Assembly: GCF_001482285.1 (NCBI RefSeq)
Contig: NZ_LOEP01000018.1
Location: 62,001-126,000 of the forward strand
From: Haloferax sp. Q22
Lineage (GTDB): Archaea > Halobacteriota > Halobacteria > Halobacteriales > Haloferacaceae
Length of the DNA: 64,000 bases
Reading direction: 5' to 3'
The translations under genes and the position numbers were made by a program. Below, piece after piece: positions 1 through 64,000 of the stretch (its first letter is position 1; every line of letters starts with the position of its first letter). The notes under the pieces were generated by a model. It ran no database searches, was not told where the DNA came from, and saw only the letters and a list, made by a program, of their open reading frames with translations.

Positions 1-4
1 ACGC

Positions 5-26
5 TCGCACGAGTGCGAAATCGCAC
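5..26. promoter_or_regulatory. 14-bp palindrome plus third half-site, possible operator
   Basis: TCGCAC (5-10) and GTGCGA (13-18) form a perfect dyad with a 2-base spacer, and TCGCAC recurs at 21-26. It lies about 100 bases before the sulfur gene starting at 123, beyond its TATA-like box at 86-93. It could be an operator, or the tail of whatever lies upstream of the window. Seen directly; function is inference. Confidence 0.3.
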
Positions 27-122
27 TACGTTCTGACGATGGATTCTGAGTTAGTATTGCAAGAAACTCAAACTACCATCCGAAAGCTTAAGTCGGACCC
101 ACCGATAGTGGGTGATGCATAC

Positions 123-1310
123 ATGACCGTTCCAGACCTGCCGGAACTCGAAGTCGACGTGCCAGTCATCGAGCCCGAGACGCTGAAAGCCCGCATCGAC
201 GAGGGCGAGGCGCTCACCATCCTCGACAACCGCGTGCCGTCGGAACACGAGGACTGGCGCATCGACGGCGAGAACGTTTCGCACGTCAACATCCCCTACT
301 TCGAGTTCCTCGACGAGGAGCTCGACGAGTCGCTGTTCGAAGACCTGCCCGAAGACGAGGAGTTCGTCGTCCTCTGTGCGAAGGGCCACTCCTCGGAGTA
401 CGTCGCCGGGCTCCTGATTCAGGAGGGCTACGACGCCGTGGCGCTCGAACGCGGCATGAACGGCTGGGCGAGCATCTACGAGTACACCGAACTGGAGACC
501 GACGGCGACGCGCTCGTCGCGCAGTACCAGCGCCCCTCCAGCGGCTGTCTGGCGTACCTCGTCGTCGACGGTGACGAGGCCGCCGTCGTCGACCCCCTTC
601 GCTACTTCGCCGACGAGTACGTCGCCGACGCGAAGGCGCTCGGCGCGGAACTGAAGTACGCCATCGACACGCACATCCACGCCGACCACATCAGCGGCGT
701 CCGCACGCTGGTCGAAGACCACGGCGTCACGGGCGTCATCCCCGAGGCCGCGGAAGCCCGCGGCGTCGACTACGACACGCCCTACGAGACCATCGCGGAC
801 GGCGAGACGCTCACCGTCGGTGACACCGACATCGAGGCCATCCACACGCCCGGCCACACGACCGGCATGACGACCTACACGGTCGACAACGTGCTGTTCA
901 CGGGCGACGGCCTGTTCATCGAGTCGGTCGCCCGCCCCGACCTCGAAGACGGTGACGAGGGCGCGCCTGACGCGGCCGGCATGCTCTACGACTCCCTGCA
1001 GGAGCGCGTCCTCTCGCACGACGACGACGCTATCGTCGCCTCCGCGCACTTCAGCGACGCGGCAATCCCCGCCGACGACGGCAGTTACACCGCCACGCTC
1101 GGGGAACTGAAGGACACGATGGACGCACTTTCGATGCCCAAAGACGAGTTCGTGGAGTTCATCCTCTCGGACATGCCGCCGCGGCCGGCCAACTACATCG
1201 ACATCATCGAGACGAACCTCGGCGTGCAGGAGTCGGACGACGACCGCGCCTTCGAGCTCGAACTCGGGCCGAACAACTGCGCGGCCAGCAACGAAGCCCT
1301 GACGAACTAA
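123..1310 (+). CDS. Rhodanese / metallo-beta-lactamase fusion, probable persulfide dioxygenase-type hydrolase
   Basis: A 395-residue cytosolic protein. The N-terminal rhodanese domain (about 15-125) has the active-site cysteine C85 in a CAKGHSS loop. The C-terminal metallo-beta-lactamase domain carries the THIHADH metal motif at 183-189, then GHTTG and a later AHFSD histidine. ETHE1/CstB-like proteins with these two modules oxidise persulfides or move sulfane sulfur, so it probably handles sulfur delivered by the YeeE-like channels that follow directly. I start at 123 rather than the in-frame ATG at 39 because a TATA-like GCTTAAGT lies at 86-93, fitting a leaderless or near-leaderless transcript, and because the extra 28 residues look uncoded. 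The next gene starts one base after the stop. Confidence 0.88.
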   Translation: MTVPDLPELEVDVPVIEPETLKARIDEGEALTILDNRVPSEHEDWRIDGENVSHVNIPYFEFLDEELDESLFEDLPEDEEFVVLCAKGHSSEYVAGLLIQEGYDAVALERGMNGWASIYEYTELETDGDALVAQYQRPSSGCLAYLVVDGDEAAVVDPLRYFADEYVADAKALGAELKYAIDTHIHADHISGVRTLVEDHGVTGVIPEAAEARGVDYDTPYETIADGETLTVGDTDIEAIHTPGHTTGMTTYTVDNVLFTGDGLFIESVARPDLEDGDEGAPDAAGMLYDSLQERVLSHDDDAIVASAHFSDAAIPADDGSYTATLGELKDTMDALSMPKDEFVEFILSDMPPRPANYIDIIETNLGVQESDDDRAFELELGPNNCAASNEALTN

Positions 1311-1802
1311 ATGTCTGGTCTGACGCCGCTCCTCGTCGAGGGGCTCTTCCCGAACGGTATCGCGCACTACGCGCTCGGCGGCCTCCTCATCGGACTCGGG
1401 ACCGCCGTCATCTACCTCGGGACGGGCATCATCGCCGGCGCGAGCACCTTCCTCGAATCGACGCTGTCGTACGTCTCCGACCTCCCGCGGTTCAACAAGG
1501 CGAAGTACGTCGCCTCGCGGGACTGGCGGGTCGTGTTCACCCTGAGTATCGTCGCCGGGGCCGCGCTCTACACCGTCCTGTTCGGCGATGGCTGGTGGGT
1601 CTCTGACGTGCAGCCGTGGCGCTTCGCCGTCGGCGGTGTGCTCGTCGGCGTGGGCACCCGCATCGGGAAGGGCTGTACGTCCGGCCACGGGGTCTGCGGC
1701 GTCGGCTCTCGCTCGCGGACCTCGCTCGTCAACGTCGCCACGTTCATGCTCGTCGCCATCGGGGTCGCACAGCTCCTGAGCGCGCTGGGGGTGTCGCCGT
1801 GA
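1311..1802 (+). CDS. YeeE/YedE-family membrane protein (first half, sulfur compound channel)
   Basis: A 163-residue hydrophobic protein with about four membrane segments. Near residues 120-140 it has the GKGCTSGHGVCG cysteine loop typical of YeeE/YedE, the family that includes thiosulfate transporters whose conserved cysteines relay the substrate. Full-size YeeE proteins are about twice this length. Here the fold appears split between this gene and the next, which overlaps it by four bases (GTGA), so the two subunits probably assemble together. The ATG follows the stop of the metallo-hydrolase without a gap, making a three-gene operon. Thiosulfate as substrate is inference from the family. 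Confidence 0.85.
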   Translation: MSGLTPLLVEGLFPNGIAHYALGGLLIGLGTAVIYLGTGIIAGASTFLESTLSYVSDLPRFNKAKYVASRDWRVVFTLSIVAGAALYTVLFGDGWWVSDVQPWRFAVGGVLVGVGTRIGKGCTSGHGVCGVGSRSRTSLVNVATFMLVAIGVAQLLSALGVSP

Positions 1803-2263
1803 GCGACGACGAACGCGGACTCGGATTCATGCTGGTCGTCATCGCGGGCGGCCTGATATTCGGGTTCGGCCTCGCCGTCAGCAACATGGCCCGACCGGAG
1901 GTCGTCCTCGACTTCCTCCAGTTCGACGACTTCGGCCTCGTCTTCGTGATGGGCGGGGCCGCCGTCGTCACCGGCACCGTCTTCGCGCTCGCCGAGGCGT
2001 TCGGCGACCGAGCGCCCCTCACCGGGCGCGACTACGGCCGACGCCTGAAATCGTTCGACAAGAACGTCGTCGTCGGAGGGGTCGTCTTCGGTGCCGGTTG
2101 GGGTATCTCCGGCATCTGTCCCGGCGCGGCCTACGCCAGCCTCGGCGTCGGCAACTACCCCATCCTCATCGCCATCGGCGGGATGTTCGTCGGCGCATAC
2201 CTGCAGGGACTCTGGCGCGCCCGCCGCGCCGAGAGCGCCGCGACCGGCACCTCTGCCGACTGA
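1799..2263 (+). CDS. YeeE/YedE-family membrane protein (second half)
   Basis: A 154-residue protein starting at GTG 1799, overlapping the previous stop by four bases; an upstream in-frame start would run deep into the preceding gene. It has about four membrane segments and the conserved WGISGICPGAAYASLG loop (about residue 100-115), the second cysteine-bearing YeeE signature. Together with the previous gene it reconstitutes both halves of a YeeE-type channel. The C-terminus is short and polar. A T-rich stretch follows the stop, so the operon probably ends here. Confidence 0.85.
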   Translation: MSDDERGLGFMLVVIAGGLIFGFGLAVSNMARPEVVLDFLQFDDFGLVFVMGGAAVVTGTVFALAEAFGDRAPLTGRDYGRRLKSFDKNVVVGGVVFGAGWGISGICPGAAYASLGVGNYPILIAIGGMFVGAYLQGLWRARRAESAATGTSAD

Positions 2264-2768
2264 CCCGCCCCGCTGGCGAATCGGACTTCGTTCTTTCCTG
2301 TTTTTCGTCTCTCGACCGTAGAGCGACGGCGACTGAGCGCCCCGCCGCTCCGCTCCGGTGAACTGTTGAATCCGGGCGGCGGCTCGCGCGCGGTGTCCCA
2401 CTCCGGCGTTCGTCTCCGCCGACAGCGGGTTGTTCGGCGGTCGCCGCAATCCCCGTGAATGCAGTGATGAGTGCCTCTCGACCGCGATTTCTCCATTTCA
2501 GTACGCTCGGATACAGTATTGCACAATAAGCAAACAGTTATTTTGTCATAGATAGCGGAGAAATATGTTCGTAACGTCGTGTGATACAAAATATGCCCCG
2601 ATTAAGTGGTATTTCTATGGTCAATCTATAACTTATGAGTATGCAATGACGATATGGTATTGTACAGTATTCCCAAAAGCGTTATATCCTCACTCCGGTT
2701 AGCCAGCCATGTACAAGAAAGTATGATGCGTGCAATACACTCTGAGCGCCCCGAGGGGTGCTGGTAAG
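2264..2768. other. 505-base intergenic region, AT-rich over 2490-2740
   Basis: No convincing gene on either strand. The first 200 bases have normal GC; from about 2490 to 2740 the DNA is strikingly AT-rich for this genome. That part contains GTATTGCAC at 2516-2524 and its exact reverse complement GTGCAATAC at 2730-2738, plus TACAGTATT repeated directly at 2512 and 2663. It must include the promoter of the small-membrane-protein/TauE pair, but I cannot pick one TATA box with confidence. A remnant of a mobile element or a small RNA gene are alternatives. Confidence 0.6.
2290..2310 (+). terminator. T-rich terminator after the sulfur operon
   Basis: TTCTTTCC followed by GTTTTTCG starts 27 bases after the YeeE stop. 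Pyrimidine/T-rich runs are usual transcription stops in haloarchaea. No strong stem precedes it. Confidence 0.45.
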
Positions 2769-2918
2769 ATGTTCGGAATCGAGACGTTGAGCGGAAACGC
2801 ACAGGCCGCCGCGCTCGTCGGCGTCGTTCTCGTCGAGGCGATGGTGCTGTACGTCGGCTACGGCGCGCTGACCGCCGCGCTCGGACCGTCCGTGCGGAAG
2901 GCCATCGGTGGTGAGTGA
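2769..2918 (+). CDS. Tiny single-pass membrane protein paired with TauE (DUF7512-like)
   Basis: A 49-residue protein starting at ATG 2769 (an in-frame codon at 2730 would add 13 unlikely residues). One hydrophobic segment, about residues 12-38, with a basic C-terminal SVRKAIGGE. Its stop overlaps the GTG start of the TauE-type exporter (GTGA), so the two are co-translated. It resembles a haloarchaeal family I know as DUF7512, found beside TauE genes; I cannot verify the number here. It is probably a small accessory subunit of the exporter. Confidence 0.75.
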   Translation: MFGIETLSGNAQAAALVGVVLVEAMVLYVGYGALTAALGPSVRKAIGGE

Positions 2919-3958
2919 GCGTGTTCGAGCTATTCGGCATGTCGGCCGGGATGCTGGCGCTCTTCGTCGCGTTCGGCGTCCTCATCGGCGTTCTGTTCGG
3001 CTTCTTCGGCATGGGCGGGTCGTTCCTCGTCACGCCCGCGCTGCTCGTCATGGGGTATCCCTCGCGTGTGGCCGTCGGCTCCGGCCTCGCGTTCGTCTTC
3101 GGGACTTCCGTCATCGCGACGCTGAAGCACCGCGACCTCGGGCAGGTCGACTACAAACTCGGCATCTCGATGATCATCGGAACCACGGTCGGCCTCGAAG
3201 TCGGGAAGGAAATCGTCCTCTACCTCGAAGAACTCGGACTCGCCGGTAACATCATCAGCGTCACGTACGTGCTCTTGCTCGGCGGTATCGGGCTGTTCGT
3301 CACCTACGAGGCGCTAAAGGGCGGGAACGGTGGCGGCGTCAGCCACGACGTAGACGGCGACGCCGACATCGACGCCGACGACATCCCCGAGTTGGCGAAG
3401 AAGATTCAGAGCTACTCGCTCCCGCCGATGATAACCCTCCGCGGCGGCGTCAAGGTCTCGCTGTGGATGATTCTCCTGGTCGCGTTCGCCACGGGGCTCC
3501 TCTCGGGCTTCCTCGGCGTCGGCGGCGGCTTCATTCGCATGCCCGCGCTGTTCTACCTCATCGGCGTCCCGGTGCCTATCGCGGTCGGGACCGACCTGTT
3601 CGAGATCATGTTCTCGGGCGGCATCGGCTCGTTCCTCTACGCGCAGTCCGGCGGCGTCGACCTCTCTATCGTCGCGCCGCTCCTCGCCGGCTCGGCGCTC
3701 GGTGCGCGCGTCGGCTCCGCGGCGACCTCCATCGTCGACGAGGACGAGATCAAGATTTACTTCGGCCTGATGCTGCTCCTCGGCGCGCTCGCGGTCGCCG
3801 TGCGGCAGGCCGGGAACTACCTCGGCATGGGCGTCCTCGACTACGTCAGTCTCGCGCTCATCCTCGGGTCGGCGCTCATGGTCTCCGGCGCGGTGCTCTA
3901 CAGCGCCGTCAAGTCCATGCGCGCGCCTTCGGCCGCCGGGAGTTCGACCGCCGACTGA
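2915..3958 (+). CDS. TauE/SafE-family sulfite/organosulfur exporter
   Basis: A 347-residue polytopic protein with about eight membrane helices in two homologous halves. Each half opens with a glycine-rich motif: GVLFGFFGMGGSFLVTPALL near residue 30 and SGFLGVGGGFIRMPALF near 200. The halves are joined by a hydrophilic Asp-rich loop of about 40 residues (roughly 137-178) that is longer than usual. TauE/SafE proteins move sulfite, sulfoacetate or similar anions. Starting at GTG 2915 overlaps the small upstream gene. Next to the YeeE/rhodanese operon it probably exports the sulfite produced by persulfide oxidation. Confidence 0.88.
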   Translation: MSVFELFGMSAGMLALFVAFGVLIGVLFGFFGMGGSFLVTPALLVMGYPSRVAVGSGLAFVFGTSVIATLKHRDLGQVDYKLGISMIIGTTVGLEVGKEIVLYLEELGLAGNIISVTYVLLLGGIGLFVTYEALKGGNGGGVSHDVDGDADIDADDIPELAKKIQSYSLPPMITLRGGVKVSLWMILLVAFATGLLSGFLGVGGGFIRMPALFYLIGVPVPIAVGTDLFEIMFSGGIGSFLYAQSGGVDLSIVAPLLAGSALGARVGSAATSIVDEDEIKIYFGLMLLLGALAVAVRQAGNYLGMGVLDYVSLALILGSALMVSGAVLYSAVKSMRAPSAAGSSTAD

Positions 3959-4045
3959 AGGCGACGGCTCGCACGCGAACCTCACTCGCATCGAACCCGA
4001 ATCCGCGACACCGGGCCGCCGTTTCTCCCCCGGTGTTGTGCAAAC

Positions 4046-4056
4046 TATACAAACCC
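4046..4056 (+). promoter_or_regulatory. TATA-like box upstream of the HTH regulator
   Basis: ACTATACAAA lies about 35-44 bases before ATG 4090 and is flanked by CAAAC on both sides (GCAAACTATACAAACC), a short direct repeat that could also be a regulator contact. Confidence 0.4.
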
Positions 4057-4089
4057 TTTTGAGGGCTGACCACGTAGCCCGAACCGATA

Positions 4090-4482
4090 ATGGCTAGCTC
4101 GATGGTCGAATACCTGCAATCGGACATGGAGTGCGAGGGGCTCCTCGAGTGTCTCCACGGACTGAAGCAACTCGACCGGCGGTGTTTCGAGGTGCTCGTC
4201 GAGACCGACGAACACCTGACCGTCGACGAGGTCGCCGAAGCGGTCGAACGGGAGCGCTCGACCGCCTACCGCTCCATCCAGCGCCTGCTGCAGGCGGGGC
4301 TCATCCAGAAGGAACAGGTGAACTACGAACACGGCGGCTACTACCACGTCTACCACCCGACCGACCCCAACGAGGTCGCAGACGACATGCAGCGCATGCT
4401 CAACGACTGGTACGCCCAGATGGGTACGCTCATCCAGGAGTTCCGCGACAAGTACGACGAGAAAATCGTCCCCGCGGAGTAG
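4090..4482 (+). CDS. TrmB-like HTH transcriptional regulator with N-terminal cysteines
   Basis: A 130-residue protein with a winged HTH at about 40-85 (VDEVAEAVERERSTAYRSIQRLLQAGLI) and a helical C-terminus that may dimerise. It lacks the sugar-binding domain of full TrmB proteins. Cysteines C15, C21 and C32 sit in the helix before the HTH, unusual for a haloarchaeal cytosolic protein and suited to sensing reactive sulfur or redox state. It is transcribed in the same direction as the sulfur genes and is the obvious candidate for their regulator; that is inference. A second ATG at 4102 is an equally possible start. Confidence 0.8.
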   Translation: MASSMVEYLQSDMECEGLLECLHGLKQLDRRCFEVLVETDEHLTVDEVAEAVERERSTAYRSIQRLLQAGLIQKEQVNYEHGGYYHVYHPTDPNEVADDMQRMLNDWYAQMGTLIQEFRDKYDEKIVPAE

Positions 4483-4591
4483 TTTTCTTCGACCGACGAG
4501 CGGCCGCCGCCTCTCGATTGGTCTACCTCCCAAATCGATTAGGTTCCGCATTCAACCGCACACAGTCCATAGCTACTGCTACGACCGCTCT

Positions 4592-4798
4592 ATGTCGAAG
4601 AGTAAAAGCAGTCCCCGAAATAACGAGTTCGTCGAAGAGTGCCAGTCGTGTGAAGCCCGAACGCCGCACGACGTCTCCATCGAAATCAAGACCGAGAGCC
4701 GGAAACGCGAGAACCGCGAGTTCTCCCGCGAGCCGTACCGCGTCACGCGCTGTACGCGCTGTGGGAACACGCGGTCCCAGCGAATGAACGACGCGTGA
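4592..4798 (+). CDS. Small zinc beta-ribbon protein (DUF7835-like)
   Basis: A 68-residue protein with two CxxC pairs, C17/C20 and C54/C57, separated by a charged stretch (IEIKTESRKRENREF). This is a classical four-cysteine zinc ribbon. It resembles a haloarchaeal family I recall as DUF7835. The role is unknown; ribbons of this kind bind nucleic acid or protein partners. It stands alone between the HTH regulator and a receiver-domain protein. Confidence 0.75.
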   Translation: MSKSKSSPRNNEFVEECQSCEARTPHDVSIEIKTESRKRENREFSREPYRVTRCTRCGNTRSQRMNDA

Positions 4799-4892
4799 GC
4801 GAGACCGCTGCCGACCGGCGTCCACCCTCGACAGACCACGCCCGAGCCCGACCGACCGCCTCCGCGACACCGACGTAGCCACGGTCCGAGCC

Positions 4893-5285
4893 ATGACACA
4901 GACACCCACGCCCGACGCGCCGACTGTCCTCCTCGTCGACGACGAGGCCGCCCTCGCCGATAGCCTCGCGCTGTGGCTCGAACGCCGCTACCGCGTCCGA
5001 GTCGCGTACTCCGGGCGTGAGGCCCTCCAGGCGTTCGACGACGACGTCGACCTCGTCTTCCTCGACCGCAACCTCCCCGGTCTCTCCGGCGAGTCCGTCC
5101 TCGAAGAACTCCGCCGCCGAGTCGACCCGGCGTCGTTCGGTGTCGTCATGCTCAGCGCCACACCCGGCGACGAACTCGCCGACCTCCCCGTTGACGCCGT
5201 GCTCACGAAGCCAGTCACCAAAGGCGACGTCTTCGACGCCGCCGACCGATTCGTCGGCAACGCGCCCGAAGCCAAACTCGACTAA
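4893..5285 (+). CDS. Stand-alone response-regulator receiver protein
   Basis: A 130-residue CheY-like receiver domain. Acidic pair D16-D17, phospho-acceptor D58 in VFLDRNLPG, Ser/Thr in VMLSAT near 88-90 and K106 in LTKPV are all in place, so it should accept a phosphoryl group. It has no output domain. Convergent with the receiver-GAF-HTH regulator and close to a histidine kinase, it may be a phospho-relay or sink protein of the same pathway. Confidence 0.85.
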   Translation: MTQTPTPDAPTVLLVDDEAALADSLALWLERRYRVRVAYSGREALQAFDDDVDLVFLDRNLPGLSGESVLEELRRRVDPASFGVVMLSATPGDELADLPVDAVLTKPVTKGDVFDAADRFVGNAPEAKLD

Positions 5286-5315
5286 TCTCCTTTCGACGGT
5301 CGGTAGCCGTCCGCC

Positions 5316-7070
5316 TCAGTCGTCCGCCGCCGAGGGATTCAACTCGTCGAAATACGTCTCGATGAGCTTTCGCTCCGCCGTCCGAAGGTGTTCGTGGAGC
5401 GTCGGCGGCGAAATGCCGAGCGAGTCGGCGACCTCCTCGGCCGTGCTCCCGCGGGGCCACTCGAAGTAGCCGGAGACGAGCGACGTTTCGAGGACCGTCT
5501 TCTGCCGGTCTGTCAGTTTCGAGTCGAGCGTCCGCCGGAAGGAGTCGGCCGACTGGACGGACCGTTCCACCTCGCGCTTTGCGACGACCGAGACGCCGGG
5601 TGCGGCCGCCGTCACCGCCTCCACGAGCGCGCCGTGGTCGGCGTCGGCCGCGACGTGGAGCGCGAGGGTGCCGCTCCCCTCGGAGAGCGTCAACCGCTCC
5701 ACGCTCGCGCCGTGGTCGATGGCGGTCGACAGCACCGCCTCGGCGTCGGTGCGGAGTTCGACGACGGACTCCTCGTCGCCGTCGGCGACGACGCGGGCCT
5801 GCGAGACGTCGTCCGAGTCGATGGCGGCCGCGACCGCATCGCACCCCGACGCGCCGGCGACGCTGACAAAACAGGTGAGCTCGTCGCCGGCGCGGGTGAC
5901 GCCGTCCAGCGAGAGCCGGCAGTCGAGCGTCGCCGAGAGCCCGGCGAGCACGCCGGCGTCACCCGCGCCGGCGATCTGAAACTCCAGTTCGACGACGCTG
6001 TCGCCGTTGAGAAGCTGCTTGCTCTGGGTCGCGTTGATACCGTTGCCGACGGTCGCGCCGAGGTCGGAAAACAGTCCTACGGACTCCTCGTCGAAGCCGT
6101 CGGTCTCGTCGTAGACGACGAGTGCGCCGTACGTCGTCTCGCGGTAGTCGATCGCGACACAGAGCGCCGACACGGCGTCGAGGTCGGCGGCGGCGTCGCC
6201 GAACACCGCCGCGCGGTGCGCCTCGGAGATGTCCTCGAAGGCGAAGCCGTCTTCGACCGTTCCGTCGATGTCGAACGCCTCGTCGACGAAGTCGAGGTCG
6301 ACGCCCGCGGGTTCGAGTCCGTAGCCCGCCGCGGCGGTACACCGGAGCGTGCCGGCAGCGGTGCGTCTGAGAACGACCGCGGCCTCGTGGGCGCTCGCGA
6401 CCGCGTCGCAGACGGTCTGTTCGATTTCGTCGCGGGTCCGCGCATCGATTACCGCCCGGTCGATGTCGCGGAGGAGCTCGTTGGTTCGGTTCAGGCGGTC
6501 GAGCTGGGCCTCGCGGTTGCGAATCGCCGCCTCGTGTTCGGCCCGCACCGCCTTCAGCCGGCTGCGGAGGTCCGAAAGCGCCTCGGGTTCGCGGAGTTCC
6601 TCCACGTCCCGGCTGTCGAGTGCCGCCTCGGTGGATTCGAGCGCGAAATACTCGCGGACCTCGGACTCGAAGCCCGACCGCACGAGCAGTTCTTCGACCG
6701 TCTCTTTGACCTCCGACTCCGAGACGGGCTTGACGAGGTAGGCGTCGAACGGCATGTCGACGATATCGGTGTCCGGCTCGACCGCGGTCATCATCGCTAC
6801 GCGGCAGTCGAAGTCGCGCTCGCGAATCTCGTCGAGCACGTCGTCGCCCGTGACGTTCGGCATTCGGCGGTCGAGGAGGACGACGTCGACGGTATCGTCG
6901 AGTCGGTTGAGGGCTTCTTCACCACCGTAGGCGGTCTCGACGGCGAACCGCTCGCCGTCGAGCCAGTACCGGCAGGTGTCTGCGAGGTCCTCGTCGTCGT
7001 CAACGACGAGGACGACCTGCTCGGCGGCCCGCTGTCCGGGGCTCTCGCGCGCCGAGCGTTCGGTGACCAT
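5316..7070 (-). CDS. Receiver-GAF-HTH regulator of the bacterio-opsin activator (Bat) type
   Basis: A 584-residue soluble regulator. The receiver domain (about 17-135) has D67 in LLDRRMPN and K114. A coiled stretch with paired arginines follows, then a GAF domain (about 210-345), a Bat-associated domain (about 360-505) and an HTH_10 DNA-binding domain at the C-terminus (about 525-577, LTDRQKTVLETSLVSGYFEW). An ATG 15 codons upstream at 7115 is possible, but the AGATATATTA box at 7100-7109 would then lie inside the coding region, so I chose ATG 7070. The stop lies 31 bases from the stop of the convergent stand-alone receiver gene. It probably turns a phosphorylation and a small-ligand signal into transcription control; the targets are unknown. 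Confidence 0.87.
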   Translation of the reverse strand: MVTERSARESPGQRAAEQVVLVVDDDEDLADTCRYWLDGERFAVETAYGGEEALNRLDDTVDVVLLDRRMPNVTGDDVLDEIRERDFDCRVAMMTAVEPDTDIVDMPFDAYLVKPVSESEVKETVEELLVRSGFESEVREYFALESTEAALDSRDVEELREPEALSDLRSRLKAVRAEHEAAIRNREAQLDRLNRTNELLRDIDRAVIDARTRDEIEQTVCDAVASAHEAAVVLRRTAAGTLRCTAAAGYGLEPAGVDLDFVDEAFDIDGTVEDGFAFEDISEAHRAAVFGDAAADLDAVSALCVAIDYRETTYGALVVYDETDGFDEESVGLFSDLGATVGNGINATQSKQLLNGDSVVELEFQIAGAGDAGVLAGLSATLDCRLSLDGVTRAGDELTCFVSVAGASGCDAVAAAIDSDDVSQARVVADGDEESVVELRTDAEAVLSTAIDHGASVERLTLSEGSGTLALHVAADADHGALVEAVTAAAPGVSVVAKREVERSVQSADSFRRTLDSKLTDRQKTVLETSLVSGYFEWPRGSTAEEVADSLGISPPTLHEHLRTAERKLIETYFDELNPSAADD

Positions 7071-7099
7071 CGTATCGAACACACAGTAACGGCGAACGG

Positions 7100-7109
7100 T
7101 AATATATCT
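7100..7109 (-). promoter_or_regulatory. TATA box of the Bat-type regulator
   Basis: AGATATATTA on the minus strand, 30-39 bases upstream of ATG 7070. This position decides the start choice. Confidence 0.6.
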
Positions 7110-7226
7110 GCCCATCGAAGCAGGTGGAATTTAGGCGGTTCAGTGACCCGATTCGGTCGTCTCTGACGGACGCGGGACTCCCGTGACCGACTGCGAACCG
7201 ACCCGCGAGCCGACCGCGGGCCGAAC

Positions 7227-9242
7227 TCACGCTCGCGGGAGCGTGACGACGAACGTGGCCCCGCCGCGGTCGTTGTCCTCGATTGCGACCGTCCCGCCGT
7301 AGCTCTCGACGATTTCGCGGACCAGAAACAGGCCGAAGCCGTTGCCCGGGTTCGACAGGTCCTCGATGCGCTGGTCGACGATGCGGTGTTTCTCCTCGTC
7401 CGGAACGCCCGGGCCGTTGTCGGAGACGCGGAGTTCGACCGCGTCGTCGCCGGCCCCCACCTCGACTTCGACCGCCGGGTTCGGCTTGTCGTTGTGCTGG
7501 ACGGCGTTTTTCAGCAGGTGCTCGATGACCTCGTCCAGCAGGTCGTCGGCGACGACCGAAACGTCGGGGAGTCGTCCGACTTCGACGCTCGCGGCGTCGG
7601 TCTCGCTCCGCAGCGACTCCGCGCCGTGGTCGACCGCCTCGTCGATTCGACGCGGCCGGAACTCGTGGGACTCGCGCTCGACGATGACCTTCATGAACGT
7701 CCGCATCGTCCCGACGAGTTCGGTCATCTCGCGGACGCGCCCCTGTATCGTTTCGAGGTGGGTCAGCCCCGCGTCGTCCACGAAGTCCTCGACGATGTCC
7801 GCCCGCGCACCGACCACGTTCAGCCCGTTGAGGAGGTTGTGCCGGATGATGCGGTTCACGAACTCCAGTCGCTCCTGTTCGCGCCGCAACTCCCGTTCTC
7901 GCTCCTTGCGGGCGGTGATATCGTGGCCCTCGAGGACCAGAAGCGACACCTCGCCGTCGTCGTCGCGGACCGGGGTGACGGAGAAGTCGATGACGACCGG
8001 CCGGTCCGTGTTCTCCCGCGAAATCTCGACCTCGTAGCGCACGAACTCGCCGTCGGCCGCGCGGTCGAGGGCGTCCCGGAGGTCGGCGATACGCTCGTCG
8101 TCGCCGCGCCACCACGGTGTCTCCCACGCCCGCGACCCGACGATGTCGTCGCGGTCGGCGTCCACGAGGTCGAGCGCGGCGTCGTTCACCCGGAGGACCG
8201 TCCCGTCGGGTTCGACCAGCCCGATGTACTGGAACGTGCTGTTGAACACCGCGTCGAGCTGTTGCTCGCGGCGCTTCCGCTCGGTCATGTCGCGGGTCAC
8301 CTTGGCGAAGCCGATGACCTCACCGGCGTCGTCGGTCAGGGCGGTGATGGTGACAGACGCCCAAAAGCGAGTGCCGTCGGCACGGACGCGCCACCCCTCG
8401 TTCTCCGCTCGGCCCTCGGTTCGTGCTCGGTCGAGGAGGCGCTCTGGCAGGCCGTCTTCGGCGTCCTCGTCGGTGTAGAACGTCTCGATGTGCTTGCCGA
8501 GTATCTCCTCCGTATCGTAGCCCTTGATGGCCGCCGCACCGCGGTTCCAGCTCTCGACGCGACCCGAGGCGTCGAGGCGGAACAGTGCGTACTCCTCGAT
8601 GTCCTCGACGATGCGCGAAAACGCCTGCTCGCGGCGTTCGAGTTCGCGCTCGCGCTCCCGCCGGACGTGGGTGTCGATGCCGTGGGCGACGGCGTGGCCG
8701 AGATTCGAAATCGGCTCGCCGAGCTCCGCGGTGAACGCCCGCTCGTGTTCGGCGTACATCGTGAGCACGCCGTAGCGCGCGTCGTCGTAGACGAGCGGCA
8801 CCGACGCCGCCGAGCGGTAGCCCCGTTCGAGTGCCGGCTCGCGGAACGGTCCAAACGCCGGCTCGTCGGCGATGCTGTGGGTCGCCTGCACCGCGTTCGA
8901 CCGGACCGCGCGGCCGACCGGGCCGTTTCCCTCGGGGCGCTCTGCCGACACCGACACGTCTATCTCGTCGAGGTAGCCGTCCTCGACGCCGGCCCACGCG
9001 GTCGGCTCCACGTCGCCGGTCGTCTCGTCAACGACGCCGACCCACGCGAACCGGAGTTCGTCGGTCTGGACGAGTCGCTCGCAGACTTGGCGTTCGATGT
9101 CCGCGCGCCCGCCGGCGTCGACGATGGCCTCGTTCACGTCCGCGACGACCTCGTTGAACGTCGCGAGGATGTCGAGTCGCTGGCGCAGTTCGCGCTCCGT
9201 CGCAGACGGGTCGTCGACCGACTGCGGAGACTCGTCGGTCAT
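7227..9242 (-). CDS. GAF-PAS-PAS sensor histidine kinase
   Basis: A 671-residue protein with no membrane segment, hence a cytosolic sensor. Order: GAF (about 30-195), PAS (about 205-325), PAS (about 328-450), dimerisation/phospho-acceptor helix with H468 in IIRHNLLNGLN, and HATPase domain (about 560-671) with DNGPGVPD and GNGFGLFLVREIV boxes. The HNLLNGLN box is the haloarchaeal HisKA variant. It is oriented like the neighbouring Bat-type regulator and ends 157 bases before it, making them a likely kinase/regulator pair. GAF and PAS domains could bind a chromophore, haem or small molecule; no specific ligand residues are recognisable. Confidence 0.88.
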   Translation of the reverse strand: MTDESPQSVDDPSATERELRQRLDILATFNEVVADVNEAIVDAGGRADIERQVCERLVQTDELRFAWVGVVDETTGDVEPTAWAGVEDGYLDEIDVSVSAERPEGNGPVGRAVRSNAVQATHSIADEPAFGPFREPALERGYRSAASVPLVYDDARYGVLTMYAEHERAFTAELGEPISNLGHAVAHGIDTHVRRERERELERREQAFSRIVEDIEEYALFRLDASGRVESWNRGAAAIKGYDTEEILGKHIETFYTDEDAEDGLPERLLDRARTEGRAENEGWRVRADGTRFWASVTITALTDDAGEVIGFAKVTRDMTERKRREQQLDAVFNSTFQYIGLVEPDGTVLRVNDAALDLVDADRDDIVGSRAWETPWWRGDDERIADLRDALDRAADGEFVRYEVEISRENTDRPVVIDFSVTPVRDDDGEVSLLVLEGHDITARKERERELRREQERLEFVNRIIRHNLLNGLNVVGARADIVEDFVDDAGLTHLETIQGRVREMTELVGTMRTFMKVIVERESHEFRPRRIDEAVDHGAESLRSETDAASVEVGRLPDVSVVADDLLDEVIEHLLKNAVQHNDKPNPAVEVEVGAGDDAVELRVSDNGPGVPDEEKHRIVDQRIEDLSNPGNGFGLFLVREIVESYGGTVAIEDNDRGGATFVVTLPRA

Positions 9243-9647
9243 CCGTCTCGACCACCCCTCGAACCGGCGTCCCGTCGTGCGTGCATACCCCGACTCTAAC
9301 CCCCACTGACTTGTGCGTTTCTCGGTCGGCCCGAACCAGACCTAACCACGTAGGGCCGTGAATTAGTATCGACCGCGCCATCCGACTATATGGCCACAGT
9401 GACCTGCCCGGGTCACTCGTCGTGCCCGCACGACCCTACGGCGGAATCGACAACCTACCCCCTCTCTCCGCCCTGGGGACGTGTCCCTGCCCAAACCCCA
9501 ACTCCCTTTCCGCGAAATCGCCCGACGAGCGACGGGTGTTTCGTTCGTGTCCCCAGGGCGTACATTCATTTCTAGCCGATGCAGATACAAGACCAAAAGC
9601 ACGCATCACCGCGCCATTTACGCCGGATGAGCACATACGTGCAATCC
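9243..9647. other. 405-base intergenic region with strong inverted repeats
   Basis: It holds the kinase upstream region and the UPF0058 promoter. AGTGACC (9398-9404) and GGTCACT (9411-9417) form a 7-bp hairpin just after a TATA-like GACTATATGG (about 9385-9394). CGCCCTGGGGAC (9469-9480) and GTCCCCAGGGCG (9549-9560) form a perfect 12-bp inverted repeat with a 68-base loop. A 61-codon forward reading frame (9390-9575) spans it but reads like uncoded sequence. The arrangement suits a structured small RNA or a leader; no known RNA family motif was recognised. Confidence 0.6.
9469..9560. ncRNA. Candidate structured RNA: 12-bp stem, 68-base loop
   Basis: Perfect complementary arms at 9469-9480 and 9549-9560. 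The loop has C-rich segments and GTGTCC copies. A TATA-like box lies about 75 bases upstream on the plus strand. No coding signal was seen in the segment. Existence of a transcript is inference. Confidence 0.3.
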
Positions 9648-9950
9648 ATGAAGAAAAACGAGCTCATTCACGTGCATTCGCTGCTCGTGGAAATCGCCAC
9701 AGACTACCGCAACCGCGGGGTGCTCACGAGCGCCGACCTCGAACCGTACCACCAACTCGGAATCGGCCCGATGGCCCTCCGTGACTGCCGCGCCGACCAC
9801 GAGCGGGCCGTCCGAACGCTCACAACCGTTCTCGCGGTCGGTGCCGCCCGCGACCTCGACCGCGACGCGGAGTCGGTGCCCGGCCGACAGCTGCTCCATC
9901 CCGACGAGGCGACCGACACCGACACCGACCAGCGCGTCACGTCACACTGA
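9648..9950 (+). CDS. UPF0058 family protein
   Basis: A 100-residue soluble protein that begins KKNELIHVHSLLVEI, the usual opening of the archaeal UPF0058 family, small proteins of unknown function. I therefore start at ATG 9648; ATG 9627 and 9579 are in frame but add residues outside the family pattern. The rest is helical (YHQLGIGPMALRDCRADHERAVRTL) with an acidic disordered tail. It is a lone gene behind the hairpin-rich gap. Confidence 0.75.
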   Translation: MKKNELIHVHSLLVEIATDYRNRGVLTSADLEPYHQLGIGPMALRDCRADHERAVRTLTTVLAVGAARDLDRDAESVPGRQLLHPDEATDTDTDQRVTSH

Positions 9951-10034
9951 TATTTTCTTCGCGGACCACCCCTCGAACAGCGGCGGCACCGGCCGACGGA
10001 TGGACCTAAGAGCGCCCGGTGAGACGCCCCCGGT

Positions 10035-11777
10035 ATGCGACTCGAAGACTATTGGGGAGTCGGCCCGAAGACCTCGGACCGACTGGAATCGGCTCTCGGC
10101 AGGGAGGGGGCGGTCGCCGCCATCGAGTCGGCCGACGTGCGGGCGCTCGTCGACGCCGGCGTCACCCGCGGGCGCGCGGTTCGAATCCTTCGCCGCGCCG
10201 ACGGACAGGCCGGTATCGACGCGCTGGCGACCCGCGACGCCCGCGACGTGTACGACGACCTCCTGTCGCTCGCGAGCGACCGCGCGCTGACCGAACACGC
10301 CGCTGACCGCATCCGCGTCCTGACGCCGCTTCCGACCGTCGAGGCCCGACGCGACCGCCTCGACCGCATCCTCTCGGCGCGGGAGGCGTGGGCCGACCTC
10401 GACGACCACGCCCGCGATGCCGTCGAGGCGGCGTTCCGCGAGTACGACGAGGCCGGCGAGACCGAGCGCGCCGCCGTCCGCGCCGCGCTCGAACTCCGCG
10501 AGGCCGGGCTCCGCGGCGAGCCGTTCGACGCGCTGGAGGAAGCTGACCCCGACGCCCTCCGCGACGCGCTCGGCGCGCTCGGCTACGTCGACAAGGACGG
10601 CTCGGTCGCCGCGGGTGCCGACGACCGTCTCGACAGCCTGCGGAGCCGGCTCGACACCGCGAACGAACTCCAATCCGGCTCGTTCGACGTGCTCGAAACC
10701 ATCCAGTCGCGGGGCGTCCGCTCGCTCGACGACTTCCGCGCCGCGTTCGTCCAGTACGTCGCACAGGAGACCGACCTCTCGCGCGGCGAGGTCGAAGCGG
10801 TCGCCGCCGAGGACGCCCGCGACGCGACCGACTTCGTGAGCGCGTCGCTCCGGGCGCTCGTCGAGGACCTCGAAGCCGACGCCGCCGCCCGCGAGGAGAC
10901 CGTCGCCGAGGAGCTACGCGACCGCATCTGGGCCGCCCGCGACGACGTTGACCTCGCGGTCGAGGCCGTCGACGAGGTCGCGCTGTCGCTGTCGCTCGCG
11001 CGGTTCGCCGACGAGTACGACCTGACCCGGCCGGACATCGCCGAGACGGGGCTGGCGGTCTGCGGTGCGCGCAACCTCTTCATCGACGACCCACAGCCCG
11101 TCTCCTACGCCGTCGGCGACCACGAACTCGCGTGCGCGTCGGGGCCGACGCCGCCGGTCGGCGACCGCGTGTCGGTCCTCACCGGGGCCAACAGCGGCGG
11201 GAAGACGACCCTGCTGGAGACGCTCTCGCAGGTCGCCATCCTCGCGTCGATGGGGCTTCCGGTCCCCGCCGAGTCGGCGGTCGTCGGCCGGTTCGACTCG
11301 GTCGTGTTCCACCGCCGGCACGCGAGCTTCAACGCGGGCGTCCTCGAATCGACGCTCAAGTCTATCGTCCCGCCGCTGTCGGGCGACGGACGGACGCTGA
11401 TGCTCGTCGACGAGTTCGAGGCCATCACCGAGCCGGGCCGCGCGGCCGACCTGCTCAACGGCCTCGTGAACCTCACCGTCGAGCGCGACGCGTTCGGCGT
11501 CTACGTCACGCACCTCGCGGACGAACTGAGCCCGCTCCCGCCGGAGGCGCGCATCGACGGCATCTTCGCCGAGGGGCTGACCGACGAGTTGGAACTGCGC
11601 GTGGACTACCAGCCGCGGTTCGGGACGGTCGGCAAGTCCACGCCTGAGTTCATCGTCTCGCGGCTGGTGGCGAACGCCCGCGACCGCGCCGAGCGCGCCG
11701 GTTTCGAGGCGCTGGCTGCGGCGGTGGGCGAAGAAGCGGTACAAAAGACGCTGTCCGACGCCGAGTTCGTCGGCTGA
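10035..11777 (+). CDS. MutS-related ATPase (MutS5-like) with N-terminal helix-hairpin-helix
   Basis: A 580-residue protein. The N-terminus (about 1-60, LEDYWGVGPKTSDRLESALG) looks like a helix-hairpin-helix DNA-binding motif. A long helical core region and a MutS-type ABC ATPase follow, with Walker A TGANSGGKTTLLET near 382 and Walker B LMLVDEFEAI near 454. It lacks the mismatch-recognition domain of MutS1 and the Smr nuclease of MutS2. Archaeal MutS5-class proteins are poorly characterised; a role in recombination or branched DNA rather than classical mismatch repair is inferred from the family. No MutL is nearby. Confidence 0.82.
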   Translation: MRLEDYWGVGPKTSDRLESALGREGAVAAIESADVRALVDAGVTRGRAVRILRRADGQAGIDALATRDARDVYDDLLSLASDRALTEHAADRIRVLTPLPTVEARRDRLDRILSAREAWADLDDHARDAVEAAFREYDEAGETERAAVRAALELREAGLRGEPFDALEEADPDALRDALGALGYVDKDGSVAAGADDRLDSLRSRLDTANELQSGSFDVLETIQSRGVRSLDDFRAAFVQYVAQETDLSRGEVEAVAAEDARDATDFVSASLRALVEDLEADAAAREETVAEELRDRIWAARDDVDLAVEAVDEVALSLSLARFADEYDLTRPDIAETGLAVCGARNLFIDDPQPVSYAVGDHELACASGPTPPVGDRVSVLTGANSGGKTTLLETLSQVAILASMGLPVPAESAVVGRFDSVVFHRRHASFNAGVLESTLKSIVPPLSGDGRTLMLVDEFEAITEPGRAADLLNGLVNLTVERDAFGVYVTHLADELSPLPPEARIDGIFAEGLTDELELRVDYQPRFGTVGKSTPEFIVSRLVANARDRAERAGFEALAAAVGEEAVQKTLSDAEFVG

Positions 11778-11852
11778 GCCGACGCGGCGGCGAGGGGGCC
11801 TATCGGCGACGTGCGCTCTCGTCGGGTGCGCGGCGACCGCGTCGGCGGTGAC

Positions 11853-12074
11853 TCAGCACATCTCGTCGAGCGAGATGAACGCGTCGGCGTCGGCGGTCAG
11901 CCACGCCTCCATTCGGTCGCAGCAGCTGTCGCGCCGGGGGTAGACGGTGACCTGGTCCGGGCTCCCTCGATAGGTGACGACGACGCTATGGAGGAAGCAA
12001 TCCCCGGTGGTATCCGCGCCGATGCGGTCAGCGGTCCCTGCAACCGAATCCTGAGAGGCGGGCACTTCTGACAT
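11853..12074 (-). CDS. Small conserved haloarchaeal protein (DUF7511-like)
   Basis: A 73-residue protein with a core VVTYRGSPDQVTVYPR followed by WLTADADAFISLDEMC, resembling a haloarchaeal family I recall as DUF7511. It has four cysteines, including adjacent C51-C52 and a terminal cysteine, uncommon in haloarchaea. A TATA-like TTATGTAATC lies about 30 bases upstream on the minus strand, supporting a leaderless start at 12074. Function unknown. Confidence 0.7.
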   Translation of the reverse strand: MSEVPASQDSVAGTADRIGADTTGDCFLHSVVVTYRGSPDQVTVYPRRDSCCDRMEAWLTADADAFISLDEMC

Positions 12075-12311
12075 TCGCCGTCACCTATACACACGCGACG
12101 GTGATTACATAACCTTCACTAAGTGTGGTAGTGATTGACAATATCCGTTGGTTACAAAACGTTGCACCAAGTGGGAGTACGGAGTGATACATAGCTTCGG
12201 TTCCCCTCGCACGGGTGTGGATTCCACAGTTCCGCGGGGGAATCCGCCCCGTCGGGCGACTTCTGCCGGCGGAGACGGGTTGAAGTGCACGGAACCGCCA
12301 TCTGGCTGTCG

Positions 12312-12500
12312 ATGGTCGATCCCACGTCCGATTTGGAAGAGAACGTAGACCCAGAAGACGCCCCGGCCTGCGCGACGTGCGGGGAGCCGGTTGCCAACAA
12401 CCCGACGCACCGCGTCGTCACGTGGGTCGAAGACGGCGCCGTGCAGGCGCGGCACTTCTGCGACGACGACTGCCGGGACGCGTGGGACGACGAACGCTGA
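12312..12500 (+). CDS. Small MYM/TRASH-like zinc-finger protein (DUF7576-like)
   Basis: A 62-residue acidic protein with C20/C23 in a CATCGEPV knuckle and C50/C54 in FCDDDCRDAW, with H33 and H48 nearby, the pattern of a treble-clef or MYM-type zinc finger. Start at ATG 12312; an in-frame ATG at 12285 adds only nine residues. It resembles a family I recall as DUF7576. It is convergent with the XPD-like helicase. Role unknown; metal sensing or protein binding are possibilities. Confidence 0.7.
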   Translation: MVDPTSDLEENVDPEDAPACATCGEPVANNPTHRVVTWVEDGAVQARHFCDDDCRDAWDDER

Positions 12501-12544
12501 CGCTCTCCTGACGACACGTCTGCCCCTCGGCACGCCGGCCGCGA

Positions 12545-14899
12545 CTACTCGACCGACGACCAGAACCGGTCGAGGCCGAACCCGAGCATGTCGGGACTGA
12601 CGGGTCTGGACTCCTCGCGCTCCTGTTCCGGCAGGTAGTCGCGGACGCCGTTCCACGAGTCGCGGGCGTACCGAGCGTCCACGAAGACGCGGACGCCCAC
12701 CTCGTCGGTGCCGCGGATGACGCGGCCGATGGCCTGCCGCGCCTTTCTGACCGCGGGCACCGTGAGCGCCGTCTCGAACCCGTTGCCGAACTCGCGGTCG
12801 TACGCCGTCTTCACCGCGCGGGTCCGTGGCGACGACGTGTTGATGAGCGGGACACCGCAGACGACGGCGGCCGAGAGCTTGTCGCCGCTGTAGTCGACGC
12901 CCTCGGTGAGCGTGCCGCGGAGGCTCGTCACGAGCACCTTCCCCTCGCCGCCGAAGAAATCGCGCTTGAGCCGCTCTGTGGCCCCGTCGTCGGACGACTC
13001 GTCGAGGAGGACGGGCTTGTCGACGCGGGCTTCGAGCGCGCCCGCCATCCACTCGGCCTCGGCGTAGTTCGGCATCCCGACGAGCACGTTGCCCGGCGAG
13101 CGCTCGCACACCTCGACGGCGGCGTCGGTGTACGCGAGCCGCGTCTCGTTTTCCTCGCCGGGCGGCCCGCGGTTGCTGTGGGTGAACTTCGGCACGTCGA
13201 CGGCGAAGCTCGCGCGGTTCGACTCGGGGAAGCCGAGGCCGAACGTCCGCTCTGCCACCGGGCGGCCGTCGTCGGCGAGGGCGTCGAGGCCGGTCACGCG
13301 ACGGAACACGTCGATGGGTTCGAGCGTCGCGCTCATGAGGACGCCGCCGCCGAAGTCGCCGAGGCGCTCGGCGATGGCCTCGCCGGGGACGCAGTTGTGG
13401 ACCGACAGCCGGGCGTTGTACGCGCGCCGCCACGACTCCGGCGGCTCCATCTCGTCCCACGTCCGTTCGAGTTCGATTTCGCGGAAGTGCTTCTCGTGGT
13501 CCGCGTAGGCCCACGTCGCCAGCGCCCGGCCCGCCGCGGGCGCGGCCCGCCGCTTGTCGTCTTCCTCCACCGAGTCGAGGATGCGGGCGACCGCCGAGCC
13601 GGTCGCCTCGGCTCGGACCCACGTCCCCTCGTCGTGCCCGTTGTCGTCCGCCCACTCGGTGAGTTCGTCGACGCCGGGCTCCTCGGGGTCGCGGAGCGGC
13701 AGCTCCTCGTCGTCGAGTTCGGTGAGGTCGGCGCGCCAGCCGACGTACTCGCGGTCGAGATGGGCGGTCACGCGGCGGTCGAGTTCCTCCCGCAGGTCGC
13801 GAATGAAGTCGCGCGTCTCCTCCAGTTCGCGGAGCGTCACGTCGGCCTCCTGTAGCTCCCCGCGGACGAGTTTGGCGTCGACGGTGGATTTGCCGGCGTC
13901 GTCGAACTTCACCGGCTGGATGACGCGCGTGAACTCGCTTTCGGCGTCGCGGAGCGTCCGGTCGCCGACGCCGACGGAGACGAGGTCGCGGACGCGGGGT
14001 TCGAGCATGTGCGCCTCGTCGCAGATGACGAACGTCGAGTCGTCGACGAGCGCGCCGGTGAACGTGCCGACGGTCGTCGGATCGAACGCGTGGTAGTAGT
14101 TGCCGACGACGACCTCGACGTGGGGCAACAGCGCGCCCATCACGGAGTGGGGGCACGACCCCGCGCCAGCGGCCAGCGAGACGAGGTCCTCGGTCGCGAT
14201 GAGCCCCTTATCGTCGAAGTCGAAGGGGACGGCCTCGATTGGGTCGCCGTCTTCGGGGAGGTCCGCGAGGAAGTTCGCGTAAAAGGGGCAGTACTCCACG
14301 TCCTCGTACTCCGGCATCGACTTCGGGTACGGCGTCGGGTCGCCCGCGGTTTCGAGATAGTTCGGGCCCGCGGTCGTCGAACCGGTGTCGAGGAGGCCGG
14401 TCTGTTGCTCGCGGGCGTCCTTGGCGAGCGCCTCGGCGCTGGTCCGGCCGCCGTCGCCGACGAGCCCGCGGGTCCGGTCGCGAAGGCCCTCACAGCGGTC
14501 GTAGACGGTCGCGTCGTCGATGCCGCCGTAGCCCTCGCGGCTGTAGGGACACACGTCGGACTTGCCGACGAGCGTGAGCCCCGAGACGGGTTTCCAGTCG
14601 GTCGGGAGGTTCTCGTTGATGGTTCGGAGGTCGGCCTCGAACTGCCGCAACTGTTGCTTGACGCTCGTGAGGACGAAGACGCGCTCGTAGTCGGAGTCGG
14701 GGTCGCGGACGAGTTCGATGCCGGCGGTGAGCGCGAGCATCGTCTTGCCGGTTCCGCACGCGCCCTCCACGACGGCGAAGCCGTCGTCTCGGGCGGTCTG
14801 TATCGCGGTCTCGATTCCGTCGGCCTGCTCCGGGTACGCCTCCGGGTGGCCGAACACCTCCTGCCAGGTCACGCTCTGTGGTCCAGTTGCGACGGCCAT
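12545..14899 (-). CDS. XPD/Rad3-like Fe-S ATP-dependent DNA helicase
   Basis: A 784-residue superfamily 2 helicase. Walker A GACGTGKT at 46-53 and DEAH at 294-297. Four cysteines, C117, C136, C204 and C249, lie between them, spaced like the [4Fe-4S] domain of XPD/FancJ/DinG enzymes. The helicase C-terminal half has TSLRGTLTEGVDYSGDKLSA and the QAIGRVIRGTDEVGVRVFVDAR arginine-finger motif. These enzymes unwind DNA 5'-to-3' and act in repair. It may pair functionally with the MutS-like ATPase upstream, but the two are convergent and separately transcribed. Confidence 0.87.
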   Translation of the reverse strand: MAVATGPQSVTWQEVFGHPEAYPEQADGIETAIQTARDDGFAVVEGACGTGKTMLALTAGIELVRDPDSDYERVFVLTSVKQQLRQFEADLRTINENLPTDWKPVSGLTLVGKSDVCPYSREGYGGIDDATVYDRCEGLRDRTRGLVGDGGRTSAEALAKDAREQQTGLLDTGSTTAGPNYLETAGDPTPYPKSMPEYEDVEYCPFYANFLADLPEDGDPIEAVPFDFDDKGLIATEDLVSLAAGAGSCPHSVMGALLPHVEVVVGNYYHAFDPTTVGTFTGALVDDSTFVICDEAHMLEPRVRDLVSVGVGDRTLRDAESEFTRVIQPVKFDDAGKSTVDAKLVRGELQEADVTLRELEETRDFIRDLREELDRRVTAHLDREYVGWRADLTELDDEELPLRDPEEPGVDELTEWADDNGHDEGTWVRAEATGSAVARILDSVEEDDKRRAAPAAGRALATWAYADHEKHFREIELERTWDEMEPPESWRRAYNARLSVHNCVPGEAIAERLGDFGGGVLMSATLEPIDVFRRVTGLDALADDGRPVAERTFGLGFPESNRASFAVDVPKFTHSNRGPPGEENETRLAYTDAAVEVCERSPGNVLVGMPNYAEAEWMAGALEARVDKPVLLDESSDDGATERLKRDFFGGEGKVLVTSLRGTLTEGVDYSGDKLSAAVVCGVPLINTSSPRTRAVKTAYDREFGNGFETALTVPAVRKARQAIGRVIRGTDEVGVRVFVDARYARDSWNGVRDYLPEQEREESRPVSPDMLGFGLDRFWSSVE

Positions 14900-14977
14900 A
14901 GGGGTGTCGGTGACTGGCCGCGCCCCCGTATTTGAACGTTCGCGAGAGAGCCGGCCGGCACGCGGAGCGCACCGACG

Positions 14978-15364
14978 CTATTCGAGGAAGGAGGCGATTG
15001 CCTCGGCGAAGGCCTCTCGGTCGCCGCCCTCGCCGCCGACACAGACGACGAACGGCGCGGCGGCGGCGTACACCTTCATCTCGCGCCCCTTCTCGGAGTA
15101 GCGGGTGCCGGCGACGCGGACGAGGTCGGCCTCGATGAGGTTTCCGAGGTGGTGGCGGGCGTTCTGGACGGAGGTTTCGACCCGCTTCGAGAGTTCGGTC
15201 GCCGTCGCCGGCGAGTCCTGCAGACACGACAGCAGGTCGCGGGCGGTGTCACAAGAGAGGCAGCCGAGGAGCTGCTCCGTCTCGTCGTCGTCGAGCCAGT
15301 GGACGCGCGGGGCGGTCTCGACGCTCGAATCGACGGTCCCGTCGGACGGGAGCAACCCTGACAT
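14978..15364 (-). CDS. ArsR-like winged-helix transcriptional regulator
   Basis: A 128-residue protein with a winged helix at about 35-95 (CDTARDLLSCLQDSPATATELSKRVETSVQNARHHLGNLIEADLVRV), preceded by a short acidic N-terminus and followed by a hydrophobic C-terminal segment (AAAAPFVVCVGGEGG). C35, C38 and C47 cluster around helix 1 and could sense metal or redox. A TATA-like GGTTTACTTC lies about 25-34 bases upstream of the start. It is in the same direction as the downstream MFS gene's reverse neighbour but unlinked; target unknown. Confidence 0.78.
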   Translation of the reverse strand: MSGLLPSDGTVDSSVETAPRVHWLDDDETEQLLGCLSCDTARDLLSCLQDSPATATELSKRVETSVQNARHHLGNLIEADLVRVAGTRYSEKGREMKVYAAAAPFVVCVGGEGGDREAFAEAIASFLE

Positions 15365-15406
15365 ACAATCGACATTTCGGTGGGGGAAGTAAACCGTTTC
15401 GGGAGG

Positions 15407-16591
15407 TCAGGCGCTCGACGGGTCGGTCCGGTCGACGCCCGGCAGTCGGTTCAGCACGTAGAGAACCGCGAGCGCGGCGACGAACACCGCGAGCCCCCCG
15501 GCGAGTGTTCTGAAGACTGCCTCGAAGGCGTAGTTTGCCTCGGTCAGGAAGCCGACCGCGCCGCTCCCGTTAGCCTCCAAGAGGAGCGCCGCGCCGCTGA
15601 AGACGGCGTAGGCGCTCCCGCGGGCGTCGCTGGGGAGCGACGAGAGCATGAACGTGTCCAGCGCGGGAAACAGGCTGTGGATGACGTAGCCGAGCACCGC
15701 GACGACGACGGCGACGGCGACGAAGCCCTGCGCGTACGTCAGGGCGACGAGCGCGCCGATAAAGGCGACGAGCAGGCCGAAGATGTAGGGGACGTGCGGG
15801 AGTTTGTCCGCGAGGCGGCCCGACAGCGAGAACGCGGGGACGCCGGCCGCGAAGACGATGGTGAGCATCGTGCTCGCGGTGGCGGCGTCGAACGCCTTCG
15901 CCTGCGTCATGTACGACACGAGGAAGTTGAACAGGCCCTGCCAGACGAATCCCGCGGGCGCGATGAGGAGGATGCCCGTGAGGATGAGTTTCCAGTGGCC
16001 GAGCGCGGCGGAGAAGTCGCGGTCCGCGCCCGTGCCGGCCCCCGCGCTCCCGTCTCGGGAGACGGCGTAGAGGAGGAGCGTCACGAGCGCGCCGGCGACC
16101 GCCAACACCCAGAACGTCTCGCGCCACGAGTACGACGCGAGGATGAAGACGACGACGGGCGCGGCGACGACGGCGGCGACCTGACTGGCCGCGCCGTGGA
16201 TGCCGACCATGCGACCGACGCGCTCGGGGAACAGTTCGCCGACGAGGGGGGTCGCGGAGACGAAGTACGCGCCCGAGGCGAGGCCGAGGCCGAACGCGCC
16301 GATTTGGAGCGTCAGCACCGACGTCGCGCTCGCGGTGAACGCCGCGGCGACGACGAGGAGCGTGCCCGACCCGAGGACGACCTTCGACCGCGAGACGCGC
16401 GTGAGGAGGTAGCCGACGGGGATGCGCGGGATGGCGGTCCCGAGCCAGACGAGGCTCGTCACGACGCCGATGGTCGCTGGGCCGACCGAGAACTGCGTCT
16501 GGAGTGTCTCGACGAGCGGCGGGAACGCGACGCGGCCGAAGTTGACGAGGAAGACGAGTCCGCAGAGAGTTCCGAAGAGGCGGCGAGTCAC
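15407..16591 (-). CDS. Major facilitator superfamily transporter
   Basis: A 394-residue polytopic protein with 12 predicted membrane helices and the MFS loop motif between helices 2 and 3 (GTAIPRIPVGYLLTRVSRSKVV). The substrate is not recognisable. The start is uncertain: an in-frame ATG at 16648 would add 19 polar residues, but a GTTAAC box at 16649-16655 sits directly against it, so transcription would begin downstream and GTG 16591 fits better. It is divergent from the NAD(P)HX repair gene and may share that palindromic TATA-like element. Confidence 0.8.
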   Translation of the reverse strand: MTRRLFGTLCGLVFLVNFGRVAFPPLVETLQTQFSVGPATIGVVTSLVWLGTAIPRIPVGYLLTRVSRSKVVLGSGTLLVVAAAFTASATSVLTLQIGAFGLGLASGAYFVSATPLVGELFPERVGRMVGIHGAASQVAAVVAAPVVVFILASYSWRETFWVLAVAGALVTLLLYAVSRDGSAGAGTGADRDFSAALGHWKLILTGILLIAPAGFVWQGLFNFLVSYMTQAKAFDAATASTMLTIVFAAGVPAFSLSGRLADKLPHVPYIFGLLVAFIGALVALTYAQGFVAVAVVVAVLGYVIHSLFPALDTFMLSSLPSDARGSAYAVFSGAALLLEANGSGAVGFLTEANYAFEAVFRTLAGGLAVFVAALAVLYVLNRLPGVDRTDPSSA

Positions 16592-16647
16592 TACCGCGGA
16601 TTCAGTCGCCGCCGTGTCAAACGTTGCGAATCCGACCCGCGACCACA

Positions 16648-16657
16648 TGTGTTAACG
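16648..16657. promoter_or_regulatory. Shared GTTAAC TATA-like element in a divergent promoter
   Basis: TGTTAACG, 24-33 bases upstream of ATG 16681 on the plus strand. GTTAAC is self-complementary, so it could also serve the minus-strand MFS gene. Confidence 0.4.
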
Positions 16658-16680
16658 CGGCCCCGGGCCAACGGGGGCGT

Positions 16681-18117
16681 ATGATTACGAGTCGACGCAT
16701 GGCCGCGGTCGACCTGAACGCCGAGGCGCTCGGCGTGCCGCGGAAACAGCTCATGGAGTCGAGTGGGAACGCCGTCGCGCGGGCGTGCCGCGACCTCGCG
16801 GACCCCGGCGCGTCGGTCGCAGTCGTCGCGGGCCGCGGCAACAACGGCGGCGACGCGCTCGTCGCCGCGCGGTTCCTGAAGGCGTACGACGTGACCGTCC
16901 ACCTGCTCGGTCGCCCCGAGACGATTTCGACCGACATCGCCCGCGAGAACTGGGACGCCCTCGTCGCGGCCGAGGCCGACCGGCGAACCGTCACCGACTC
17001 GGCCGCGTTCGACCTCGGCGACCCGGACCTCGTCGTGGACGCGATGCTCGGCACCGGCGTCACCGGCGCGCTCCGCGAACCCGAGGCGACGGCCGCGCGC
17101 GCCATCAACGGGTCCTCCGCGAGTGTCCTCGCGGTGGACGTGCCCTCCGGCGTCGACGCCGACACGGGCGACGCGGCGGGACTCGCAGTCGAGGCTGACC
17201 GCGTCGTCACCTTCCACGACGACAAGCCCGGTCTCGGCGACCTCGACTGCGAGGTCGTCGTCGCCGACATCGGCATCCCCGAGGCCGCCGAGTTGTTCAC
17301 CGGTCCCGGCGACCTCCTCGCGCTCGACCGCGACGCGCAGAGCCACAAGGGCGACCACGGCGACGTGCTCGTCGTCGGCGGCGGCCCGTACACCGGTGCG
17401 CCCGCGCTCGCCGCGCAGTCGGCTCTCAGAGCCGGCGCTGACCTCGCCCGCGTCGCCTGCCCCGAGGCCGTCGCCCGCGAGGTACAGGGCTACTCCGAGA
17501 ACCTCATCGTCCGCGGCTTCTCGGGCGACCGACTCGCGCCCCAACACGTCCCCGACCTCCTCGACTTCGCCGCTGACCGCGACGCGGTCGTTTTCGGTCC
17601 CGGTCTCGGCGACGCCGACGAGTCGCTCGACGCGGTCCGCGAGTTCCTCGCCGCCTACGACGGGACCGCCGTCGTGGACGCCGACGCCCTGCAGGTCGTC
17701 CCCGAGGTGGACACCGAGGCGACCCTCATCTGTACGCCCCATCAGGGCGAGCTGCGGAAGATGGGCGGTGAGACCGACGCCGACTGGGAGACTCGGAGCG
17801 ACCTCGTCCGCGAGTTCGCCGCCGACCTCGGTCACACGCTCCTCGTGAAGGGCGCGTACGACGTGGTCTCCGACGGCGAGGCGGTCCGCGTCAACCGGAC
17901 CGGGAACCCCGGAATGACCGTCGGTGGCACCGGCGACGTGCTGGCGGGCGCGACCGGCGCGCTCGCGGCCGTTCTGCCCCCGCTCCACGCGGCCGCCGTC
18001 GCGGCCTACGCGAACGGCCGCGCGGGTGACCTCGCCGCCGAGGCGTTCGGCAGCGGCCTCGTCGCGACCGACCTGCTCGAACGACTGCCCACGGCTCTGC
18101 GAGGTGACGAAGCATGA
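16681..18117 (+). CDS. nnr: Bifunctional NAD(P)HX epimerase / ADP-dependent NAD(P)HX dehydratase
   Basis: A 478-residue fusion that repairs hydrated NADH/NADPH. The N-terminal YjeF_N epimerase domain (about 1-210) has GRGNNGGDALVAARFL and a DAMLGTGVTG motif. The C-terminal ribokinase-fold dehydratase (about 220-478) has SHKGDHGDVLVVGGG, a mid-domain VVDADAL motif and the late NPGMTVGGTGDVLAGATG signature. Both halves look complete. ATG 16681 lies at the right distance from the GTTAAC box. Its stop overlaps the moaC start by four bases, so the two are cotranscribed. Confidence 0.92.
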   Translation: MITSRRMAAVDLNAEALGVPRKQLMESSGNAVARACRDLADPGASVAVVAGRGNNGGDALVAARFLKAYDVTVHLLGRPETISTDIARENWDALVAAEADRRTVTDSAAFDLGDPDLVVDAMLGTGVTGALREPEATAARAINGSSASVLAVDVPSGVDADTGDAAGLAVEADRVVTFHDDKPGLGDLDCEVVVADIGIPEAAELFTGPGDLLALDRDAQSHKGDHGDVLVVGGGPYTGAPALAAQSALRAGADLARVACPEAVAREVQGYSENLIVRGFSGDRLAPQHVPDLLDFAADRDAVVFGPGLGDADESLDAVREFLAAYDGTAVVDADALQVVPEVDTEATLICTPHQGELRKMGGETDADWETRSDLVREFAADLGHTLLVKGAYDVVSDGEAVRVNRTGNPGMTVGGTGDVLAGATGALAAVLPPLHAAAVAAYANGRAGDLAAEAFGSGLVATDLLERLPTALRGDEA

Positions 18118-18641
18118 GCGACGAGCACGCCGGGTCGGAGTCGAACGAGTTGGCCGACGGCGACGACCGCGACCTGACCCATGTCGACGAGGACGGCAAC
18201 GTCCAGATGGTCGACGTGGGCGCGAAGCCCGACACGCGCCGCCGGGCGGTCGCCCGCGGGACCATCCATCTCAGCGCCGACACCGTTCGGGCTATCCGCG
18301 ACGACGAAATCGGGAAGGGAGACGTGTTGGCGACGGCTCGAATCGGTGCGATTCAGGCCGTCAAGCACACGTGGGAGACGATTCCGATGTGCCACCAGAT
18401 CCCCATCACGAACGTCGACACCGAGTTCGAGGTGGCCGACGAGTCGGTCACACTCTCCGTGACGGTCGGCACGACCGGGAAGACGGGCTGCGAGATGGAG
18501 GCGTTAGAGGGCGTGACGACCGGCCTCAACGTCGTCTGGGACATGGTGAAAGCCGCGGAGAAAGACGACGACGGCCAGTATCCGGGGACGCGCATCTCGG
18601 ACGTCGAAGTCGTCACGAAGGAAAAAGAGACGCTCGACTGA
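18114..18641 (+). CDS. moaC: Cyclic pyranopterin monophosphate synthase MoaC
   Basis: A 175-residue enzyme of molybdopterin cofactor synthesis, converting the 3',8-cyclo-GTP product of MoaA to cPMP. It has the MCHQIPIT signature at 92-99 and GKTGCEMEALEGV near 122, the family's substrate-binding and catalytic segments, and a typical length apart from a 25-residue acidic N-terminal extension. The ATGA overlap couples it to the NAD(P)HX repair gene. It is convergent with hflX, 41 bases away. Confidence 0.95.
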   Translation: MSDEHAGSESNELADGDDRDLTHVDEDGNVQMVDVGAKPDTRRRAVARGTIHLSADTVRAIRDDEIGKGDVLATARIGAIQAVKHTWETIPMCHQIPITNVDTEFEVADESVTLSVTVGTTGKTGCEMEALEGVTTGLNVVWDMVKAAEKDDDGQYPGTRISDVEVVTKEKETLD

Positions 18642-18682
18642 GCCGAGTCCCGCCTCGGTGACCCCAGCGTGGGGCATGCGAC

Positions 18683-19984
18683 TCAGGCCGAGTCGGCCGG
18701 CGCGGAGAGGTCGGCGGCCTTCGCCCGGGCCTTCTCCACGATGGCGGGGCGCGCCTCGAACTCGATGTGGACCTGTTCGCCCTCGTACTCCTCGGTCTCG
18801 ACGTGGGCGTGGTCGTAGAGCCACGAGACGAGGCTCATCGTGTCGTCTGCCATCGGCAACAGGAGGCGCTCGTGCTTCCACGCGGGCAGTTCGTCCTCGA
18901 CGCGGGCGGCCAACTCCTCGACGTTCTCGCCGGTCAGCCCCGAGACGGCGACGGGGTTGGGCGCGAGCGCCGACAGCGCCGCGCGCTTTTCTTCGAGTTC
19001 CTCGGCCGCGACCTTGTCCACCTTGTTGAACACGGTCACGATGGGCGCTTCGTTGCGCTCGTAGAGCGTGTCGTGGCTGGTGACGAGTTTCTCCCGCATC
19101 TCCTCGATGGGCTCGGAGGCGTCCACGACGAGCAACACGAGGTCGGCCCGGTAGACCGAATCGAGCGTGGACTTGAACGACTCGACGAGCCAGTGGGGGA
19201 GGTCAGAGACGAATCCGACGGTGTCGGTGAGAAGCACGTCTCGCTTGCCCGTCTCGGCGCGGCGCGTGGTCGTCCCGAGGGTCGTAAACAGCTTGTCTTG
19301 GGACTCGGCGGTCGGGTCGAGGTCCGGGTGGAGGTCGTCGTTCTGGCCGACTTCGAGGTCGGCGGCGAGCCGCTGCATCAGTGTCGACTTCCCGGCGTTC
19401 GTGTAGCCCGCGAGGGCCACGAGGTCGAAGCCGGACTCGCGGCGCTGTTCGCGCCGGGTCTCCTCTTTGTCCGCGATGGCGTCCAGTTCGTTCTTGATGC
19501 GCGAAATCTGGGCCTTGATGTCCTGTTCGCGGCTCTCGTCGTACTCGCCGAGACCCATGAACCCGGGGCGCTCGTCGCGCTTCGCCAGCGACGCCTTCGC
19601 CTCGGCGCGGGGCAGTTCGTAGCGGAGCTCGGCGAGCTCGACCTGTAACTGCGCCTTGCGGGTGTTCGCCCGCTGGCCGAAGATTTCGAGGATGAGGGTG
19701 AAGCGGTCGATGACCTCCGCGTCGTCGGGGAGCTTCTGGGCGATGTTGTACGTCTGGTAGGGGCCCAGTCGGTTGTCAAAGACGACGGCGGCGGCGTCCT
19801 CGCGCGCGACAAGCGACGCTAACTCGCCGACCTTCCCTTCGCCGAAGTGGAACGCGGCGTCCTCCTCGCGGGTCTGGGTGAGTTCGCCGACCACCTCGTA
19901 GCCCGCCGCGCGGGCGAGGTCGGAAATCTCCGTGAGGTCGGCGTCGCCGCGGTCGACGCGCTTTGCGACGACGACGCGACTCAT
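18683..19984 (-). CDS. hflX: Ribosome-associated GTPase HflX
   Basis: A 433-residue GTPase. The N-terminal HflX domain (about 1-110) has the VVFDNRLGPYQTYNIAQ region. A coiled-coil region (about 115-185) and the G domain follow, with GYTNAGKSTL near 192, DTVGFVSDLP switch II and NKVD. HflX binds the large ribosomal subunit and splits stalled ribosomes in stress. The family's glycine-rich N-terminal segment and GTPase motifs look intact. Confidence 0.93.
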   Translation of the reverse strand: MSRVVVAKRVDRGDADLTEISDLARAAGYEVVGELTQTREEDAAFHFGEGKVGELASLVAREDAAAVVFDNRLGPYQTYNIAQKLPDDAEVIDRFTLILEIFGQRANTRKAQLQVELAELRYELPRAEAKASLAKRDERPGFMGLGEYDESREQDIKAQISRIKNELDAIADKEETRREQRRESGFDLVALAGYTNAGKSTLMQRLAADLEVGQNDDLHPDLDPTAESQDKLFTTLGTTTRRAETGKRDVLLTDTVGFVSDLPHWLVESFKSTLDSVYRADLVLLVVDASEPIEEMREKLVTSHDTLYERNEAPIVTVFNKVDKVAAEELEEKRAALSALAPNPVAVSGLTGENVEELAARVEDELPAWKHERLLLPMADDTMSLVSWLYDHAHVETEEYEGEQVHIEFEARPAIVEKARAKAADLSAPADSA

Positions 19985-20195
19985 CGCCGCACCTCGATTG
20001 TGGGGTACGTAGCCTGCACTGTGTCAGTCGGTACTAGCCGCCGGAGGCACTTAAGCCCCGCTCGGCCGGGATCACGCGTCGAGATGGCGTCCCGTCACCT
20101 CCCGTTCCATGGCCGCGTTTGGACGCCGGGACTCTTGTAGGTTGCCCGGAGGCGACCTGACAGTTCGGTGACGGCGACAGTCTCCCCACAAATCA

Positions 20196-20202
20196 CTTAT
20201 AC
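20196..20202 (+). promoter_or_regulatory. TATA box of the FUN14-domain gene
   Basis: CTTATAC, 23-29 bases before ATG 20225, fitting a leaderless transcript and fixing the start. Confidence 0.55.
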
Positions 20203-20224
20203 TGACGGGCGGGATGTTCGCCGT

Positions 20225-20554
20225 ATGGACCCCTTGCAACTGAGCATCGACCCGCAGCAGCTCGGCATCGAGTTCGGGAGCGGGGCCGTCATCGGCGGCA
20301 TCATCGGCTTCGCGGCCAAGAAAATCGCGAAGCTCATCGCCGTCATCGTCGGCCTCGAACTCGCCGTGTTCAAGTTCCTCGAATCGCGGGGCATCATCAC
20401 CGTCGACTGGGAGCGCCTCACCGGCGGAATCGTGAGCGCCACGCAGGACGCCGCAACTGGCGCGCCGCCGGACTGGATTTCGACGATTCTCTCGACACTT
20501 TCTATCTCCGCCGGCTTCTCGGGCGGCTTCCTCGTCGGCTTCAAGAAGGGGTAG
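20225..20554 (+). CDS. FUN14-domain membrane protein
   Basis: A 109-residue membrane protein with three hydrophobic segments: a GSGAVIGGIIGFAAKKIAKLIAVIVG pair near 20-45 and a C-terminal SISAGFSGGFLVGFKKG. This is the glycine-rich FUN14 pattern (mitochondrial FUNDC1 relatives). Archaeal members have no known role. Upstream in-frame codons are excluded by the TATA box at 20196. It is convergent with the SBDS gene. Confidence 0.8.
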   Translation: MDPLQLSIDPQQLGIEFGSGAVIGGIIGFAAKKIAKLIAVIVGLELAVFKFLESRGIITVDWERLTGGIVSATQDAATGAPPDWISTILSTLSISAGFSGGFLVGFKKG

Positions 20555-20581
20555 TTCGCGTTCGAGACTCGCCGACGCGCC

Positions 20582-21298
20582 TCAGAGGTCGTCTTCGTCC
20601 TTGACGATGCGCGTCTCGGCCGTGCCGCTCGTGATGTTGTTCACCTTGTCGTAGAAGTCGTTTTGCATCCCCGCGGGGAACGTGATGACGCCGACCCACG
20701 AGCCGTCGTTCTGCCACTCCTCGCGTTCGAGGTCGCCGTAGCTCCGAATCTGGGCCTGCCCGCTGCCGGCGTACTCGGCCGGGAGTTGGACGGCGACGGT
20801 GACTTCGGCGAACTTGATGGGCAACACGGGTCGAAGCGCGTCGAGCGCGTCGTCGACCTGCGACTCGACCGGCTCCATCGGGTCGATTTTGAAGCCGGCC
20901 TCTTCGAGCGCGCGCTCGATTCGCTCCGGCGGGTGCGGCGTGTCGTTCATCTGCGGATTGACCGCGTTGCGAGCGATGCGGTTAATGAGCGACTTGCGCT
21001 TCTGTTCTTGCATCTCGCGGCGCTGTTCGGCCGTGATCTGAATCTCCCCTTTCTTGACGACCTCGGGGATTATCTGGAGCGGGTCGGTCGTTCCGAACAC
21101 CTTCTCGAGGTCGTTCTCGGCGGGGCGGTCGCCGCGGGAGGCGTCCTCGAACACGTCTTCGGCGGCGATGACCTCTTCGAGGTCGCCGTCGAACTCACCG
21201 CGCTTTATCGAGAGCGCCGCGTCGGGGTCGATGAGCACCTCGAACCGCGCGCCGTGAGATTCCAGGCGGGCCGTGACTGCCTCGTCGAGTGAAATCAT
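20582..21298 (-). CDS. sdo1: Ribosome assembly factor SBDS
   Basis: A 238-residue three-domain protein matching the archaeal SBDS (Shwachman-Bodian-Diamond) family. The N-terminal FYSH domain (about 1-90) has [21 protein letters not shown]. The helical domain has [37 protein letters not shown]. The C-terminal RNA-binding-like domain carries [17 protein letters not shown]. It evicts the anti-association factor aIF6 from the 50S subunit with EF-2-like GTPase. ATG 21298 fits the family start; a T-rich TATA-like TTTTTACC lies about 25 bases upstream. Confidence 0.93.
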
Positions 21299-21423
21299 AG
21301 GTTCCGATACTCTCTCCGTGGTAAAAAGCCCTCGCCGACCGACTCCCCCGACAGTGTCTCGCGAAATTCGCCGCGACCTCGTTCGGAGCAATCGTTATGC
21401 TCGCCCGCACCCCACGTCTCGGT

Positions 21424-21738
21424 ATGAGTTCGCAGACGTCGGAGAAGTCCCTCGAAGAACGGCTCGACCTGTTCATGCGGCGGAACTTCCCCCAAATCGA
21501 GATGCACGGCGGCGACGCGGGTATCGAGGCCATCGACGAGGAGACCGGTGAGGTGTGGATTTCCCTCACCGGCGCGTGTTCCGGATGCGGTATCTCGCCG
21601 ATGACGATTCAGGCGTTGAAGGCGCGCATGGTCGCCGAGTTCGAGGAGATAGACGCCGTCCACGCCTCGACCGGCGGCTTCTACGACGACGAACCGGGCG
21701 CGGGGTTCGAACCCGACGTGTCCGACGCGCCCTTCTGA
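21424..21738 (+). CDS. NifU C-terminal-domain Fe-S scaffold/carrier
   Basis: A 104-residue protein containing one NifU-like/Nfu domain with CxxC (C52, C55) in GACSGCGISPMTIQ, the ligands that bridge a [4Fe-4S] cluster between two monomers. Nfu proteins deliver clusters to target enzymes; many Fe-S enzymes lie in this window (XPD-like helicase, PorB). It starts at ATG 21424; ATG 21397 would add nine residues outside the family pattern. It is divergent from SBDS and convergent with thioredoxin. Confidence 0.9.
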   Translation: MSSQTSEKSLEERLDLFMRRNFPQIEMHGGDAGIEAIDEETGEVWISLTGACSGCGISPMTIQALKARMVAEFEEIDAVHASTGGFYDDEPGAGFEPDVSDAPF

Positions 21739-21864
21739 GCAGTCTTCTGACATCGATTTTCGACCGAACCGTCCCCGCGAGCGACGCCGCCCCGAGCGCG
21801 CGCCGCGCCGTCGCTCGTCATGATAGAAAAACGAAGAACCGGGCCGAGCGGAGCGGACGTCGGC

Positions 21865-22200
21865 TTACGCGGCGGCGTCGATGATGTCGACGAGGTCCTC
21901 TTTGCTCTGGACGCCGATGACCTCCTTGACCTGCTCGCCGCCGGCGTAGAACTGCAGGGTCGGGACGCTGCGAATCCCTTTCTCGCGGGCTAGCTCCTGG
22001 AGTTCGTCGATATCGACCTTGGCGACCACGGCGTCGGTCTCCTCGGCGATCTCCTCGACGGTGGGTTCGAGCATCTTACACGGGCCGCACCACTCGGCGT
22101 GGTAGTCCACGAGGACGATGGCGTTGTCGGCGATGAGTTCGTCGAGGTGGTCCGAACTCTCGACGTGGACGGGAGCATCGGTTGTCTTCGGAGTGCTCAT
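21865..22200 (-). CDS. trxA: Thioredoxin
   Basis: A 111-residue thioredoxin with the classical active site WCGPC (C38, C41), the cis-proline loop GIRSVPTLQFY and an acidic N-terminal extension of about 18 residues. It reduces protein disulfides in the cytosol. ATG 22200 is chosen because the 11 residues before it (from 22233) look uncoded. Neighbours are a NifU-type protein and a flavin/F420-pathway reductase. Confidence 0.93.
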   Translation of the reverse strand: MSTPKTTDAPVHVESSDHLDELIADNAIVLVDYHAEWCGPCKMLEPTVEEIAEETDAVVAKVDIDELQELAREKGIRSVPTLQFYAGGEQVKEVIGVQSKEDLVDIIDAAA

Positions 22201-22311
22201 ACTCCCACGTATCGGCGCGACACTCTTACCCATTGCGCCTGTTTGCGTGACGGTGCACGACCGCGAAACTCCGTGTTCGCGGCGAAAGCGGCCGGTTTCG
22301 GGCGACGAGGC

Positions 22312-22971
22312 TCAGCAGTCGTAGATCAGAAGCACCCCGTCGTCGACGCGTTCCACGTCGCGGAGCGACACCGTCGGGAAGTCGGCGACGAAGCCCTCGC
22401 CGTCGGCGAGTGTCGGCGCGTCGCGGCCGCCGATGACCATCGAACCGACGTAGAGCGTGAGTTCGTCGACGAGGCCGGCCTCGAACAGCGAGAAGATGAG
22501 TTCGCCGCCGCCCTCGACCATGAGCCGGTCGACGCCGCGCGATTCGAGCGCGTCGAAGGCGTCGGGGAGTGACACTCGTTCCGCGCCCGCGACGACGAGT
22601 TCCGCGCCGGCCGATTCGAGCGCGTCGCGGCGGTTAGCCGGCGCGGCCTCGGAGACGAGCACGTAGGTTGTCGCCACGTCGTCCAGAATCCGGGCGTCGG
22701 TCGGGGTTCGAGCGCGCGAGTCGGTGACGACGCGCGCTGGATGCGGCGGGTCGCCCCGGTCCTCGCGAGTGGCGACGAGGCCCGGGTCGTCGAGCGTGAG
22801 GTGCGGGTCGTCGGCGAGAACGGTCCCGACGCCGACGGCGACGGCGTCGGCGGCCGCGCGAACCTCGTCCACGCGGGCGAAGTCGTCGTCGCCGCTTATC
22901 TTCACCTGCTCGCGGCGGCGAGACGAGAGCTTGCCGTCGAGGCTCGCGGCGGCGTTGACGTGGACGTGCAT
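22312..22971 (-). CDS. 2,5-diamino-6-(ribosylamino)-pyrimidinone 5'-phosphate reductase
   Basis: A 219-residue RibD-C/dihydrofolate-reductase-fold enzyme with no deaminase domain. It begins VHVNAAASLDGKLSSRRREQVKISGDDD, has the AVGVGTVLADDPHLT nucleotide loop near 48-62 and VDRLMVEGGGELIFSLFEAGLVDELTLY near 145-172, the signature of archaeal ArfC/MJ0671-type enzymes. It reduces the ribosyl side chain in riboflavin and F420 synthesis, using NAD(P)H. It is divergent from the glycosyltransferase across a 102-base promoter region. Confidence 0.9.
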   Translation of the reverse strand: MHVHVNAAASLDGKLSSRRREQVKISGDDDFARVDEVRAAADAVAVGVGTVLADDPHLTLDDPGLVATREDRGDPPHPARVVTDSRARTPTDARILDDVATTYVLVSEAAPANRRDALESAGAELVVAGAERVSLPDAFDALESRGVDRLMVEGGGELIFSLFEAGLVDELTLYVGSMVIGGRDAPTLADGEGFVADFPTVSLRDVERVDDGVLLIYDC

Positions 22972-23040
22972 ACTCGCGGGTCGTCGCCGCGGCGAAAACC
23001 CCTTTCGGTGGGGTGCCGTCGCAGTATTGCCGGACAGGAA

Positions 23041-23047
23041 TTAAATA
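23041..23047 (+). promoter_or_regulatory. TATA box of the glycosyltransferase gene
   Basis: TTAAATA, 27-33 bases before ATG 23074, consistent with a leaderless transcript. Confidence 0.6.
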
Positions 23048-23073
23048 GGCCTCTGTGGTACATTGTGTCATCT

Positions 23074-24201
23074 ATGACTGCCAAGGTCCTGATGCTGGGG
23101 TGGGGGTTTCCGCCGAACGTCAGCGGTGGGCTCGACACGCACGTCGGCGAGATGTTCGAGCGACTCGAAAAGCGGGAGGACGTGGACATCGAACTCGTGC
23201 TTCCCGCCGAGTACGCGCCGGACCGCGAGGGAATCGTCGGAGTTCCGACCGGCGAAGGTGACATCATCACCCGAATCGGGCGGCTGGGGTCGACGTTCGC
23301 CGAGCGCGCCGCCGACGCCGACATCGTCCACACGCACGACTGGTTCGGCTACGGGCCGGGGTCGCGCGCGAAATCGAACAACGAGGACGTGGAGTGGGTG
23401 ACCACGTTCCACTCGCTTTCGTCGGACCGCAACATCGACCCGCCGCAGCGGGAAGTCGAGACTGAGCGCCGAATCGCCGAGCGCTGTGACCACCTGCTCG
23501 CGGTGAGCGAACTCCTCGCCGACAAGGTCAAACGGGAGTACGGCGGCGACTGCCACGTCATCTACAACGGCTTTTCCGAGTGCGAGACCACGGGCCGCGA
23601 CCTCAAGGAAGAACTCGGAATCGACGGGAAGATGCTGTTTTTCGTCGGCCGGCACACCGACCAGAAGGGCATCTCGCATCTCGTCTACGCGATGGAGAAA
23701 CTCGCCCGCGACGACGTGACGCTCGTCATGGGCGGGTCGGGCCACCTCACCGCCCAGCTCAAGCGCTTCGCCGAACTGCTCGGCGTCGAAGACCGCATCA
23801 AGTGGGCCGGCTACGTCCCCGAGGAGGCGCTCGGCGACTACTACGCCTCGGCGGACCTGTTCGTCTCGCCGTCGCTGTCCGAGCCGTTCGGCATCACCAT
23901 CGTCGAGGCGCTCTCGACCGGCACGCGCGTCGTCGCCACCGAGAGCGGCGCGGCGGAGGTTCTCCCCGACGACTGCGTCATCGAGGTCGAACCCGACTCG
24001 CGCTCCATCGCCGACGGCATCGAGTACGGCCTCTCGCTGGAGGGTGAACCGGAGTACGAACCGTACACGTGGGACCGCGTCGTCGACGAGACCGTGGACT
24101 ACTACCACAGCATTCTCGACGGGGACGCCGGCGTCTCGGCCGGTGCGGAAAACGAGGTCGAAGCGGCCGACGCGGACGCCGACGAGGCGGACGCGAACTG
24201 A
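23074..24201 (+). CDS. GT4-family glycosyltransferase, glycogen/starch-synthase-like
   Basis: A 375-residue GT-B-fold enzyme. The N-terminal domain opens GWGFPPNVSGGLDTHVGEMFERL, and THDWFGYG is the typical HDW motif of starch/glycogen-synthase relatives. The C-terminal domain has FFVGRHTDQKGISHLVYAME and the E-x7-E motif in SEPFGITIVEALSTGT. A Glu/Asp/Ala-rich tail follows. It transfers a sugar from a nucleotide donor; the acceptor cannot be told. The TATA box at 23041 fixes the start. Confidence 0.88.
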   Translation: MTAKVLMLGWGFPPNVSGGLDTHVGEMFERLEKREDVDIELVLPAEYAPDREGIVGVPTGEGDIITRIGRLGSTFAERAADADIVHTHDWFGYGPGSRAKSNNEDVEWVTTFHSLSSDRNIDPPQREVETERRIAERCDHLLAVSELLADKVKREYGGDCHVIYNGFSECETTGRDLKEELGIDGKMLFFVGRHTDQKGISHLVYAMEKLARDDVTLVMGGSGHLTAQLKRFAELLGVEDRIKWAGYVPEEALGDYYASADLFVSPSLSEPFGITIVEALSTGTRVVATESGAAEVLPDDCVIEVEPDSRSIADGIEYGLSLEGEPEYEPYTWDRVVDETVDYYHSILDGDAGVSAGAENEVEAADADADEADAN

Positions 24202-24216
24202 GCGGGCGACCCCCGT

Positions 24217-24594
24217 TCAGCGGAGGAGTCGCACGTCGGTCACCGGCTCGGGGTGGCGAATCCGGTAGCCGCCGCGGGTCGGCACCATCCCCTCCCGCGG
24301 CATCGTGCCGCGGGCGGACTGATACGGCGAGTCGTCGGTCTGGACCGACTGGTACGGCGAGTCGTACGCCGACTGGTAGGGGCTGTCCGACGACTGATAC
24401 GCGCTGTCGGTGGCCGCCTCGGCGTCGAAGCCTTCCGGCGGGAGGTAGATTCGCTCGCCGGACGCCGAGCGGACGACGACTGCGGTGTCCTTGTCGCCTT
24501 CCATCACGATGGTCGTCCAGCCGTCCTCGATAGTCACGGAGAAGGAGACCTCCTCGTCGGCGGCGTCGGCGTCCGGGGTCTCGTCGTTCGACAT
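24217..24594 (-). CDS. Haloarchaeal protein with YQS repeats (DUF7510-like)
   Basis: A 125-residue protein. The first part (about 15-55, FSVTIEDGWTTIVMEG, then SGERIYLPPEGF) looks like a beta-sandwich. Residues 64-94 form a low-complexity repeat in which YQS recurs at 66, 73, 81 and 91, three times as SPYQS. The C-terminus is conserved in style (GGYRIRHPEPVTDVRLLR). It resembles a family I recall as DUF7510, function unknown. It is divergent from rpa1 across a 100-base promoter region and ends 15 bases from the glycosyltransferase stop. Confidence 0.72.
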   Translation of the reverse strand: MSNDETPDADAADEEVSFSVTIEDGWTTIVMEGDKDTAVVVRSASGERIYLPPEGFDAEAATDSAYQSSDSPYQSAYDSPYQSVQTDDSPYQSARGTMPREGMVPTRGGYRIRHPEPVTDVRLLR

Positions 24595-24663
24595 ACGAGT
24601 CCAACTGGCACGCGAGCACTTAGTGATTCGCCCGTCGGCCGCCGCCCCCTAGCCCGGCAACAC

Positions 24664-24670
24664 TTTTTAT
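24664..24670 (+). promoter_or_regulatory. TATA box of the rpa1 operon
   Basis: TTTTTAT, 25-31 bases before ATG 24695. Confidence 0.55.
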
Positions 24671-24694
24671 CCGACGGGGGCGAATCCCGACTCG

Positions 24695-25978
24695 ATGGAA
24701 CTCGACCAGCATGCCGAGGAGCTTGCCTCCGCCCTCGGTGTCGACAAAGAGGAGGTCAAATCCGACCTGCAGAACCTGCTGCAGTACAGCGTCCCGATCG
24801 ACGAGGCGAAGCAGAGCGTCCGCCGCAAACACGGCGGTGGAAGCTCCGGCGGGAGCGACGGCGCGCCCTCGACGAAGCGAATCGCCGACATCGACCCCGA
24901 CGGCGGCAACGTCTCCGTGACGGTCCGCGTGCTCACCGTGGGCACCCGCTCTATCGTCTATCAGGGCGACGAACAGACCATCCGCGAGGGAAAACTCGCC
25001 GACGAGTCTGGCGTCATCTCCTACACCGCGTGGCAGGACTTCGGCTTCGAGCCGGGCGACTCCGTCGTCATCGGCAACGCCGGCGTCCGCGAGTGGGACG
25101 GCAAGCCCGAACTGAACATCGGCGCGTCCTCGACGGTCGGCGTGGAGTCCGAGACGGTCGAGACGCCCTACGACGACCGCATCGGCGGCGAGGCCGACCT
25201 CATCGACCTCCAGGCCGGTGACCGCGGCCGAACCGTCGAGGTCCGCGTCCTCGAAGTCGATTCGCGCACTATCGACGGCCGCAACGGTGAGACGACAATC
25301 CTCTCGGGCGTCGTCGCCGACGAGTCCGGGCGGCTCCCCTTCACCGACTGGGCACCCCGCCCCGACGTGAAAGAGGGCGCGAGCCTGCGTCTCTCGGACG
25401 TGTATGTCCGGGAGTTCCGCGGCGTGCCGCAGGTGAACCTCTCGGAGTTCACGACGCTCGAGGTCCTCGACGACCCCGTCGCCGTGACCGACTCCGCGCC
25501 TCGCCTGAAAATCGGCGAGGCCGTCGACGCCGGCGGGATGTTCGACGTGGAAGTGCTCGGCAACGTCCTCGAAGTGCGCGACGGCTCCGGGCTCATCGAG
25601 CGCTGTCCCGACTGTAGCCGCGTCGTCCAGAACGGTCAGTGCCGACAGCACGGCGAGGTCGACGGCGAGGACGACATGCGCGTGAAGGCGATTCTCGACG
25701 ACGGCACCGGCACGGTGACCGCCATCCTCGACCGCGACCTCACCGAGGAGGTCTACGGCGGGACGATGGCCGACGCGATGGAAGCCGCCCGCGAGGCGAT
25801 GGACAAGGAGGTCGTCGCCGACGACATCGCCGACAAACTCGTCGGCCGCGAGTACCGCGTCCGCGGGAACCTCTCGGTGGACGAGTACGGCGCGAACCTC
25901 GAAGCCGACGAGTTCGAGGAGACCGACGACGACCCGGCCGAACGCGCGGCCACCCTCCTCACGGAGGTGCGCGCATGA
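24695..25978 (+). CDS. rpa1: Replication protein A, single-stranded-DNA-binding subunit
   Basis: A 427-residue protein with three successive OB folds (about 60-160, 165-270 and 280-400). The last encloses a zinc-finger-like CPDCSRVVQNGQCRQHG (about 304-319). An acidic tail follows. Archaeal RPA coats single-stranded DNA in replication and repair. The operon rpa1-rpap1-phosphoesterase matches the arrangement known from Haloferax volcanii, where RPA1 and its associated protein form a complex. The ATGA overlap with the next gene implies coupled translation. Confidence 0.93.
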   Translation: MELDQHAEELASALGVDKEEVKSDLQNLLQYSVPIDEAKQSVRRKHGGGSSGGSDGAPSTKRIADIDPDGGNVSVTVRVLTVGTRSIVYQGDEQTIREGKLADESGVISYTAWQDFGFEPGDSVVIGNAGVREWDGKPELNIGASSTVGVESETVETPYDDRIGGEADLIDLQAGDRGRTVEVRVLEVDSRTIDGRNGETTILSGVVADESGRLPFTDWAPRPDVKEGASLRLSDVYVREFRGVPQVNLSEFTTLEVLDDPVAVTDSAPRLKIGEAVDAGGMFDVEVLGNVLEVRDGSGLIERCPDCSRVVQNGQCRQHGEVDGEDDMRVKAILDDGTGTVTAILDRDLTEEVYGGTMADAMEAAREAMDKEVVADDIADKLVGREYRVRGNLSVDEYGANLEADEFEETDDDPAERAATLLTEVRA

Positions 25979-27858
25979 GCGCCTCGCCGGTCGTCGGCAC
26001 GCGGGAAATCGCCTACCGCGTCTTCGCCGCCGAGTTCGACGACGCCTCGCTGTCGTACTCCGAGAGCGATGAGGAGCGCGCGCCGAACTACGTGGTCACG
26101 CCCACCGGGGCGCGGCTCAACCGGACGTTCGTCGCGGGCGTGCTCACCGAGGTCGAACACGTCAACGACGAGGTGCTCCGCGGGCGCATCGCCGACCCGA
26201 CGGGCGCGTTCGTCACCTACGCCGGGCAGTACCAGCCGGAGCCGATGGCCTACCTCGACGCGGCGACGCCCCCGGCGTTCGTCTCGCTCGCGGGCAAGGC
26301 CCGAACGTACGAACCGGACGACGCCGACGTGGTTTACTCCTCGGTCCGTCCCGAGAGCGTCAACACCGTCGACGCCGACGTTCGCGATCGGTGGATCGTC
26401 TCGGCCGCCGAGGCGACGCTCCGCCGCATCGCGGTGTTCGACGAGGCGCTGTCGATGCCCTACCGCGGCGACGACCTGACCCGCGCGCTCGAAGCTCGCG
26501 GCGTGGACTCGACGCTTGCGGCGGGCGTCCCCCGCGCCATCGACCACTACGGGACGACCCGAACCTACCTCGAAGCCCTGCGCGAAGTCGCCGTGCAGGC
26601 GCTCGAACTCGTCGCGGGCGACCGCGACCAGGTGGACCCCCTCGAAGTCGCACCCGGTGACGGCGGCGACGCGGTCCTCGGTCCGCTCCCGGAACTCGAC
26701 CTCGAACCGGCCGACAGCGTCGATATCGAGGTCGGAGAAGCGGATGCTGACGACGGAGAGGCGCTCGGCGAATCGGAGCCCGACGCGGGCGAGTTCGAGA
26801 CCGAATCCGACTCCGAACCGGCCGCAACGCCCGATACGGAGCCGGAACTCGCCGACGGGATCGAGTCGGAACCCGACGCGGAACCTGTCTCTGAGCCGGA
26901 GTCCGCATCCGAACCCGAACCAGTCACCGCCGAGACGACGGCCGCGACCGAGAGCCAGCCGGAGGCGTCCGAGCCGGAACCGGCGTCTGAGCCGTCCGCG
27001 ACGGTCGACGCCGAATCGGAGCCGGAACCCGCCGCAGAATCTGAACCCGCCGCGGAACCCGACCTCACGTCTGAACCCGAACCGGCGGCCGACTCGCTCG
27101 ACGCCGATTCGGAGCCCGACTTCGACGCCGGGACCGACGACGGCACGCTCGGTGACTTCGAAGACGACGCCACCGACGCGGATACGGCCGACACCGACAC
27201 CTTCGGCGGCTCCGACGACGGCACGCTCGGCGACTTCGACGACGGCTTCGACGACCCCGAACCCGAGGCGGACGTGTCTGCCGCGACCGATGAGTCGGCG
27301 ACCGACTCGACCGACTCCGCGTCCACCGACGCCGACGACTCGGTCGACCCCGACGGGATGTACGAGCTCGACGAGGACGAGCGGGCCGAAATCGAGTCCG
27401 AGTTCGGTACGGAGTTCACCTCCGGCGCGGATGTCGACCCCGCCGGCGAGGCGGACATCGACGTGCCCGACGCGGACGACCTCACAGAGCAACTCGAAGA
27501 CGACCCCGCCGACGCCGAGTCAGAGCCGGAACCGGAACCCGCGGCCGAACACGTCACGGAGTCCGACCCGGCGGTCGAAGCTGAACCCGAACCCGAACCG
27601 ACAGCCGACGCGGCGTCGGCCGGGGACGAAGACGAGGCCGACACGGACGAGTCCGCCGAGGACATCGACCTCGAATCGGTCGTCGTGGACGCCATGGACG
27701 ACCTCGACGACGGCGACGGCGCGACCCGCGACGAGGTCGTCGCGGCCGTCGTCGACGAGTACGGCGCGGACCCCGGCGCGGTCGAAGACGCCATCCAGGA
27801 GGCGCTCCTCGGCGGCCGGTGCTACGAGCCGCAGGACGGCGTGCTGAAGGCCATCTGA
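25975..27858 (+). CDS. rpap1: RPA-associated protein RPAP1 with long acidic linker
   Basis: A 627-residue partner of RPA1. The N-terminal part (about 1-235) is OB-fold-like (VGTREIAYRVFAAEFDDASLSYSES, then PNYVVTPTGARLNRTFVAGVLTEV). Residues about 240-560 are an extremely acidic Glu/Asp/Ser/Pro linker with many SEPEP units and a duplicated DDGTLGDF block (codons at 27136-27162 and 27217-27243). The last about 65 residues (LESVVVDAMDDLDDGDGATRDEVVAAVVDEYG) look like a winged helix, similar in position to the C-terminus of eukaryotic RPA32. It overlaps rpa1 by four bases. The linker is low-complexity DNA and could vary in length between strains. Confidence 0.9.
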   Translation: MSASPVVGTREIAYRVFAAEFDDASLSYSESDEERAPNYVVTPTGARLNRTFVAGVLTEVEHVNDEVLRGRIADPTGAFVTYAGQYQPEPMAYLDAATPPAFVSLAGKARTYEPDDADVVYSSVRPESVNTVDADVRDRWIVSAAEATLRRIAVFDEALSMPYRGDDLTRALEARGVDSTLAAGVPRAIDHYGTTRTYLEALREVAVQALELVAGDRDQVDPLEVAPGDGGDAVLGPLPELDLEPADSVDIEVGEADADDGEALGESEPDAGEFETESDSEPAATPDTEPELADGIESEPDAEPVSEPESASEPEPVTAETTAATESQPEASEPEPASEPSATVDAESEPEPAAESEPAAEPDLTSEPEPAADSLDADSEPDFDAGTDDGTLGDFEDDATDADTADTDTFGGSDDGTLGDFDDGFDDPEPEADVSAATDESATDSTDSASTDADDSVDPDGMYELDEDERAEIESEFGTEFTSGADVDPAGEADIDVPDADDLTEQLEDDPADAESEPEPEPAAEHVTESDPAVEAEPEPEPTADAASAGDEDEADTDESAEDIDLESVVVDAMDDLDDGDGATRDEVVAAVVDEYGADPGAVEDAIQEALLGGRCYEPQDGVLKAI

Positions 27859-27862
27859 GGCC

Positions 27863-28645
27863 GTGTCGGGACCGCTCGTCGAACCGATTCCCGGCCATCC
27901 CGCCGCGGTGGCGCGGACGAGCAGGCGCGGATTTCCCGAGCGCTCGCTCGTCATCGCCGACTACCACGCCGGCATCGAGGCCGGCCTGCGGTACGAACGC
28001 GGGGTGGAACTCCCGTCGAAGGCCGCGGTCCGCCGCGAGCGCCTGCTGTCGCTTCTCGACCGGACCGACGCCGACCGACTGGTCGTCCTCGGCGACCTCG
28101 GCCACCGCATCGGCGACCCGAAGGGAGACGAGGCCGACGAACTGCGCGACCTCGCGGCCGGGGTGGCCGACCGCGCCGAGCTGACGGTCGTCCCCGGCAA
28201 CCACGACGGCGGCCTCGCGGACTTTTTCGGCGACGACGTGGAGGTGACTGACCCCGCGGGCGTCCGCCTCGGCGACGTTGGATTCTGCCACGGACACACC
28301 TGGCCCTCGCGGGAGGTGCTCGCCGCCGACGTGGTCTGTTCGGCCCACGAACACCCGGCGGTCAGGCTGGAAGACGAGGTCGGCGGCGCGCGGAAAGAAC
28401 GCGTCTGGCTCCGCGGCACCCTCGCTCCCGAGGTGTTCGCGGAACACTACGAGGTCGACCCCGCCGAGGTGACGCAAGCCGACGCCGAACTCGTGGTGTT
28501 TCCGGCCTTCAACGACACCTCGGGCGGGACGTGGGTCAACGTCCCCGGGCAGGGATTTCTCTCGCCGTTCCTGCCCGACGGCCTCGCGGACGGGGAGGCC
28601 TACCTGCTCGACGGCACGCGGTTGGGCGACTACCGGAACGTCTGA
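27863..28645 (+). CDS. rpe: RPA-operon calcineurin-like phosphoesterase
   Basis: A 260-residue metallophosphoesterase with the full metal set: DYHAGIEAG, LGDLGHR, VPGNHDGG, FCHGHTW and CSAHEHPAV. It belongs to the archaeal group encoded next to rpa and described as RPA-associated phosphoesterase. It begins four bases after rpap1 stops. Substrate unknown; a role in DNA end or nucleotide processing is inferred from the operon. The symbol here does not mean ribulose-phosphate epimerase. Confidence 0.9.
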   Translation: MSGPLVEPIPGHPAAVARTSRRGFPERSLVIADYHAGIEAGLRYERGVELPSKAAVRRERLLSLLDRTDADRLVVLGDLGHRIGDPKGDEADELRDLAAGVADRAELTVVPGNHDGGLADFFGDDVEVTDPAGVRLGDVGFCHGHTWPSREVLAADVVCSAHEHPAVRLEDEVGGARKERVWLRGTLAPEVFAEHYEVDPAEVTQADAELVVFPAFNDTSGGTWVNVPGQGFLSPFLPDGLADGEAYLLDGTRLGDYRNV

Positions 28646-28697
28646 GTAGCAGGGGCGGTGGTCGCGGTCGCCGCAGACGCCGGGATACCCTCGGTCG

Positions 28698-28988
28698 TCA
28701 GAACAGCCCCGAGCCGAAACCGAACGTGAGCGTGCCGAGAACGAACACGGCGACGGCGGCCACGCGGGCGAGTCGTTGCCAACCGGTCCACTCGCGGAAG
28801 AACTCCGGCACGCCCTTTTCTCGTTCCTGCACGGCGTAGCCGACGAACCAGAGGGTCGAAAGCACCAGCACCGCGGCGAAGACCAGTTGCCACGCCGCGA
28901 GGTCGCCCCACTGATTGCCGAGGACGATGAAGAGGTTCCCGGCGGTGAAGCCCGCCTGCGACAGCCAAAATGACCGCTCGGGCGTCAT
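28698..28988 (-). CDS. Small membrane protein, three hydrophobic segments
   Basis: A 96-residue protein with hydrophobic segments at about 14-26, 32-53 and 74-95 and a charged middle loop (QEREKGVPEFFREWTGWQRLARV). No family recognised. It overlaps the end of the upstream small membrane gene by four bases, so the pair is translationally coupled. Confidence 0.75.
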   Translation of the reverse strand: MTPERSFWLSQAGFTAGNLFIVLGNQWGDLAAWQLVFAAVLVLSTLWFVGYAVQEREKGVPEFFREWTGWQRLARVAAVAVFVLGTLTFGFGSGLF

Positions 28989-29263
28989 GTCACCACCGAG
29001 TACAGTTGAAGCGCGACGCCGAACGTGTAGAGCGCCGCGCCGAGGACGACGAGATAGACGAGCGGGCTCCAGTCCGTCGGGACTCGGGCGCGGTCGGGGT
29101 CGCGGAGGGCGACGACCGACGCGTAGCCGACTGCGACCACGCCCGCGGCCGCCGCCGCGGTGCCGATACCGGCGTCTCCCGCCGAAACGTCGAGCGCGAT
29201 ATCGACGGCGGCGCAGAGACCGAAGACGAGGAACGCGGACCAGTAGACACGTTTCGGGGACAC
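28985..29263 (-). CDS. Small membrane protein, partner of the downstream gene
   Basis: A 92-residue protein with three hydrophobic segments (WSAFLVFGLCAAVDIALDV; GIGTAAAAAGVVAVGYASVVAL; a final LVYLVVLGAALYTFGVALQLY). The start is GTG 29263 (VSPKRVYW); there is no ATG in frame nearby and upstream codons look uncoded. The TATA-like GTAAATC on the minus strand is about 15 bases upstream, slightly too close, so the start is uncertain. No family recognised. Confidence 0.65.
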   Translation of the reverse strand: MSPKRVYWSAFLVFGLCAAVDIALDVSAGDAGIGTAAAAAGVVAVGYASVVALRDPDRARVPTDWSPLVYLVVLGAALYTFGVALQLYSVVT

Positions 29264-29323
29264 GCCCGAAATTGATTTACGGGCGACATGAATCTCCCGG
29301 TGGGGACCGCCCCGAGCGGTGCG

Positions 29324-29330
29324 CTTAATC
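29324..29330 (+). promoter_or_regulatory. TATA box of the Lhr-type helicase
   Basis: CTTAATC, 24-30 bases before ATG 29354. Confidence 0.5.
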
Positions 29331-29353
29331 GCCTCGAAGCGTAACCTCGAGCG

Positions 29354-32194
29354 ATGCCAGACGGCGAGGCCGCCGCCGGAATGGACGCCTTCGCGACGCT
29401 CTCGTCGCCCGTTCGGAACGCGCTCTCGGAGCGCGGATTCACGACACCCACAGAGCCGCAGCGCCGGGCGATTCCCCCGCTGGCGGACGGGAAAAACGGC
29501 CTCATCATCGCGCCCACGGGAACCGGGAAGACGGAGACGGCGATGTTGCCGGTCTTCTCGGCCATCGCCGACGCCGAGGACCGATTCGGTATCTCGGCGC
29601 TCTACATCACCCCGCTTCGGGCGCTGAACCGCGACATGCGGCAGCGGCTCGACTGGTGGGGCGAACAGCTCGACATCGACATCGACGTTCGCCACGGTGA
29701 CACCACGCAGTACCAGCGCCAGAAGCAGGCGAACGACCCGCCGGACGTGCTGGTGACGACGCCCGAGACGCTGCAGGCGATGCTCACGGGGAAGAAGCTC
29801 AGGACGGCGCTGTCGGACGTGCACCACGTCGTCGTCGACGAGGTCCACGAACTCGCGTCGGCCAAGCGCGGCGCGCAGCTGACAATCGGGTTAGAGCGCC
29901 TCCGCGAGTTGGCCGGGCCGTTCCAGCGAATCGGTCTCTCGGCGACGGTCGGGTCGCCCGACGAGGTCGGGAAGTTCCTGACCGGCGACCGCCCGTTCGA
30001 GGTCATCGAAGTAGACGTGGACAACCGCGTCGAGTTCGAGGTGGTCCGTCCCGAGGTGACGAACGAGGACGAGGCGCTGGCCGGAAAACTCGCCACCGAC
30101 CCCGAGATAGCGAGCCACGTCCGGACGATTCGAGACATCGTCCGCGACCACGAGTCCGTGCTCGTCTTCGTCAACACCAGACAGACCGCGGAGGCGCTCG
30201 GCTCGCGGTTCAAGGCGCTCGGCGACCCCATCGAGGTCCACCACGGTTCGCTGTCGAAGGACGTGCGAATCGACGTGGAAGACCGCTTCAAGGCCGGCGA
30301 GTTGGACGCGCTCATCTGCACGTCGTCGATGGAACTCGGCATCGACGTGGGCCGGGTGGACCACGTCGTCCAGTACAACAGTCCCCGCGAGGTGTCGCGG
30401 CTCCTCCAGCGGGTCGGTCGCGCGGGCCACCGCTTGGGCGTCGTCTCCCGCGGGACCGTCGTCACCGACCACCCCGACGACACGCTCGAAGCGCTCGCCA
30501 TCGCCCGGCGGGCCGTCTCCGGCGAGGTCGAACCCGCCCGCGTCCACCACGGGAGTCTCGACACCGTCGCCAACCAAATCGTCGGCGTCGTCATGGACTA
30601 CGGCGACGTGTCGGCCCGCCGCGCCTACGAGATTATCACGCGGGCGTACCCCTTCCGCGACCTCGCCGAAGCCGACTTCCGCGCGGTCATCCGCGAACTG
30701 TCGGGGAACCACCTCCTCTGGCTCGACGAGGACAAGGACCTCCTCGAGAAGTCCGGCGGCACGTGGCAGTACTTCTACGCCAACCTCTCGATGATTCCCG
30801 ACGAGGAGACCTACGACGTTCACGACATCTCCTCGCGCCGACAGATCGGGACGCTCGACGAGAAGTTCGTCCTCAACTTCGCCGCGCCGGGCGCGACGTT
30901 CATCCAGCGCGGCGAGATGTGGCGCGTCAACGACGTGGACGACGAGGAGGCGCGGGTGAACGTCTCGCCCATCGAGGACCCCGGCGGTGAGGTGCCGTCG
31001 TGGGTCGGCTCGGAGATTCCGGTGCCCGCGCCCGTCGCCGGCGAGGTGGGCGAACTCCGCGACGTGGCCGCGCCGCAGTTCGAGTCCGGGGCCGACCGCA
31101 AGGCCGTCGCCCGCGACATCGCCATGCGCTATCCGACCGACGAGGCAACGGTCAGGTCGGCGCTCGGCCCCATCGAAAGACAGGTCGAGGCCGACGCGCC
31201 GATCCCGACGGCGAACCGGCTCGTCCTCGAAGGCTCGCCGCGGAAGGTGACGCTCAACTCGCCGTACGGTCACCGGGTGAACGAAACGCTCGGTCGGCTC
31301 CTGTCGGCGCTCATCGGCCAGCGGACCGGCTCCTCGGTCGGCATGGAGGTCGACCCCTACCGCGTTGAGTTCGACGTGCCGGGGAAGGTCCGCCCGACGA
31401 CGTTCGCCGAGGTGCTCCGCGAGACCGACCCCGACCACGTCGAGGCGCTGCTCGAACTCGCGCTCAAGCGGTCGGACTCGCTGAAGTTCACGCTCGCGCA
31501 GGTGGCCGCGAAGTTCGGCGCGCTCAAGCGCTATCAGGGGAAGGGCCGCTTCGGCGGCGACCGCCTGCTCGCCGCGCTGGAGGACACGCCCGTCTACGAC
31601 GAGGCCGTCCGCGAGGTGTTCCACACCGACCTCGCCGTCGAGGAGACGGTCGAACTGCTCCGCCGCGTCCGCGACGGCGACGTGGAACTCGCCGTCGCCC
31701 GCGAACCGACCGCCATCGGCACCGGCGGCCGCGGGTCGGGGACCGACCTGCTGGTCCCCGAGAACGCCGACGCGAGCGTCATCGAGACGGTCCGCGACCG
31801 GATTCAGAACGACCGCGTGCTGTTGGCGTGTCTCCACTGCAAGGACTGGACTCGCAAGACGAAGGTCAAGCGCGTTCGCGACCCCGTGGAGTGCCCCGAG
31901 TGCGGCGCGACCCGCGTCGCCGCGCTCAATCCGTGGGACGACGAGACGGTGAAGGCGGTCCGCGCGCCGGAGAAAGACGACGAACAGGAGCGACTGACGA
32001 AGCGAGCCTACCGCTCGGCGAGTCTGGTGCAGGCCCACGGCACGCGGGCGGTCGTCGCGCTCGCGGCCCGCGGCGTCGGCCCGCACAACGCCGCGCGCAT
32101 CATCAACAAACTCCGCGAGGACGAAGACGACTTCTACCGCGACATCCTCGAACGGGAGCGCGAGTACGCCCGGACCCAGTCGTTCTGGGACTGA
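29354..32194 (+). CDS. Lhr-type superfamily 2 DEVH-box helicase
   Basis: A 946-residue ATP-dependent helicase. Walker A APTGTGKTETAM at 53-64, DEVHE in VVVDEVHELASAKRG near 160, SATVG motif III, and C-terminal helicase motifs ICTSSMELGIDVGRVDHVVQY and LLQRVGRAGHR. After the RecA pair come a winged helix and an Lhr-specific C-terminal region, ending with a zinc-finger-like CLHCKDW and CPECGATR (from about C826). Archaeal Lhr-like helicases act on DNA and RNA/DNA hybrids in repair and RNA processing. The last about 60 residues (QAHGTRAVVALAARGVGPHNAARI) look helix-hairpin-helix-like. Confidence 0.9.
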   Translation: MPDGEAAAGMDAFATLSSPVRNALSERGFTTPTEPQRRAIPPLADGKNGLIIAPTGTGKTETAMLPVFSAIADAEDRFGISALYITPLRALNRDMRQRLDWWGEQLDIDIDVRHGDTTQYQRQKQANDPPDVLVTTPETLQAMLTGKKLRTALSDVHHVVVDEVHELASAKRGAQLTIGLERLRELAGPFQRIGLSATVGSPDEVGKFLTGDRPFEVIEVDVDNRVEFEVVRPEVTNEDEALAGKLATDPEIASHVRTIRDIVRDHESVLVFVNTRQTAEALGSRFKALGDPIEVHHGSLSKDVRIDVEDRFKAGELDALICTSSMELGIDVGRVDHVVQYNSPREVSRLLQRVGRAGHRLGVVSRGTVVTDHPDDTLEALAIARRAVSGEVEPARVHHGSLDTVANQIVGVVMDYGDVSARRAYEIITRAYPFRDLAEADFRAVIRELSGNHLLWLDEDKDLLEKSGGTWQYFYANLSMIPDEETYDVHDISSRRQIGTLDEKFVLNFAAPGATFIQRGEMWRVNDVDDEEARVNVSPIEDPGGEVPSWVGSEIPVPAPVAGEVGELRDVAAPQFESGADRKAVARDIAMRYPTDEATVRSALGPIERQVEADAPIPTANRLVLEGSPRKVTLNSPYGHRVNETLGRLLSALIGQRTGSSVGMEVDPYRVEFDVPGKVRPTTFAEVLRETDPDHVEALLELALKRSDSLKFTLAQVAAKFGALKRYQGKGRFGGDRLLAALEDTPVYDEAVREVFHTDLAVEETVELLRRVRDGDVELAVAREPTAIGTGGRGSGTDLLVPENADASVIETVRDRIQNDRVLLACLHCKDWTRKTKVKRVRDPVECPECGATRVAALNPWDDETVKAVRAPEKDDEQERLTKRAYRSASLVQAHGTRAVVALAARGVGPHNAARIINKLREDEDDFYRDILEREREYARTQSFWD

Positions 32195-32218
32195 CAGAGC
32201 CGATTCCGGTTCGCCCGC

Positions 32219-32608
32219 TTACTCCTCGATGGCCCACTCGTCGAGAATCTCGGTCGTCGCGGCCGCCAGCGCCTCGAAGTCTTGCATCGAGATGCCGTCG
32301 GTCGTGACGAAGACGCCGAAGTCCTCGACAGTGATGCGGACGAGGTAGCCGTTTTCGAACACGCGAATCGTGTACTCGTAGTCGCCGAGCTCGGACCCGC
32401 GGTAGGCGTCCTGGGTCATCTTGAAGTCGTGCCACTCGTTGCCGATAAAGGAGTTCAGGTCGGCCTCCTGTTCGAGGTCCTCGCGGAGGTACACCTGCAC
32501 GTAGTCGAAGCGGCTGAAGTACGTGAGCGACCGGAGGCTGTCGCCGACGGCCGTGCGGCAGACGGTGACGAGCTTTTCTTTTGCTTCCTCGGGGAGGAGA
32601 TTGGACAT
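32219..32608 (-). CDS. Conserved haloarchaeal protein (DUF7522-like)
   Basis: A 129-residue soluble protein, helical N-terminus (LLPEEAKEKLVTVCRTAVGDSLRSLTYFS) followed by beta-rich VQVYLREDLEQEADL and EYTIRVFENGYLVRITVEDFGVFVTTD. The style suggests a small ligand- or effector-binding domain rather than DNA binding. I recall a DUF7522 family with this look. It is convergent with the helicase and 24 bases from it. Function unknown. Confidence 0.72.
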   Translation of the reverse strand: MSNLLPEEAKEKLVTVCRTAVGDSLRSLTYFSRFDYVQVYLREDLEQEADLNSFIGNEWHDFKMTQDAYRGSELGDYEYTIRVFENGYLVRITVEDFGVFVTTDGISMQDFEALAAATTEILDEWAIEE

Positions 32609-32699
32609 CGCTTCAGCCTGTGCGAGCGAGCGCCAAATAGGCGGCGGCTTCGGCAGTAGGCGGGTGCGAGCTGAGACGCGGCGGTCGTCCGTGACGCCG

Positions 32700-33101
32700 C
32701 TACTCCGACGCGTAGGCGTCCCGATAGTCGCGCTCGCGCCGGATGAGCTCCTCGACGCCGTGTTCGAGGATGTCGGAGCCGAGTGACGTGGCGCGGTAGT
32801 ACGAAAACAGCCCCTCGTCGTCGGCCTGCGCCCGTTTTCGCTTCTCGACCAAGCCGGCGTCGACGAGTTTGTTGAGGTGGTAGTGGAGCGTGTTCGCCTG
32901 CACGTCGAGCGCCTCGGCCAGCGCTTTCGGGCTCCGCTCGCCGAAGTGGACCAGTCGGTACAGCAGGGTAAACCGCGTCCGGTCGCCGAGTGCGGCCTGC
33001 ATGTCGAGGTACTCGTCCAGCGTGAGGACGCTCGTCGGCGGCAGCAACTCGGCGGGGTCCTCGGGCAGCCCGTCCGAATCGACCGGGTCGTTCGTCGCCA
33101 T
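32700..33101 (-). CDS. ArsR-type winged-helix regulator
   Basis: A 133-residue DNA-binding protein. The winged helix (about 30-100) has ALGDRTRFTLLYRLVHFGERSPKALAEALDVQANTLHYHLNKLVDAGLVEKRKR, an ArsR/HTH_20 pattern. A short acidic N-terminus and a helical tail complete it. It is divergent from the DUF7509-like gene, and the 98 bases between them include the latter's TATA box, so it may control that gene as well as itself. Inducer unknown. Confidence 0.8.
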   Translation of the reverse strand: MATNDPVDSDGLPEDPAELLPPTSVLTLDEYLDMQAALGDRTRFTLLYRLVHFGERSPKALAEALDVQANTLHYHLNKLVDAGLVEKRKRAQADDEGLFSYYRATSLGSDILEHGVEELIRRERDYRDAYASE

Positions 33102-33170
33102 CTCGGTTCGCTAGATGGAGCGCGTCGGCTTAACAGTTCTTGAGTCGAACTTCGCTGAAAAATCCGAATT

Positions 33171-33178
33171 TTATATAC
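33171..33178 (+). promoter_or_regulatory. TATA box of the DUF7509-like gene
   Basis: TTATATAC, 22-29 bases before ATG 33200. It rules out the in-frame codon at 33140. Confidence 0.6.
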
Positions 33179-33199
33179 TATCGCGCGGTACGTGTGTCC

Positions 33200-33820
33200 A
33201 TGACGGACGCCATCTCGCGCGACGAGATACGAGCGGCGCTCGGACGGACCACCTACGACCGGTTTCTCGTCTACGTGATGGGTCCGTACAAGTCGTTCAA
33301 CCTCAACTACGTCCTCTCGGAGGAGGAGCTCGCCACCATCGACATCAAGGACCTCCCGGGGCCGATTCGAAAGTTGTTCGCCGCGCGGGACGAGGTGGAC
33401 GACGCGCTCGCACTCCTCCGCCGCGTACAGGGAACCCTCCGCGCCGACCCGGGCGTGAACGCATTTCTCGCCGTCGACGTGGACCTCAGCACCGACGAGG
33501 TGGACGCCGCGACACAGTCACTCGCGTTCGCCGAGGCGAGCAACGCCACCGTGTTCGTACTGCCGTTTCTCGGTCACAACTTCGGCGTCGGCGAGGAGGC
33601 GGGGTCGATACTCGAACGACTCTCCGAGACACACGGCGACAGAATCGTCTTCGTCCACGAGGCGAGCGTCACGAGCGGGATGATTCGCGCGGCGCGCGCC
33701 CGCTGGGACCTCCGCGTCGAGACCTACGACACCGAAGCGGAACTCCACAAGCGCATCCGACTGTTCGTCGCGGACGTGATGAATCGCGAGCTACACGGCG
33801 ACTTGGACCGACTGGACTGA
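33200..33820 (+). CDS. Conserved haloarchaeal protein (DUF7509-like)
   Basis: A 206-residue soluble protein. It starts TDAISRDEIRAALGRTTYDRFLVYVMGPYKSFNLNYVL and contains FLAVDVDLSTDEVDAATQSLAFAEASNATVFVLPFLGHNFGVGEEAGSILE, which looks like a Rossmann-type alternating fold (nucleoside 2-deoxyribosyltransferase or TIR-like in layout). No catalytic motif can be assigned with confidence. I recall a family called DUF7509. It is divergent from an ArsR-like regulator. Confidence 0.75.
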   Translation: MTDAISRDEIRAALGRTTYDRFLVYVMGPYKSFNLNYVLSEEELATIDIKDLPGPIRKLFAARDEVDDALALLRRVQGTLRADPGVNAFLAVDVDLSTDEVDAATQSLAFAEASNATVFVLPFLGHNFGVGEEAGSILERLSETHGDRIVFVHEASVTSGMIRAARARWDLRVETYDTEAELHKRIRLFVADVMNRELHGDLDRLD

Positions 33821-33870
33821 CGCCTCTTTCACCCCGCCCCACATCTGTTACTTGCTACCAACTAGCTCAT

Positions 33871-33879
33871 TAAATATAA
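33871..33879 (+). promoter_or_regulatory. TATA box of the methyltransferase gene
   Basis: TAAATATAA, 29-37 bases before ATG 33908, one of the clearest boxes in the window. Confidence 0.65.
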
Positions 33880-33907
33880 TTTACACGAGGGCGACGAACG
33901 AGTCGTC

Positions 33908-34648
33908 ATGCCCGACGACGCTCTCGGACTGGCGATGTTGGACCGGGTTCGCGGCTGTCTGCGCGCCCCGTGCATCTACCGCGCCGGCGACGACGCCGGA
34001 GCCGCCGCGGGCGACGCGCACGTCTACGAGAACTATCTCGTCCCGTCCGAGCGGTGGCCCGCCGCGAAGCGCGCGTTCGTCGATTCCCTCCGAACCCCGC
34101 TCCTCGACGTGGGGTGCGGCGCGGGCCAACACGCCCTCGCCGTGCAGGAGCGCGGCGAGGTCGTCGCCTTCGACGTGAGTCCGAACGCGGTTCGTGCGGC
34201 CCGCGAGCGCGGCGTCGAGACAGCAGTCGTCGGCGACATGTTTGACCCGCCGGTCGAGGCGAGCCGAGCAGGGTCGAAAACCGGCGGGTTCGAGACGGTG
34301 CTCGCCAACGGGACGCAGGTCGGACTCGCGGGGTCGCCGGCCCGACTCGCCGACCTGCTTGCGTCGTTCGCCGACCTCGTTTCGGCGACCGGCGAGGTCG
34401 TCGTCGACTCTTACGACCCGACGCGCATCGACCCCGAGCGGTTCTTCGGCTACCGGTCGGACCCGCGAGAGGGCATCGCTCGGCGGTCGTTCTGCGTCGA
34501 GTACGGCGACCTCCGCGGGCCGGCGCTCGACTTCGTTCTCGTCTCGCCCGCTCGACTCCGGGCGGTCGCCGCCGAGGCGGACCTCGACGTACGTGAGGTA
34601 ACCGTCCCGAACGCCGAGTCGAGTTACTACCGAGCGCGACTGGCGTGA
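33908..34648 (+). CDS. Class I SAM-dependent methyltransferase
   Basis: A 246-residue Rossmann-fold methyltransferase with SAM motif I LLDVGCGAGQHAL near 62-74, acidic motif AFDVSPNAV near 85, and motif IV region FETVLANGTQVGLAG. The N-terminus (about 1-45) is an extra lid carrying C18 and C23. Substrate not recognisable. Single gene with its own strong TATA box. Confidence 0.82.
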   Translation: MPDDALGLAMLDRVRGCLRAPCIYRAGDDAGAAAGDAHVYENYLVPSERWPAAKRAFVDSLRTPLLDVGCGAGQHALAVQERGEVVAFDVSPNAVRAARERGVETAVVGDMFDPPVEASRAGSKTGGFETVLANGTQVGLAGSPARLADLLASFADLVSATGEVVVDSYDPTRIDPERFFGYRSDPREGIARRSFCVEYGDLRGPALDFVLVSPARLRAVAAEADLDVREVTVPNAESSYYRARLA

Positions 34649-34721
34649 GTCGGCGCGGTCGCGGCGGCGCTTCGGGAGCGAGGCCCGCCGTCGCCGACCG
34701 TTTCCTCACACGCGCTACGAC

Positions 34722-35039
34722 CTACTCCCAGCGGTTGGTCGCCTCGTTGCGCCGCGGGAGGAACGGAAGCAAGAGCGCGACGGCGAAGACGATGCCCGCG
34801 ATGGCGAGGTACTCGGTCGACCCGAGGACGACCGCGACCAGCGAGAACACCGAGGCCTCGCCATCGGCGACGGCCGAGAGGGCGGCCGCGTCGTTGTTCA
34901 ACAACACGAGAGACATGAATATCGCCTCGGCGAACGCGACCCGGAGGCCGGCCTTCGTGACCCACCACGTCGCGGAGAGCGGGCCGCCGGTGAGCGCGCC
35001 CCACTCTCGCCGGACCTTTCGCCGCCACGCCGCGTTCAC
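34722..35039 (-). CDS. Small membrane protein of unknown function
   Basis: A 105-residue protein: basic N-terminus (NAAWRRKVRREWG), two or three hydrophobic segments (ATWWVTKAGLRVAFAEAIFMSLVLL; FSLVAVVLGSTEYLAIAGIVFAVALLLPFL) and a polar end. There is no ATG; I use GTG 35039. GTG 35072 would add 11 residues. An ATTATCTC box at about 35089-35096 is roughly 20 bases above the longer start and 50 above the shorter one, so it does not settle the choice. Confidence 0.6.
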   Translation of the reverse strand: MNAAWRRKVRREWGALTGGPLSATWWVTKAGLRVAFAEAIFMSLVLLNNDAAALSAVADGEASVFSLVAVVLGSTEYLAIAGIVFAVALLLPFLPRRNEATNRWE

Positions 35040-35140
35040 GACACACCTCTGTTGCGAGTGAACATGGAACACAGTACGCGGTGAGACGAGATAATCTCGC
35101 AGGTAAGCGAGAACGGGTCTTCCCCGGCGGTCGACCCTGC

Positions 35141-37357
35141 TCAGACCAGCGCCGGCGTGACCGATTCCAGCGCCGCATCGAAGTGCGCGCGGGTGATGCG
35201 CACCTCGTCGGCGTGGTCGTTCGCCTCGGTGCCCTCGTAGGCGTCGGCCACGTCCTGAATCGCCCGGAGCGCGGCCTCGCGGCAGACCGCGGCCACGTCG
35301 GCTCCGGTGTAGCCGTCCATGTGGGCGGCCACGTCGCCGAGGTCCACGTCGGTGCCGAGCGGCTTGTTTCGGACGTGCACGTCGAGGATGGCGCGGCGCG
35401 CCTCGATGTCGGGGGCGGGAACTTCGACGTGGGTCTCCAGCCGACCGGGCCGGAGGAGCGCGGGGTCGAGCGCGTCCCGGCGGTTCGTCGCCGCGAGGAC
35501 GACGAGGTTCGGGTTGTCTGCGGCGTTGTCCATCTCCGTCAGGAGTTGGGAGACGACGCGCTCGGTGACGCCCGAGTCGGACCCCGCGCTGTCGCGGTTG
35601 GTGGCGATGGCGTCTATCTCGTCGAAGAAGACGATGCTCGGGGCGGCCTGTCGGGCGCGGTCGAACACCTCGCGGACGGACTTCTCGGACTCGCCGACGT
35701 AGCGGTCCAGCAGTTCGGGGCCGGCGACGTGGATGAAGTTGACGCCGCTTTCGGCCGCGATGGCGCGAGCGAGCATCGTCTTGCCGGTTCCCGGCGGACC
35801 GTGTAAGAGCACGCCGGTCGGTGGGTCGGTCGAGGCCGCCTCGAACAGCGGCGCGTAGGTCAACGGCCACGTCACCGCGCGTTCGAGCGTCCGCTTTACG
35901 TCGTCGAGACCGCCGACCCCCTCGAACCCCTCGGTCGGTTGCTCGGCGACGTACTCGCGCATCGCCGAGGGCTCGACCGTCGCCATCGCCGACTCGAAGT
36001 CGGCGCGCGTGACGGTCATGTCCGCGACGGCGACGCTCCCGTTCCCGCCCTCGTTTCCGCTTCCGCCTCCACTCCCGCCCTCGCGGCGGACGCGTCGGAG
36101 CGCGGTCATCGCGGCCTCCTTGACCAGCGATTCGAGGTCGGCACCGACGAAGCCGTGGGTTCGGGAGGCCAGCCGGTCGATGTCCACGCCCTCGGCGAGT
36201 GGCATCCGCCGGCTGTGCACGTCGAGAATCTCGCGGCGGCCCGCCTCGTTCGGGACGCCGATTTCGATTTCGCGGTCGAAGCGCCCGCCGCGGCGGAGCG
36301 CCGGGTCGAGGCTATCGACGCGGTTCGTCGCGCCGATGACGACCACGTCGCCGCGGGCGTCGAGTCCGTCCATGAGCGACAGCAGTTGGCCGACGACGCG
36401 ATTTTCGAGGTCGCCGCCGTCGTCGCGCTTCGACGCGATGGAGTCGATTTCGTCGAAGAAGATGATGGCCGGCGCGTTCTCGCGGGCCGACTGGAACACC
36501 TCGCGCAGTTTCTCCTCGGACTCGCCTTTGTACTTCGACAGCACCTCCGGCCCGGAGATGGTCGTGAAACTCGCGTCGACCTCGTTGGCGACGGCCTTCG
36601 CGATGAGGGTTTTACCCGTGCCCGGCGGGCCGTGGAGGAGCACGCCCTTCGGCGGTTCGATGCCGAGGTGCGCGAACACCTCGGGTTCGGACAGCGGGAG
36701 CTCTATCATCTCGCGGACCAGGTCGAGTTCGTCGTCGAGGCCGCCGATGTCCTCGTAGGTGACGCCGGTCGCCCGGCCGTGGCTCGCGCCGTCGCTGTCG
36801 CCGCCAGTCATGCTCTTGACGGCGTCGCGGACGGTTTCGCTCGCGCCCTTCGAACTGTTCGCCGTCACGGAGACGGTCGTCGCGTCGGTGACGCGGACGA
36901 CGCCCTCCGGTTTGGTCTCGCTGACGACGAGGGCGGCCCCGCCGAGTCGCTCGACGCGGACGCGGTCGCCCTCGCGGAGCGGGCGGTTCCGAAGCTCCGC
37001 CTTCACGACCTCCTCGATGGTCTCGCGGTCCACGCTGGTCCGCTCGAAGGCGCTGGGGCCGGCGAGCGTCACAGACCGCGCGTCCTCGACGGCGATCTTC
37101 CTGACGCGGACGCTATCGCCGATTTTCACGCCGGCGTTGGCCCGCGTGTCGGCGTCGACGAGCATCTCGCCGGGGGAGGAGCCGGGGCGAGCGGGCCACA
37201 TCTTGGCGACCGTCTCTCGGGAGCCTTCGATGACGACCGTCTCGCCGCTGAGCACGCCGAGTTCCCGGCGGGCGGCCTCGGGGAGGCGGGCGATGCCGCG
37301 GCCCGCGTCGCGTTTCTCCGCGGCGCGGACGACGAGCGTCACCCCATCTTCTGACAT
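35141..37357 (-). CDS. cdc48: CDC48/VAT-type double-AAA ATPase
   Basis: A 738-residue protein unfoldase. The N domain (about 1-180) has both sub-domains (double-psi barrel LVVRAAEKRDAGRGIARLPEAA and the following VRKIAVEDA part). D1 has HGPPGTGKTLIAKA near 240 and FFDEIDSIA. D2 has HGPPGTGKTMLARA near 515, FFDEIDAIA and NRRDALDPALLRPGR. Between D1 and D2 there is a Gly/Ser/Asn-rich insert (EGGSGGGSGNEGGNGS, about 430-445) not usual in the family. The C-terminus ends with an acidic/helical stretch without the p97 tail. Works with ubiquitin-like SAMPs and the proteasome in archaea; substrate unknown. Confidence 0.93.
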   Translation of the reverse strand: MSEDGVTLVVRAAEKRDAGRGIARLPEAARRELGVLSGETVVIEGSRETVAKMWPARPGSSPGEMLVDADTRANAGVKIGDSVRVRKIAVEDARSVTLAGPSAFERTSVDRETIEEVVKAELRNRPLREGDRVRVERLGGAALVVSETKPEGVVRVTDATTVSVTANSSKGASETVRDAVKSMTGGDSDGASHGRATGVTYEDIGGLDDELDLVREMIELPLSEPEVFAHLGIEPPKGVLLHGPPGTGKTLIAKAVANEVDASFTTISGPEVLSKYKGESEEKLREVFQSARENAPAIIFFDEIDSIASKRDDGGDLENRVVGQLLSLMDGLDARGDVVVIGATNRVDSLDPALRRGGRFDREIEIGVPNEAGRREILDVHSRRMPLAEGVDIDRLASRTHGFVGADLESLVKEAAMTALRRVRREGGSGGGSGNEGGNGSVAVADMTVTRADFESAMATVEPSAMREYVAEQPTEGFEGVGGLDDVKRTLERAVTWPLTYAPLFEAASTDPPTGVLLHGPPGTGKTMLARAIAAESGVNFIHVAGPELLDRYVGESEKSVREVFDRARQAAPSIVFFDEIDAIATNRDSAGSDSGVTERVVSQLLTEMDNAADNPNLVVLAATNRRDALDPALLRPGRLETHVEVPAPDIEARRAILDVHVRNKPLGTDVDLGDVAAHMDGYTGADVAAVCREAALRAIQDVADAYEGTEANDHADEVRITRAHFDAALESVTPALV

Positions 37358-37435
37358 ACCCTCCGGTTCGGTCGCTCGACCCTTGAGGGTTCGCCCGGAG
37401 TAACCGTTTTCCGGGACGGCGCGGTAACATTAGTC

Positions 37436-37570
37436 ATGGTTGCCACGACCGAGAAAGACGGTGCGACGTGGTACCGGTGCGAAGAGTGCGGGATGCTGTT
37501 CGACGTGGAACCCGACGCCGAGGCCCACGAGGAGAACTGCGACACGGACAGTCCGTCGTACTTGCAGTAG
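37436..37570 (+). CDS. Tiny C2HC zinc-finger protein (DUF7128-like)
   Basis: A 44-residue protein: ATG 37436, stop TAG 37568-37570. C15 and C18 in YRCEECGMLF, then H31 and C35 in EAHEENC, giving a CxxC-x12-H-x3-C finger. Ends DSPSYLQ. I recall a haloarchaeal family DUF7128 of this size. It is divergent from cdc48; a GTAACCGTTTT stretch 26-36 bases upstream could be the promoter. Role unknown, possibly nucleic-acid or ubiquitin-like protein binding given the neighbour. Confidence 0.72.
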   Translation: MVATTEKDGATWYRCEECGMLFDVEPDAEAHEENCDTDSPSYLQ

Positions 37571-37597
37571 CGGCGCGCGCGGCGAGGGCGACGCCGG

Positions 37598-37834
37598 CTA
37601 CGCCGGGTCGTGTTCGTCCGCGAGTCGCTCGGCGTGGTCCAGCGAGGCCGCACGCTCCCAGCGGACGCGCTCGGCGTCGCCGTAGGCGAGCGCCTCTTTC
37701 AGTTCGTCGCGAAGGACGCCGACGCCGCGGCCGACGAGGTCGCCGTCCGCATCGCCGAGTTCGTAGTAGCCGTAGGCTTCCGGGGCCTTTCCAATGGTCC
37801 GCTTTTCCAGCGGTTCCCAGCGTTTCCGGAGCAT
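37598..37834 (-). CDS. Small conserved haloarchaeal protein (DUF7508-like)
   Basis: A 78-residue protein beginning LRKRWEPLEKRTIGKAPEAYGYYELGDADGDLVGRGVGVLRDELKEALAYGDAERVRWE, the pattern of GIY-YIG-like small domains in length and in the GKAPEAYGYYEL start, but I cannot see a full catalytic set. I recall it as DUF7508. It overlaps the upstream gene by ATGA (start 37834), so the two are cotranslated. Confidence 0.72.
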   Translation of the reverse strand: MLRKRWEPLEKRTIGKAPEAYGYYELGDADGDLVGRGVGVLRDELKEALAYGDAERVRWERAASLDHAERLADEHDPA

Positions 37835-38262
37835 CACTCGGCGACGAACTCGTAGGAGTCCTCGCCCCAGTCGTCTTCGACGAAGACGAACACGCGACCG
37901 CGGGCGACCTCGGGGTCGGCCTCGATTTCGAATCGGTGGCCTGGCACCCGCCGGACGAGGACGCCGGGGAACAGCTCTTCTTCGTCGCCCTCGCCGAGGA
38001 TAACGCGGCCGACGCCGCTCGATTCGAGCACGTCGTCGTGGCTCTTGAGGTCGTTGACGTACATCATGACGCCCTCGGTCTCGGTCGGGTCGGTGACGAG
38101 GACGTGGACCTCCTTGCCAGGGGCGGTGCCGAGCGTGCCCGTGACCGCTTCGGGAACGCCCCGGTAGACCGTGGTTCGGTTGTCGATGTACTCCACTTCG
38201 ACGCCGTAGTCGTGGAGTTCGACGCCGAGTGTGCTCGGGGCGATGTCGCTGCGGGCGCTCAT
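37834..38262 (-). CDS. Conserved haloarchaeal protein (DUF5796-like)
   Basis: A 142-residue, strongly acidic, beta-rich soluble protein: GVELHDYGVEVEYIDNRTTVYRGVPE, then EVHVLVTDPTETEGVMMYVNDLKSHDDVLESSGVGRVILGEGDEEELFPGVLVRRVPGHRFEIEAD. I recall a family DUF5796 with this sequence style. It is the first gene of a two-gene operon divergent from aroK. Function unknown. Confidence 0.75.
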   Translation of the reverse strand: MSARSDIAPSTLGVELHDYGVEVEYIDNRTTVYRGVPEAVTGTLGTAPGKEVHVLVTDPTETEGVMMYVNDLKSHDDVLESSGVGRVILGEGDEEELFPGVLVRRVPGHRFEIEADPEVARGRVFVFVEDDWGEDSYEFVAE

Positions 38263-38374
38263 GGCTCACCGTTGCCGCGGGGACGGCAAAAACGTCGCGT
38301 CTCGGGACGGCTCACGAGCGACGGTCTCGAACGCGTCGCCGAACCTACGGGCGAAAACAGCACGGACCGCCACA

Positions 38375-38380
38375 CATAAC
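38375..38380 (+). promoter_or_regulatory. TATA-like box of the aroK operon
   Basis: CATAAC, 25-30 bases before ATG 38405. It argues against the in-frame ATG at 38384. Confidence 0.4.
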
Positions 38381-38404
38381 ACGATGTGCCAACCTCCGGC
38401 AAGT

Positions 38405-39274
38405 ATGCACGGCCGAGCCACCGCCCTCGGGGCGGGCACCGTCTTGAACGCCCTCGCGACGGCGACCGGCTCCGCGTTCGCCATCGACGCGGAGACCACC
38501 GCGTCGGTCGAACTGGACGACTCCGGCGAGGTCCGCGGCAGCATCGCGGAGGCCCCCGACGCCGACACGCGGCTCATCGAGCGCTGCGTCGAACTCGCCG
38601 TCGAGGCGTTCGGCGACGGCGAGGGCGGCACCGTCGAGACCGAAAGCGACCTGCCGATGGCCGCCGGCCTCAAGAGTTCGAGCGCCGCCGCCAACGCGAC
38701 GGTGCTGGCGACGCTGTCCGCGCTCGGCCGCTCGGTCGGCCCCGGCCCGGACGCCGACATCTCCCGGCTCGACGCCTGCCGGATGGGTGTTCGCGCCGCC
38801 CGCGAGGTCGGCGTCACCGCCACCGGCGCGTTCGACGACGCCTCGGCCTCCATGGTCGGCGGCGTCGTCGTCACCGACAACACCGAGGACGAACTCATCG
38901 CCCGCGACGAGGTCGACTGGGACGTGCTCGTGTGGACGCCCCCCGAGCGCGCCTACAGCGCCGACGCCGACGTGAGCCGCTGCGAGAACGTCGCCCCGAT
39001 GGCCGACCTCGTCGCCGACCTCGCGCTCGAAGGCCGCTACGCCGAGGCGATGACCGTCAACGGCCTCGCCTTCTCGGCCGCCCTCGACTTCCCGACCGAC
39101 CCCGCCGTCGAGGCAATGCCCATCGCCGACGGCGTCTCGCTGTCCGGGACCGGTCCGAGCGTCGTCGCCGTCGGCGACCGCGCTAACCTCGAACGCGTCA
39201 AGGAACTGTGGGACGCCCGCGAGGGGGAGACCCGACTGACGACCACCCGAACCGACGGAGCACGAATCCAATGA
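38405..39274 (+). CDS. aroK: Archaeal (GHMP-type) shikimate kinase
   Basis: A 289-residue GHMP-superfamily kinase, unrelated in fold to bacterial AroK. The ATP-binding glycine/serine loop LPMAAGLKSSSAAANA is at 83-98, and the late SLSGTGPSVVAVG motif is near 250. It phosphorylates shikimate to shikimate 3-phosphate, feeding AroA at 53 kb. The start MHGRATALGAGT is the family's. The stop overlaps the chorismate mutase start by four bases. Confidence 0.94.
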   Translation: MHGRATALGAGTVLNALATATGSAFAIDAETTASVELDDSGEVRGSIAEAPDADTRLIERCVELAVEAFGDGEGGTVETESDLPMAAGLKSSSAAANATVLATLSALGRSVGPGPDADISRLDACRMGVRAAREVGVTATGAFDDASASMVGGVVVTDNTEDELIARDEVDWDVLVWTPPERAYSADADVSRCENVAPMADLVADLALEGRYAEAMTVNGLAFSAALDFPTDPAVEAMPIADGVSLSGTGPSVVAVGDRANLERVKELWDAREGETRLTTTRTDGARIQ

Positions 39275-39582
39275 CAGACGACACCGTAGACGCCGCCGCC
39301 GAATCGTTTCAGGACATGTCCCTCGACGAACTCCGCGAGGAGATAGAGGATATCGACCGCGGCATCGTCGAACTCATCGCTCGCCGGACCTACGTCGCCG
39401 ACACGGTGGCGAAGGTCAAAGCCGAGAAGGACCTGCCGACGACCGATGAGTCCCAAGAAGAGCGCGTGATGGAGCGCGCCGGGAAGAACGCGGCCCACTT
39501 CGAGGTGGACTCCAACCTCGTGAAAGCGATTTTCCGACTGCTCATCGAGATGAACAAGGCCGAACAGCGGCAGAATCGGTAG
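39271..39582 (+). CDS. Chorismate mutase (AroQ class)
   Basis: A 103-residue all-helical protein: MSLDELREEIEDIDRGIVELIARRTYVADTVAKVKAEKDLPTTDESQEERVME, the AroQ pattern with the catalytic arginine/lysine set spaced as expected. It turns chorismate into prephenate, which is then used by the dehydrogenase at 48 kb. ATGA coupling with aroK places steps before and after chorismate in one operon. Confidence 0.9.
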   Translation: MTDDTVDAAAESFQDMSLDELREEIEDIDRGIVELIARRTYVADTVAKVKAEKDLPTTDESQEERVMERAGKNAAHFEVDSNLVKAIFRLLIEMNKAEQRQNR

Positions 39583-39689
39583 TCGATTTTCGGGGTTCTA
39601 AGACCGCATATCGACCGTTGTTAGTTACTTCTTCTTCGGGGTTCTCTGTTGTTCCTCGGTCGTTGCACGCAGACACGGTTCCATAGACC

Positions 39690-40691
39690 TCACTCACGGG
39701 TCACCAGTTCGGCAAGTGAGATTCGTTTCGGCGAGTCCGGGACGAGCCACGCTGGGACGACTCGCGTGAGAGTGACCATCCCGACCAGTTCGACGAGCGT
39801 CTGCGTCACGACGACCGCAGGTGCCAGTCGGTAACTTGCCGGAAGCGCAAGTGCGAGTGGCAGGACGACCAGCGAGTTACGGGTAACAGACGTGAACACG
39901 AGCGCCCTGCTCTCCCCGGCATCCATCTGCAAGACACCCGCTGCGAGCCGTCCGAGTATCGGCATGACGACGAGGAAGGCGACGTACACCGGGATGACGA
40001 CTGCGATCTGTTCGATCGAACTCTGTACCCGGGGGAGTTGTGACGCGATGACGACGAACAACGTCGCACCCATCATCGGAACCGGTAACCAACCCATCGC
40101 CTCCTGCCACGCGTCGCCCCTCAACGACCGTTCCGCCCACGCTTCGGTAAGCCACGCGAGCATCAACGGGAGCGCGATGATTACCAGGAACGCCTCGACG
40201 AACGGTCCCGGTTCGATGACCGCTGCGACTGCTGAACCCATGAACAGCCACAGATACAACGGGAGCAACAACAGTTGGACGAGCATCAGGGCCGGGGTCG
40301 TCGCTGTAATCTGCTCGGAGTCTCCGTCTGCGAGTTCGGTGAAGGTAATTACGTAGTCGATACACGGCGTCAGAAGCACCATGAACGCACCCACGAGGAT
40401 AGCCGGTCGTTGGGGGAGGAACCGAGTGAGACACCAAACAACGACGGGGACGACGAAGAAGTTCATACCCAGTGCCGCCGCGACAAACCGGCCGTTCCGA
40501 AACGCGCGACGAAGCCGAACGAACGGAATTTCGAGGAACGTGACGTAGAGCAGGGCGGCCAGTACCGGGTCGATGAGCGACTCAGAGAGCGGGGCCGAGT
40601 TCGGAAGATAGACGGCGACCCCGACGGCCAAGAGAACGAAGGCCGTATAGACGACAACCTGATGTCGTTGGAGCCACCGCTTCGAGTTCAT
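39690..40691 (-). CDS. ACR3/bile-acid-symporter-fold permease, probable arsenic resistance protein
   Basis: A 333-residue protein with about ten membrane helices. VLLTPCIDYVITF (C near 110) matches the conserved cysteine region of ACR3 arsenite carriers, and VFTSVTRNSLVVLPLALALP matches their second conserved block. It would export arsenite or a similar oxyanion. Codons are visibly less GC-ending (CAA, CGA, CAT, GTT, TTG) than in neighbours, suggesting recent transfer. There is no arsR or arsC alongside. Could also transport another organic anion. Confidence 0.8.
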   Translation of the reverse strand: MNSKRWLQRHQVVVYTAFVLLAVGVAVYLPNSAPLSESLIDPVLAALLYVTFLEIPFVRLRRAFRNGRFVAAALGMNFFVVPVVVWCLTRFLPQRPAILVGAFMVLLTPCIDYVITFTELADGDSEQITATTPALMLVQLLLLPLYLWLFMGSAVAAVIEPGPFVEAFLVIIALPLMLAWLTEAWAERSLRGDAWQEAMGWLPVPMMGATLFVVIASQLPRVQSSIEQIAVVIPVYVAFLVVMPILGRLAAGVLQMDAGESRALVFTSVTRNSLVVLPLALALPASYRLAPAVVVTQTLVELVGMVTLTRVVPAWLVPDSPKRISLAELVTRE

Positions 40692-40911
40692 CTACTGGCT
40701 CATTCGTCGGTCGCTGGTAAACCCTCGTCGCTCCTCTATGTCGGACAGGAAGGGCAAAGGTGGCGGTGGCCTGGCGCTCTTTTTCGTCGGGACCGTCGTC
40801 GCGTTCGCCGTCGTTGGTGGCGGCGTCGCCGGGGGTAACCTGACCAACCTCGACCCGGACAACACGCGGCGTTCGAAGTTCGACTCATCCGGGACGAGAC
40901 GCGCCGCCGCG

Positions 40912-41298
40912 TCACTCCCGGATAACCATCACCTTCACCCGCCGGACCGCGTCGAAATCCCGGAGTCGGTAGGTCAGTTCTCTGACGCGCGCCGCGGGGC
41001 CGCGGCAGAACAGCGATTCGAGACACCACTCGCCCTGATGGGTGTGGCTCGTGTTGAGGATGACGTCCTGAAACTCGTGTTGCGTCCCGTGCAGCTCGCG
41101 AATCACGTCGTGGTGGCGGTAGTCGAAGCCGACGAGCGCGACGACTTCGCCGGACACGTCTTCGAGACGGGCGTGGGATTCGATAAACTCCTGCATGGCC
41201 TCTCGGACCGCCCGCGACCGGTTCTCGATGCCCTCGTCGCGCCACGCCTGGTCGAACTCCTCGACCAGTTCGTCGGGGATGTTGAAACTCGTCCGCAT
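40912..41298 (-). CDS. nikR: Nickel-responsive regulator NikR
   Basis: A 128-residue ribbon-helix-helix/ACT regulator. The N-terminal RHH (about 1-45) reads RTSFNIPDELVEEFDQAWRDEGIENRSRAVREAMQEFI. Nickel ligands are visible at H74 (TQHEF), H85 and H87 (SHTHQGEWC) and C92, the spacing of E. coli H76/H87/H89/C95. With nickel bound it should repress nickel uptake. It is divergent from a His-rich nickel/cobalt-type transporter. ATG 41298 fits the family start; an ATG seven codons upstream at 41319 is less likely. Confidence 0.92.
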   Translation of the reverse strand: MRTSFNIPDELVEEFDQAWRDEGIENRSRAVREAMQEFIESHARLEDVSGEVVALVGFDYRHHDVIRELHGTQHEFQDVILNTSHTHQGEWCLESLFCRGPAARVRELTYRLRDFDAVRRVKVMVIRE

Positions 41299-41335
41299 CG
41301 TGTGCCAACTGGCGCGCACAGCTACAAGAGTCCCC

Positions 41336-41366
41336 GTTATGACGACACCCCCGATTCGGTATTAAC
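41336..41366. promoter_or_regulatory. Candidate NikR operator
   Basis: GTTATGAC (41336-41343) and GTATTAAC (41359-41366) form an imperfect dyad: six of eight bases pair, with a 15-base spacer, close to the geometry of the E. coli NikR site (GTATGA-N16-TCATAC). It lies between nikR and the transporter and overlaps a TATA-like TATTAAC. The TGTGC-N10-GCACA dyad at 41301-41320 is a second candidate. Inference. Confidence 0.35.
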
Positions 41367-41401
41367 AACCGCTATAGACCTCGTTTTCCACGGATACAGT
41401 A

Positions 41402-42259
41402 ATGGCCTCAAACGAACTGCTCGGCCTCGTCGTCGGCGCGGTGGCCCTCGGAGCCATCCACGGCGTCGAACCGGGTCACGGCTGGCCCGTCGCGGCCTCG
41501 TACGCCCTCGACCAAGCGAACAAGTGGGTGTACGGGTTCGCGGCGAGTTTCATCCTCGGGGTCGGCCACCTCGTCAGCAGTATCGCGATGGTGGGCGTGT
41601 TCTTCTACGCGAAGGAGTACTTCGACCTCACGCAGCTCAACGAGCCGATTACGATACTCGGTGGCGTCCAAATCGGCGGGCAGGTAAGTCTCGTGGCCGG
41701 CGTCTTACTCATCGCGCTCGGTGTCCGCGAATACTACCACGGACACGCTCACGGTACTCACGGGCACGACGACGGCCACGGGAGTCACAGTCACGGAGAT
41801 GGCCATGAAGACGGTCATGACCACGGGCACTCACACGATGACGGCGGCCATAGCCACTCAGACGACTACGACGGCCACACCCACGACGACGGCGGATTGG
41901 GCTCTCGCCTGAAGGGGTTCGTCCCCTTCGTCGGCAGACACTCTCACGCACACGGCGACCTCGACGACGCCGCGGACCGCGGGCTCCTCGGTATCGCGTG
42001 GTTCGCGTTCGTCCTCGGGTTCGCCCACGAAGAGGAGTTCGAGATTATCGCGCTCTGTGCCGGGTCGAACTACTGCCTCGAACTGATGAGCGCGTACGCG
42101 CTCACCGTCATCGTCGGCATCGTCGGACTGACGATGTTGCTGATTGCGGGTTACGAGCAGTACGAAGACGAAGTCGAGAAGTATACCCCGTATCTCCCGA
42201 TGTTCTCCGCGGCCGTGTTGGTCCTAATGGGCCTCGGATTCATCACGGGGCTGTTCTAA
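41402..42259 (+). CDS. Nickel/cobalt transporter-type membrane protein with His-rich loop
   Basis: A 285-residue protein with about six membrane helices. A long loop in the middle (about 113-180) is rich in HxH/HG/HD units (HGHAHGTHGHDDGHGSHSHG and more), which should bind nickel, cobalt or zinc. The first helix has GAIHGVEPGHGWPVA, the HX-motif helix of NicO/RcnA-like carriers. Opposite nikR it is probably the gene that NikR controls; uptake or efflux cannot be told from sequence. Confidence 0.85.
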   Translation: MASNELLGLVVGAVALGAIHGVEPGHGWPVAASYALDQANKWVYGFAASFILGVGHLVSSIAMVGVFFYAKEYFDLTQLNEPITILGGVQIGGQVSLVAGVLLIALGVREYYHGHAHGTHGHDDGHGSHSHGDGHEDGHDHGHSHDDGGHSHSDDYDGHTHDDGGLGSRLKGFVPFVGRHSHAHGDLDDAADRGLLGIAWFAFVLGFAHEEEFEIIALCAGSNYCLELMSAYALTVIVGIVGLTMLLIAGYEQYEDEVEKYTPYLPMFSAAVLVLMGLGFITGLF

Positions 42260-42325
42260 TCGGCCGCGACACGCCGGCACCAACTTGATTTTCCCGGCGG
42301 ACCATCCACCACGGACGACAGACCG

Positions 42326-42793
42326 ATGCGACTGAGAGAAGCGACGGCGGCGGACCTTCCCCGACTCGTCGAACTGTGGTACGACCTCGCGACGGAGATG
42401 GAGCGGTACGACGACCTCAACGCGCTGGTGTACGAGTCGCGGGCGGAGGTGCCGGAAGACCCGTTTCAGGCTCACCTCGACAGCGACGACGTGACCGAGT
42501 ATCTCGTCGAGGTCGACGGCGACACTGTCGGGTTCGCGACGACGCGACGCGGCGAGCATCCCTCGCGGGAGTACTCGAACTACACGCGGCTGGTGAACCT
42601 GTTCATCGAAGACGGCCACCGAGGGCGAGGATACGGCTCGGCCGTCGTCGACGAGGTGCGACGGCGGGCCCGCGAGTCGGGTTGCGACCATCTCAAGGTG
42701 TCCTGCGAGTGGGACAACCGCGGCGCGCGGTCGTTCTACGAGGACGCCGGTTTCGAGGAAAAGCAGGTGGAGTTCGCGCAGAAACTCGACTGA
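42326..42793 (+). CDS. GNAT-family N-acetyltransferase
   Basis: A 155-residue GNAT protein. The acetyl-CoA-binding motif LFIEDGHRGRGYGSAVVDEV (about 92-110, R/Q-x-x-G-x-G/A) is clear, and NRGARSFYEDAGFEEKQVEFAQKLD is the usual C-terminus. Substrate unknown. It is 66 bases after the metal transporter; function probably unrelated. Confidence 0.85.
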   Translation: MRLREATAADLPRLVELWYDLATEMERYDDLNALVYESRAEVPEDPFQAHLDSDDVTEYLVEVDGDTVGFATTRRGEHPSREYSNYTRLVNLFIEDGHRGRGYGSAVVDEVRRRARESGCDHLKVSCEWDNRGARSFYEDAGFEEKQVEFAQKLD

Positions 42794-42903
42794 TGGGCAG
42801 TCTCGGTCGGTGAGCTGGCACCCGACTCGGGCCAGTCCAGTCCGCGTTGGGACCTCGGCGATAGAGCTATCAGCCGGCGACGCATCGAGGTGGCCACGAG
42901 GTG

Positions 42904-43564
42904 ATGTCTATTAACCACCACAATCGGAATCTTCGTCCGTGGACTCGTTCTCGGCGTCTCGATAGCCGCGCCGGTCGGTCCAATCGGTGTACTGTGCATC
43001 CAGCGAACGCTTTCTAAGGGCCGCCGTTCGGGCTTCGTCAGCGGACTCGGAGCGGCGTCTGCGGACGCGGTCTACGGGGCCATCGCGGGGTTCGGTCTCG
43101 CTGCGCTCTCGTCGGTCCTGCTCGGACACCGCAACGCAATCGCTCTCGCGGGCGGCGCAATCCTCCTGTACATCGGCGTCCAGTCGATTCGGGGCGACCC
43201 GGCGTCCGTCGAGTCGGCACCGACGACCGAGCGGTCGGCCGTCGCACCGCTCGACTCGAACGCCCGGATCCTCGCGGCCGACTTCGGGTCGACGTTCCTC
43301 CTGACGCTGACGAACCCGGTGACGATACTGGCGTTCGTCGGCATCTTCGCCGGCCTGGGCGTCGGCGTCTCGGGCGACTACCTCGCGGCGGCGGTCCTCG
43401 TCGCGGGCGTCTTCGCCGGGTCGGCGCTCTGGTGGTTCGTCCTGAGCGCCGCCGTCGACCGCGTCCGAGAGCGCGTCACTCCGGCCGTGCTCCGCCGGGT
43501 GAACCAACTCGCCGGCGTCGTCATCGTCGGATTCGGCGTCGCCGCGCTCTGGAGCGGCCTGTAG
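42904..43564 (+). pseudogene. LysE/RhtB-type amino-acid exporter with apparent 1-base frameshift at the start
   Basis: Codons from 42905 to the stop at 43562-43564 (219 codons) encode a six-helix LysE-family protein: TIGIFVRGLVLGVSIAAPVG, GFVSGLGAASADAVYGAIAG, LTLTNPVTILAFVGIFAGLG and SALWWFVLSAAVDRV. This frame is closed upstream by TGA at 42902-42904 and has no ATG, GTG or TTG before GTG 43319. An ATG at 42904, exactly where the family should start, is off by one base (ATG-T-CTA-TTA). Losing one base would restore the gene. It is either a pseudogene, a sequence error, or an unconventional start. Confidence 0.75.
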
Positions 43565-43668
43565 CGCGCCGCCCCGGCACTCCCGACACCGGCCGAGTCC
43601 CGTCGAACCTCTCCGAATCCATCGTCGTCGTCACCTCCATATCGCTGGCGGTCATATGTGTGCGTGAG

Positions 43669-44094
43669 ATGCCCACGCACAAAGCAGAGACGACGTGGAC
43701 CGGTGGCAAAGACGGCAGCGGCGAGTTCTCGACCGAGAGCGGGACCGTCGAGGGGACGTTCACGTTCCCGACACGATTCGAGGACGAACCCGGGTCGAAC
43801 CCCGAGGAACTCATCGGCGCGGCTCACTCCGGCTGTTTCTCGATGCAGTTGACCGCGTTCCTCGAAGGCGAGGGCTACACGCCGACAAGCCTTCACACCG
43901 CGGCCGACGTGCACCTCGACCCGGCGGACGGCGGCGGCTTCGAAATCTCGCGCATCGACCTGACGCTCGACGCCGACGTGCCCGACATCGACGAGGAGAC
44001 GTTCGCCGAACTCGCCCAGCGCGCCAAGGAGAACTGCCCGGTGTCGAAGGCGCTCGCCGGGCCGGAAATCACGCTGACCGCGACGCTCGCCTGA
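43669..44094 (+). CDS. OsmC/Ohr-family peroxide reductase
   Basis: A 141-residue protein with both active cysteines of the family: C56 in AAHSGCFSMQ and C123 in ENCPVSKAL, and a typical alpha/beta shape. It opens PTHKAETTWTGGKDGSGEFSTESGTVEG, close to bacterial OsmC. Reduces organic hydroperoxides in the cytosol using dihydrolipoyl or small-thiol partners. ATG 43669 is chosen because the protein before it in the same frame looks uncoded. Confidence 0.92.
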   Translation: MPTHKAETTWTGGKDGSGEFSTESGTVEGTFTFPTRFEDEPGSNPEELIGAAHSGCFSMQLTAFLEGEGYTPTSLHTAADVHLDPADGGGFEISRIDLTLDADVPDIDEETFAELAQRAKENCPVSKALAGPEITLTATLA

Positions 44095-44169
44095 GCGCGC
44101 GCGTCTGGCGTCGCGTCCGACACCGCGCCCGGCGTCGCGCCCCGACCGAGTCGGCCGCGACATCCTACT

Positions 44170-44970
44170 TCAGCGGTTCGACTCGAACCAGTCTTCGGCG
44201 AAGTCGACCAGCGCGGGCTGGTCGAGGAGCGTCGCGGCCGCGACCGCTCCCTCGGTCGCGCCGACGGCCCTCTCGAACGCCTCGCCCACTTCCTCGAAGT
44301 CGTCGGTCTCGACCTCGATGTCGTCGTACTCGACGACGACGCGCTCGCCGTCTCGGAGAAGCGGCGCGCGCTCGGTCGTCCGCTCCTTTTCGAAGTCGGC
44401 GCGGTGTTCGGCGAGGTGGAGCGAGGTGTTGTTTCCGTGGCCGACGCCGAGCAGGAGCACGTCGCCGCCGCGGTCGTACACTCGCGCCAGCGGCGACCCG
44501 TCGCCGAGACCGTAATCGAGTTCGTGGCCCGTGACGATTTCCTCGGCGGCTGCGCCCCACGCCGCGAAGGAGACCGTCGGATGCTCGCTGCGGACGACCC
44601 CGGGGTAGTTGCGGAAGCACTCGGGTACTGCGCCCATCCCGCGGGTTGGCGTCACGTCGGGGCGGAACGGCGGCATCGACTCGCCGATGATATCGACCCA
44701 GTCGTCGGGGACCGGAGGGTTCTCCCACGCCGACGGGTCGGTGTACTGGCCCGTGTGGGTCGGCATGACCAGCGTCCCGTCGTCGGTCAGCACCGTCCGG
44801 AGGGCGTCCACGACCGCCTGCGGGCCGCCGGCGACCCAGCCGAGCGAACTGAGCGACGAGTGCACGAGGAGGGTGTCGCCGGCCGCGACGCCGAGCGCGC
44901 GGAGGTCCGCGGCGAGCGAATCCACAGTACCCGGTTCGTCCACGCGCTCGATGGCGTCTGCTTCGGACAT
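44170..44970 (-). CDS. AAC(3)-family N-acetyltransferase
   Basis: A 266-residue protein of the aminoglycoside 3-N-acetyltransferase family (Antibiotic_NAT): LLVHSSLSSLGWVAGGPQAVVDALRTVLTDDGTLVMPTHTGQY, then FRPDVTPTRGMGAVPECFRNYPGVVRSEHPTVSFAAWG with the conserved HP segment, and LLLGVGHGNNTSLHLAEH. Acetylates an amino group using acetyl-CoA. Haloarchaea have no aminoglycoside need, so the native substrate is probably a cellular amine. Confidence 0.87.
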   Translation of the reverse strand: MSEADAIERVDEPGTVDSLAADLRALGVAAGDTLLVHSSLSSLGWVAGGPQAVVDALRTVLTDDGTLVMPTHTGQYTDPSAWENPPVPDDWVDIIGESMPPFRPDVTPTRGMGAVPECFRNYPGVVRSEHPTVSFAAWGAAAEEIVTGHELDYGLGDGSPLARVYDRGGDVLLLGVGHGNNTSLHLAEHRADFEKERTTERAPLLRDGERVVVEYDDIEVETDDFEEVGEAFERAVGATEGAVAAATLLDQPALVDFAEDWFESNR

Positions 44971-45054
44971 ACGCGTCCGTCGGCCGGCCCGAGATTCAAT
45001 CTTTGGTGTCGGCCGACCGAAAGGACCACCTTCGCCCCCCGCGACGCGTTCGGT

Positions 45055-45306
45055 ATGTCACGCGTCTCCGCCCGCGACGCCCTCCGCTATGCGACCGAAG
45101 ACGACGCTGTCGTGCTGTTCGCCGTCATCGTCGGCGGTTGGGTGTTGCTGACCGTCGGCAGTTTCGCCCTCGCAGGCTACGGGTTTGGACTGATGTTCGC
45201 GCTCGGAACCGTCGCCGCCCTCGCCGGGGCGCTCGCGGTGTTCGCCGGCGTCGTCGGCCTCGCGTACAAACTGCTGGTGGACAGCCGGCGGGCGGCGTCG
45301 GAATAA
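45055..45306 (+). CDS. Small two-helix membrane protein
   Basis: An 83-residue protein with polar ends and two hydrophobic segments (VVLFAVIVGGWVLLTVGSFALAGYGFGLMFALGTVAALAGALAVFAGVVGLAYKLLV). Start ATG 45055; earlier in-frame codons look uncoded. No family recognised. Its stop lies two bases from the end of the convergent next gene. Confidence 0.65.
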   Translation: MSRVSARDALRYATEDDAVVLFAVIVGGWVLLTVGSFALAGYGFGLMFALGTVAALAGALAVFAGVVGLAYKLLVDSRRAASE

Positions 45307-45308
45307 CG

Positions 45309-45533
45309 TCAGTTCACGCCCCGAGAGAAGCCGACGTAGGTCACGTAACAGAGTCCGCCCATCACGAGAAAGACGAACTGGTAGCCGGTGTTCGAGACGA
45401 TTTCGACGACCGACTGCGCCGGGCGGAGCAGTTTCAGCCACAGCAGCATACCCACACCGAGCATCGCCACGAGCCAGAGACCTCCCAAGAGCGGTCGCTG
45501 TTTCAGATACTCGTTGAGTTCGTCGCGGTTCAT
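45309..45533 (-). CDS. Small two-helix membrane protein
   Basis: A 74-residue protein: charged N-terminus NRDELNEYLKQRPLLG and two hydrophobic segments (LWLVAMLGVGMLLWLKLL; GYQFVFLVMGGLCYVTYVGFS). Start ATG 45533; ATG 45554 adds seven residues. A T-rich CTTTTC lies about 25-30 bases upstream of 45533. Unknown family. Confidence 0.65.
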   Translation of the reverse strand: MNRDELNEYLKQRPLLGGLWLVAMLGVGMLLWLKLLRPAQSVVEIVSNTGYQFVFLVMGGLCYVTYVGFSRGVN

Positions 45534-45652
45534 GTCAGGTGACAGATGCCCCATCAATGAAAAGACTGCAATGACTGTCAGGCTGTCGCGTGCGAGATAG
45601 CCCGCGAATTGTCGATGGGTCGCTCCATTCGCCAAGGCCCGAACTCGCGGCC

Positions 45653-45781
45653 TCAGAAGAACTGTTCGAACAGCCGACCGAGGAGGAGAATGACCAGTGG
45701 GATGCTGAACAGTACCGCGATAGTGACGAGAAAGCCGGTGACGCTTCCCGACTCGGCCGCGGCCTGCAAAATCGAGTTCAT
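45653..45781 (-). CDS. 42-residue single-pass membrane protein
   Basis: ATG at 45781, TGA at 45653-45655. The protein opens with a short polar helix NSILQAAAESGSV, continues with one hydrophobic segment TGFLVTIAVLFSIPLVILLLG and ends RLFEQFF. AAGCGTATAT on the minus strand is 30-36 bases upstream, a good TATA box with leaderless spacing, which is the main evidence for a gene this short. Unknown family. It lies between another tiny membrane protein and surE. Confidence 0.6.
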   Translation of the reverse strand: MNSILQAAAESGSVTGFLVTIAVLFSIPLVILLLGRLFEQFF

Positions 45782-45810
45782 CGGTCTCGTCGGCGCTTCA
45801 GGGCCCTCGG

Positions 45811-45817
45811 ATATACG
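45811..45817 (-). promoter_or_regulatory. TATA box of the 42-residue membrane protein
   Basis: GTATAT on the minus strand, 30-36 bases upstream of ATG 45781. Confidence 0.55.
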
Positions 45818-45842
45818 CTTTGTTGCCCGTGTCCCGTTTCGC

Positions 45843-46634
45843 TCACTCCAGATACGTCTCGGCGAGCGCGTCCAGCGCCTCGTGGCGGTGGGTCGTGTGC
45901 GGCGCGGTCAGCGGCGAGACCGACACGCGGCCCTCGACGACGGCCCGACGGTCGGTGCCGTCGGGGTCCGGAATATCGCCGGTTCGCATCCGCTCCCAGA
46001 CGCGGTCGTGGAGCTTCACGGTCCCGTTTTCGAACTCCGCGGTCATGTCGTACAGCTCTGAGGGAACCGTCACCTGCATGTCCGCCGGGTCGCCGCTGGG
46101 GTCGCGCATGGGCGCGTTGACGTTGAGGTAGTCGCACTGCTCGAAGACGCCGGCCGGCTCGGCGTGTTTGACGAGGTACGAGGCCGCGTGGGTCGCCTCG
46201 CGGAAGTCCCGCGGGTCGGTCGCCTTCTCGTGCCACGGCAGGTCGCCGCCGGCGGGGACGTACAGCGAGAGAGCGATGGCGGGCACGTCGAAGAACGCGG
46301 CCTCGACGGCGGCGCTGACGGTCCCCGACCGGCCGAGGACGTACGCGCCGATGTTGGCTCCCTTGTTGATGCCGGAGACGACCATGTCCACGTCGGGACA
46401 CAGCGCCTCCAAGCCGGCGACCGTGCAGTCGGCGGGCGTCCCCTCCAGCGCGTAGCCGAGTTCGTGCTCGGTGACGACCGCGTCGGTGGACATCTTCCGG
46501 CCGACCGCGCTCTGGTCCGTCGCGGGCGCGACCGCTGTCACGTCGGCGAACTCCGAGAGGGCGTCGTAGAGCGCGCGGAAGCCAACGCTCTCGATGCCGT
46601 CGTCGTTGGTGAGGAGGATGCTGGGTTCGCTCAT
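45843..46634 (-). CDS. surE: 5'/3'-nucleotidase SurE
   Basis: A 263-residue phosphatase. The N-terminal LLTNDDGIESVGFRALYDAL has the DD metal pair (about 9-10), S and N ligands follow (GRKMSTDA), and VVSGINKGANIG (about 90) supplies the asparagine. Dephosphorylates nucleoside monophosphates; thought to act in stress and nucleotide balance. Complete relative to the family. It is 116 bases from the Rsm22-like gene, same strand. Confidence 0.93.
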   Translation of the reverse strand: MSEPSILLTNDDGIESVGFRALYDALSEFADVTAVAPATDQSAVGRKMSTDAVVTEHELGYALEGTPADCTVAGLEALCPDVDMVVSGINKGANIGAYVLGRSGTVSAAVEAAFFDVPAIALSLYVPAGGDLPWHEKATDPRDFREATHAASYLVKHAEPAGVFEQCDYLNVNAPMRDPSGDPADMQVTVPSELYDMTAEFENGTVKLHDRVWERMRTGDIPDPDGTDRRAVVEGRVSVSPLTAPHTTHRHEALDALAETYLE

Positions 46635-46750
46635 GGTCCGACTGGGGACGGAACCCGCAAAAAGCCACCCGTCGGACGCAACATGTCCCGAGACACGGCG
46701 GCGGCCGACGGCAAGTAACCGCGAACGTCGCTGGGGACGATGCGACCCGG

Positions 46751-48154
46751 TCAGGCGACGCGGTCCACGAGCGTCTCGTCGTCGACGACGAGGTTGTACG
46801 CCTCTTCGTCGTCGTTCCAGAGCGCGAGGACGTTCTCGAAGACGAGCACGTCGCCGTAGTCGGCGTCGGCCACATCAGCGTTTAGCACGGTGTCGCGGGT
46901 GCGGACGGCGTAGTGGTCGACCGCCTCGCTCCCATCGCCGATTTTGAACACCTGGTTGTTCCCCTCCGAGAGGTCGTGGCTCAGTTTGACCGCCAGCAGG
47001 TCGATGCGGTTCGTGACGTGGCGCTCCATCTCGGCCATCTTGGCGAACCGCGCGGGGTTTCCGCGAACGTCGAGGCGGCGCTCGCCGTCGGTCCGGAGGA
47101 CGCTGTAGGAGTACTGCACGTCCACGTTGACGAAGGTGCCCTCGTCCTCGTCGTCGTCGCGGCCCTCGTCGAGGCGGCGCTGGAACCCCGGCACGTCGAG
47201 GTCGGGCTTCACGTCGAACGACCAGCCCCGGTCTGAGGGCGCGTAGCCGTCCCAGAGGCGGAGCGTCGGTGAGTACACCGTCACGTCGCCGTCGACGGGC
47301 GCGACCTCGCGTTCGACCTCGCGGAGGCCGATGCTCGTGTTCCGGTCGGCGGGCGCGATGGCGACGATTGCGCCGTCGTCGGCGAGAACGTCGAGGTATT
47401 TCTCGACGACCGCGACGGGGTCGTCGAGTTCGCTCAGGACGCTGGCGAAGAGGATGATATCGTACTCGCCGTCGGGGTCGAACGCCTCGGCAGTCTCGCG
47501 GTGGACGGTCGTCCGGAAGTTCCGGCGGGTCTCGCTGAGCATCCGGTCGAGCACGTCGGCGGAGGCGCTCGGCTCGACCGCGTGGTAGTCCACGACGGCG
47601 TCGTCGGGGAGGTAGTCGTGGAGGCCGAGCGCGGGACCTCCCGTCCCGGCACCCACGTCGAGCACGCGGGGGTTTCGCGGGAGCAGGCTCCGCTCTGCGA
47701 GGTCAGAGAGGACGTAGCCGACGACCGCGTAGTAGTCCGGGAGGTGGTATATCCCGTAGCCGAGCGCAGCGTCCTCGTCGTACTCGACGGGGTTACCCCG
47801 GTAGTAGTCCTCTTTGAGTTGGCGGACGCGCTCCCGGAGGCGGTCGCCCGACTCACCGACGTGCCAGTTCGCGCCGTAGCGTCCGATGAGCAGGTCTTCG
47901 AGGGCGAACGAGTAGTCGTCGGGGAAGGCCGCGGGCGACCAGTTCTGAAACGGTGCGGGGTCGTCGTTGGCGGGGACGAACGTGCCGTCGTCGCGCTCGA
48001 ACAGGCCGAGGTCGTGGGCCTCCTCGCGGAGCGTCTGTTTCACCACGGCGGGATGCGGCGCGCCCTCGATGTACTCGGCTATCTCGTCGGGGTCGATGGG
48101 GCGGACGTTTCTGAGGTACTTCGCGTTGTCGCGGACGGCGTCTCTGTCTATCAT
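46751..48154 (-). CDS. Rsm22-like ribosomal small-subunit methyltransferase family protein
   Basis: A 467-residue protein. The SAM-binding motif RVLDVGAGTGGPALGL near 166, and YHAVEPSASADVLDRM and DIILFASVLSELDDPVAVVEKYL follow the mitochondrial Rsm22/METTL17-like pattern. The N-terminal about 150 residues are helical (IAEYIEGAPHPAVVKQTLREEAHDLGLF). Unlike the eukaryotic family it has no cysteine at all, so it cannot hold the Fe-S cluster of METTL17. It probably assists small-subunit assembly. Confidence 0.75.
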   Translation of the reverse strand: MIDRDAVRDNAKYLRNVRPIDPDEIAEYIEGAPHPAVVKQTLREEAHDLGLFERDDGTFVPANDDPAPFQNWSPAAFPDDYSFALEDLLIGRYGANWHVGESGDRLRERVRQLKEDYYRGNPVEYDEDAALGYGIYHLPDYYAVVGYVLSDLAERSLLPRNPRVLDVGAGTGGPALGLHDYLPDDAVVDYHAVEPSASADVLDRMLSETRRNFRTTVHRETAEAFDPDGEYDIILFASVLSELDDPVAVVEKYLDVLADDGAIVAIAPADRNTSIGLREVEREVAPVDGDVTVYSPTLRLWDGYAPSDRGWSFDVKPDLDVPGFQRRLDEGRDDDEDEGTFVNVDVQYSYSVLRTDGERRLDVRGNPARFAKMAEMERHVTNRIDLLAVKLSHDLSEGNNQVFKIGDGSEAVDHYAVRTRDTVLNADVADADYGDVLVFENVLALWNDDEEAYNLVVDDETLVDRVA

Positions 48155-48242
48155 CGGTGGGCTGTGGAGCGAGTCGCCGTCGCCCGCGCGGTGGGTGTCG
48201 GACTCACCGCGGGGCGTCGGCGTCGGTGTCTCCCTTCACTCG

Positions 48243-49067
48243 TCACTCGAACGGGTCGTGCTTGTCGGTCTGGTCTCGGGTGCGGTCGGCGGCGCTCGCG
48301 TCGCCCGCATCGCCCGACGAATCGACGCCGGCGTCGTTGCCGCGGGAGACGCGCCGGTAGAGGTCGGCGAACGCCTCGTCGTCGGCCGTCGCGAGGTCGC
48401 GGGCCGCGTCGGCGACGCGGTCGGCCCCGTCGCCGAACGACGATTGGATGTCCGCGTACACGCGCGGAGTGCCGCCGGACACCGAGTCGACGAGTTCGTC
48501 GAGCGCGGCGGAAATCGGCGTGGCGAACTCCTCGCGCACGTCGTCGGCGGCGAGGCCGAACGAGAGGACGGCGGCGTGGGCGGCCGCTTGGACCGTCTCC
48601 ATCGCCGCGTCGTGTTCCTCCGGCGTCGTCTCGAAGACTCGGTTGCCGGCCGCGTCGAGGTCGGCGAGGAGGGCGTCGGTGTAGGTGCCCGATTCGTCGG
48701 CGACGGCGGCGACGTTGCCGGGGGCGTTGTGCGGGGCGAAAAGCGGGTGGAGGCTGAGTCGCTCGCGGTCGGGGAGGTGGTCGCGCATCGCCGCCACCGG
48801 AGGTCCCATCGCGCCGGTCACGTCGCACATCGCGGCGTCCGCGCGGTGGGCGTTGTCGGCGACGGCGTCGGCCGCGAGTCGCATCGGAACGGCGAGACAA
48901 ACCACGTCGAACCGCTCGTCGCCGTCCAGCGGGACCGCCCGGCCGCCCAGCGCGTCCGCTGCGGCGACCGCGCTCTCGGGGTCCGCGTCGGCGAACGCGA
49001 GGTCGGCGTCGACGGTGCGGCCGAACCAGCGTCCCATTGCGCCCGCGCCGACGATGAGCACGTCCAT
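48243..49067 (-). CDS. tyrA: Prephenate dehydrogenase / arogenate dehydrogenase family protein
   Basis: A 274-residue NAD(P)-dependent dehydrogenase. The Rossmann motif MDVLIVGAGAMGRWFG is at the N-terminus and the helical dimerisation domain with LSLHPLFAPHN (catalytic histidine region) and PEEHDAAMETVQAAAHAAVLSFG follows. Converts prephenate toward 4-hydroxyphenylpyruvate for tyrosine. A Ser/Asp-rich tail ends it. ATG 49067 sits directly at the dinucleotide motif. It stands alone, but belongs functionally with the aroK-chorismate mutase operon at 38-39 kb. Confidence 0.88.
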   Translation of the reverse strand: MDVLIVGAGAMGRWFGRTVDADLAFADADPESAVAAADALGGRAVPLDGDERFDVVCLAVPMRLAADAVADNAHRADAAMCDVTGAMGPPVAAMRDHLPDRERLSLHPLFAPHNAPGNVAAVADESGTYTDALLADLDAAGNRVFETTPEEHDAAMETVQAAAHAAVLSFGLAADDVREEFATPISAALDELVDSVSGGTPRVYADIQSSFGDGADRVADAARDLATADDEAFADLYRRVSRGNDAGVDSSGDAGDASAADRTRDQTDKHDPFE

Positions 49068-49193
49068 CGGTACGGGTGTGGAGGTGCAGCGGCCAAAAGG
49101 GAATCGGTGGCGGCGGGTGTGGCGAGACCAGTCGGCTGGAGGCGTCCGAACCACCAGTTATTTCGATGACAGAATAGATGCTAACGAACGACG

Positions 49194-49889
49194 ATGCCCT
49201 CCCCCAGTTCAGACTCCGATGCCGAACAGCGGACCCGACGACGCGTCCTCGCCGGGTTCGGGTCAGCGGTCGTCGCCAGCGCCGCCGGCTGTGGCGGACG
49301 AGTGCCCGGATTCGGCCCCGAACGAGTCGGTGCTGAGACGACGGTACGGGACGGAAGCGGTTTGGGGCCTCCCGAAATCGTCTGGCGGTACCCGCGACGC
49401 GAGGGCGACGAGGACGGTATCGGATACGCGGCCGTGGAAGCGAGACGGGTCGACCGCCTCGAAGGCCGCTTCCCGACGCTATCGCTCCAGTTCAACTCGA
49501 CCATCGGTGGGCTCGCCGCCGACGAACCCTACGAGGGGTACCGCCCCGACTGGTTTCGCTTCCGGTTCGAACCGCCGTCGTCGTACGAGAAGGCGACCAG
49601 CTACGCGACCCGCGTCGAGCCGCCGGGACAGTGGGAGGGATTTTCGACGTACTACGACCGCAAGAGCACCACTAAGCGGACCGTGATCGAACTCCGAGAC
49701 GTGCAGACGCAGGGGACGATTATCGTCCCGGCCGTGTTCGCCCCGACGACAGAGTCGCTCCCGAAGACGCTGTACTGCCAGTTTACTGTGCAGGCGTCCC
49801 ATCCCGGTATCGCCGGGAAGACGGTGCGTGCCAGCGGTGAGGGCAATCTCCCGCTGGACGGTCTCCGTGGATTCTCGGCGTCGGACTGA
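49194..49889 (+). CDS. Tat-exported lipoprotein of unknown function
   Basis: A 231-residue secreted protein. The N-terminus has the twin-arginine motif TRRRVLAG (residues 14-20), a hydrophobic stretch GFGSAVVASAAG and a lipobox cysteine at C33 (AAGCGG). The mature part is beta-rich (PPEIVWRYPRREGDEDGIGY; FRFRFEPPSSYEKATSYATRVEPPG) and has no recognised domain. It should be anchored by lipid on the cell surface. Haloarchaea export most lipoproteins this way. Confidence 0.82.
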   Translation: MPSPSSDSDAEQRTRRRVLAGFGSAVVASAAGCGGRVPGFGPERVGAETTVRDGSGLGPPEIVWRYPRREGDEDGIGYAAVEARRVDRLEGRFPTLSLQFNSTIGGLAADEPYEGYRPDWFRFRFEPPSSYEKATSYATRVEPPGQWEGFSTYYDRKSTTKRTVIELRDVQTQGTIIVPAVFAPTTESLPKTLYCQFTVQASHPGIAGKTVRASGEGNLPLDGLRGFSASD

Positions 49890-50003
49890 GCGACCTCTGC
49901 GCAGGACTCCCGGCGAGACGTCCACCTGCACCCGGCCCGCAAACCACGTTCAACCGACACCCGGTGTACGAACCATCAAGTGGTCGATGGCCGATAAGAA
50001 ACT

Positions 50004-50849
50004 ATGGCATTCGATGATGTGGATTTCGAGGGTCGGACGGCCTTCATCACGGGAACCAGTCGCGGTATCGGGAAGGCCATCGCGCTCGACCTGGCCGACC
50101 GAGGTGCGAACGTCGTCTCGACGGGCAAGACCGTCGACGGGCGCGAGGACCTCCCCGGGACCATCGTCGAGACGACGGAGGAGATACGCGAGCGCGGCGG
50201 CGACTCCATCTGGTGTCAACTCGACGTGCGCGACGACGACTCGGTGCAGACGGCCATCGACGAGACGGTCGACGCCTTCGGCGGCATCGACTTCGTCGTC
50301 AACAACGCGGGCGCGATTCACATCGCCGGCTTCGAGGACACGCCGCCGAAGCGGTTCGACCTCCTCATGGACGTGAATGCCCGCGGGGCGTACGCGACCA
50401 CGCACGCCGCGCTCCCGTACCTCCGCGAGAGCGACCACGCCCACGTCGTCACTTTCTCGCCGCCGATGCCCGCCCGCCCCGCCCCGGGAAAGGTCGCCTA
50501 CGCGCTCTCGAAGTACGGCATGACGTTCATCGCGCAGTCGCTCGCGGGCGAACTCGACGCCGACGACATCGGCGTGAACGCGCTGTGGCCGGTCGCGGCC
50601 ATCGAGTCCGAGGCGACCCGACACTTCGGGATGGGCGCGCCCGAGGATTGGCGCACCCCGCAGATTATGTGCGACGCCGTCGCCGAGCTGTTCTCGCGCG
50701 ACCCGACCGACTGTACTGGCAACGCGTTCTACGACGAGGAACTGCTGTCCGAAGCGGGCGTCGACGACCTCTCGTCGTACGCCGTCGTCGAGGGGAGCGA
50801 ACCGGGACCGATGTCGGCCCAGCTGTTCGATCCCGAATACGAACGGTGA
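50004..50849 (+). CDS. Short-chain dehydrogenase/reductase, HSDL2-like
   Basis: A 281-residue SDR. TGTSRGIGKA at 17-26 binds NAD(P), NNAG near 98 and YALSKYG (catalytic Tyr-Lys) near 169 are intact. NAGAIHIAGFEDTPPKRFDLLMDVNARGAYATTHAALPYL and PMPARPAPGKVAYALSKYGMT resemble hydroxysteroid dehydrogenase-like protein 2. The C-terminal ELLSEAGVDDLSSYAVVEGSEPGPMSAQLFDPEYER adds a tail. Likely an oxidoreductase of fatty-acid or alcohol metabolism. Confidence 0.88.
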   Translation: MAFDDVDFEGRTAFITGTSRGIGKAIALDLADRGANVVSTGKTVDGREDLPGTIVETTEEIRERGGDSIWCQLDVRDDDSVQTAIDETVDAFGGIDFVVNNAGAIHIAGFEDTPPKRFDLLMDVNARGAYATTHAALPYLRESDHAHVVTFSPPMPARPAPGKVAYALSKYGMTFIAQSLAGELDADDIGVNALWPVAAIESEATRHFGMGAPEDWRTPQIMCDAVAELFSRDPTDCTGNAFYDEELLSEAGVDDLSSYAVVEGSEPGPMSAQLFDPEYER

Positions 50850-50882
50850 CCTCGATTATCGACGCTGAGACTCGGGAGCGGA

Positions 50883-50956
50883 CGTTTATAATGGGTGAAC
50901 TCGAGACCACTCGTGATGAGTTCATTGGTCGTCGCAACTAGAGAGACAGTCCTCTC
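50883..50956 (+). promoter_or_regulatory. TATA-like box with two dyads, possible small transcript
   Basis: GTTTATAAT at about 50884-50892, then TGAACTC (50896-50902) and GAGTTCA (50918-50924) with a 15-base spacer, and GAGAG/CTCTC at 50941-50945 and 50952-50956. A 16-codon ORF starts at ATG 50891. The block sits between the SDR and the orphan gene at 51018, whose own TATA-like CTTATCT is at 50988-50994. Meaning unclear. Confidence 0.3.
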
Positions 50957-51017
50957 GACGCGACGGTTTATCGAATCGGCAATTAGACTTATCTACTGGT
51001 GGAGAATCGCCTAGCCC

Positions 51018-51539
51018 ATGGAGTTCCCTCGCCTCCCGACACGAGATACGAGCGGCCAGAAAGTCGTCTTGCCGGACGACTTAGAGGGTGAACAGACGCT
51101 CGTGCTCATCAGTTTCGACCGCCGCCAGCAGTCGCTGGTCGGGTCGTGGCGCGGGTACGCGAAGGAGTTGTGCGAGACGTACGGACATTTCGAGTACTAC
51201 GAACTGCTCGTCCTCGGCGGGCGGAGCGGGATGATGCCGCCGATGTCCGGCGGCGGGATGTCGCCGGGTGCCGCCCGGAGCCGCCCCCACGACAACGCGC
51301 TCATCGCACGGGTGAACAAGACCGCGCTCCAGCGCCGCCTCGGACTGCTCGGCGAGGGCAACATCTACGCGCTTCTCATCGAAGATGGGACCGTCGTCCG
51401 GCAGGCAGCGGGCGTACTCACGCCCGAGACGGGTGATGCGCTGGAAGACCTGCTAAAACAGTGGCGCGAGGCCAACTCCGGCTGGACCGACGCGCCCGCC
51501 GCGTGCGGTTCGACCGGCGACAACGCCCTCGACAGCTAA
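51018..51539 (+). CDS. Orphan thioredoxin-fold-like protein with Met-rich loop
   Basis: A 173-residue soluble protein. The start (EFPRLPTRDTSGQKVVLPDDLEGEQTLVLISFDRRQQSLV) reads like a peroxiredoxin/ATP10-like thioredoxin fold, yet there is no CxxC. Residues 70-84 form a Met/Gly/Pro-rich loop SGMMPPMSGGGMSPG with M72, M73, M76 and M81. The latter half (IARVNKTALQRRLGLLGEGNIYALLIEDGTVVRQAAGVLTPETGDALEDLL) looks like the end of the fold. The last residues include C162. Function unknown. Confidence 0.7.
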   Translation: MEFPRLPTRDTSGQKVVLPDDLEGEQTLVLISFDRRQQSLVGSWRGYAKELCETYGHFEYYELLVLGGRSGMMPPMSGGGMSPGAARSRPHDNALIARVNKTALQRRLGLLGEGNIYALLIEDGTVVRQAAGVLTPETGDALEDLLKQWREANSGWTDAPAACGSTGDNALDS

Positions 51540-51594
51540 GTTTTCACGCCGACCGTGATTCCGGTTCCGACCGCTTTCGCGTCCGTCATCCCGG

Positions 51595-52770
51595 CTACTC
51601 GACGACGAATTCGACCGGGTACTCCGTCAGGTTCTCGTAGCCGTCCTCGGTGACGACGACGAGGTCTTCGATTCTGACGCCGCCGATTTCGGGGTCGTAC
51701 AGCCCCGGCTCGATGGTGATGACGTGACCGGGTCGAAGCTCCTCACCGCTCGGGCTCAGCGAGGGGAGTTCGTGCACGTCGAGGCCGACACCGTGGCCCG
51801 TGCTGTGGATGAAGCCGGTCTCCGCCGAGGGGTCCGCGCGGAGCGTGTTCTCGCCGGCCGCCTCGTACACGTCGCAGACGGCGTCGTGCACGTCGGCTCC
51901 GGTCGCGCCCGGTTCGACGGCGTCGAGAGCGGCCTCGAACGCCTCCTCGGTGAGGTCGAACCACTCGCGGATTTCGGGCGACGGCTCGCCTTTCACGAAC
52001 GTCCGGGTCATATCGCCGTTGTACTTCGTCTCCTTGTCGCGCGGGAAGATGTCGATGATGACGGCCTCGTCGGCCCGGAGCGGGCCGCTCCCGCGGTCGT
52101 GCGGGTCGGCGGCGTCGGCCCCGCAGGCGACGATGGTCTCGTCGAGGGCACAGCCGTGTCGCAGGAGCGTCACCTCGATTTCTTCCTTGACGCGCTCGCT
52201 CGTCAGGGGTTCGCCCTCGTAGGTGAGCGTGCCGTCGTCGGCCACGTCGGCGTCGCGGATGAGGCCCTCGGCGGCGCGCATCGCGGCCTCGTTGGCGTCC
52301 TGTGCGGCGTGGACGTGCTCGACTTCCTCGTCGGCCTTCACCGCGCGGATGTTCGTGAGCACGTCGTCGGTCTCGGCCTCGACCACGACGCCCTCGTCGC
52401 GCAGGGCGTCGGCGGTGCCGAGCGGGAAGTCCGCGGGGACCGCGAGCGAGTCGATATCGTGGTCGGCGAGGAACGCCGCGACCGTCTTCGCCTTCCCGAC
52501 GACCGAACCGTGTTCGGCGTGCTTGTCGCGGTAGTCGTAGTCGGAGAGCCGCGAGACGGTGTCGGCGCGGCTCTCTTTCTTCGCGCGGCCGAACTCCAGC
52601 GTTGAGACGAGGAGATGGATGCCCGCGGGCGTGTAGAGCGTCACATACGGGTCCGGCGCGTCGAACCCAGAGAGGTACAGCTGGTTGGAGTCGCTCCCGT
52701 CGGCCGAGATGAGATAGCCGTCGAACTCGTCGCCGAGGAACTCGGCCAGCGGTGAGAAATCGGGTTCCAT
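51595..52770 (-). CDS. M24-family Xaa-Pro-type metallopeptidase
   Basis: A 391-residue pita-bread-fold peptidase. The N-terminal creatinase-like domain is about 1-130. The C-terminal M24 domain has all five metal ligands: D in [10 protein letters not shown] in NGDMTRTF, H in [13 protein letters not shown] in ITIEPGLYD and E in [11 protein letters not shown]. Expected to cleave X-Pro dipeptides or similar. The start at ATG 52770 is preferred over longer forms that look uncoded. Confidence 0.9.
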
Positions 52771-52988
52771 ACTCCGGGGTTCGCCCGGCCGGTAGTAAAG
52801 CTCTCGCGTCGCAGTCGGCGGGTTCCGGTATCGGCCCCGCGACGCGTCTCTTCGGGCGGGAGACGTGTCGCGAGTTCGCCGCCGGAACGCGCCGCGAGCG
52901 GCCGCAGAGATCCGCGCGACTCGGTGTCGCGTTCGCCCGGACCGCCCGTGCCGTCCATCCCGAGTGTAGTACGCTCGCCCGCGATATA

Positions 52989-53004
52989 TGTTTGTTGGCA
53001 AACA
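52989..53004. promoter_or_regulatory. TGTTTG/CAAACA palindrome over a TATA-like box
   Basis: Six-base perfect arms with a four-base loop immediately next to GATATATG. It could be an operator or the start of a leader; seen directly, function inferred. Confidence 0.35.
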
Positions 53005-53055
53005 AGAAACCGAGCGACCGCGCCGCCGTCGCCGTCCGGGAGAACGTCGCCGCGT

Positions 53056-53073
53056 CCGGTACCCTGATACCGG
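53056..53073. promoter_or_regulatory. CCGGTA/TACCGG dyad at the aroA core promoter position
   Basis: Perfect 6-bp arms, six-base spacer, ending 21 bases before ATG 53094. No ordinary TATA box is visible in front of aroA, so this dyad occupies its place. Confidence 0.35.
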
Positions 53074-53093
53074 ACCCTGCCGACCCCTCGCGT

Positions 53094-54386
53094 ATGGACG
53101 CGCACGTCTCCCCGTCTCGGGTCGCCGGACGCACCCGAGCGCCGCCGTCGAAGAGTTACACCCACAGAGCCGTCCTCGCCGCGGGCTACAGCGACGAGGC
53201 GGTCGTTCGCGACGCGCTTGTCAGCGCCGACACCAAGGCAACCATGCGCGCGGTCGAGGCCTTCGGCGGGTCGGTCGACCGCGACGGCCAGACGGTCGAA
53301 GTCGCCGGCTTCGGCGGCCGCCCGGGCACGCCCGACGACGTGGTCAACTGCGAGAACTCGGGGACGACGATGCGCCTCGTCACCGGTTGTGCCGCCCTCG
53401 GCGAGGGCCTGACGGTCCTCACGGGCGACGCCTCGCTCCGGTCGCGGCCCCACGGCCCGCTTCTCGACGCCGTTTTCGACCTCGACGGCCGCGCTGAGAG
53501 CACGCGCCGGAACGGGCAGGCCCCGCTCGTCGTCGGCGACGGCATGACCGGCGGCACCGTCGAGATTCCCGGCGACGTGTCCTCGCAGTTCATCACGGCG
53601 CTCCTCATGGCCGGCGCGGTCACAGAGGAAGGCATCGACGTGGAACTCACGACCGAACTCAAGTCCTCGCCGTACGTCGATATCACGCTCGAACTCCTCG
53701 CCGACTTCGGCGTGGAAGCGACCCGGACCGACGACGGCTTCTCAGTCCCCGGCGGCCAGTCGTACGCCCCCGAAGGCGGCGCGTACAGCGTCCCCGGCGA
53801 CTTCTCGTCTATCTCGTATCTGCTCGCGGCCGGCGCGGTCGCGGGCGCGGAGGGCGAGGACGTTGTCATCGAGGGCGCGCGACCGTCCGCGCAGGGCGAC
53901 AGCGCCATCGTCGACATCGTGCGCGACATGGGCGCGACGGTGGACTGGGACGAGGAGGCCGGCGAACTGACCGTCTCCGCGGCCGACCTCACCGGGACGA
54001 CCGTGGACGTGGGCGACACGCCCGACCTGCTGCCGACCATCGCGGTCCTCGGCGCTATCGCCGACGGCGACACGGTCATCGAGAACTGCGAGCACGTCCG
54101 CTTCAAGGAGACCGACCGCGTGAGCGCGATGGCGGAGGAACTCGCGAAGATGGGCGCGAACGTCACCGAACAACAGGACCGCCTCACGATTCACGGCGGC
54201 GAGACCGACCTCGTCGGCGCGGCGGTCGACGGCCGCGGCGACCACCGCATCGTCATGTCGCTCGCCGTCGCCGGCCTCGTCGCGGACGGCGAGACGACGA
54301 TTGCGGGGAGCGAACACGTCGACGTGTCGTTCCCGAACTTCTTCGAGGCGATGTCCGACCTCGGTGCCGACATGACCGAAAACTGA
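53094..54386 (+). CDS. aroA: 3-phosphoshikimate 1-carboxyvinyltransferase (EPSP synthase)
   Basis: A 430-residue enzyme joining phosphoenolpyruvate to shikimate 3-phosphate. Starts [37 protein letters not shown] with the PPSKS substrate loop; [12 protein letters not shown] near 87 and [14 protein letters not shown] are the family's signatures; [17 protein letters not shown] and [16 protein letters not shown] complete the second domain. Follows AroK in the pathway and supplies AroC at 56 kb. ATG 53094 is the only start giving the family N-terminus. Confidence 0.95.
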
Positions 54387-54452
54387 GGGCGCGATCCGAC
54401 AACGAACTGACCGGACAGAACCTTTTTCGCCCGCCCGGACGCCGACGGTGGT

Positions 54453-55694
54453 ATGTTCGACGCCGACGCGCAGGCGCTCCGCGAGCGACAGTCGGACGGT
54501 GACTACCTTCTACCGGCCTACGGCGACTGGTGTTTCTCGCGGATTCCGGGGACCGTCGCCGACCTGCTCGGCGCGGACGCCGGGCCGCGACTCCCCGCGT
54601 CGGCGACAGCGGACTACGACGACGTGTCGCGGGTGGTCGTCTTCCTCGTCGACGGCTTCGGCCTCGCCCAGTGGGACGGCGAGCGCGACCGGATTCCCTT
54701 CCTCCGCGAGTTCGAGCGCGCGGGTCGCGTCACGCCGCTCACCTCCGTCTTCCCCTCGGAGACGGCCGCCGCGATGAACACGTTCCACTCGGGGGCGCTC
54801 CCGGCAGCACACGGCGTCGTCGGCTGGAACGTCTACGACCCCGACGCCGACGAGATGTTCGAGGCGTTGCCCTTCCTCCGGAAGGACGGCACCGAGCCGG
54901 AGCGACTCGACCGCGGCGACGTGGCCGACTGCGAGAGCGTCTATCCCGACCTCGCCGCCGCGGGCGTCGAGACGCACCACGTGACGCCGTTCCCGTCCGA
55001 GGAGACGGTCCCGCACACCTACGACCCGGAGGACCTCTCGACGTTTTCGGACGCCTTCGCGGCGGCGGCCGAGTCGGCCGCGGACCCGTCGTACGTCTTC
55101 GCGTACCTCCCGCAGACCGACGCCGTGGCGCACGCCGAGGGCGTCGACTCCGAGGCGTACCGCGAGACGGCCGTCGAGACGTTCGACCGCGTGGAAGACG
55201 CGATAGCGACGCTCGCCGAAACGACCGACGACGAAGACGCGGGCGAGACGCTCGTCTGCGTCACCGCCGACCACGGCCTCGTCGACACCGACCCCGAGCG
55301 CAACCCCGACCTCTCGGAACCGCCGTTCGACCTCGTCTCGGACCTGCGGACGCTCACGGACGGGACGCCGATTCGGTTCTCGGGAAGCCCGCGGAACGTC
55401 CACCTTCACCTGAGAGACGACCGAATCGACCCCGTCTACGACCTGCTCACGGCCGAGTTGGACGCGCGGGTGTTCCGGAGGCGCGAGGTGCTGGATCGGG
55501 GACTGTTCGGCCCCGAGCCCTCGCCGACGTTCGAGCGGCGACTCGGTGACCTCGTGGTCGTCCACCGAGACCTCGGCGTCTGGTACGGCGACGAGGAGCC
55601 GGGGAACCTCGGCTTCGTCGCCATGCACGGCGGGCTTCACCCCGACGAGATGCTGATTCCGTTCGCCACGGCGACGCTGGACTCACTCCGCTGA
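54453..55694 (+). CDS. Alkaline-phosphatase-superfamily phosphodiesterase/nucleotide pyrophosphatase
   Basis: A 413-residue protein of the phosphodiesterase branch: VVFLVDGFGLAQWD (metal D near 71), FPSETAAAMNTFHSGALPAAHGVVGWN with the nucleophilic Thr region, DAVAHAEGVDSEAYRE and TADHGLVDTD, with a late MHGGLHPDEML histidine. There is no signal peptide, so it is cytosolic. Substrate not defined; hydrolysis of phosphodiesters or nucleotide sugars is typical. Its 3' end overlaps the convergent DUF6653-like gene by 12 bases. Confidence 0.85.
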   Translation: MFDADAQALRERQSDGDYLLPAYGDWCFSRIPGTVADLLGADAGPRLPASATADYDDVSRVVVFLVDGFGLAQWDGERDRIPFLREFERAGRVTPLTSVFPSETAAAMNTFHSGALPAAHGVVGWNVYDPDADEMFEALPFLRKDGTEPERLDRGDVADCESVYPDLAAAGVETHHVTPFPSEETVPHTYDPEDLSTFSDAFAAAAESAADPSYVFAYLPQTDAVAHAEGVDSEAYRETAVETFDRVEDAIATLAETTDDEDAGETLVCVTADHGLVDTDPERNPDLSEPPFDLVSDLRTLTDGTPIRFSGSPRNVHLHLRDDRIDPVYDLLTAELDARVFRRREVLDRGLFGPEPSPTFERRLGDLVVVHRDLGVWYGDEEPGNLGFVAMHGGLHPDEMLIPFATATLDSLR

Positions 55695-56213
55695 GTCAGC
55701 GTCGGGGCCGCGACCCGTCACGCCCGTCTCCTTCACGATGGCGTCGACCCACCAGAGCTTGAGGGCCATCACGCCGAGCGTGCCGAGGAGCGTGCCGACC
55801 GGCCTGCGCCGAATCGCCGAGACGAAGGCGTAGGCCGTGACCGGGATGTTGAGGACGTTGAGCACGTTCGGGTAGTCGAGACCCATCGTCCCGCGCTCGG
55901 CGTCGAGCCACTCGCGCTCGGCGAGAACGATTCGACTGAGGTAGTTGTCCGTGCGCGCGGGGCGCGGGAACAACACCGGGTTGACCGCGGTGAACGCGAG
56001 GGCGGCGAGAAAGAGCCGGCGGTCCCGTCGGTAGACGGCGTACATCAACACCGGGTAGACGAGGATGCGCGTGCCGGCGCTCCACGGGTTGGCGTGGCGC
56101 TCCCAGAAGGTCGCTTCGAGGCGGTCGCGGAGTCCGGAAGCGGAAGGGGACGCGGCGTCGGGGTCGGGAGCGGAATTGGAGGCGTTGGGGTCGGAGGGAG
56201 GCGTCGATTCCAT
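55683..56213 (-). CDS. Haloarchaeal membrane-associated protein (DUF6653-like)
   Basis: A 176-residue protein. Residues 1-30 are Pro/Ser/Ala/Asp-rich and disordered. The body has RLEATFWERHANPWSAGTRILVYPVLMYAVYRRDRRLFLAALAFTAVNPVLFPRP and ALKLWWVDAIVKETG, with about three hydrophobic stretches. I recall this as DUF6653. It overlaps the convergent phosphodiesterase gene at its end and is divergent from aroC. Function unknown. Confidence 0.72.
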   Translation of the reverse strand: MESTPPSDPNASNSAPDPDAASPSASGLRDRLEATFWERHANPWSAGTRILVYPVLMYAVYRRDRRLFLAALAFTAVNPVLFPRPARTDNYLSRIVLAEREWLDAERGTMGLDYPNVLNVLNIPVTAYAFVSAIRRRPVGTLLGTLGVMALKLWWVDAIVKETGVTGRGPDADSAE

Positions 56214-56288
56214 ACGGCGGGTTCGTCGGCATCGACCATGAACGTGGGGTCGCCGAACCCCCGCCCACGATTGCGCCTTTCTACAAAC

Positions 56289-56296
56289 ACTAAATG
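56289..56296 (+). promoter_or_regulatory. TATA box of aroC
   Basis: ACTAAATG, 24-31 bases before ATG 56320. Confidence 0.5.
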
Positions 56297-56319
56297 GGCG
56301 GCCACCCGAGGGGCGGGTA

Positions 56320-57477
56320 ATGAACGGCAACGAATTCGGTCGTCTCTTTCGGATGACCACCTACGGCGAGAGCCACGGCGACGCGATGGGCGTCACCGTG
56401 TCCGGCTGTCCCGCCGGCGTGGAGCTCTCGGTCGAAGACGTACAGCACGAACTGGACCGACGCAAGCCGGGCCAGTCGATGATTACGACGAGCCGCGGCG
56501 AACCGGACGCCGTCGTCGTCAACTCCGGCGTGCAGGACGGCTACACGACGGGCACGCCCATCGGGATGGTCGTCCAGAACAAGGACGCGCGCTCGGGCAA
56601 GTACGAGCCCTACGTGACCGCGCCGCGGCCCTCCCACGGCGACTTCACCTACTCGGCGAAGTTCGGCACGCGCAACTGGGGTGGCGGCGGTCGCTCGTCC
56701 GCGCGCGAGACGGTGAACTGGGTCGCCGCCGGCGCGGTGGCGAAGCAGGTCATCGAGCAGAGCGACTACGACATCGAGGTGAAGGCGCACGTGAACCAGA
56801 TCGGCGACGTGGAAGCGCCGGAGGTCTCCTTTGACGACCTGCGCGAGCACACGGAGGAAAACGACGTGCGGTGTGCGCACCCCGAGACGGCGGCGGAGAT
56901 GCAGGAACTCATCGAAGAGTACCAGAAGGAAGGCGACTCCATCGGCGGCTCGATCTACTTCGAGGCGCAGGGCGTTCCGCGCGGCCTCGGTGCGCCGCGG
57001 TTCGACTCGTTCTCGGCGCGGCTCGGACAAGCGCTCATGTCGGTTCCGGCGGCGACGGCGTTCGAGTTCGGTCTCGGCCGCGAGGCCCGCGAGTGGACCG
57101 GCCACGACCGCAACGAGAACTGGGAGTTCGACGAGGAGGGCGACCCCCGCCCGGTCGGCAACAAACACGGCGGCATCCAGGGCGGCATCACGACCGGCGA
57201 ACCCGTGTACGGCGAACTGACGCTCCACGCGCCCACGTCCATCCCGAAGAAGCAACGGACCGTGGACTGGGAGACCGGCGAGGAAAAGGAGATTCAGGTC
57301 GTCGGCCGGCACGACCCCGTGCTCCCGCCCCGCGGCGTCCCAGTCGTCGAGGCGATGCTCTACGTGACTATCCTCGACTTCATGCTCCTCGGCGGACGCA
57401 TCAATCCCGACCGCCTCGACGGGCAGGCCGGCGAGTACGACACACCGTACCACCCGTCCAGTCCGGACAACGAGTAG
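56320..57477 (+). CDS. aroC: Chorismate synthase
   Basis: A 385-residue enzyme that converts EPSP to chorismate with reduced FMN as cofactor. Family motifs are GESHGDAMGVTVSGCPAG at about 13-30, GGGRSSARETVNWVAAGAVAKQ near 125 and KHGGIQGGITTGEPV near 285. Length and motifs are standard. Third step of the aro set present in the window after AroK and AroA; its product feeds the chorismate mutase at 39 kb. Confidence 0.95.
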   Translation: MNGNEFGRLFRMTTYGESHGDAMGVTVSGCPAGVELSVEDVQHELDRRKPGQSMITTSRGEPDAVVVNSGVQDGYTTGTPIGMVVQNKDARSGKYEPYVTAPRPSHGDFTYSAKFGTRNWGGGGRSSARETVNWVAAGAVAKQVIEQSDYDIEVKAHVNQIGDVEAPEVSFDDLREHTEENDVRCAHPETAAEMQELIEEYQKEGDSIGGSIYFEAQGVPRGLGAPRFDSFSARLGQALMSVPAATAFEFGLGREAREWTGHDRNENWEFDEEGDPRPVGNKHGGIQGGITTGEPVYGELTLHAPTSIPKKQRTVDWETGEEKEIQVVGRHDPVLPPRGVPVVEAMLYVTILDFMLLGGRINPDRLDGQAGEYDTPYHPSSPDNE

Positions 57478-57513
57478 CGAATCCGATTCCGCGTTATCGT
57501 TCACTCTATTCCG

Positions 57514-57533
57514 CGGGCGTGACAGCCCGTTTG
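57514..57533 (+). terminator. Stem-loop terminator after aroC
   Basis: CGGGC-gtgaca-GCCCG (57514-57518 and 57525-57529) followed by TTTG, 37 bases after the aroC stop. Intrinsic-like terminator; archaeal stops are often only T-rich, so it is moderate evidence. Confidence 0.4.
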
Positions 57534-57649
57534 TCCACTTTCGATGGTGGGACGGTGAGTCAGTTTAACAATATTAAGTCCTTCATTATCTTTCCTTGTT
57601 AATCCATAGCAAAGTCTTTAATCGGACCCTCCCCAACTTTTCAGGTAGC

Positions 57650-57662
57650 GCCCCAGCGGGGC
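57650..57662 (+). promoter_or_regulatory. Small hairpin in the porA leader
   Basis: GCCCC-agc-GGGGC, ending 14 bases before ATG 57677, in a 199-base AT-rich upstream region with several TATA-like boxes (TTAACAATATTAAG about 57566-57580, GTTAATCC about 57599, TCTTTAATC about 57616). Because no TATA box is at leaderless distance, the transcript probably has a leader of tens of bases containing this hairpin. Confidence 0.35.
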
Positions 57663-57676
57663 CGTGAGCTCAACAT

Positions 57677-59572
57677 ATGACTGACCACGAACTTATCTGG
57701 CGGATCGCAGGGGGTTCCGGTGACGGTATCGCCTCGACGAGCCAGAACTTCGCCAAAGCCCTGATGCGAGCGGGGCTACACGTTTTCACGCATCGCCACT
57801 ATCCATCGCGCATCCGCGGTGGCCACACGTACACCGAAGTGCGCGTGAGCGCAGATCCCGTCAAGTCTCGCGGCGACGGGTACAATTTCCTCCTCGCGCT
57901 CGGTGACTCCTTCGCCCGCAACCCGAGCGAGGGTGCCTACTACGGCAACGAGGAGATCAAGCCGCTCTCGGAGAACCTCGACGAACTCAACGAAGGCGGG
58001 GTCATCGTCTACGACTCCGGTCTGCTCGACGCCTCCGAGATCGAGGACTTCGACGAGCGCGTCGAAGAGAACAACTGGCACGTCTACGATATCGACCTGC
58101 GCACCATCGCTCGCGAACACGGTCGCGAGGTCATGCGCAACACCGCCGGTGTCGCCGTCACGTGCGCCATCGCCGACATCGAACCCGACGTCATCAAGAG
58201 CCTGATGTCGGACGCGATGCCCGACAAGATTCTCGAACCGAACCTGACCGTCTTCGACGACGCCTACGAGATGGTCCAAGAGGAGTACGACGTCGAGGCT
58301 CCCGACGTGTCCGCGCCGACCGGCGAACACGACGAAGAGCAGGTGCTTCTCTCCGGCTCCGACGCCATCGCGTACGGTGCCATCGACGAAGGCTGCCGCT
58401 TCATCGCGGGCTACCCGATGACCCCGTGGACGGAAGTCTTCACCATCATGACCCAGAACCTCCCCGAGCTCGGCGGCATCTCCGAGCAGGTGGAGGACGA
58501 AATCGCCGCGGCCGCACTGGCAATCGGTGCCTCCCACGCGGGCGTCAAGGCGATGTCCGGCTCGTCCGGTGGCGGCTTCTCGCTCATGTCCGAGCCGCTC
58601 GGTCTCGCGGAGATCACCGAGACGCCGCTCGTCCTCGTCGAGGCCATGCGCGCCGGTCCCTCGACGGGTATGCCGACGAAGCCCGAGCAGTCCGACCTCG
58701 AGCACGTCCTGTACACCTCGCAGGGCGACTCCCACCGCATCGTCTTCGCGCCCGGCACCGCCGCCGAGGCGTACTACCAGACGCGCAAGGCGTTCCAGAT
58801 CGCCTACGAGTACCAGATTCCGTCCATCGTCCTCTACGACCAGAAGCTCGGGGGCGAACTCTCGAACGTCCCGGCGTCGGTCTTCGACGAGGAACCGAAC
58901 GCCGACCTCGGCTCGGTCCTGACGGAAGCGGAACTCGAAGACGCGCCGCACGACGACTCCGGCAAGTACCAGCGCTTCCAGCACGACACCGAAAACGGCG
59001 TCTCGCCGCGTTCGCTGCCGGGCCAGAAGGGCGGTCGTTACCTCGCAACGGGTAACGAGCACATGCCCGCGGGTCACATCTCGGAGTCCCCCGAGAACCG
59101 CGTCGCGCAGATGAACCGCCGCATGCAGAAGGTCGACAACATCCGTGCCGAACTCGACGCCGACGGCGAGTTCAACACGGTCCACGGCGACGAAGACGCC
59201 GACCTCGGTCTCATCACCTTCGGCAGCCAGCAGGGCACCGTCGAAGAGGCCGCCGACGTTCTCAACGAGAAGGGCCACTCGGTCAAGGTCCTCGGCGTCT
59301 CCGAGATGATGCCGTTCCCGAAACAGCAGGTCGCGGACTTCCTCGACAGCGTCGACGAGGCGCTCGTCGTCGAGATGACCGCCTCCGCCCAGTTCCGCGG
59401 ACTCATCTCCAAGGAACTCGGCGGCTACGGCGACCAGATGTCGAGCCTCCTCAAGTACAACGGCAACCCGTTCGAGCCCGCCGACATCGTCGAGGGCTTC
59501 GAGACGGCGCTCCTCGAAGGCGAGGAGCTCCCAGACAACCGCACGAAGTTCGTCCCCAAGGTGGGTGAATAA
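57677..59572 (+). CDS. porA: 2-oxoacid:ferredoxin oxidoreductase, alpha subunit (probably pyruvate)
   Basis: A 631-residue subunit with an N-terminal gamma-type domain (about 1-190, WRIAGGSGDGIASTSQNFAKALMRAGLHVFTHRHYPSRIRGGHTY) fused to the alpha pyrimidine-binding domain (about 210-480, LSGSDAIAYGAIDEGCRFIAGYPMTPWTEVF) and a C-terminal transketolase-C-like domain. With the beta subunit it decarboxylates a 2-oxoacid to acyl-CoA and reduces ferredoxin. I recall this locus as the pyruvate enzyme in Haloferax; 2-oxoglutarate cannot be excluded from sequence. Confidence 0.9.
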   Translation: MTDHELIWRIAGGSGDGIASTSQNFAKALMRAGLHVFTHRHYPSRIRGGHTYTEVRVSADPVKSRGDGYNFLLALGDSFARNPSEGAYYGNEEIKPLSENLDELNEGGVIVYDSGLLDASEIEDFDERVEENNWHVYDIDLRTIAREHGREVMRNTAGVAVTCAIADIEPDVIKSLMSDAMPDKILEPNLTVFDDAYEMVQEEYDVEAPDVSAPTGEHDEEQVLLSGSDAIAYGAIDEGCRFIAGYPMTPWTEVFTIMTQNLPELGGISEQVEDEIAAAALAIGASHAGVKAMSGSSGGGFSLMSEPLGLAEITETPLVLVEAMRAGPSTGMPTKPEQSDLEHVLYTSQGDSHRIVFAPGTAAEAYYQTRKAFQIAYEYQIPSIVLYDQKLGGELSNVPASVFDEEPNADLGSVLTEAELEDAPHDDSGKYQRFQHDTENGVSPRSLPGQKGGRYLATGNEHMPAGHISESPENRVAQMNRRMQKVDNIRAELDADGEFNTVHGDEDADLGLITFGSQQGTVEEAADVLNEKGHSVKVLGVSEMMPFPKQQVADFLDSVDEALVVEMTASAQFRGLISKELGGYGDQMSSLLKYNGNPFEPADIVEGFETALLEGEELPDNRTKFVPKVGE

Positions 59573-59575
59573 ATC

Positions 59576-60514
59576 ATGAGTGCATTCAGCGCAATCGGTG
59601 AAGAAACGGAGCAGGACCAAAACGAGTTCACCCCCGGACTCGAACCCCAGCCGACGTGGTGTCCGGGCTGCGGTGACTTCGGTGTCCTCAAGGCGCTCAA
59701 GGGCGCGGCGGCCGAACTCGGCCTCTCGCCCGACGAGATGATGGTGACGACCGGTATCGGCTGTTCCGGCAAGCTCAACAGCTACTTCAACAGCTACGGG
59801 TTCCACACCATCCACGGCCGCTCGCTGCCCATCGCCCGTGCCGCGAAGCTGGCGAACCCCGGCCTGACCGTGGTCGCCGCCGGCGGTGACGGTGACGGCT
59901 ACGGCATCGGTGGCAACCACTTCATGCACACCGCCCGTGAGAACCACGACATCACCTACATCGTGTTCAACAACGAGATCTTCGGCCTCACGAAGGGCCA
60001 GACCTCGCCCACGTCGCCGATGGGTCACAAGTCGAAGACCCAGCCCCACGGCTCGGCCAAGACGCCGCTCCGCCCGCTTTCGATGTCCCTGAACGCCGGG
60101 GCGTCGTACGTCGCGCGGACGGCCGCCGTCAACCCGAACCAGGCGAAGGACATCATCGTGGAAGCCATCCAGCACGACGGCTTCTCCCACGTCGACTTCC
60201 TCACGCAGTGTCCGACGTGGAACAAGGACGCCCGTCAGTACGTCCCGTACATCGACATCAACGACTCCGACGACTACGAGTTCGACAACACGAACCGCTC
60301 GGAGGCCTCTGAGATGATGTTCGAGACGGAGAACGCCCTCCACGAGGGCACCGTCCTCACCGGCCGGTACTACGTCGACGAAGACCGCCCGTCCTACCAG
60401 CAGGAGAAACAGCGCATCGGCGAGATGCCCGAAGAGCCGCTCGCAGAGCGCTACTTCGACGACTCCTACGAATGGGAGCGGACGTTCGACAACTTCCTCG
60501 ACAAGCACAAATAA
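59576..60514 (+). CDS. porB: 2-oxoacid:ferredoxin oxidoreductase, beta subunit (probably pyruvate)
   Basis: A 312-residue subunit. Cysteines in PTWCPGCGDFG, GIGCSGKLNSYFNSYGFHTIHGR and TQCPTWN give the four ligands of the [4Fe-4S] cluster. GGDGDGYGIGGNHFMHTARENHD is the thiamine diphosphate-binding motif (GDG...N). It starts three bases after porA stops, so the two are one operon. The halophilic enzyme is the two-subunit form without a separate ferredoxin-type delta subunit. Confidence 0.93.
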   Translation: MSAFSAIGEETEQDQNEFTPGLEPQPTWCPGCGDFGVLKALKGAAAELGLSPDEMMVTTGIGCSGKLNSYFNSYGFHTIHGRSLPIARAAKLANPGLTVVAAGGDGDGYGIGGNHFMHTARENHDITYIVFNNEIFGLTKGQTSPTSPMGHKSKTQPHGSAKTPLRPLSMSLNAGASYVARTAAVNPNQAKDIIVEAIQHDGFSHVDFLTQCPTWNKDARQYVPYIDINDSDDYEFDNTNRSEASEMMFETENALHEGTVLTGRYYVDEDRPSYQQEKQRIGEMPEEPLAERYFDDSYEWERTFDNFLDKHK

Positions 60515-60517
60515 CGC

Positions 60518-60537
60518 CGCCGACGCCGTAGTCGGCG
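60518..60537 (+). terminator. Hairpin immediately after porB
   Basis: CGCCGAC-gccgta-GTCGGCG, seven perfect base pairs, three bases after the porB stop. No strong T run follows, so it may instead be an RNA-stabilising 3' hairpin. Confidence 0.4.
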
Positions 60538-60600
60538 CTCGGTTTCCGGCCGGCGGCCGCGCCGGTTCGATGTGACCGAGAAGCCTTTTCGGATTCGCAA

Positions 60601-60609
60601 GATATTTTT
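60601..60609 (+). promoter_or_regulatory. TATA box of the Lrp/AsnC gene
   Basis: GATATTTTT, 24-32 bases before ATG 60633. It supports that start over the in-frame GTG at 60615. Confidence 0.5.
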
Positions 60610-60632
60610 CTCCCGTGAGAAAACCAACGGGC

Positions 60633-61061
60633 ATGGAAACCACGTCCACGGAAGGACGCATCCTCGCGGTCTTGGAGGAAGACGCGAAGGCGTCGTATGC
60701 CCAGATCGCAGACAGGGCGGACGTGTCGAAGCCGACGGTTCGGAAGTATATCCGAAAACTCGAAGACGACGGCGTCATCATCGGTTACTCGGCCGACATC
60801 GACCCGAAGAAACTCGCCGGGCAGTCTATCGCCATGGTCGGCATCGACGCGACCAGCGAGCGCTACGTCGAGGTCACGCGTATCCTCAAGGAACTCGACT
60901 CGGTGGAGGCGCTGTACACGTCCTCCGGCGACCACATGCTGATGGCCGAGGTCCGCGCCGTCGACGGCGACTCCCTCGGCGACGTCATCTCCGACGAGAT
61001 TCTGTCTATCGACGGCGTCACGGCCGCACACCCCTCGTTCCTGCAGGAGCGACTGAAGTAA
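60633..61061 (+). CDS. Lrp/AsnC-family transcriptional regulator
   Basis: A 142-residue feast/famine regulator. The N-terminal winged helix (about 5-55) reads GRILAVLEEDAKASYAQIADRADVSKPTVRKYIRKLEDDGVIIGYSADID; the C-terminal RAM/ACT domain includes MVGIDATSERYVEVTRILKELDSVEALYTSSGDHMLMAEVRA. Members bind amino acids or related effectors and act as octamers. Directly behind porAB, it is a natural candidate to control that operon; inference. Confidence 0.88.
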   Translation: METTSTEGRILAVLEEDAKASYAQIADRADVSKPTVRKYIRKLEDDGVIIGYSADIDPKKLAGQSIAMVGIDATSERYVEVTRILKELDSVEALYTSSGDHMLMAEVRAVDGDSLGDVISDEILSIDGVTAAHPSFLQERLK

Positions 61062-61138
61062 CACGACGACGACCGATTTCGTCCGACGCCACCGACCCGC
61101 CGCGTCCTTCCGTCCTCGTTTTACTTTCGCCGCGCTAT

Positions 61139-61150
61139 CTGAAGCTTCAG
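61139..61150. promoter_or_regulatory. Perfect 12-bp palindrome at the dinB promoter
   Basis: CTGAAGCTTCAG is fully self-complementary and occupies 26-37 bases before ATG 61176, where the TATA box should be. The next outer pair is mismatched but TA/TA pair beyond it. Candidate operator for a damage-responsive regulator; no such haloarchaeal consensus known to me. Confidence 0.45.
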
Positions 61151-61175
61151 GTACATCGCGCCCGTCACCTCGACC

Positions 61176-62519
61176 ATGGCGGAGGAGACGCTGCCGGGCA
61201 CGACCGCCGACGACGGCCCCGACAGCATCGTCCTTCACGTCGACATGGACTGTTTTTACGCCGCCTGCGAGCGCCTGCGCGAGCCCGAACTCGACGGCGA
61301 ACCGGTGGTCGTCGGCATGGGCTACGAACCCGGCGAGGGCCACGGCGCGGTCGCCACGGCGAGCTACGAGGCCCGCGAGTTCGGCGTCGAGAGCGCCCAG
61401 CCGATTTCGACCGCGCTCGAACGCCTCCCGCGAATCGAGAGCCTCGACCCCGACGACGACCCTGCGGCGGCGGGCCACTACCGAACCGTCGACCTCGAGT
61501 TCTACAAGGAGGTCGCCGCCGACGTGAAGGCGATTCTCCACGACTGCGCCGACGTGGTCCGCGAGGTGAGCATCGACGAGGCCTACCTCGACGTGACAGA
61601 CCGGACTGGGTGGGACCTCGCGGCCTCGGGCGACCGGACGCTCGCGCAGGGCTTCGCCCGCTACGTGAAACAGCGCATCGCCCGCGAGGTCGGCGTCGCG
61701 GCCTCCATCGGCGTCGCGCCGAACATGTCGACCGCGAAAATCGCCTCCGATTTCGACAAGCCCGACGGGCTGGTCGTCGTCCGCCCCGGTGAGGTGCGGT
61801 CGTTCCTCGCACCCATCCCGGTCGAAGAGGTCCACGGCGTCGGCCCCGTGACGGCCCGAAAGCTCGGGACGCTCGGCATCGAGACGGCGGGCGACCTCGC
61901 CGAGGCCGACGCCTCGGTCCTCGAAGCCGAGTTCGGCTCGCGCGGCCGCGAACTCCACGAGCGGGCCCGCGGTTACGACGACCGGACGGTCACGCCGACG
62001 GGCCGGCCCAAGAGCCTCTCGCGGGAGTCGGCGTTCACCGAGCCGACCGACGACATCGAAGACAAGCGGGAGGTCATCCGCGCCCTCGCGGCGGACGTGG
62101 CCGACCGCGCGAACTCTCGCGGGGCGATGTACCGGACCATCGGCATCAAGGTGGTCGTCCCGCCGTTCGACATCAACACGCGGGCGACGTCGCTTTCCGG
62201 GCCCGTAGACGACCCCGAACTCGTCGAGTCAGTCGCGCTCGACTTACTTGACGACAAGTTCGCGGAGACGACTGTCCGAAAACTCGGCGTCCGCGTCTCG
62301 AAGCTCTCCTTCGCGGACGCCGACCAGTCGAGCCTCGACGGTTGGGAGTCGGCCGGGTCCGGCGACGACAACCCCGATGACCGCGTCGGTGACGACGGCA
62401 TCTCAGACGACCGCGTCGGCGACGACGTCAGCGACGAAGCCGGCGACGACGAGCCCCCGAACGCAGGGGGTGGGGTCCGCTCGCATGAGGGCCAGTCGTC
62501 GCTCGTCGAGTTCGACTGA
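61176..62519 (+). CDS. dinB: DNA polymerase IV (Y-family)
   Basis: A 447-residue translesion polymerase. HVDMDCFYAACERL (about 21-34) and VSIDEAYLDVTD (about 130-141) carry the three catalytic acids. VHGVGPVTARKLGTLGIETAGDLAEA is the thumb HhH and the little-finger domain follows. The tail is Asp/Gly-rich with three DDRVGDD-like units and ends with QSSLVEFD, a PCNA-interacting PIP box. It bypasses damaged bases at stalled forks. It has its own palindromic promoter. Confidence 0.94.
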   Translation: MAEETLPGTTADDGPDSIVLHVDMDCFYAACERLREPELDGEPVVVGMGYEPGEGHGAVATASYEAREFGVESAQPISTALERLPRIESLDPDDDPAAAGHYRTVDLEFYKEVAADVKAILHDCADVVREVSIDEAYLDVTDRTGWDLAASGDRTLAQGFARYVKQRIAREVGVAASIGVAPNMSTAKIASDFDKPDGLVVVRPGEVRSFLAPIPVEEVHGVGPVTARKLGTLGIETAGDLAEADASVLEAEFGSRGRELHERARGYDDRTVTPTGRPKSLSRESAFTEPTDDIEDKREVIRALAADVADRANSRGAMYRTIGIKVVVPPFDINTRATSLSGPVDDPELVESVALDLLDDKFAETTVRKLGVRVSKLSFADADQSSLDGWESAGSGDDNPDDRVGDDGISDDRVGDDVSDEAGDDEPPNAGGGVRSHEGQSSLVEFD

Positions 62520-62582
62520 GTCTTTCGATACGACGGGGCGAGGGGGAGGAACTATGGCGTCCGAGAGAGTCCACCAAATCGG

Positions 62583-64000
62583 ATGACGGATTCGGACACG
62601 GAAACCATCTCGGTCGCCGAGATCAGCGACGGTCCAGGGGGAGAGGGAATCGAAGAACCGGGGACGACGGTCGACCTACCGGTGGTCGATATCCTCACCG
62701 GCCGGGGGTTCGTCACCGGCAAGTCGGGGTCGGGGAAGTCGAACACGGCGTCGGTCATCATCGAGAACCTGCTGTCGGCGAACTTCCCGGTGCTCATCGT
62801 CGACACGGACGGCGAGTACTACGGCCTCAAACAGGAGTTCGAACTGCTCCACGCCGGGGCCGACGACGAGTGCGACATTCAGGTGAGCCCCGAGCACGCG
62901 GAGCGACTCGCCACGCTCGCGCTCGAACAGAACGTTCCCATCATCCTCGACGTGTCCGGCTACCTCGACGACGCGGCCTCCGACGAACTGGTGACGGAGG
63001 TCGCAAAACACCTCTTTGCGAAGGAAAAAAAGCTCAAGAAGCCGTTTTTGATGCTCATCGAGGAGTGCCACGAGTACATCCCCGAGAAAGGCGGGATGGA
63101 CGAGGCGGGCAAGATGCTCATCAAAATCGGGAAGCGCGGCCGCAAGCACGGCCTCGGCGTCGTCGGCATCTCCCAGCGCCCCGCCGACGTGAAAAAGGAC
63201 TTCATCACCCAGTGCGACTGGCTCGTCTGGCACCGCCTCACGTGGCGCAACGACACCAAGGTCGTCGGGCGCATCCTCGGGTCGGAGTACGCCGACGCCA
63301 TCGAGGACATGGGCAACGGCGAGGGTTTCCTTGTCACCGACTGGTCCGAGTCGATTCGGCGCGTGCAGTTCCACAAGAAACAGACGTTCGACGCGGGCGC
63401 GACGCCGGGCCTCGACGACTTCGAGCGCCCGGACCTGAAGTCCGTCGACGGCGACCTCGTCTCGGACCTCAAGGAGATATCCGACGAGAAGGCCAGACAG
63501 GAGAGCCGCATCGCCGACCTCAGACAGGAGATAGACAAGAAAGACGCACGGATTCGACAGCTCGAACGGGAGTTAGAGGAGGCGCAGGACCTCTCTCGGA
63601 TGGCCGACCAGTTCGCGCAGGCGATGTTCCAGAAGGCCGAAGCGCCCTATCGCGGCGGCGACGGCCGTAACCTCAACCGCCCCACCGACAAGCAGGCCGC
63701 GCTCGGCGAGTACAACGAGGCCAGCGATGGCGACGTGGCGGACGCGGCCGCCGACGCCGCCGCAGAGGCCGACGATACGACCGATAACGCCGGCGACACA
63801 CCGCCTCGGCGACCGCTCGAAGCGCCGTCCGGCCCGCCGTGGCCGACCCACGGACTGCTCTCCGAAGGCGACGAGGCGGAGGCCAACGGCGCGGGCGACG
63901 CGGGCGCTGCGGCCCCACCGGCTGACGACGAGTCGTGGATGGCGGCCGCCGAGATGGGCGACTTCGAACCGGCCGAACTCCACCCTGCGCCGGGTGCCGA
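62583..64000 (+). CDS. HerA/DUF87-type ATP-binding protein with coiled coil (cut by window end)
   Basis: At least 472 residues, open to the window end; no stop is seen. FVTGKSGSGKSNTASVIIENLL near 43-60 is the Walker A and MLIEECHEYIPEKGGMDEAGK near 158 the Walker B; GVVGISQRPADVKKDFITQCDWLVWHRLTWRNDTKVVGRIL is typical of HerA/FtsK-like ATPases. A coiled coil (about 300-345, heptads in ARQESRIADLRQEIDKKDAR) and an Ala/Asp/Pro-rich region follow. There is no nuclease NurA in the window. It starts 64 bases after dinB. Confidence 0.85.
   Translation, partial: MTDSDTETISVAEISDGPGGEGIEEPGTTVDLPVVDILTGRGFVTGKSGSGKSNTASVIIENLLSANFPVLIVDTDGEYYGLKQEFELLHAGADDECDIQVSPEHAERLATLALEQNVPIILDVSGYLDDAASDELVTEVAKHLFAKEKKLKKPFLMLIEECHEYIPEKGGMDEAGKMLIKIGKRGRKHGLGVVGISQRPADVKKDFITQCDWLVWHRLTWRNDTKVVGRILGSEYADAIEDMGNGEGFLVTDWSESIRRVQFHKKQTFDAGATPGLDDFERPDLKSVDGDLVSDLKEISDEKARQESRIADLRQEIDKKDARIRQLERELEEAQDLSRMADQFAQAMFQKAEAPYRGGDGRNLNRPTDKQAALGEYNEASDGDVADAAADAAAEADDTTDNAGDTPPRRPLEAPSGPPWPTHGLLSEGDEAEANGAGDAGAAAPPADDESWMAAAEMGDFEPAELHPAPGA

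Follow-up and report, generated by a model that had tools for sequence, protein, structure and literature searches.

The lysE gene of Haloferax sp. Q22 lies on contig C10 of an assembly of 3.98 Mb and 56 contigs, within the stretch of 64,000 nucleotides analysed here, hereafter the window, to whose numbering all coordinates refer unless another locus is named. The open frame of lysE spans 42905-43561, comprises 219 codons and ends at the TAG at 43562-43564. On the 5' side it is shut by the TGA at 42902-42904, and its earliest in-frame ATG, GTG or TTG is the GTG at 43319, 138 codons in, so that no canonical start precedes codon 139—as a preliminary description of the locus had recognized in noting a 219-codon frame without a start. 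The same description correctly placed the ATG at 42904-42906 one base out of frame with lysE; it belongs to the next frame, which ends at the TAA at 43015-43017 after 37 codons. Read from 42905, the product matches the Pfam family LysE (PF01810) with an E-value of 1.9e-26 and 93.2 bits over profile positions 2-191 of 193, and with the gathering cut-off at 25.6 it is a LysE/RhtB-type translocator. No named subtype (lysine, threonine or leucine exporter) exceeds its NCBIfam cut-off: the best score is that of TIGR00949 with 80.4 bits versus 183.95 required, and the lysine exporter model reaches 31.5 versus 213.65 required. Solved structures yielded no sequence match to the product up to an E-value of 0.1, and its structure model, with a helix predicted at residues 2-34, has a mean pLDDT of 53 and is thus too poor for use. 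The features of the locus are listed below; index 0 denotes the T of the TGA at 42902-42904, and the fractions refer to the 31 start-less orthologs described further on.

42859-42871, forward strand: BRE/TATA-like promoter element, from base counts at index -43 to -31; weak in Haloferax, clearer in other genera.
42898-42904, forward strand: GAGGTGA, Shine-Dalgarno-like motif whose TGA closes the lysE frame; AGGTGA in 31/31, preceding G in 29/31.
42904-43017, forward strand: ORF1, overlapping frame of 37 codons from the ATG at 42904 (38 from the GTG at 42901) to the TAA at 43015-43017; stop within 36-39 codons in 29/31.
42910-42915, forward strand: ATTAAC hexamer around the proposed start; ATTAAC in 30/31, A after the TTA in 31/31.
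42911-42913, forward strand: TTA, candidate non-canonical start codon, 6 nt past AGGTGA; TTA in 30/31, GTT in one; an ATG takes its place in three more remote orthologs.
42911-43564, forward strand: putative coding sequence of the LysE-type exporter, TTA (codon 1) to TAG, 217 codons plus stop; Pfam LysE, constrained as coding from codon 2 on, with the start region shared by 31 orthologs.

The distance from the frame opening to the first start codon sets lysE apart within its own genome. Among 266 coding-like frames (stop-to-stop, at least 180 codons) in 444 kb of the genome, lysE ranks second for this distance; the frame ranked above it is skewed in base composition and may be antisense. In the same set, lysE is the only AGGTGA-led frame that has no start in its first 50 codons. 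The start-less frame is more than chance.

Orthologs of lysE were searched in overlapping sets of 15 genomes of the genus, 170 of the family, 392 of the order and 391 of the class, in four further families of 125, 28, 146 and 9 genomes, and in one outgroup family of 18. The cut-offs ranged from 1e-30 to 1e-50, and in one search matches above the cut-off were set aside as paralogs. All sets together gave orthologs in 36 different haloarchaeal genomes, with a patchy distribution (e.g., 28 of the 392 genomes in the order). The start is shared by 31 of these 36 genomes: AGGTGA, any five bases and ATTAAC (one variant, L123), of which the LysE frame reads TTA AC. In all 31, the LysE frame contains the TGA, and none has a canonical start codon where one would be expected. 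They comprise 10 Haloferax genomes—among them H. marisrubri, H. sulfurifontis, H. massiliensis, H. gibbonsii, H. denitrificans, H. prahovense and H. profundi—8 from other genera of the family and 13 from four other families, and span 16 genera and 5 families as counted by handle. For the alignment of the start region, 32 loci were taken and reduced to 31 by dropping L119, which is identical to L035 over -45 to +60 plus the start of the coding sequence; the sequences are related, and the counts given here are not independent events.

This comparison with relatives, which the preliminary description had suggested as a check, bears on its own interpretation, namely a very recent one-base change, a read error or a rescued start. 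Because the relatives keep the same start-less beginning, a read error or recent indel is rejected. A recent frameshift, pseudogene or sequencing error would account for the absent canonical start and for the frame being closed by TGA, but the arrangement is common to 31 genomes with reading frames intact, at least 206 codons being open in every one, and such an event is extremely unlikely. As judged by the alignment, the start-less beginning is old and conserved, not recent. The remaining option of that description, a rescued or unusual start, is the one favoured by the evidence: the same start-less reading recurs in 31 of the 36 genomes and suggests initiation at an unusual codon. Relatives with that reading are one half of what the description had named as its refutation, the other half being a start mapped at an unusual codon.

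AGGTGA is invariant in the 31 orthologs and the next four bases are variable. The ATG that overlaps the motif is found in 25 of them and is replaced by ACG in 4 and ACC in 2; the ATG at 42904 is hence not needed, and the phrase "frameshifted at its start codon", by which the locus had been introduced, presumes a true start at a codon that six of the 31 lack. In the lysE frame, the codon at +3 past the motif is GTA in 20, CTA in 9, GCA in 1 and GTC in 1, and the codon at +6 is TTA in all except L123, which has GTT. Elsewhere in these genes, TTA accounts for 9 of 883 leucine codons (39 of 913 in total, minus the 30 at codon 1). ATG codons followed by at least 100 open codons stand at +3 to +8 past AGGTGA in 1, 2, 1, 3, 3 and 1 cases within the 444 kb—small numbers, 11 cases with a peak at +6/+7—with none at +9 to +19 and two at +20; GTG and TTG have no clear spacing peak in the same 444 kb. 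A pattern for the 3' tail of 16S rRNA has no match in this assembly. For Haloferax volcanii, a spacing of 5.55 ± 1.15 nt is given for 31 extended Shine-Dalgarno motifs, and the same report, from tests on sod, describes no need for such a motif in 5'-UTRs (PMC3986360). Two features of a conserved non-canonical start, the lack of a canonical in-frame start across species and a Shine-Dalgarno-like motif at ordinary spacing before one conserved codon, are present at lysE.

The substitution pattern of the alignment indicates where the protein-coding frame begins. Over the first 36 alignment columns of the lysE frame, changes at codon positions 1, 2 and 3 average 1.44, 0.83 and 4.72, and one-codon in-frame length differences occur directly after TTA AC; by this pattern, the lysE frame is coding from codon 2 on and under purifying selection. 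Codons 2-36 include the stretch AAPVGP, invariant in 20 sequences. Third positions in the overlap with ORF1 change 4.72 times per codon versus 5.2-6.5 elsewhere, and synonymous conservation thus seems only slightly higher overall. In 25 codon columns, A or T is the most frequent third base, and the four least changed of these, TTA (1 change), ACA (1), CGA (2) and TCT (2), all lie in the first 36 codons; nine of the 25 columns fall there, and the chance of this placement is ~1 in 100, ignoring relatedness. Codon-wise binomial tests flag sites beyond the overlap too, e.g., a GTG in column 206.

The five ortholog genomes outside the 31 are two of Haloferax (L005 and L013) and three of family f5 (L129, L130 and L177). 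The f5 orthologs are more distant and carry an ATG at the position of TTA. From this ATG to the first A of AAPVGP the distance is 18 codons, the same as from the TTA or GTT in 18 of the 31; it is one codon longer in 12 and one shorter in 1. The ATG is the presumed start of these three genes; L130 has another in-frame GTG two codons upstream of it, and L177 has an open frame upstream. The LysE of L005 (G014:C1, near 155520) is 98% identical to that of the window, its upstream DNA is unlike, and an in-frame ATG is found two codons before a CTA that stands in place of TTA; on this comparison, L005 represents a natural switch to an ordinary start. L013 (G008, LysE near 737192) is a start-less Haloferax frame in which AGGTGA is kept and the hexamer lost. 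Its overlapping frame consists of GTG ACG TAA only, and its closest candidate starts are GTC or CTG. With GTC at the TTA offset in L013 and GTT in L123, UUA is not universal at this position.

The predicted promoter of lysE is marked by a BRE that starts at index -43, and indices -7/-6 are pyrimidine/purine in 27 and 28 of the 31 orthologs. In the Haloferax clade to which the window belongs, the TATA-like box is weak. In this genome, the distance from a BRE-TATA expression to an ATG peaks at 37 (6 of 89 motifs), whereas a plain CGAAA motif gives several equal peaks (28, 37, 43), which makes the transcript start a rough estimate. It is predicted near index -6, window position 42896, and would leave a leader of 15 nt to the TTA and 5 nt to the GTG. 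The layout agrees with the BRE at -34/-33, TATA at -29 to -25 and pyrimidine at -1 reported in PMC3986360. No structured RNA or riboswitch was matched in Rfam up to an E-value of 1 in 42700-43700. The lysE promoter also contains an inverted repeat, GATAG-AG-CTATC at 42860-42871, identical in 6 of the 7 closest start-less Haloferax copies, that could be a regulator site. Further upstream lies a GNAT acetyltransferase gene (42326-42793). In L006 this gene seems to be missing there, and lysE directly follows DNA that matches the end of the nickel-transporter-like gene.

On these grounds, lysE is read as an intact gene that is translated without a canonical start, initiation at UUA being placed by the Shine-Dalgarno-like motif; we assign this reading a probability of about 55%. 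It is favoured because 31 of 36 genomes share the architecture, because AGGTGA stays invariant while the bases of the ATG behind it vary, and because TTA is kept at +6 in 30 of 31; the f5 orthologs with an ATG at this position and L005, in which an in-frame ATG accompanies CTA, lend it further support. From a transcript with a leader of ~15 nt, AGGTGA would pair with the 3' end of 16S rRNA and thereby put the initiator tRNA on the UUA at 42911-42913, and the protein would begin with (Met)-Thr-Thr-Thr-Ile. UUA pairs poorly with the initiator anticodon, and NCBI table 4 lists TTA as a start. A UUA start would probably be weak and either keep the exporter low or place it under the control of initiation factors, and a fraction of ribosomes may initiate in the overlapping frame (at GUG, AUG or AUU) and terminate ~38 codons on. 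Phrase searches of the open-licence literature, judged by titles and the beginnings of abstracts, gave no prokaryotic UUA or TTA start codon, and literature searches on LysE in Haloferax and on haloarchaeal frameshifting gave no paper that by its title concerns this gene.

ORF1 is the overlapping frame in question. From the GTG at index -1 or from the ATG, it comprises 37-39 codons, and its stop is found at the same place in 29 of 31 orthologs (TAA in 26, TGA in 2, TAG in 1), having been lost in L010 and L113. The LysE residue at this site varies (K, N, E, D or R) and the ORF1 stop is kept nonetheless; the ORF1 peptide is highly variable, with only the stop and a few bases kept. The stop is absent at that place from L013, L129, L130, L177 and a Salinigranum copy described below. 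L005 keeps it with the nearest start in that frame 32 codons upstream, which implies that an ORF1 stop can persist a while unstarted. Since the stop is kept in 29 of 31, some ribosomes may read this frame, and the pattern suggests, on balance, that they do so where its start is present. One 5' end might then feed two selected overlapping frames, a leader ORF of 37-39 codons (from GUG, AUG or AUU) and the UUA-started exporter, the choice between them setting, and perhaps regulating, exporter output. This combination is tentative and stands well below even odds; if true, it would constitute a frame-choice switch at the start site and make UUA a natural start codon that several families of Halobacteria conserve.

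The main rival of the UUA start is a programmed +1 frameshift out of the overlapping frame. Ribosomes would start at the GUG at 42901 or the AUG at 42904 on an almost leaderless mRNA and slip by +1 near AUU-A, no later than the fourth codon; ribosomes that stay in frame would end at the conserved stop 38 codons on. As expected of such a site, the zero frame indeed has a start of its own and an early stop conserved in 29 of 31, and the GTG lies within AGGTGA in all 31. In addition, the predicted transcript start would leave ~5 nt before GUG and so fall into the leaderless class of PMC4983044, which covers leaders of 0-5 nt and counts 118 such transcripts starting at GUG. However, inspection of the aligned codons revealed none that re-pairs well (CGU to GUA, AUU to UUA, UCU to CUA), the preceding codon varies between species, the site is changed in L123 and L013, the ATG is kept in no more than 25 of 31, and the one alignment of 31 gave no conserved RNA fold (-10.2 versus -13.5 ± 3.8 for column-shuffled controls). 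A stimulatory structure is not needed at every +1 frameshift site. The motif just upstream also recalls the +1 site of bacterial prfB (RF2), which lysE resembles in its upstream Shine-Dalgarno-like motif and its zero-frame stop; unlike prfB, lysE has no re-pairing slip codon and no stop at the slip site, and the slip would occur far earlier in the gene. On the whole, a frameshift is rather unlikely. Examples of archaeal frameshifting named in PMC8211752 are fucA, some haloviruses and a methanogen chelatase, none of these being a haloarchaeal cellular gene.

Two further alternatives keep initiation in the lysE frame. It may occur at a codon other than UUA, such as the GUA or CUA at +3, or at no fixed codon; the codons at +3, mostly GTA or CTA, and the absence of TTA from L123 and L013 are compatible with this, but conservation at +3 falls short of that of TTA, and only 1 of the 11 ATG cases in this genome has this spacing, at the margin of the range, which leaves this option improbable. 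Alternatively, the hexamer could be a DNA or RNA control element and lysE could start at a downstream codon and encode a shorter protein. A plasmid record of Haladaptatus pallidirubidus, in which the protein of 194 residues begins at an internal GTG 13 codons past the TTA, and a TTG at codon 8 or 9 in L010-L012 would fit a downstream start. Yet 20 of the 31 orthologs have no ATG, GTG or TTG in their first 40 codons, codons 2-36, AAPVGP included, are constrained as coding, and beginning at codon 14 would truncate the hydrophobic first helix as placed by the poor structure model; a downstream start is accordingly very unlikely. Two other candidates were rejected: translation through the TGA from a start farther upstream in the same frame, since a GTG at index -6 occurs in only 12 of 31, and an internal promoter (TATTAA as TATA box) with a downstream leaderless start, since a downstream in-frame start is not conserved.

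The closest parallel is found in Streptomyces sigR, where the GTG inside a AGGAGGTG motif was first taken as the start and the proven start is a GTC 3' of the motif, GTC being used in 32 and GTT in 2 of 34 species (PMC5472188). In both genes, a strong Shine-Dalgarno-like motif contains a GTG that misleads as to the start, a non-canonical codon follows closely on its 3' side, and the arrangement recurs across species, a minority having GTT. In sigR, however, GTC is in frame with the GTG, the host is a bacterium with IF3, and the start was proven by Edman degradation and stop mutations, whereas the candidate in lysE is a UUA out of frame with GTG and ATG, in archaea. The Staphylococcus aureus starts of infC (AUA), ccpN (AUA) and cvfC1 (AUU) likewise combine weak codons with an extended Shine-Dalgarno motif; the three reporters gave ~10% of AUG output in poor medium, with up to 30% for ccpN in rich medium (PMC13009471). 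Unlike UUA, these codons differ from AUG at the third base only, and they were found by Ribo-Ret and tested with reporters (PMC13009471). At ambiguous AUGUG and GUGUG starts of Escherichia coli, overlapping frames can both be initiated beside one Shine-Dalgarno motif, and an A right after the start codon is enriched, with toeprints reported to give no sign that this A positions the ribosome (PMC9841429). lysE shares the overlapping frames at one motif and the A after the proposed start; in E. coli, however, both starts are canonical (PMC9841429). Most likely, lysE adds a new codon, and an archaeal case, to a known kind of non-canonical start.

Gene prediction presupposes ATG, GTG or TTG, a rule broken by lysE, which is conserved in 16 genera; one annotated start-less record, that of Haladaptatus pallidirubidus, places the start 13 codons inside the gene. 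A UUA start would widen the range of natural start codons and make lysE a clean test of haloarchaeal Shine-Dalgarno pairing, the use of which in H. volcanii leaders has been denied. Should the gene be frameshifted instead, the event would be unusually early and would affect a cellular gene of haloarchaea.

The leader of lysE and copies of the gene were also sought elsewhere. The pattern AGGTGANNNNNATTAAC matched in 23 of 293 genomes; of the 23 places listed, 16 are LysE orthologs by position. Seven places have no LysE after the motif (L137, L138, L139, L141, L142, L150 and L154); as the reversed control pattern gave 18 matches in 14 genomes, these look like chance. Among viral sequences, 18 stretches matched a pattern and none encoded a relative. 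A plasmid copy of Salinigranum marinum (L176; NZ_CP100463.1, 2501-3087) is preceded by an in-frame GTG, spreads over two frames and seems disrupted further on; the PLSDB table, itself incomplete, lists no gene for it, and the copy is possibly decaying. In L116 (1507-2490), the usual stop is absent and the frame runs to 328 codons, with a C-terminal tail that is absent from the other 30.
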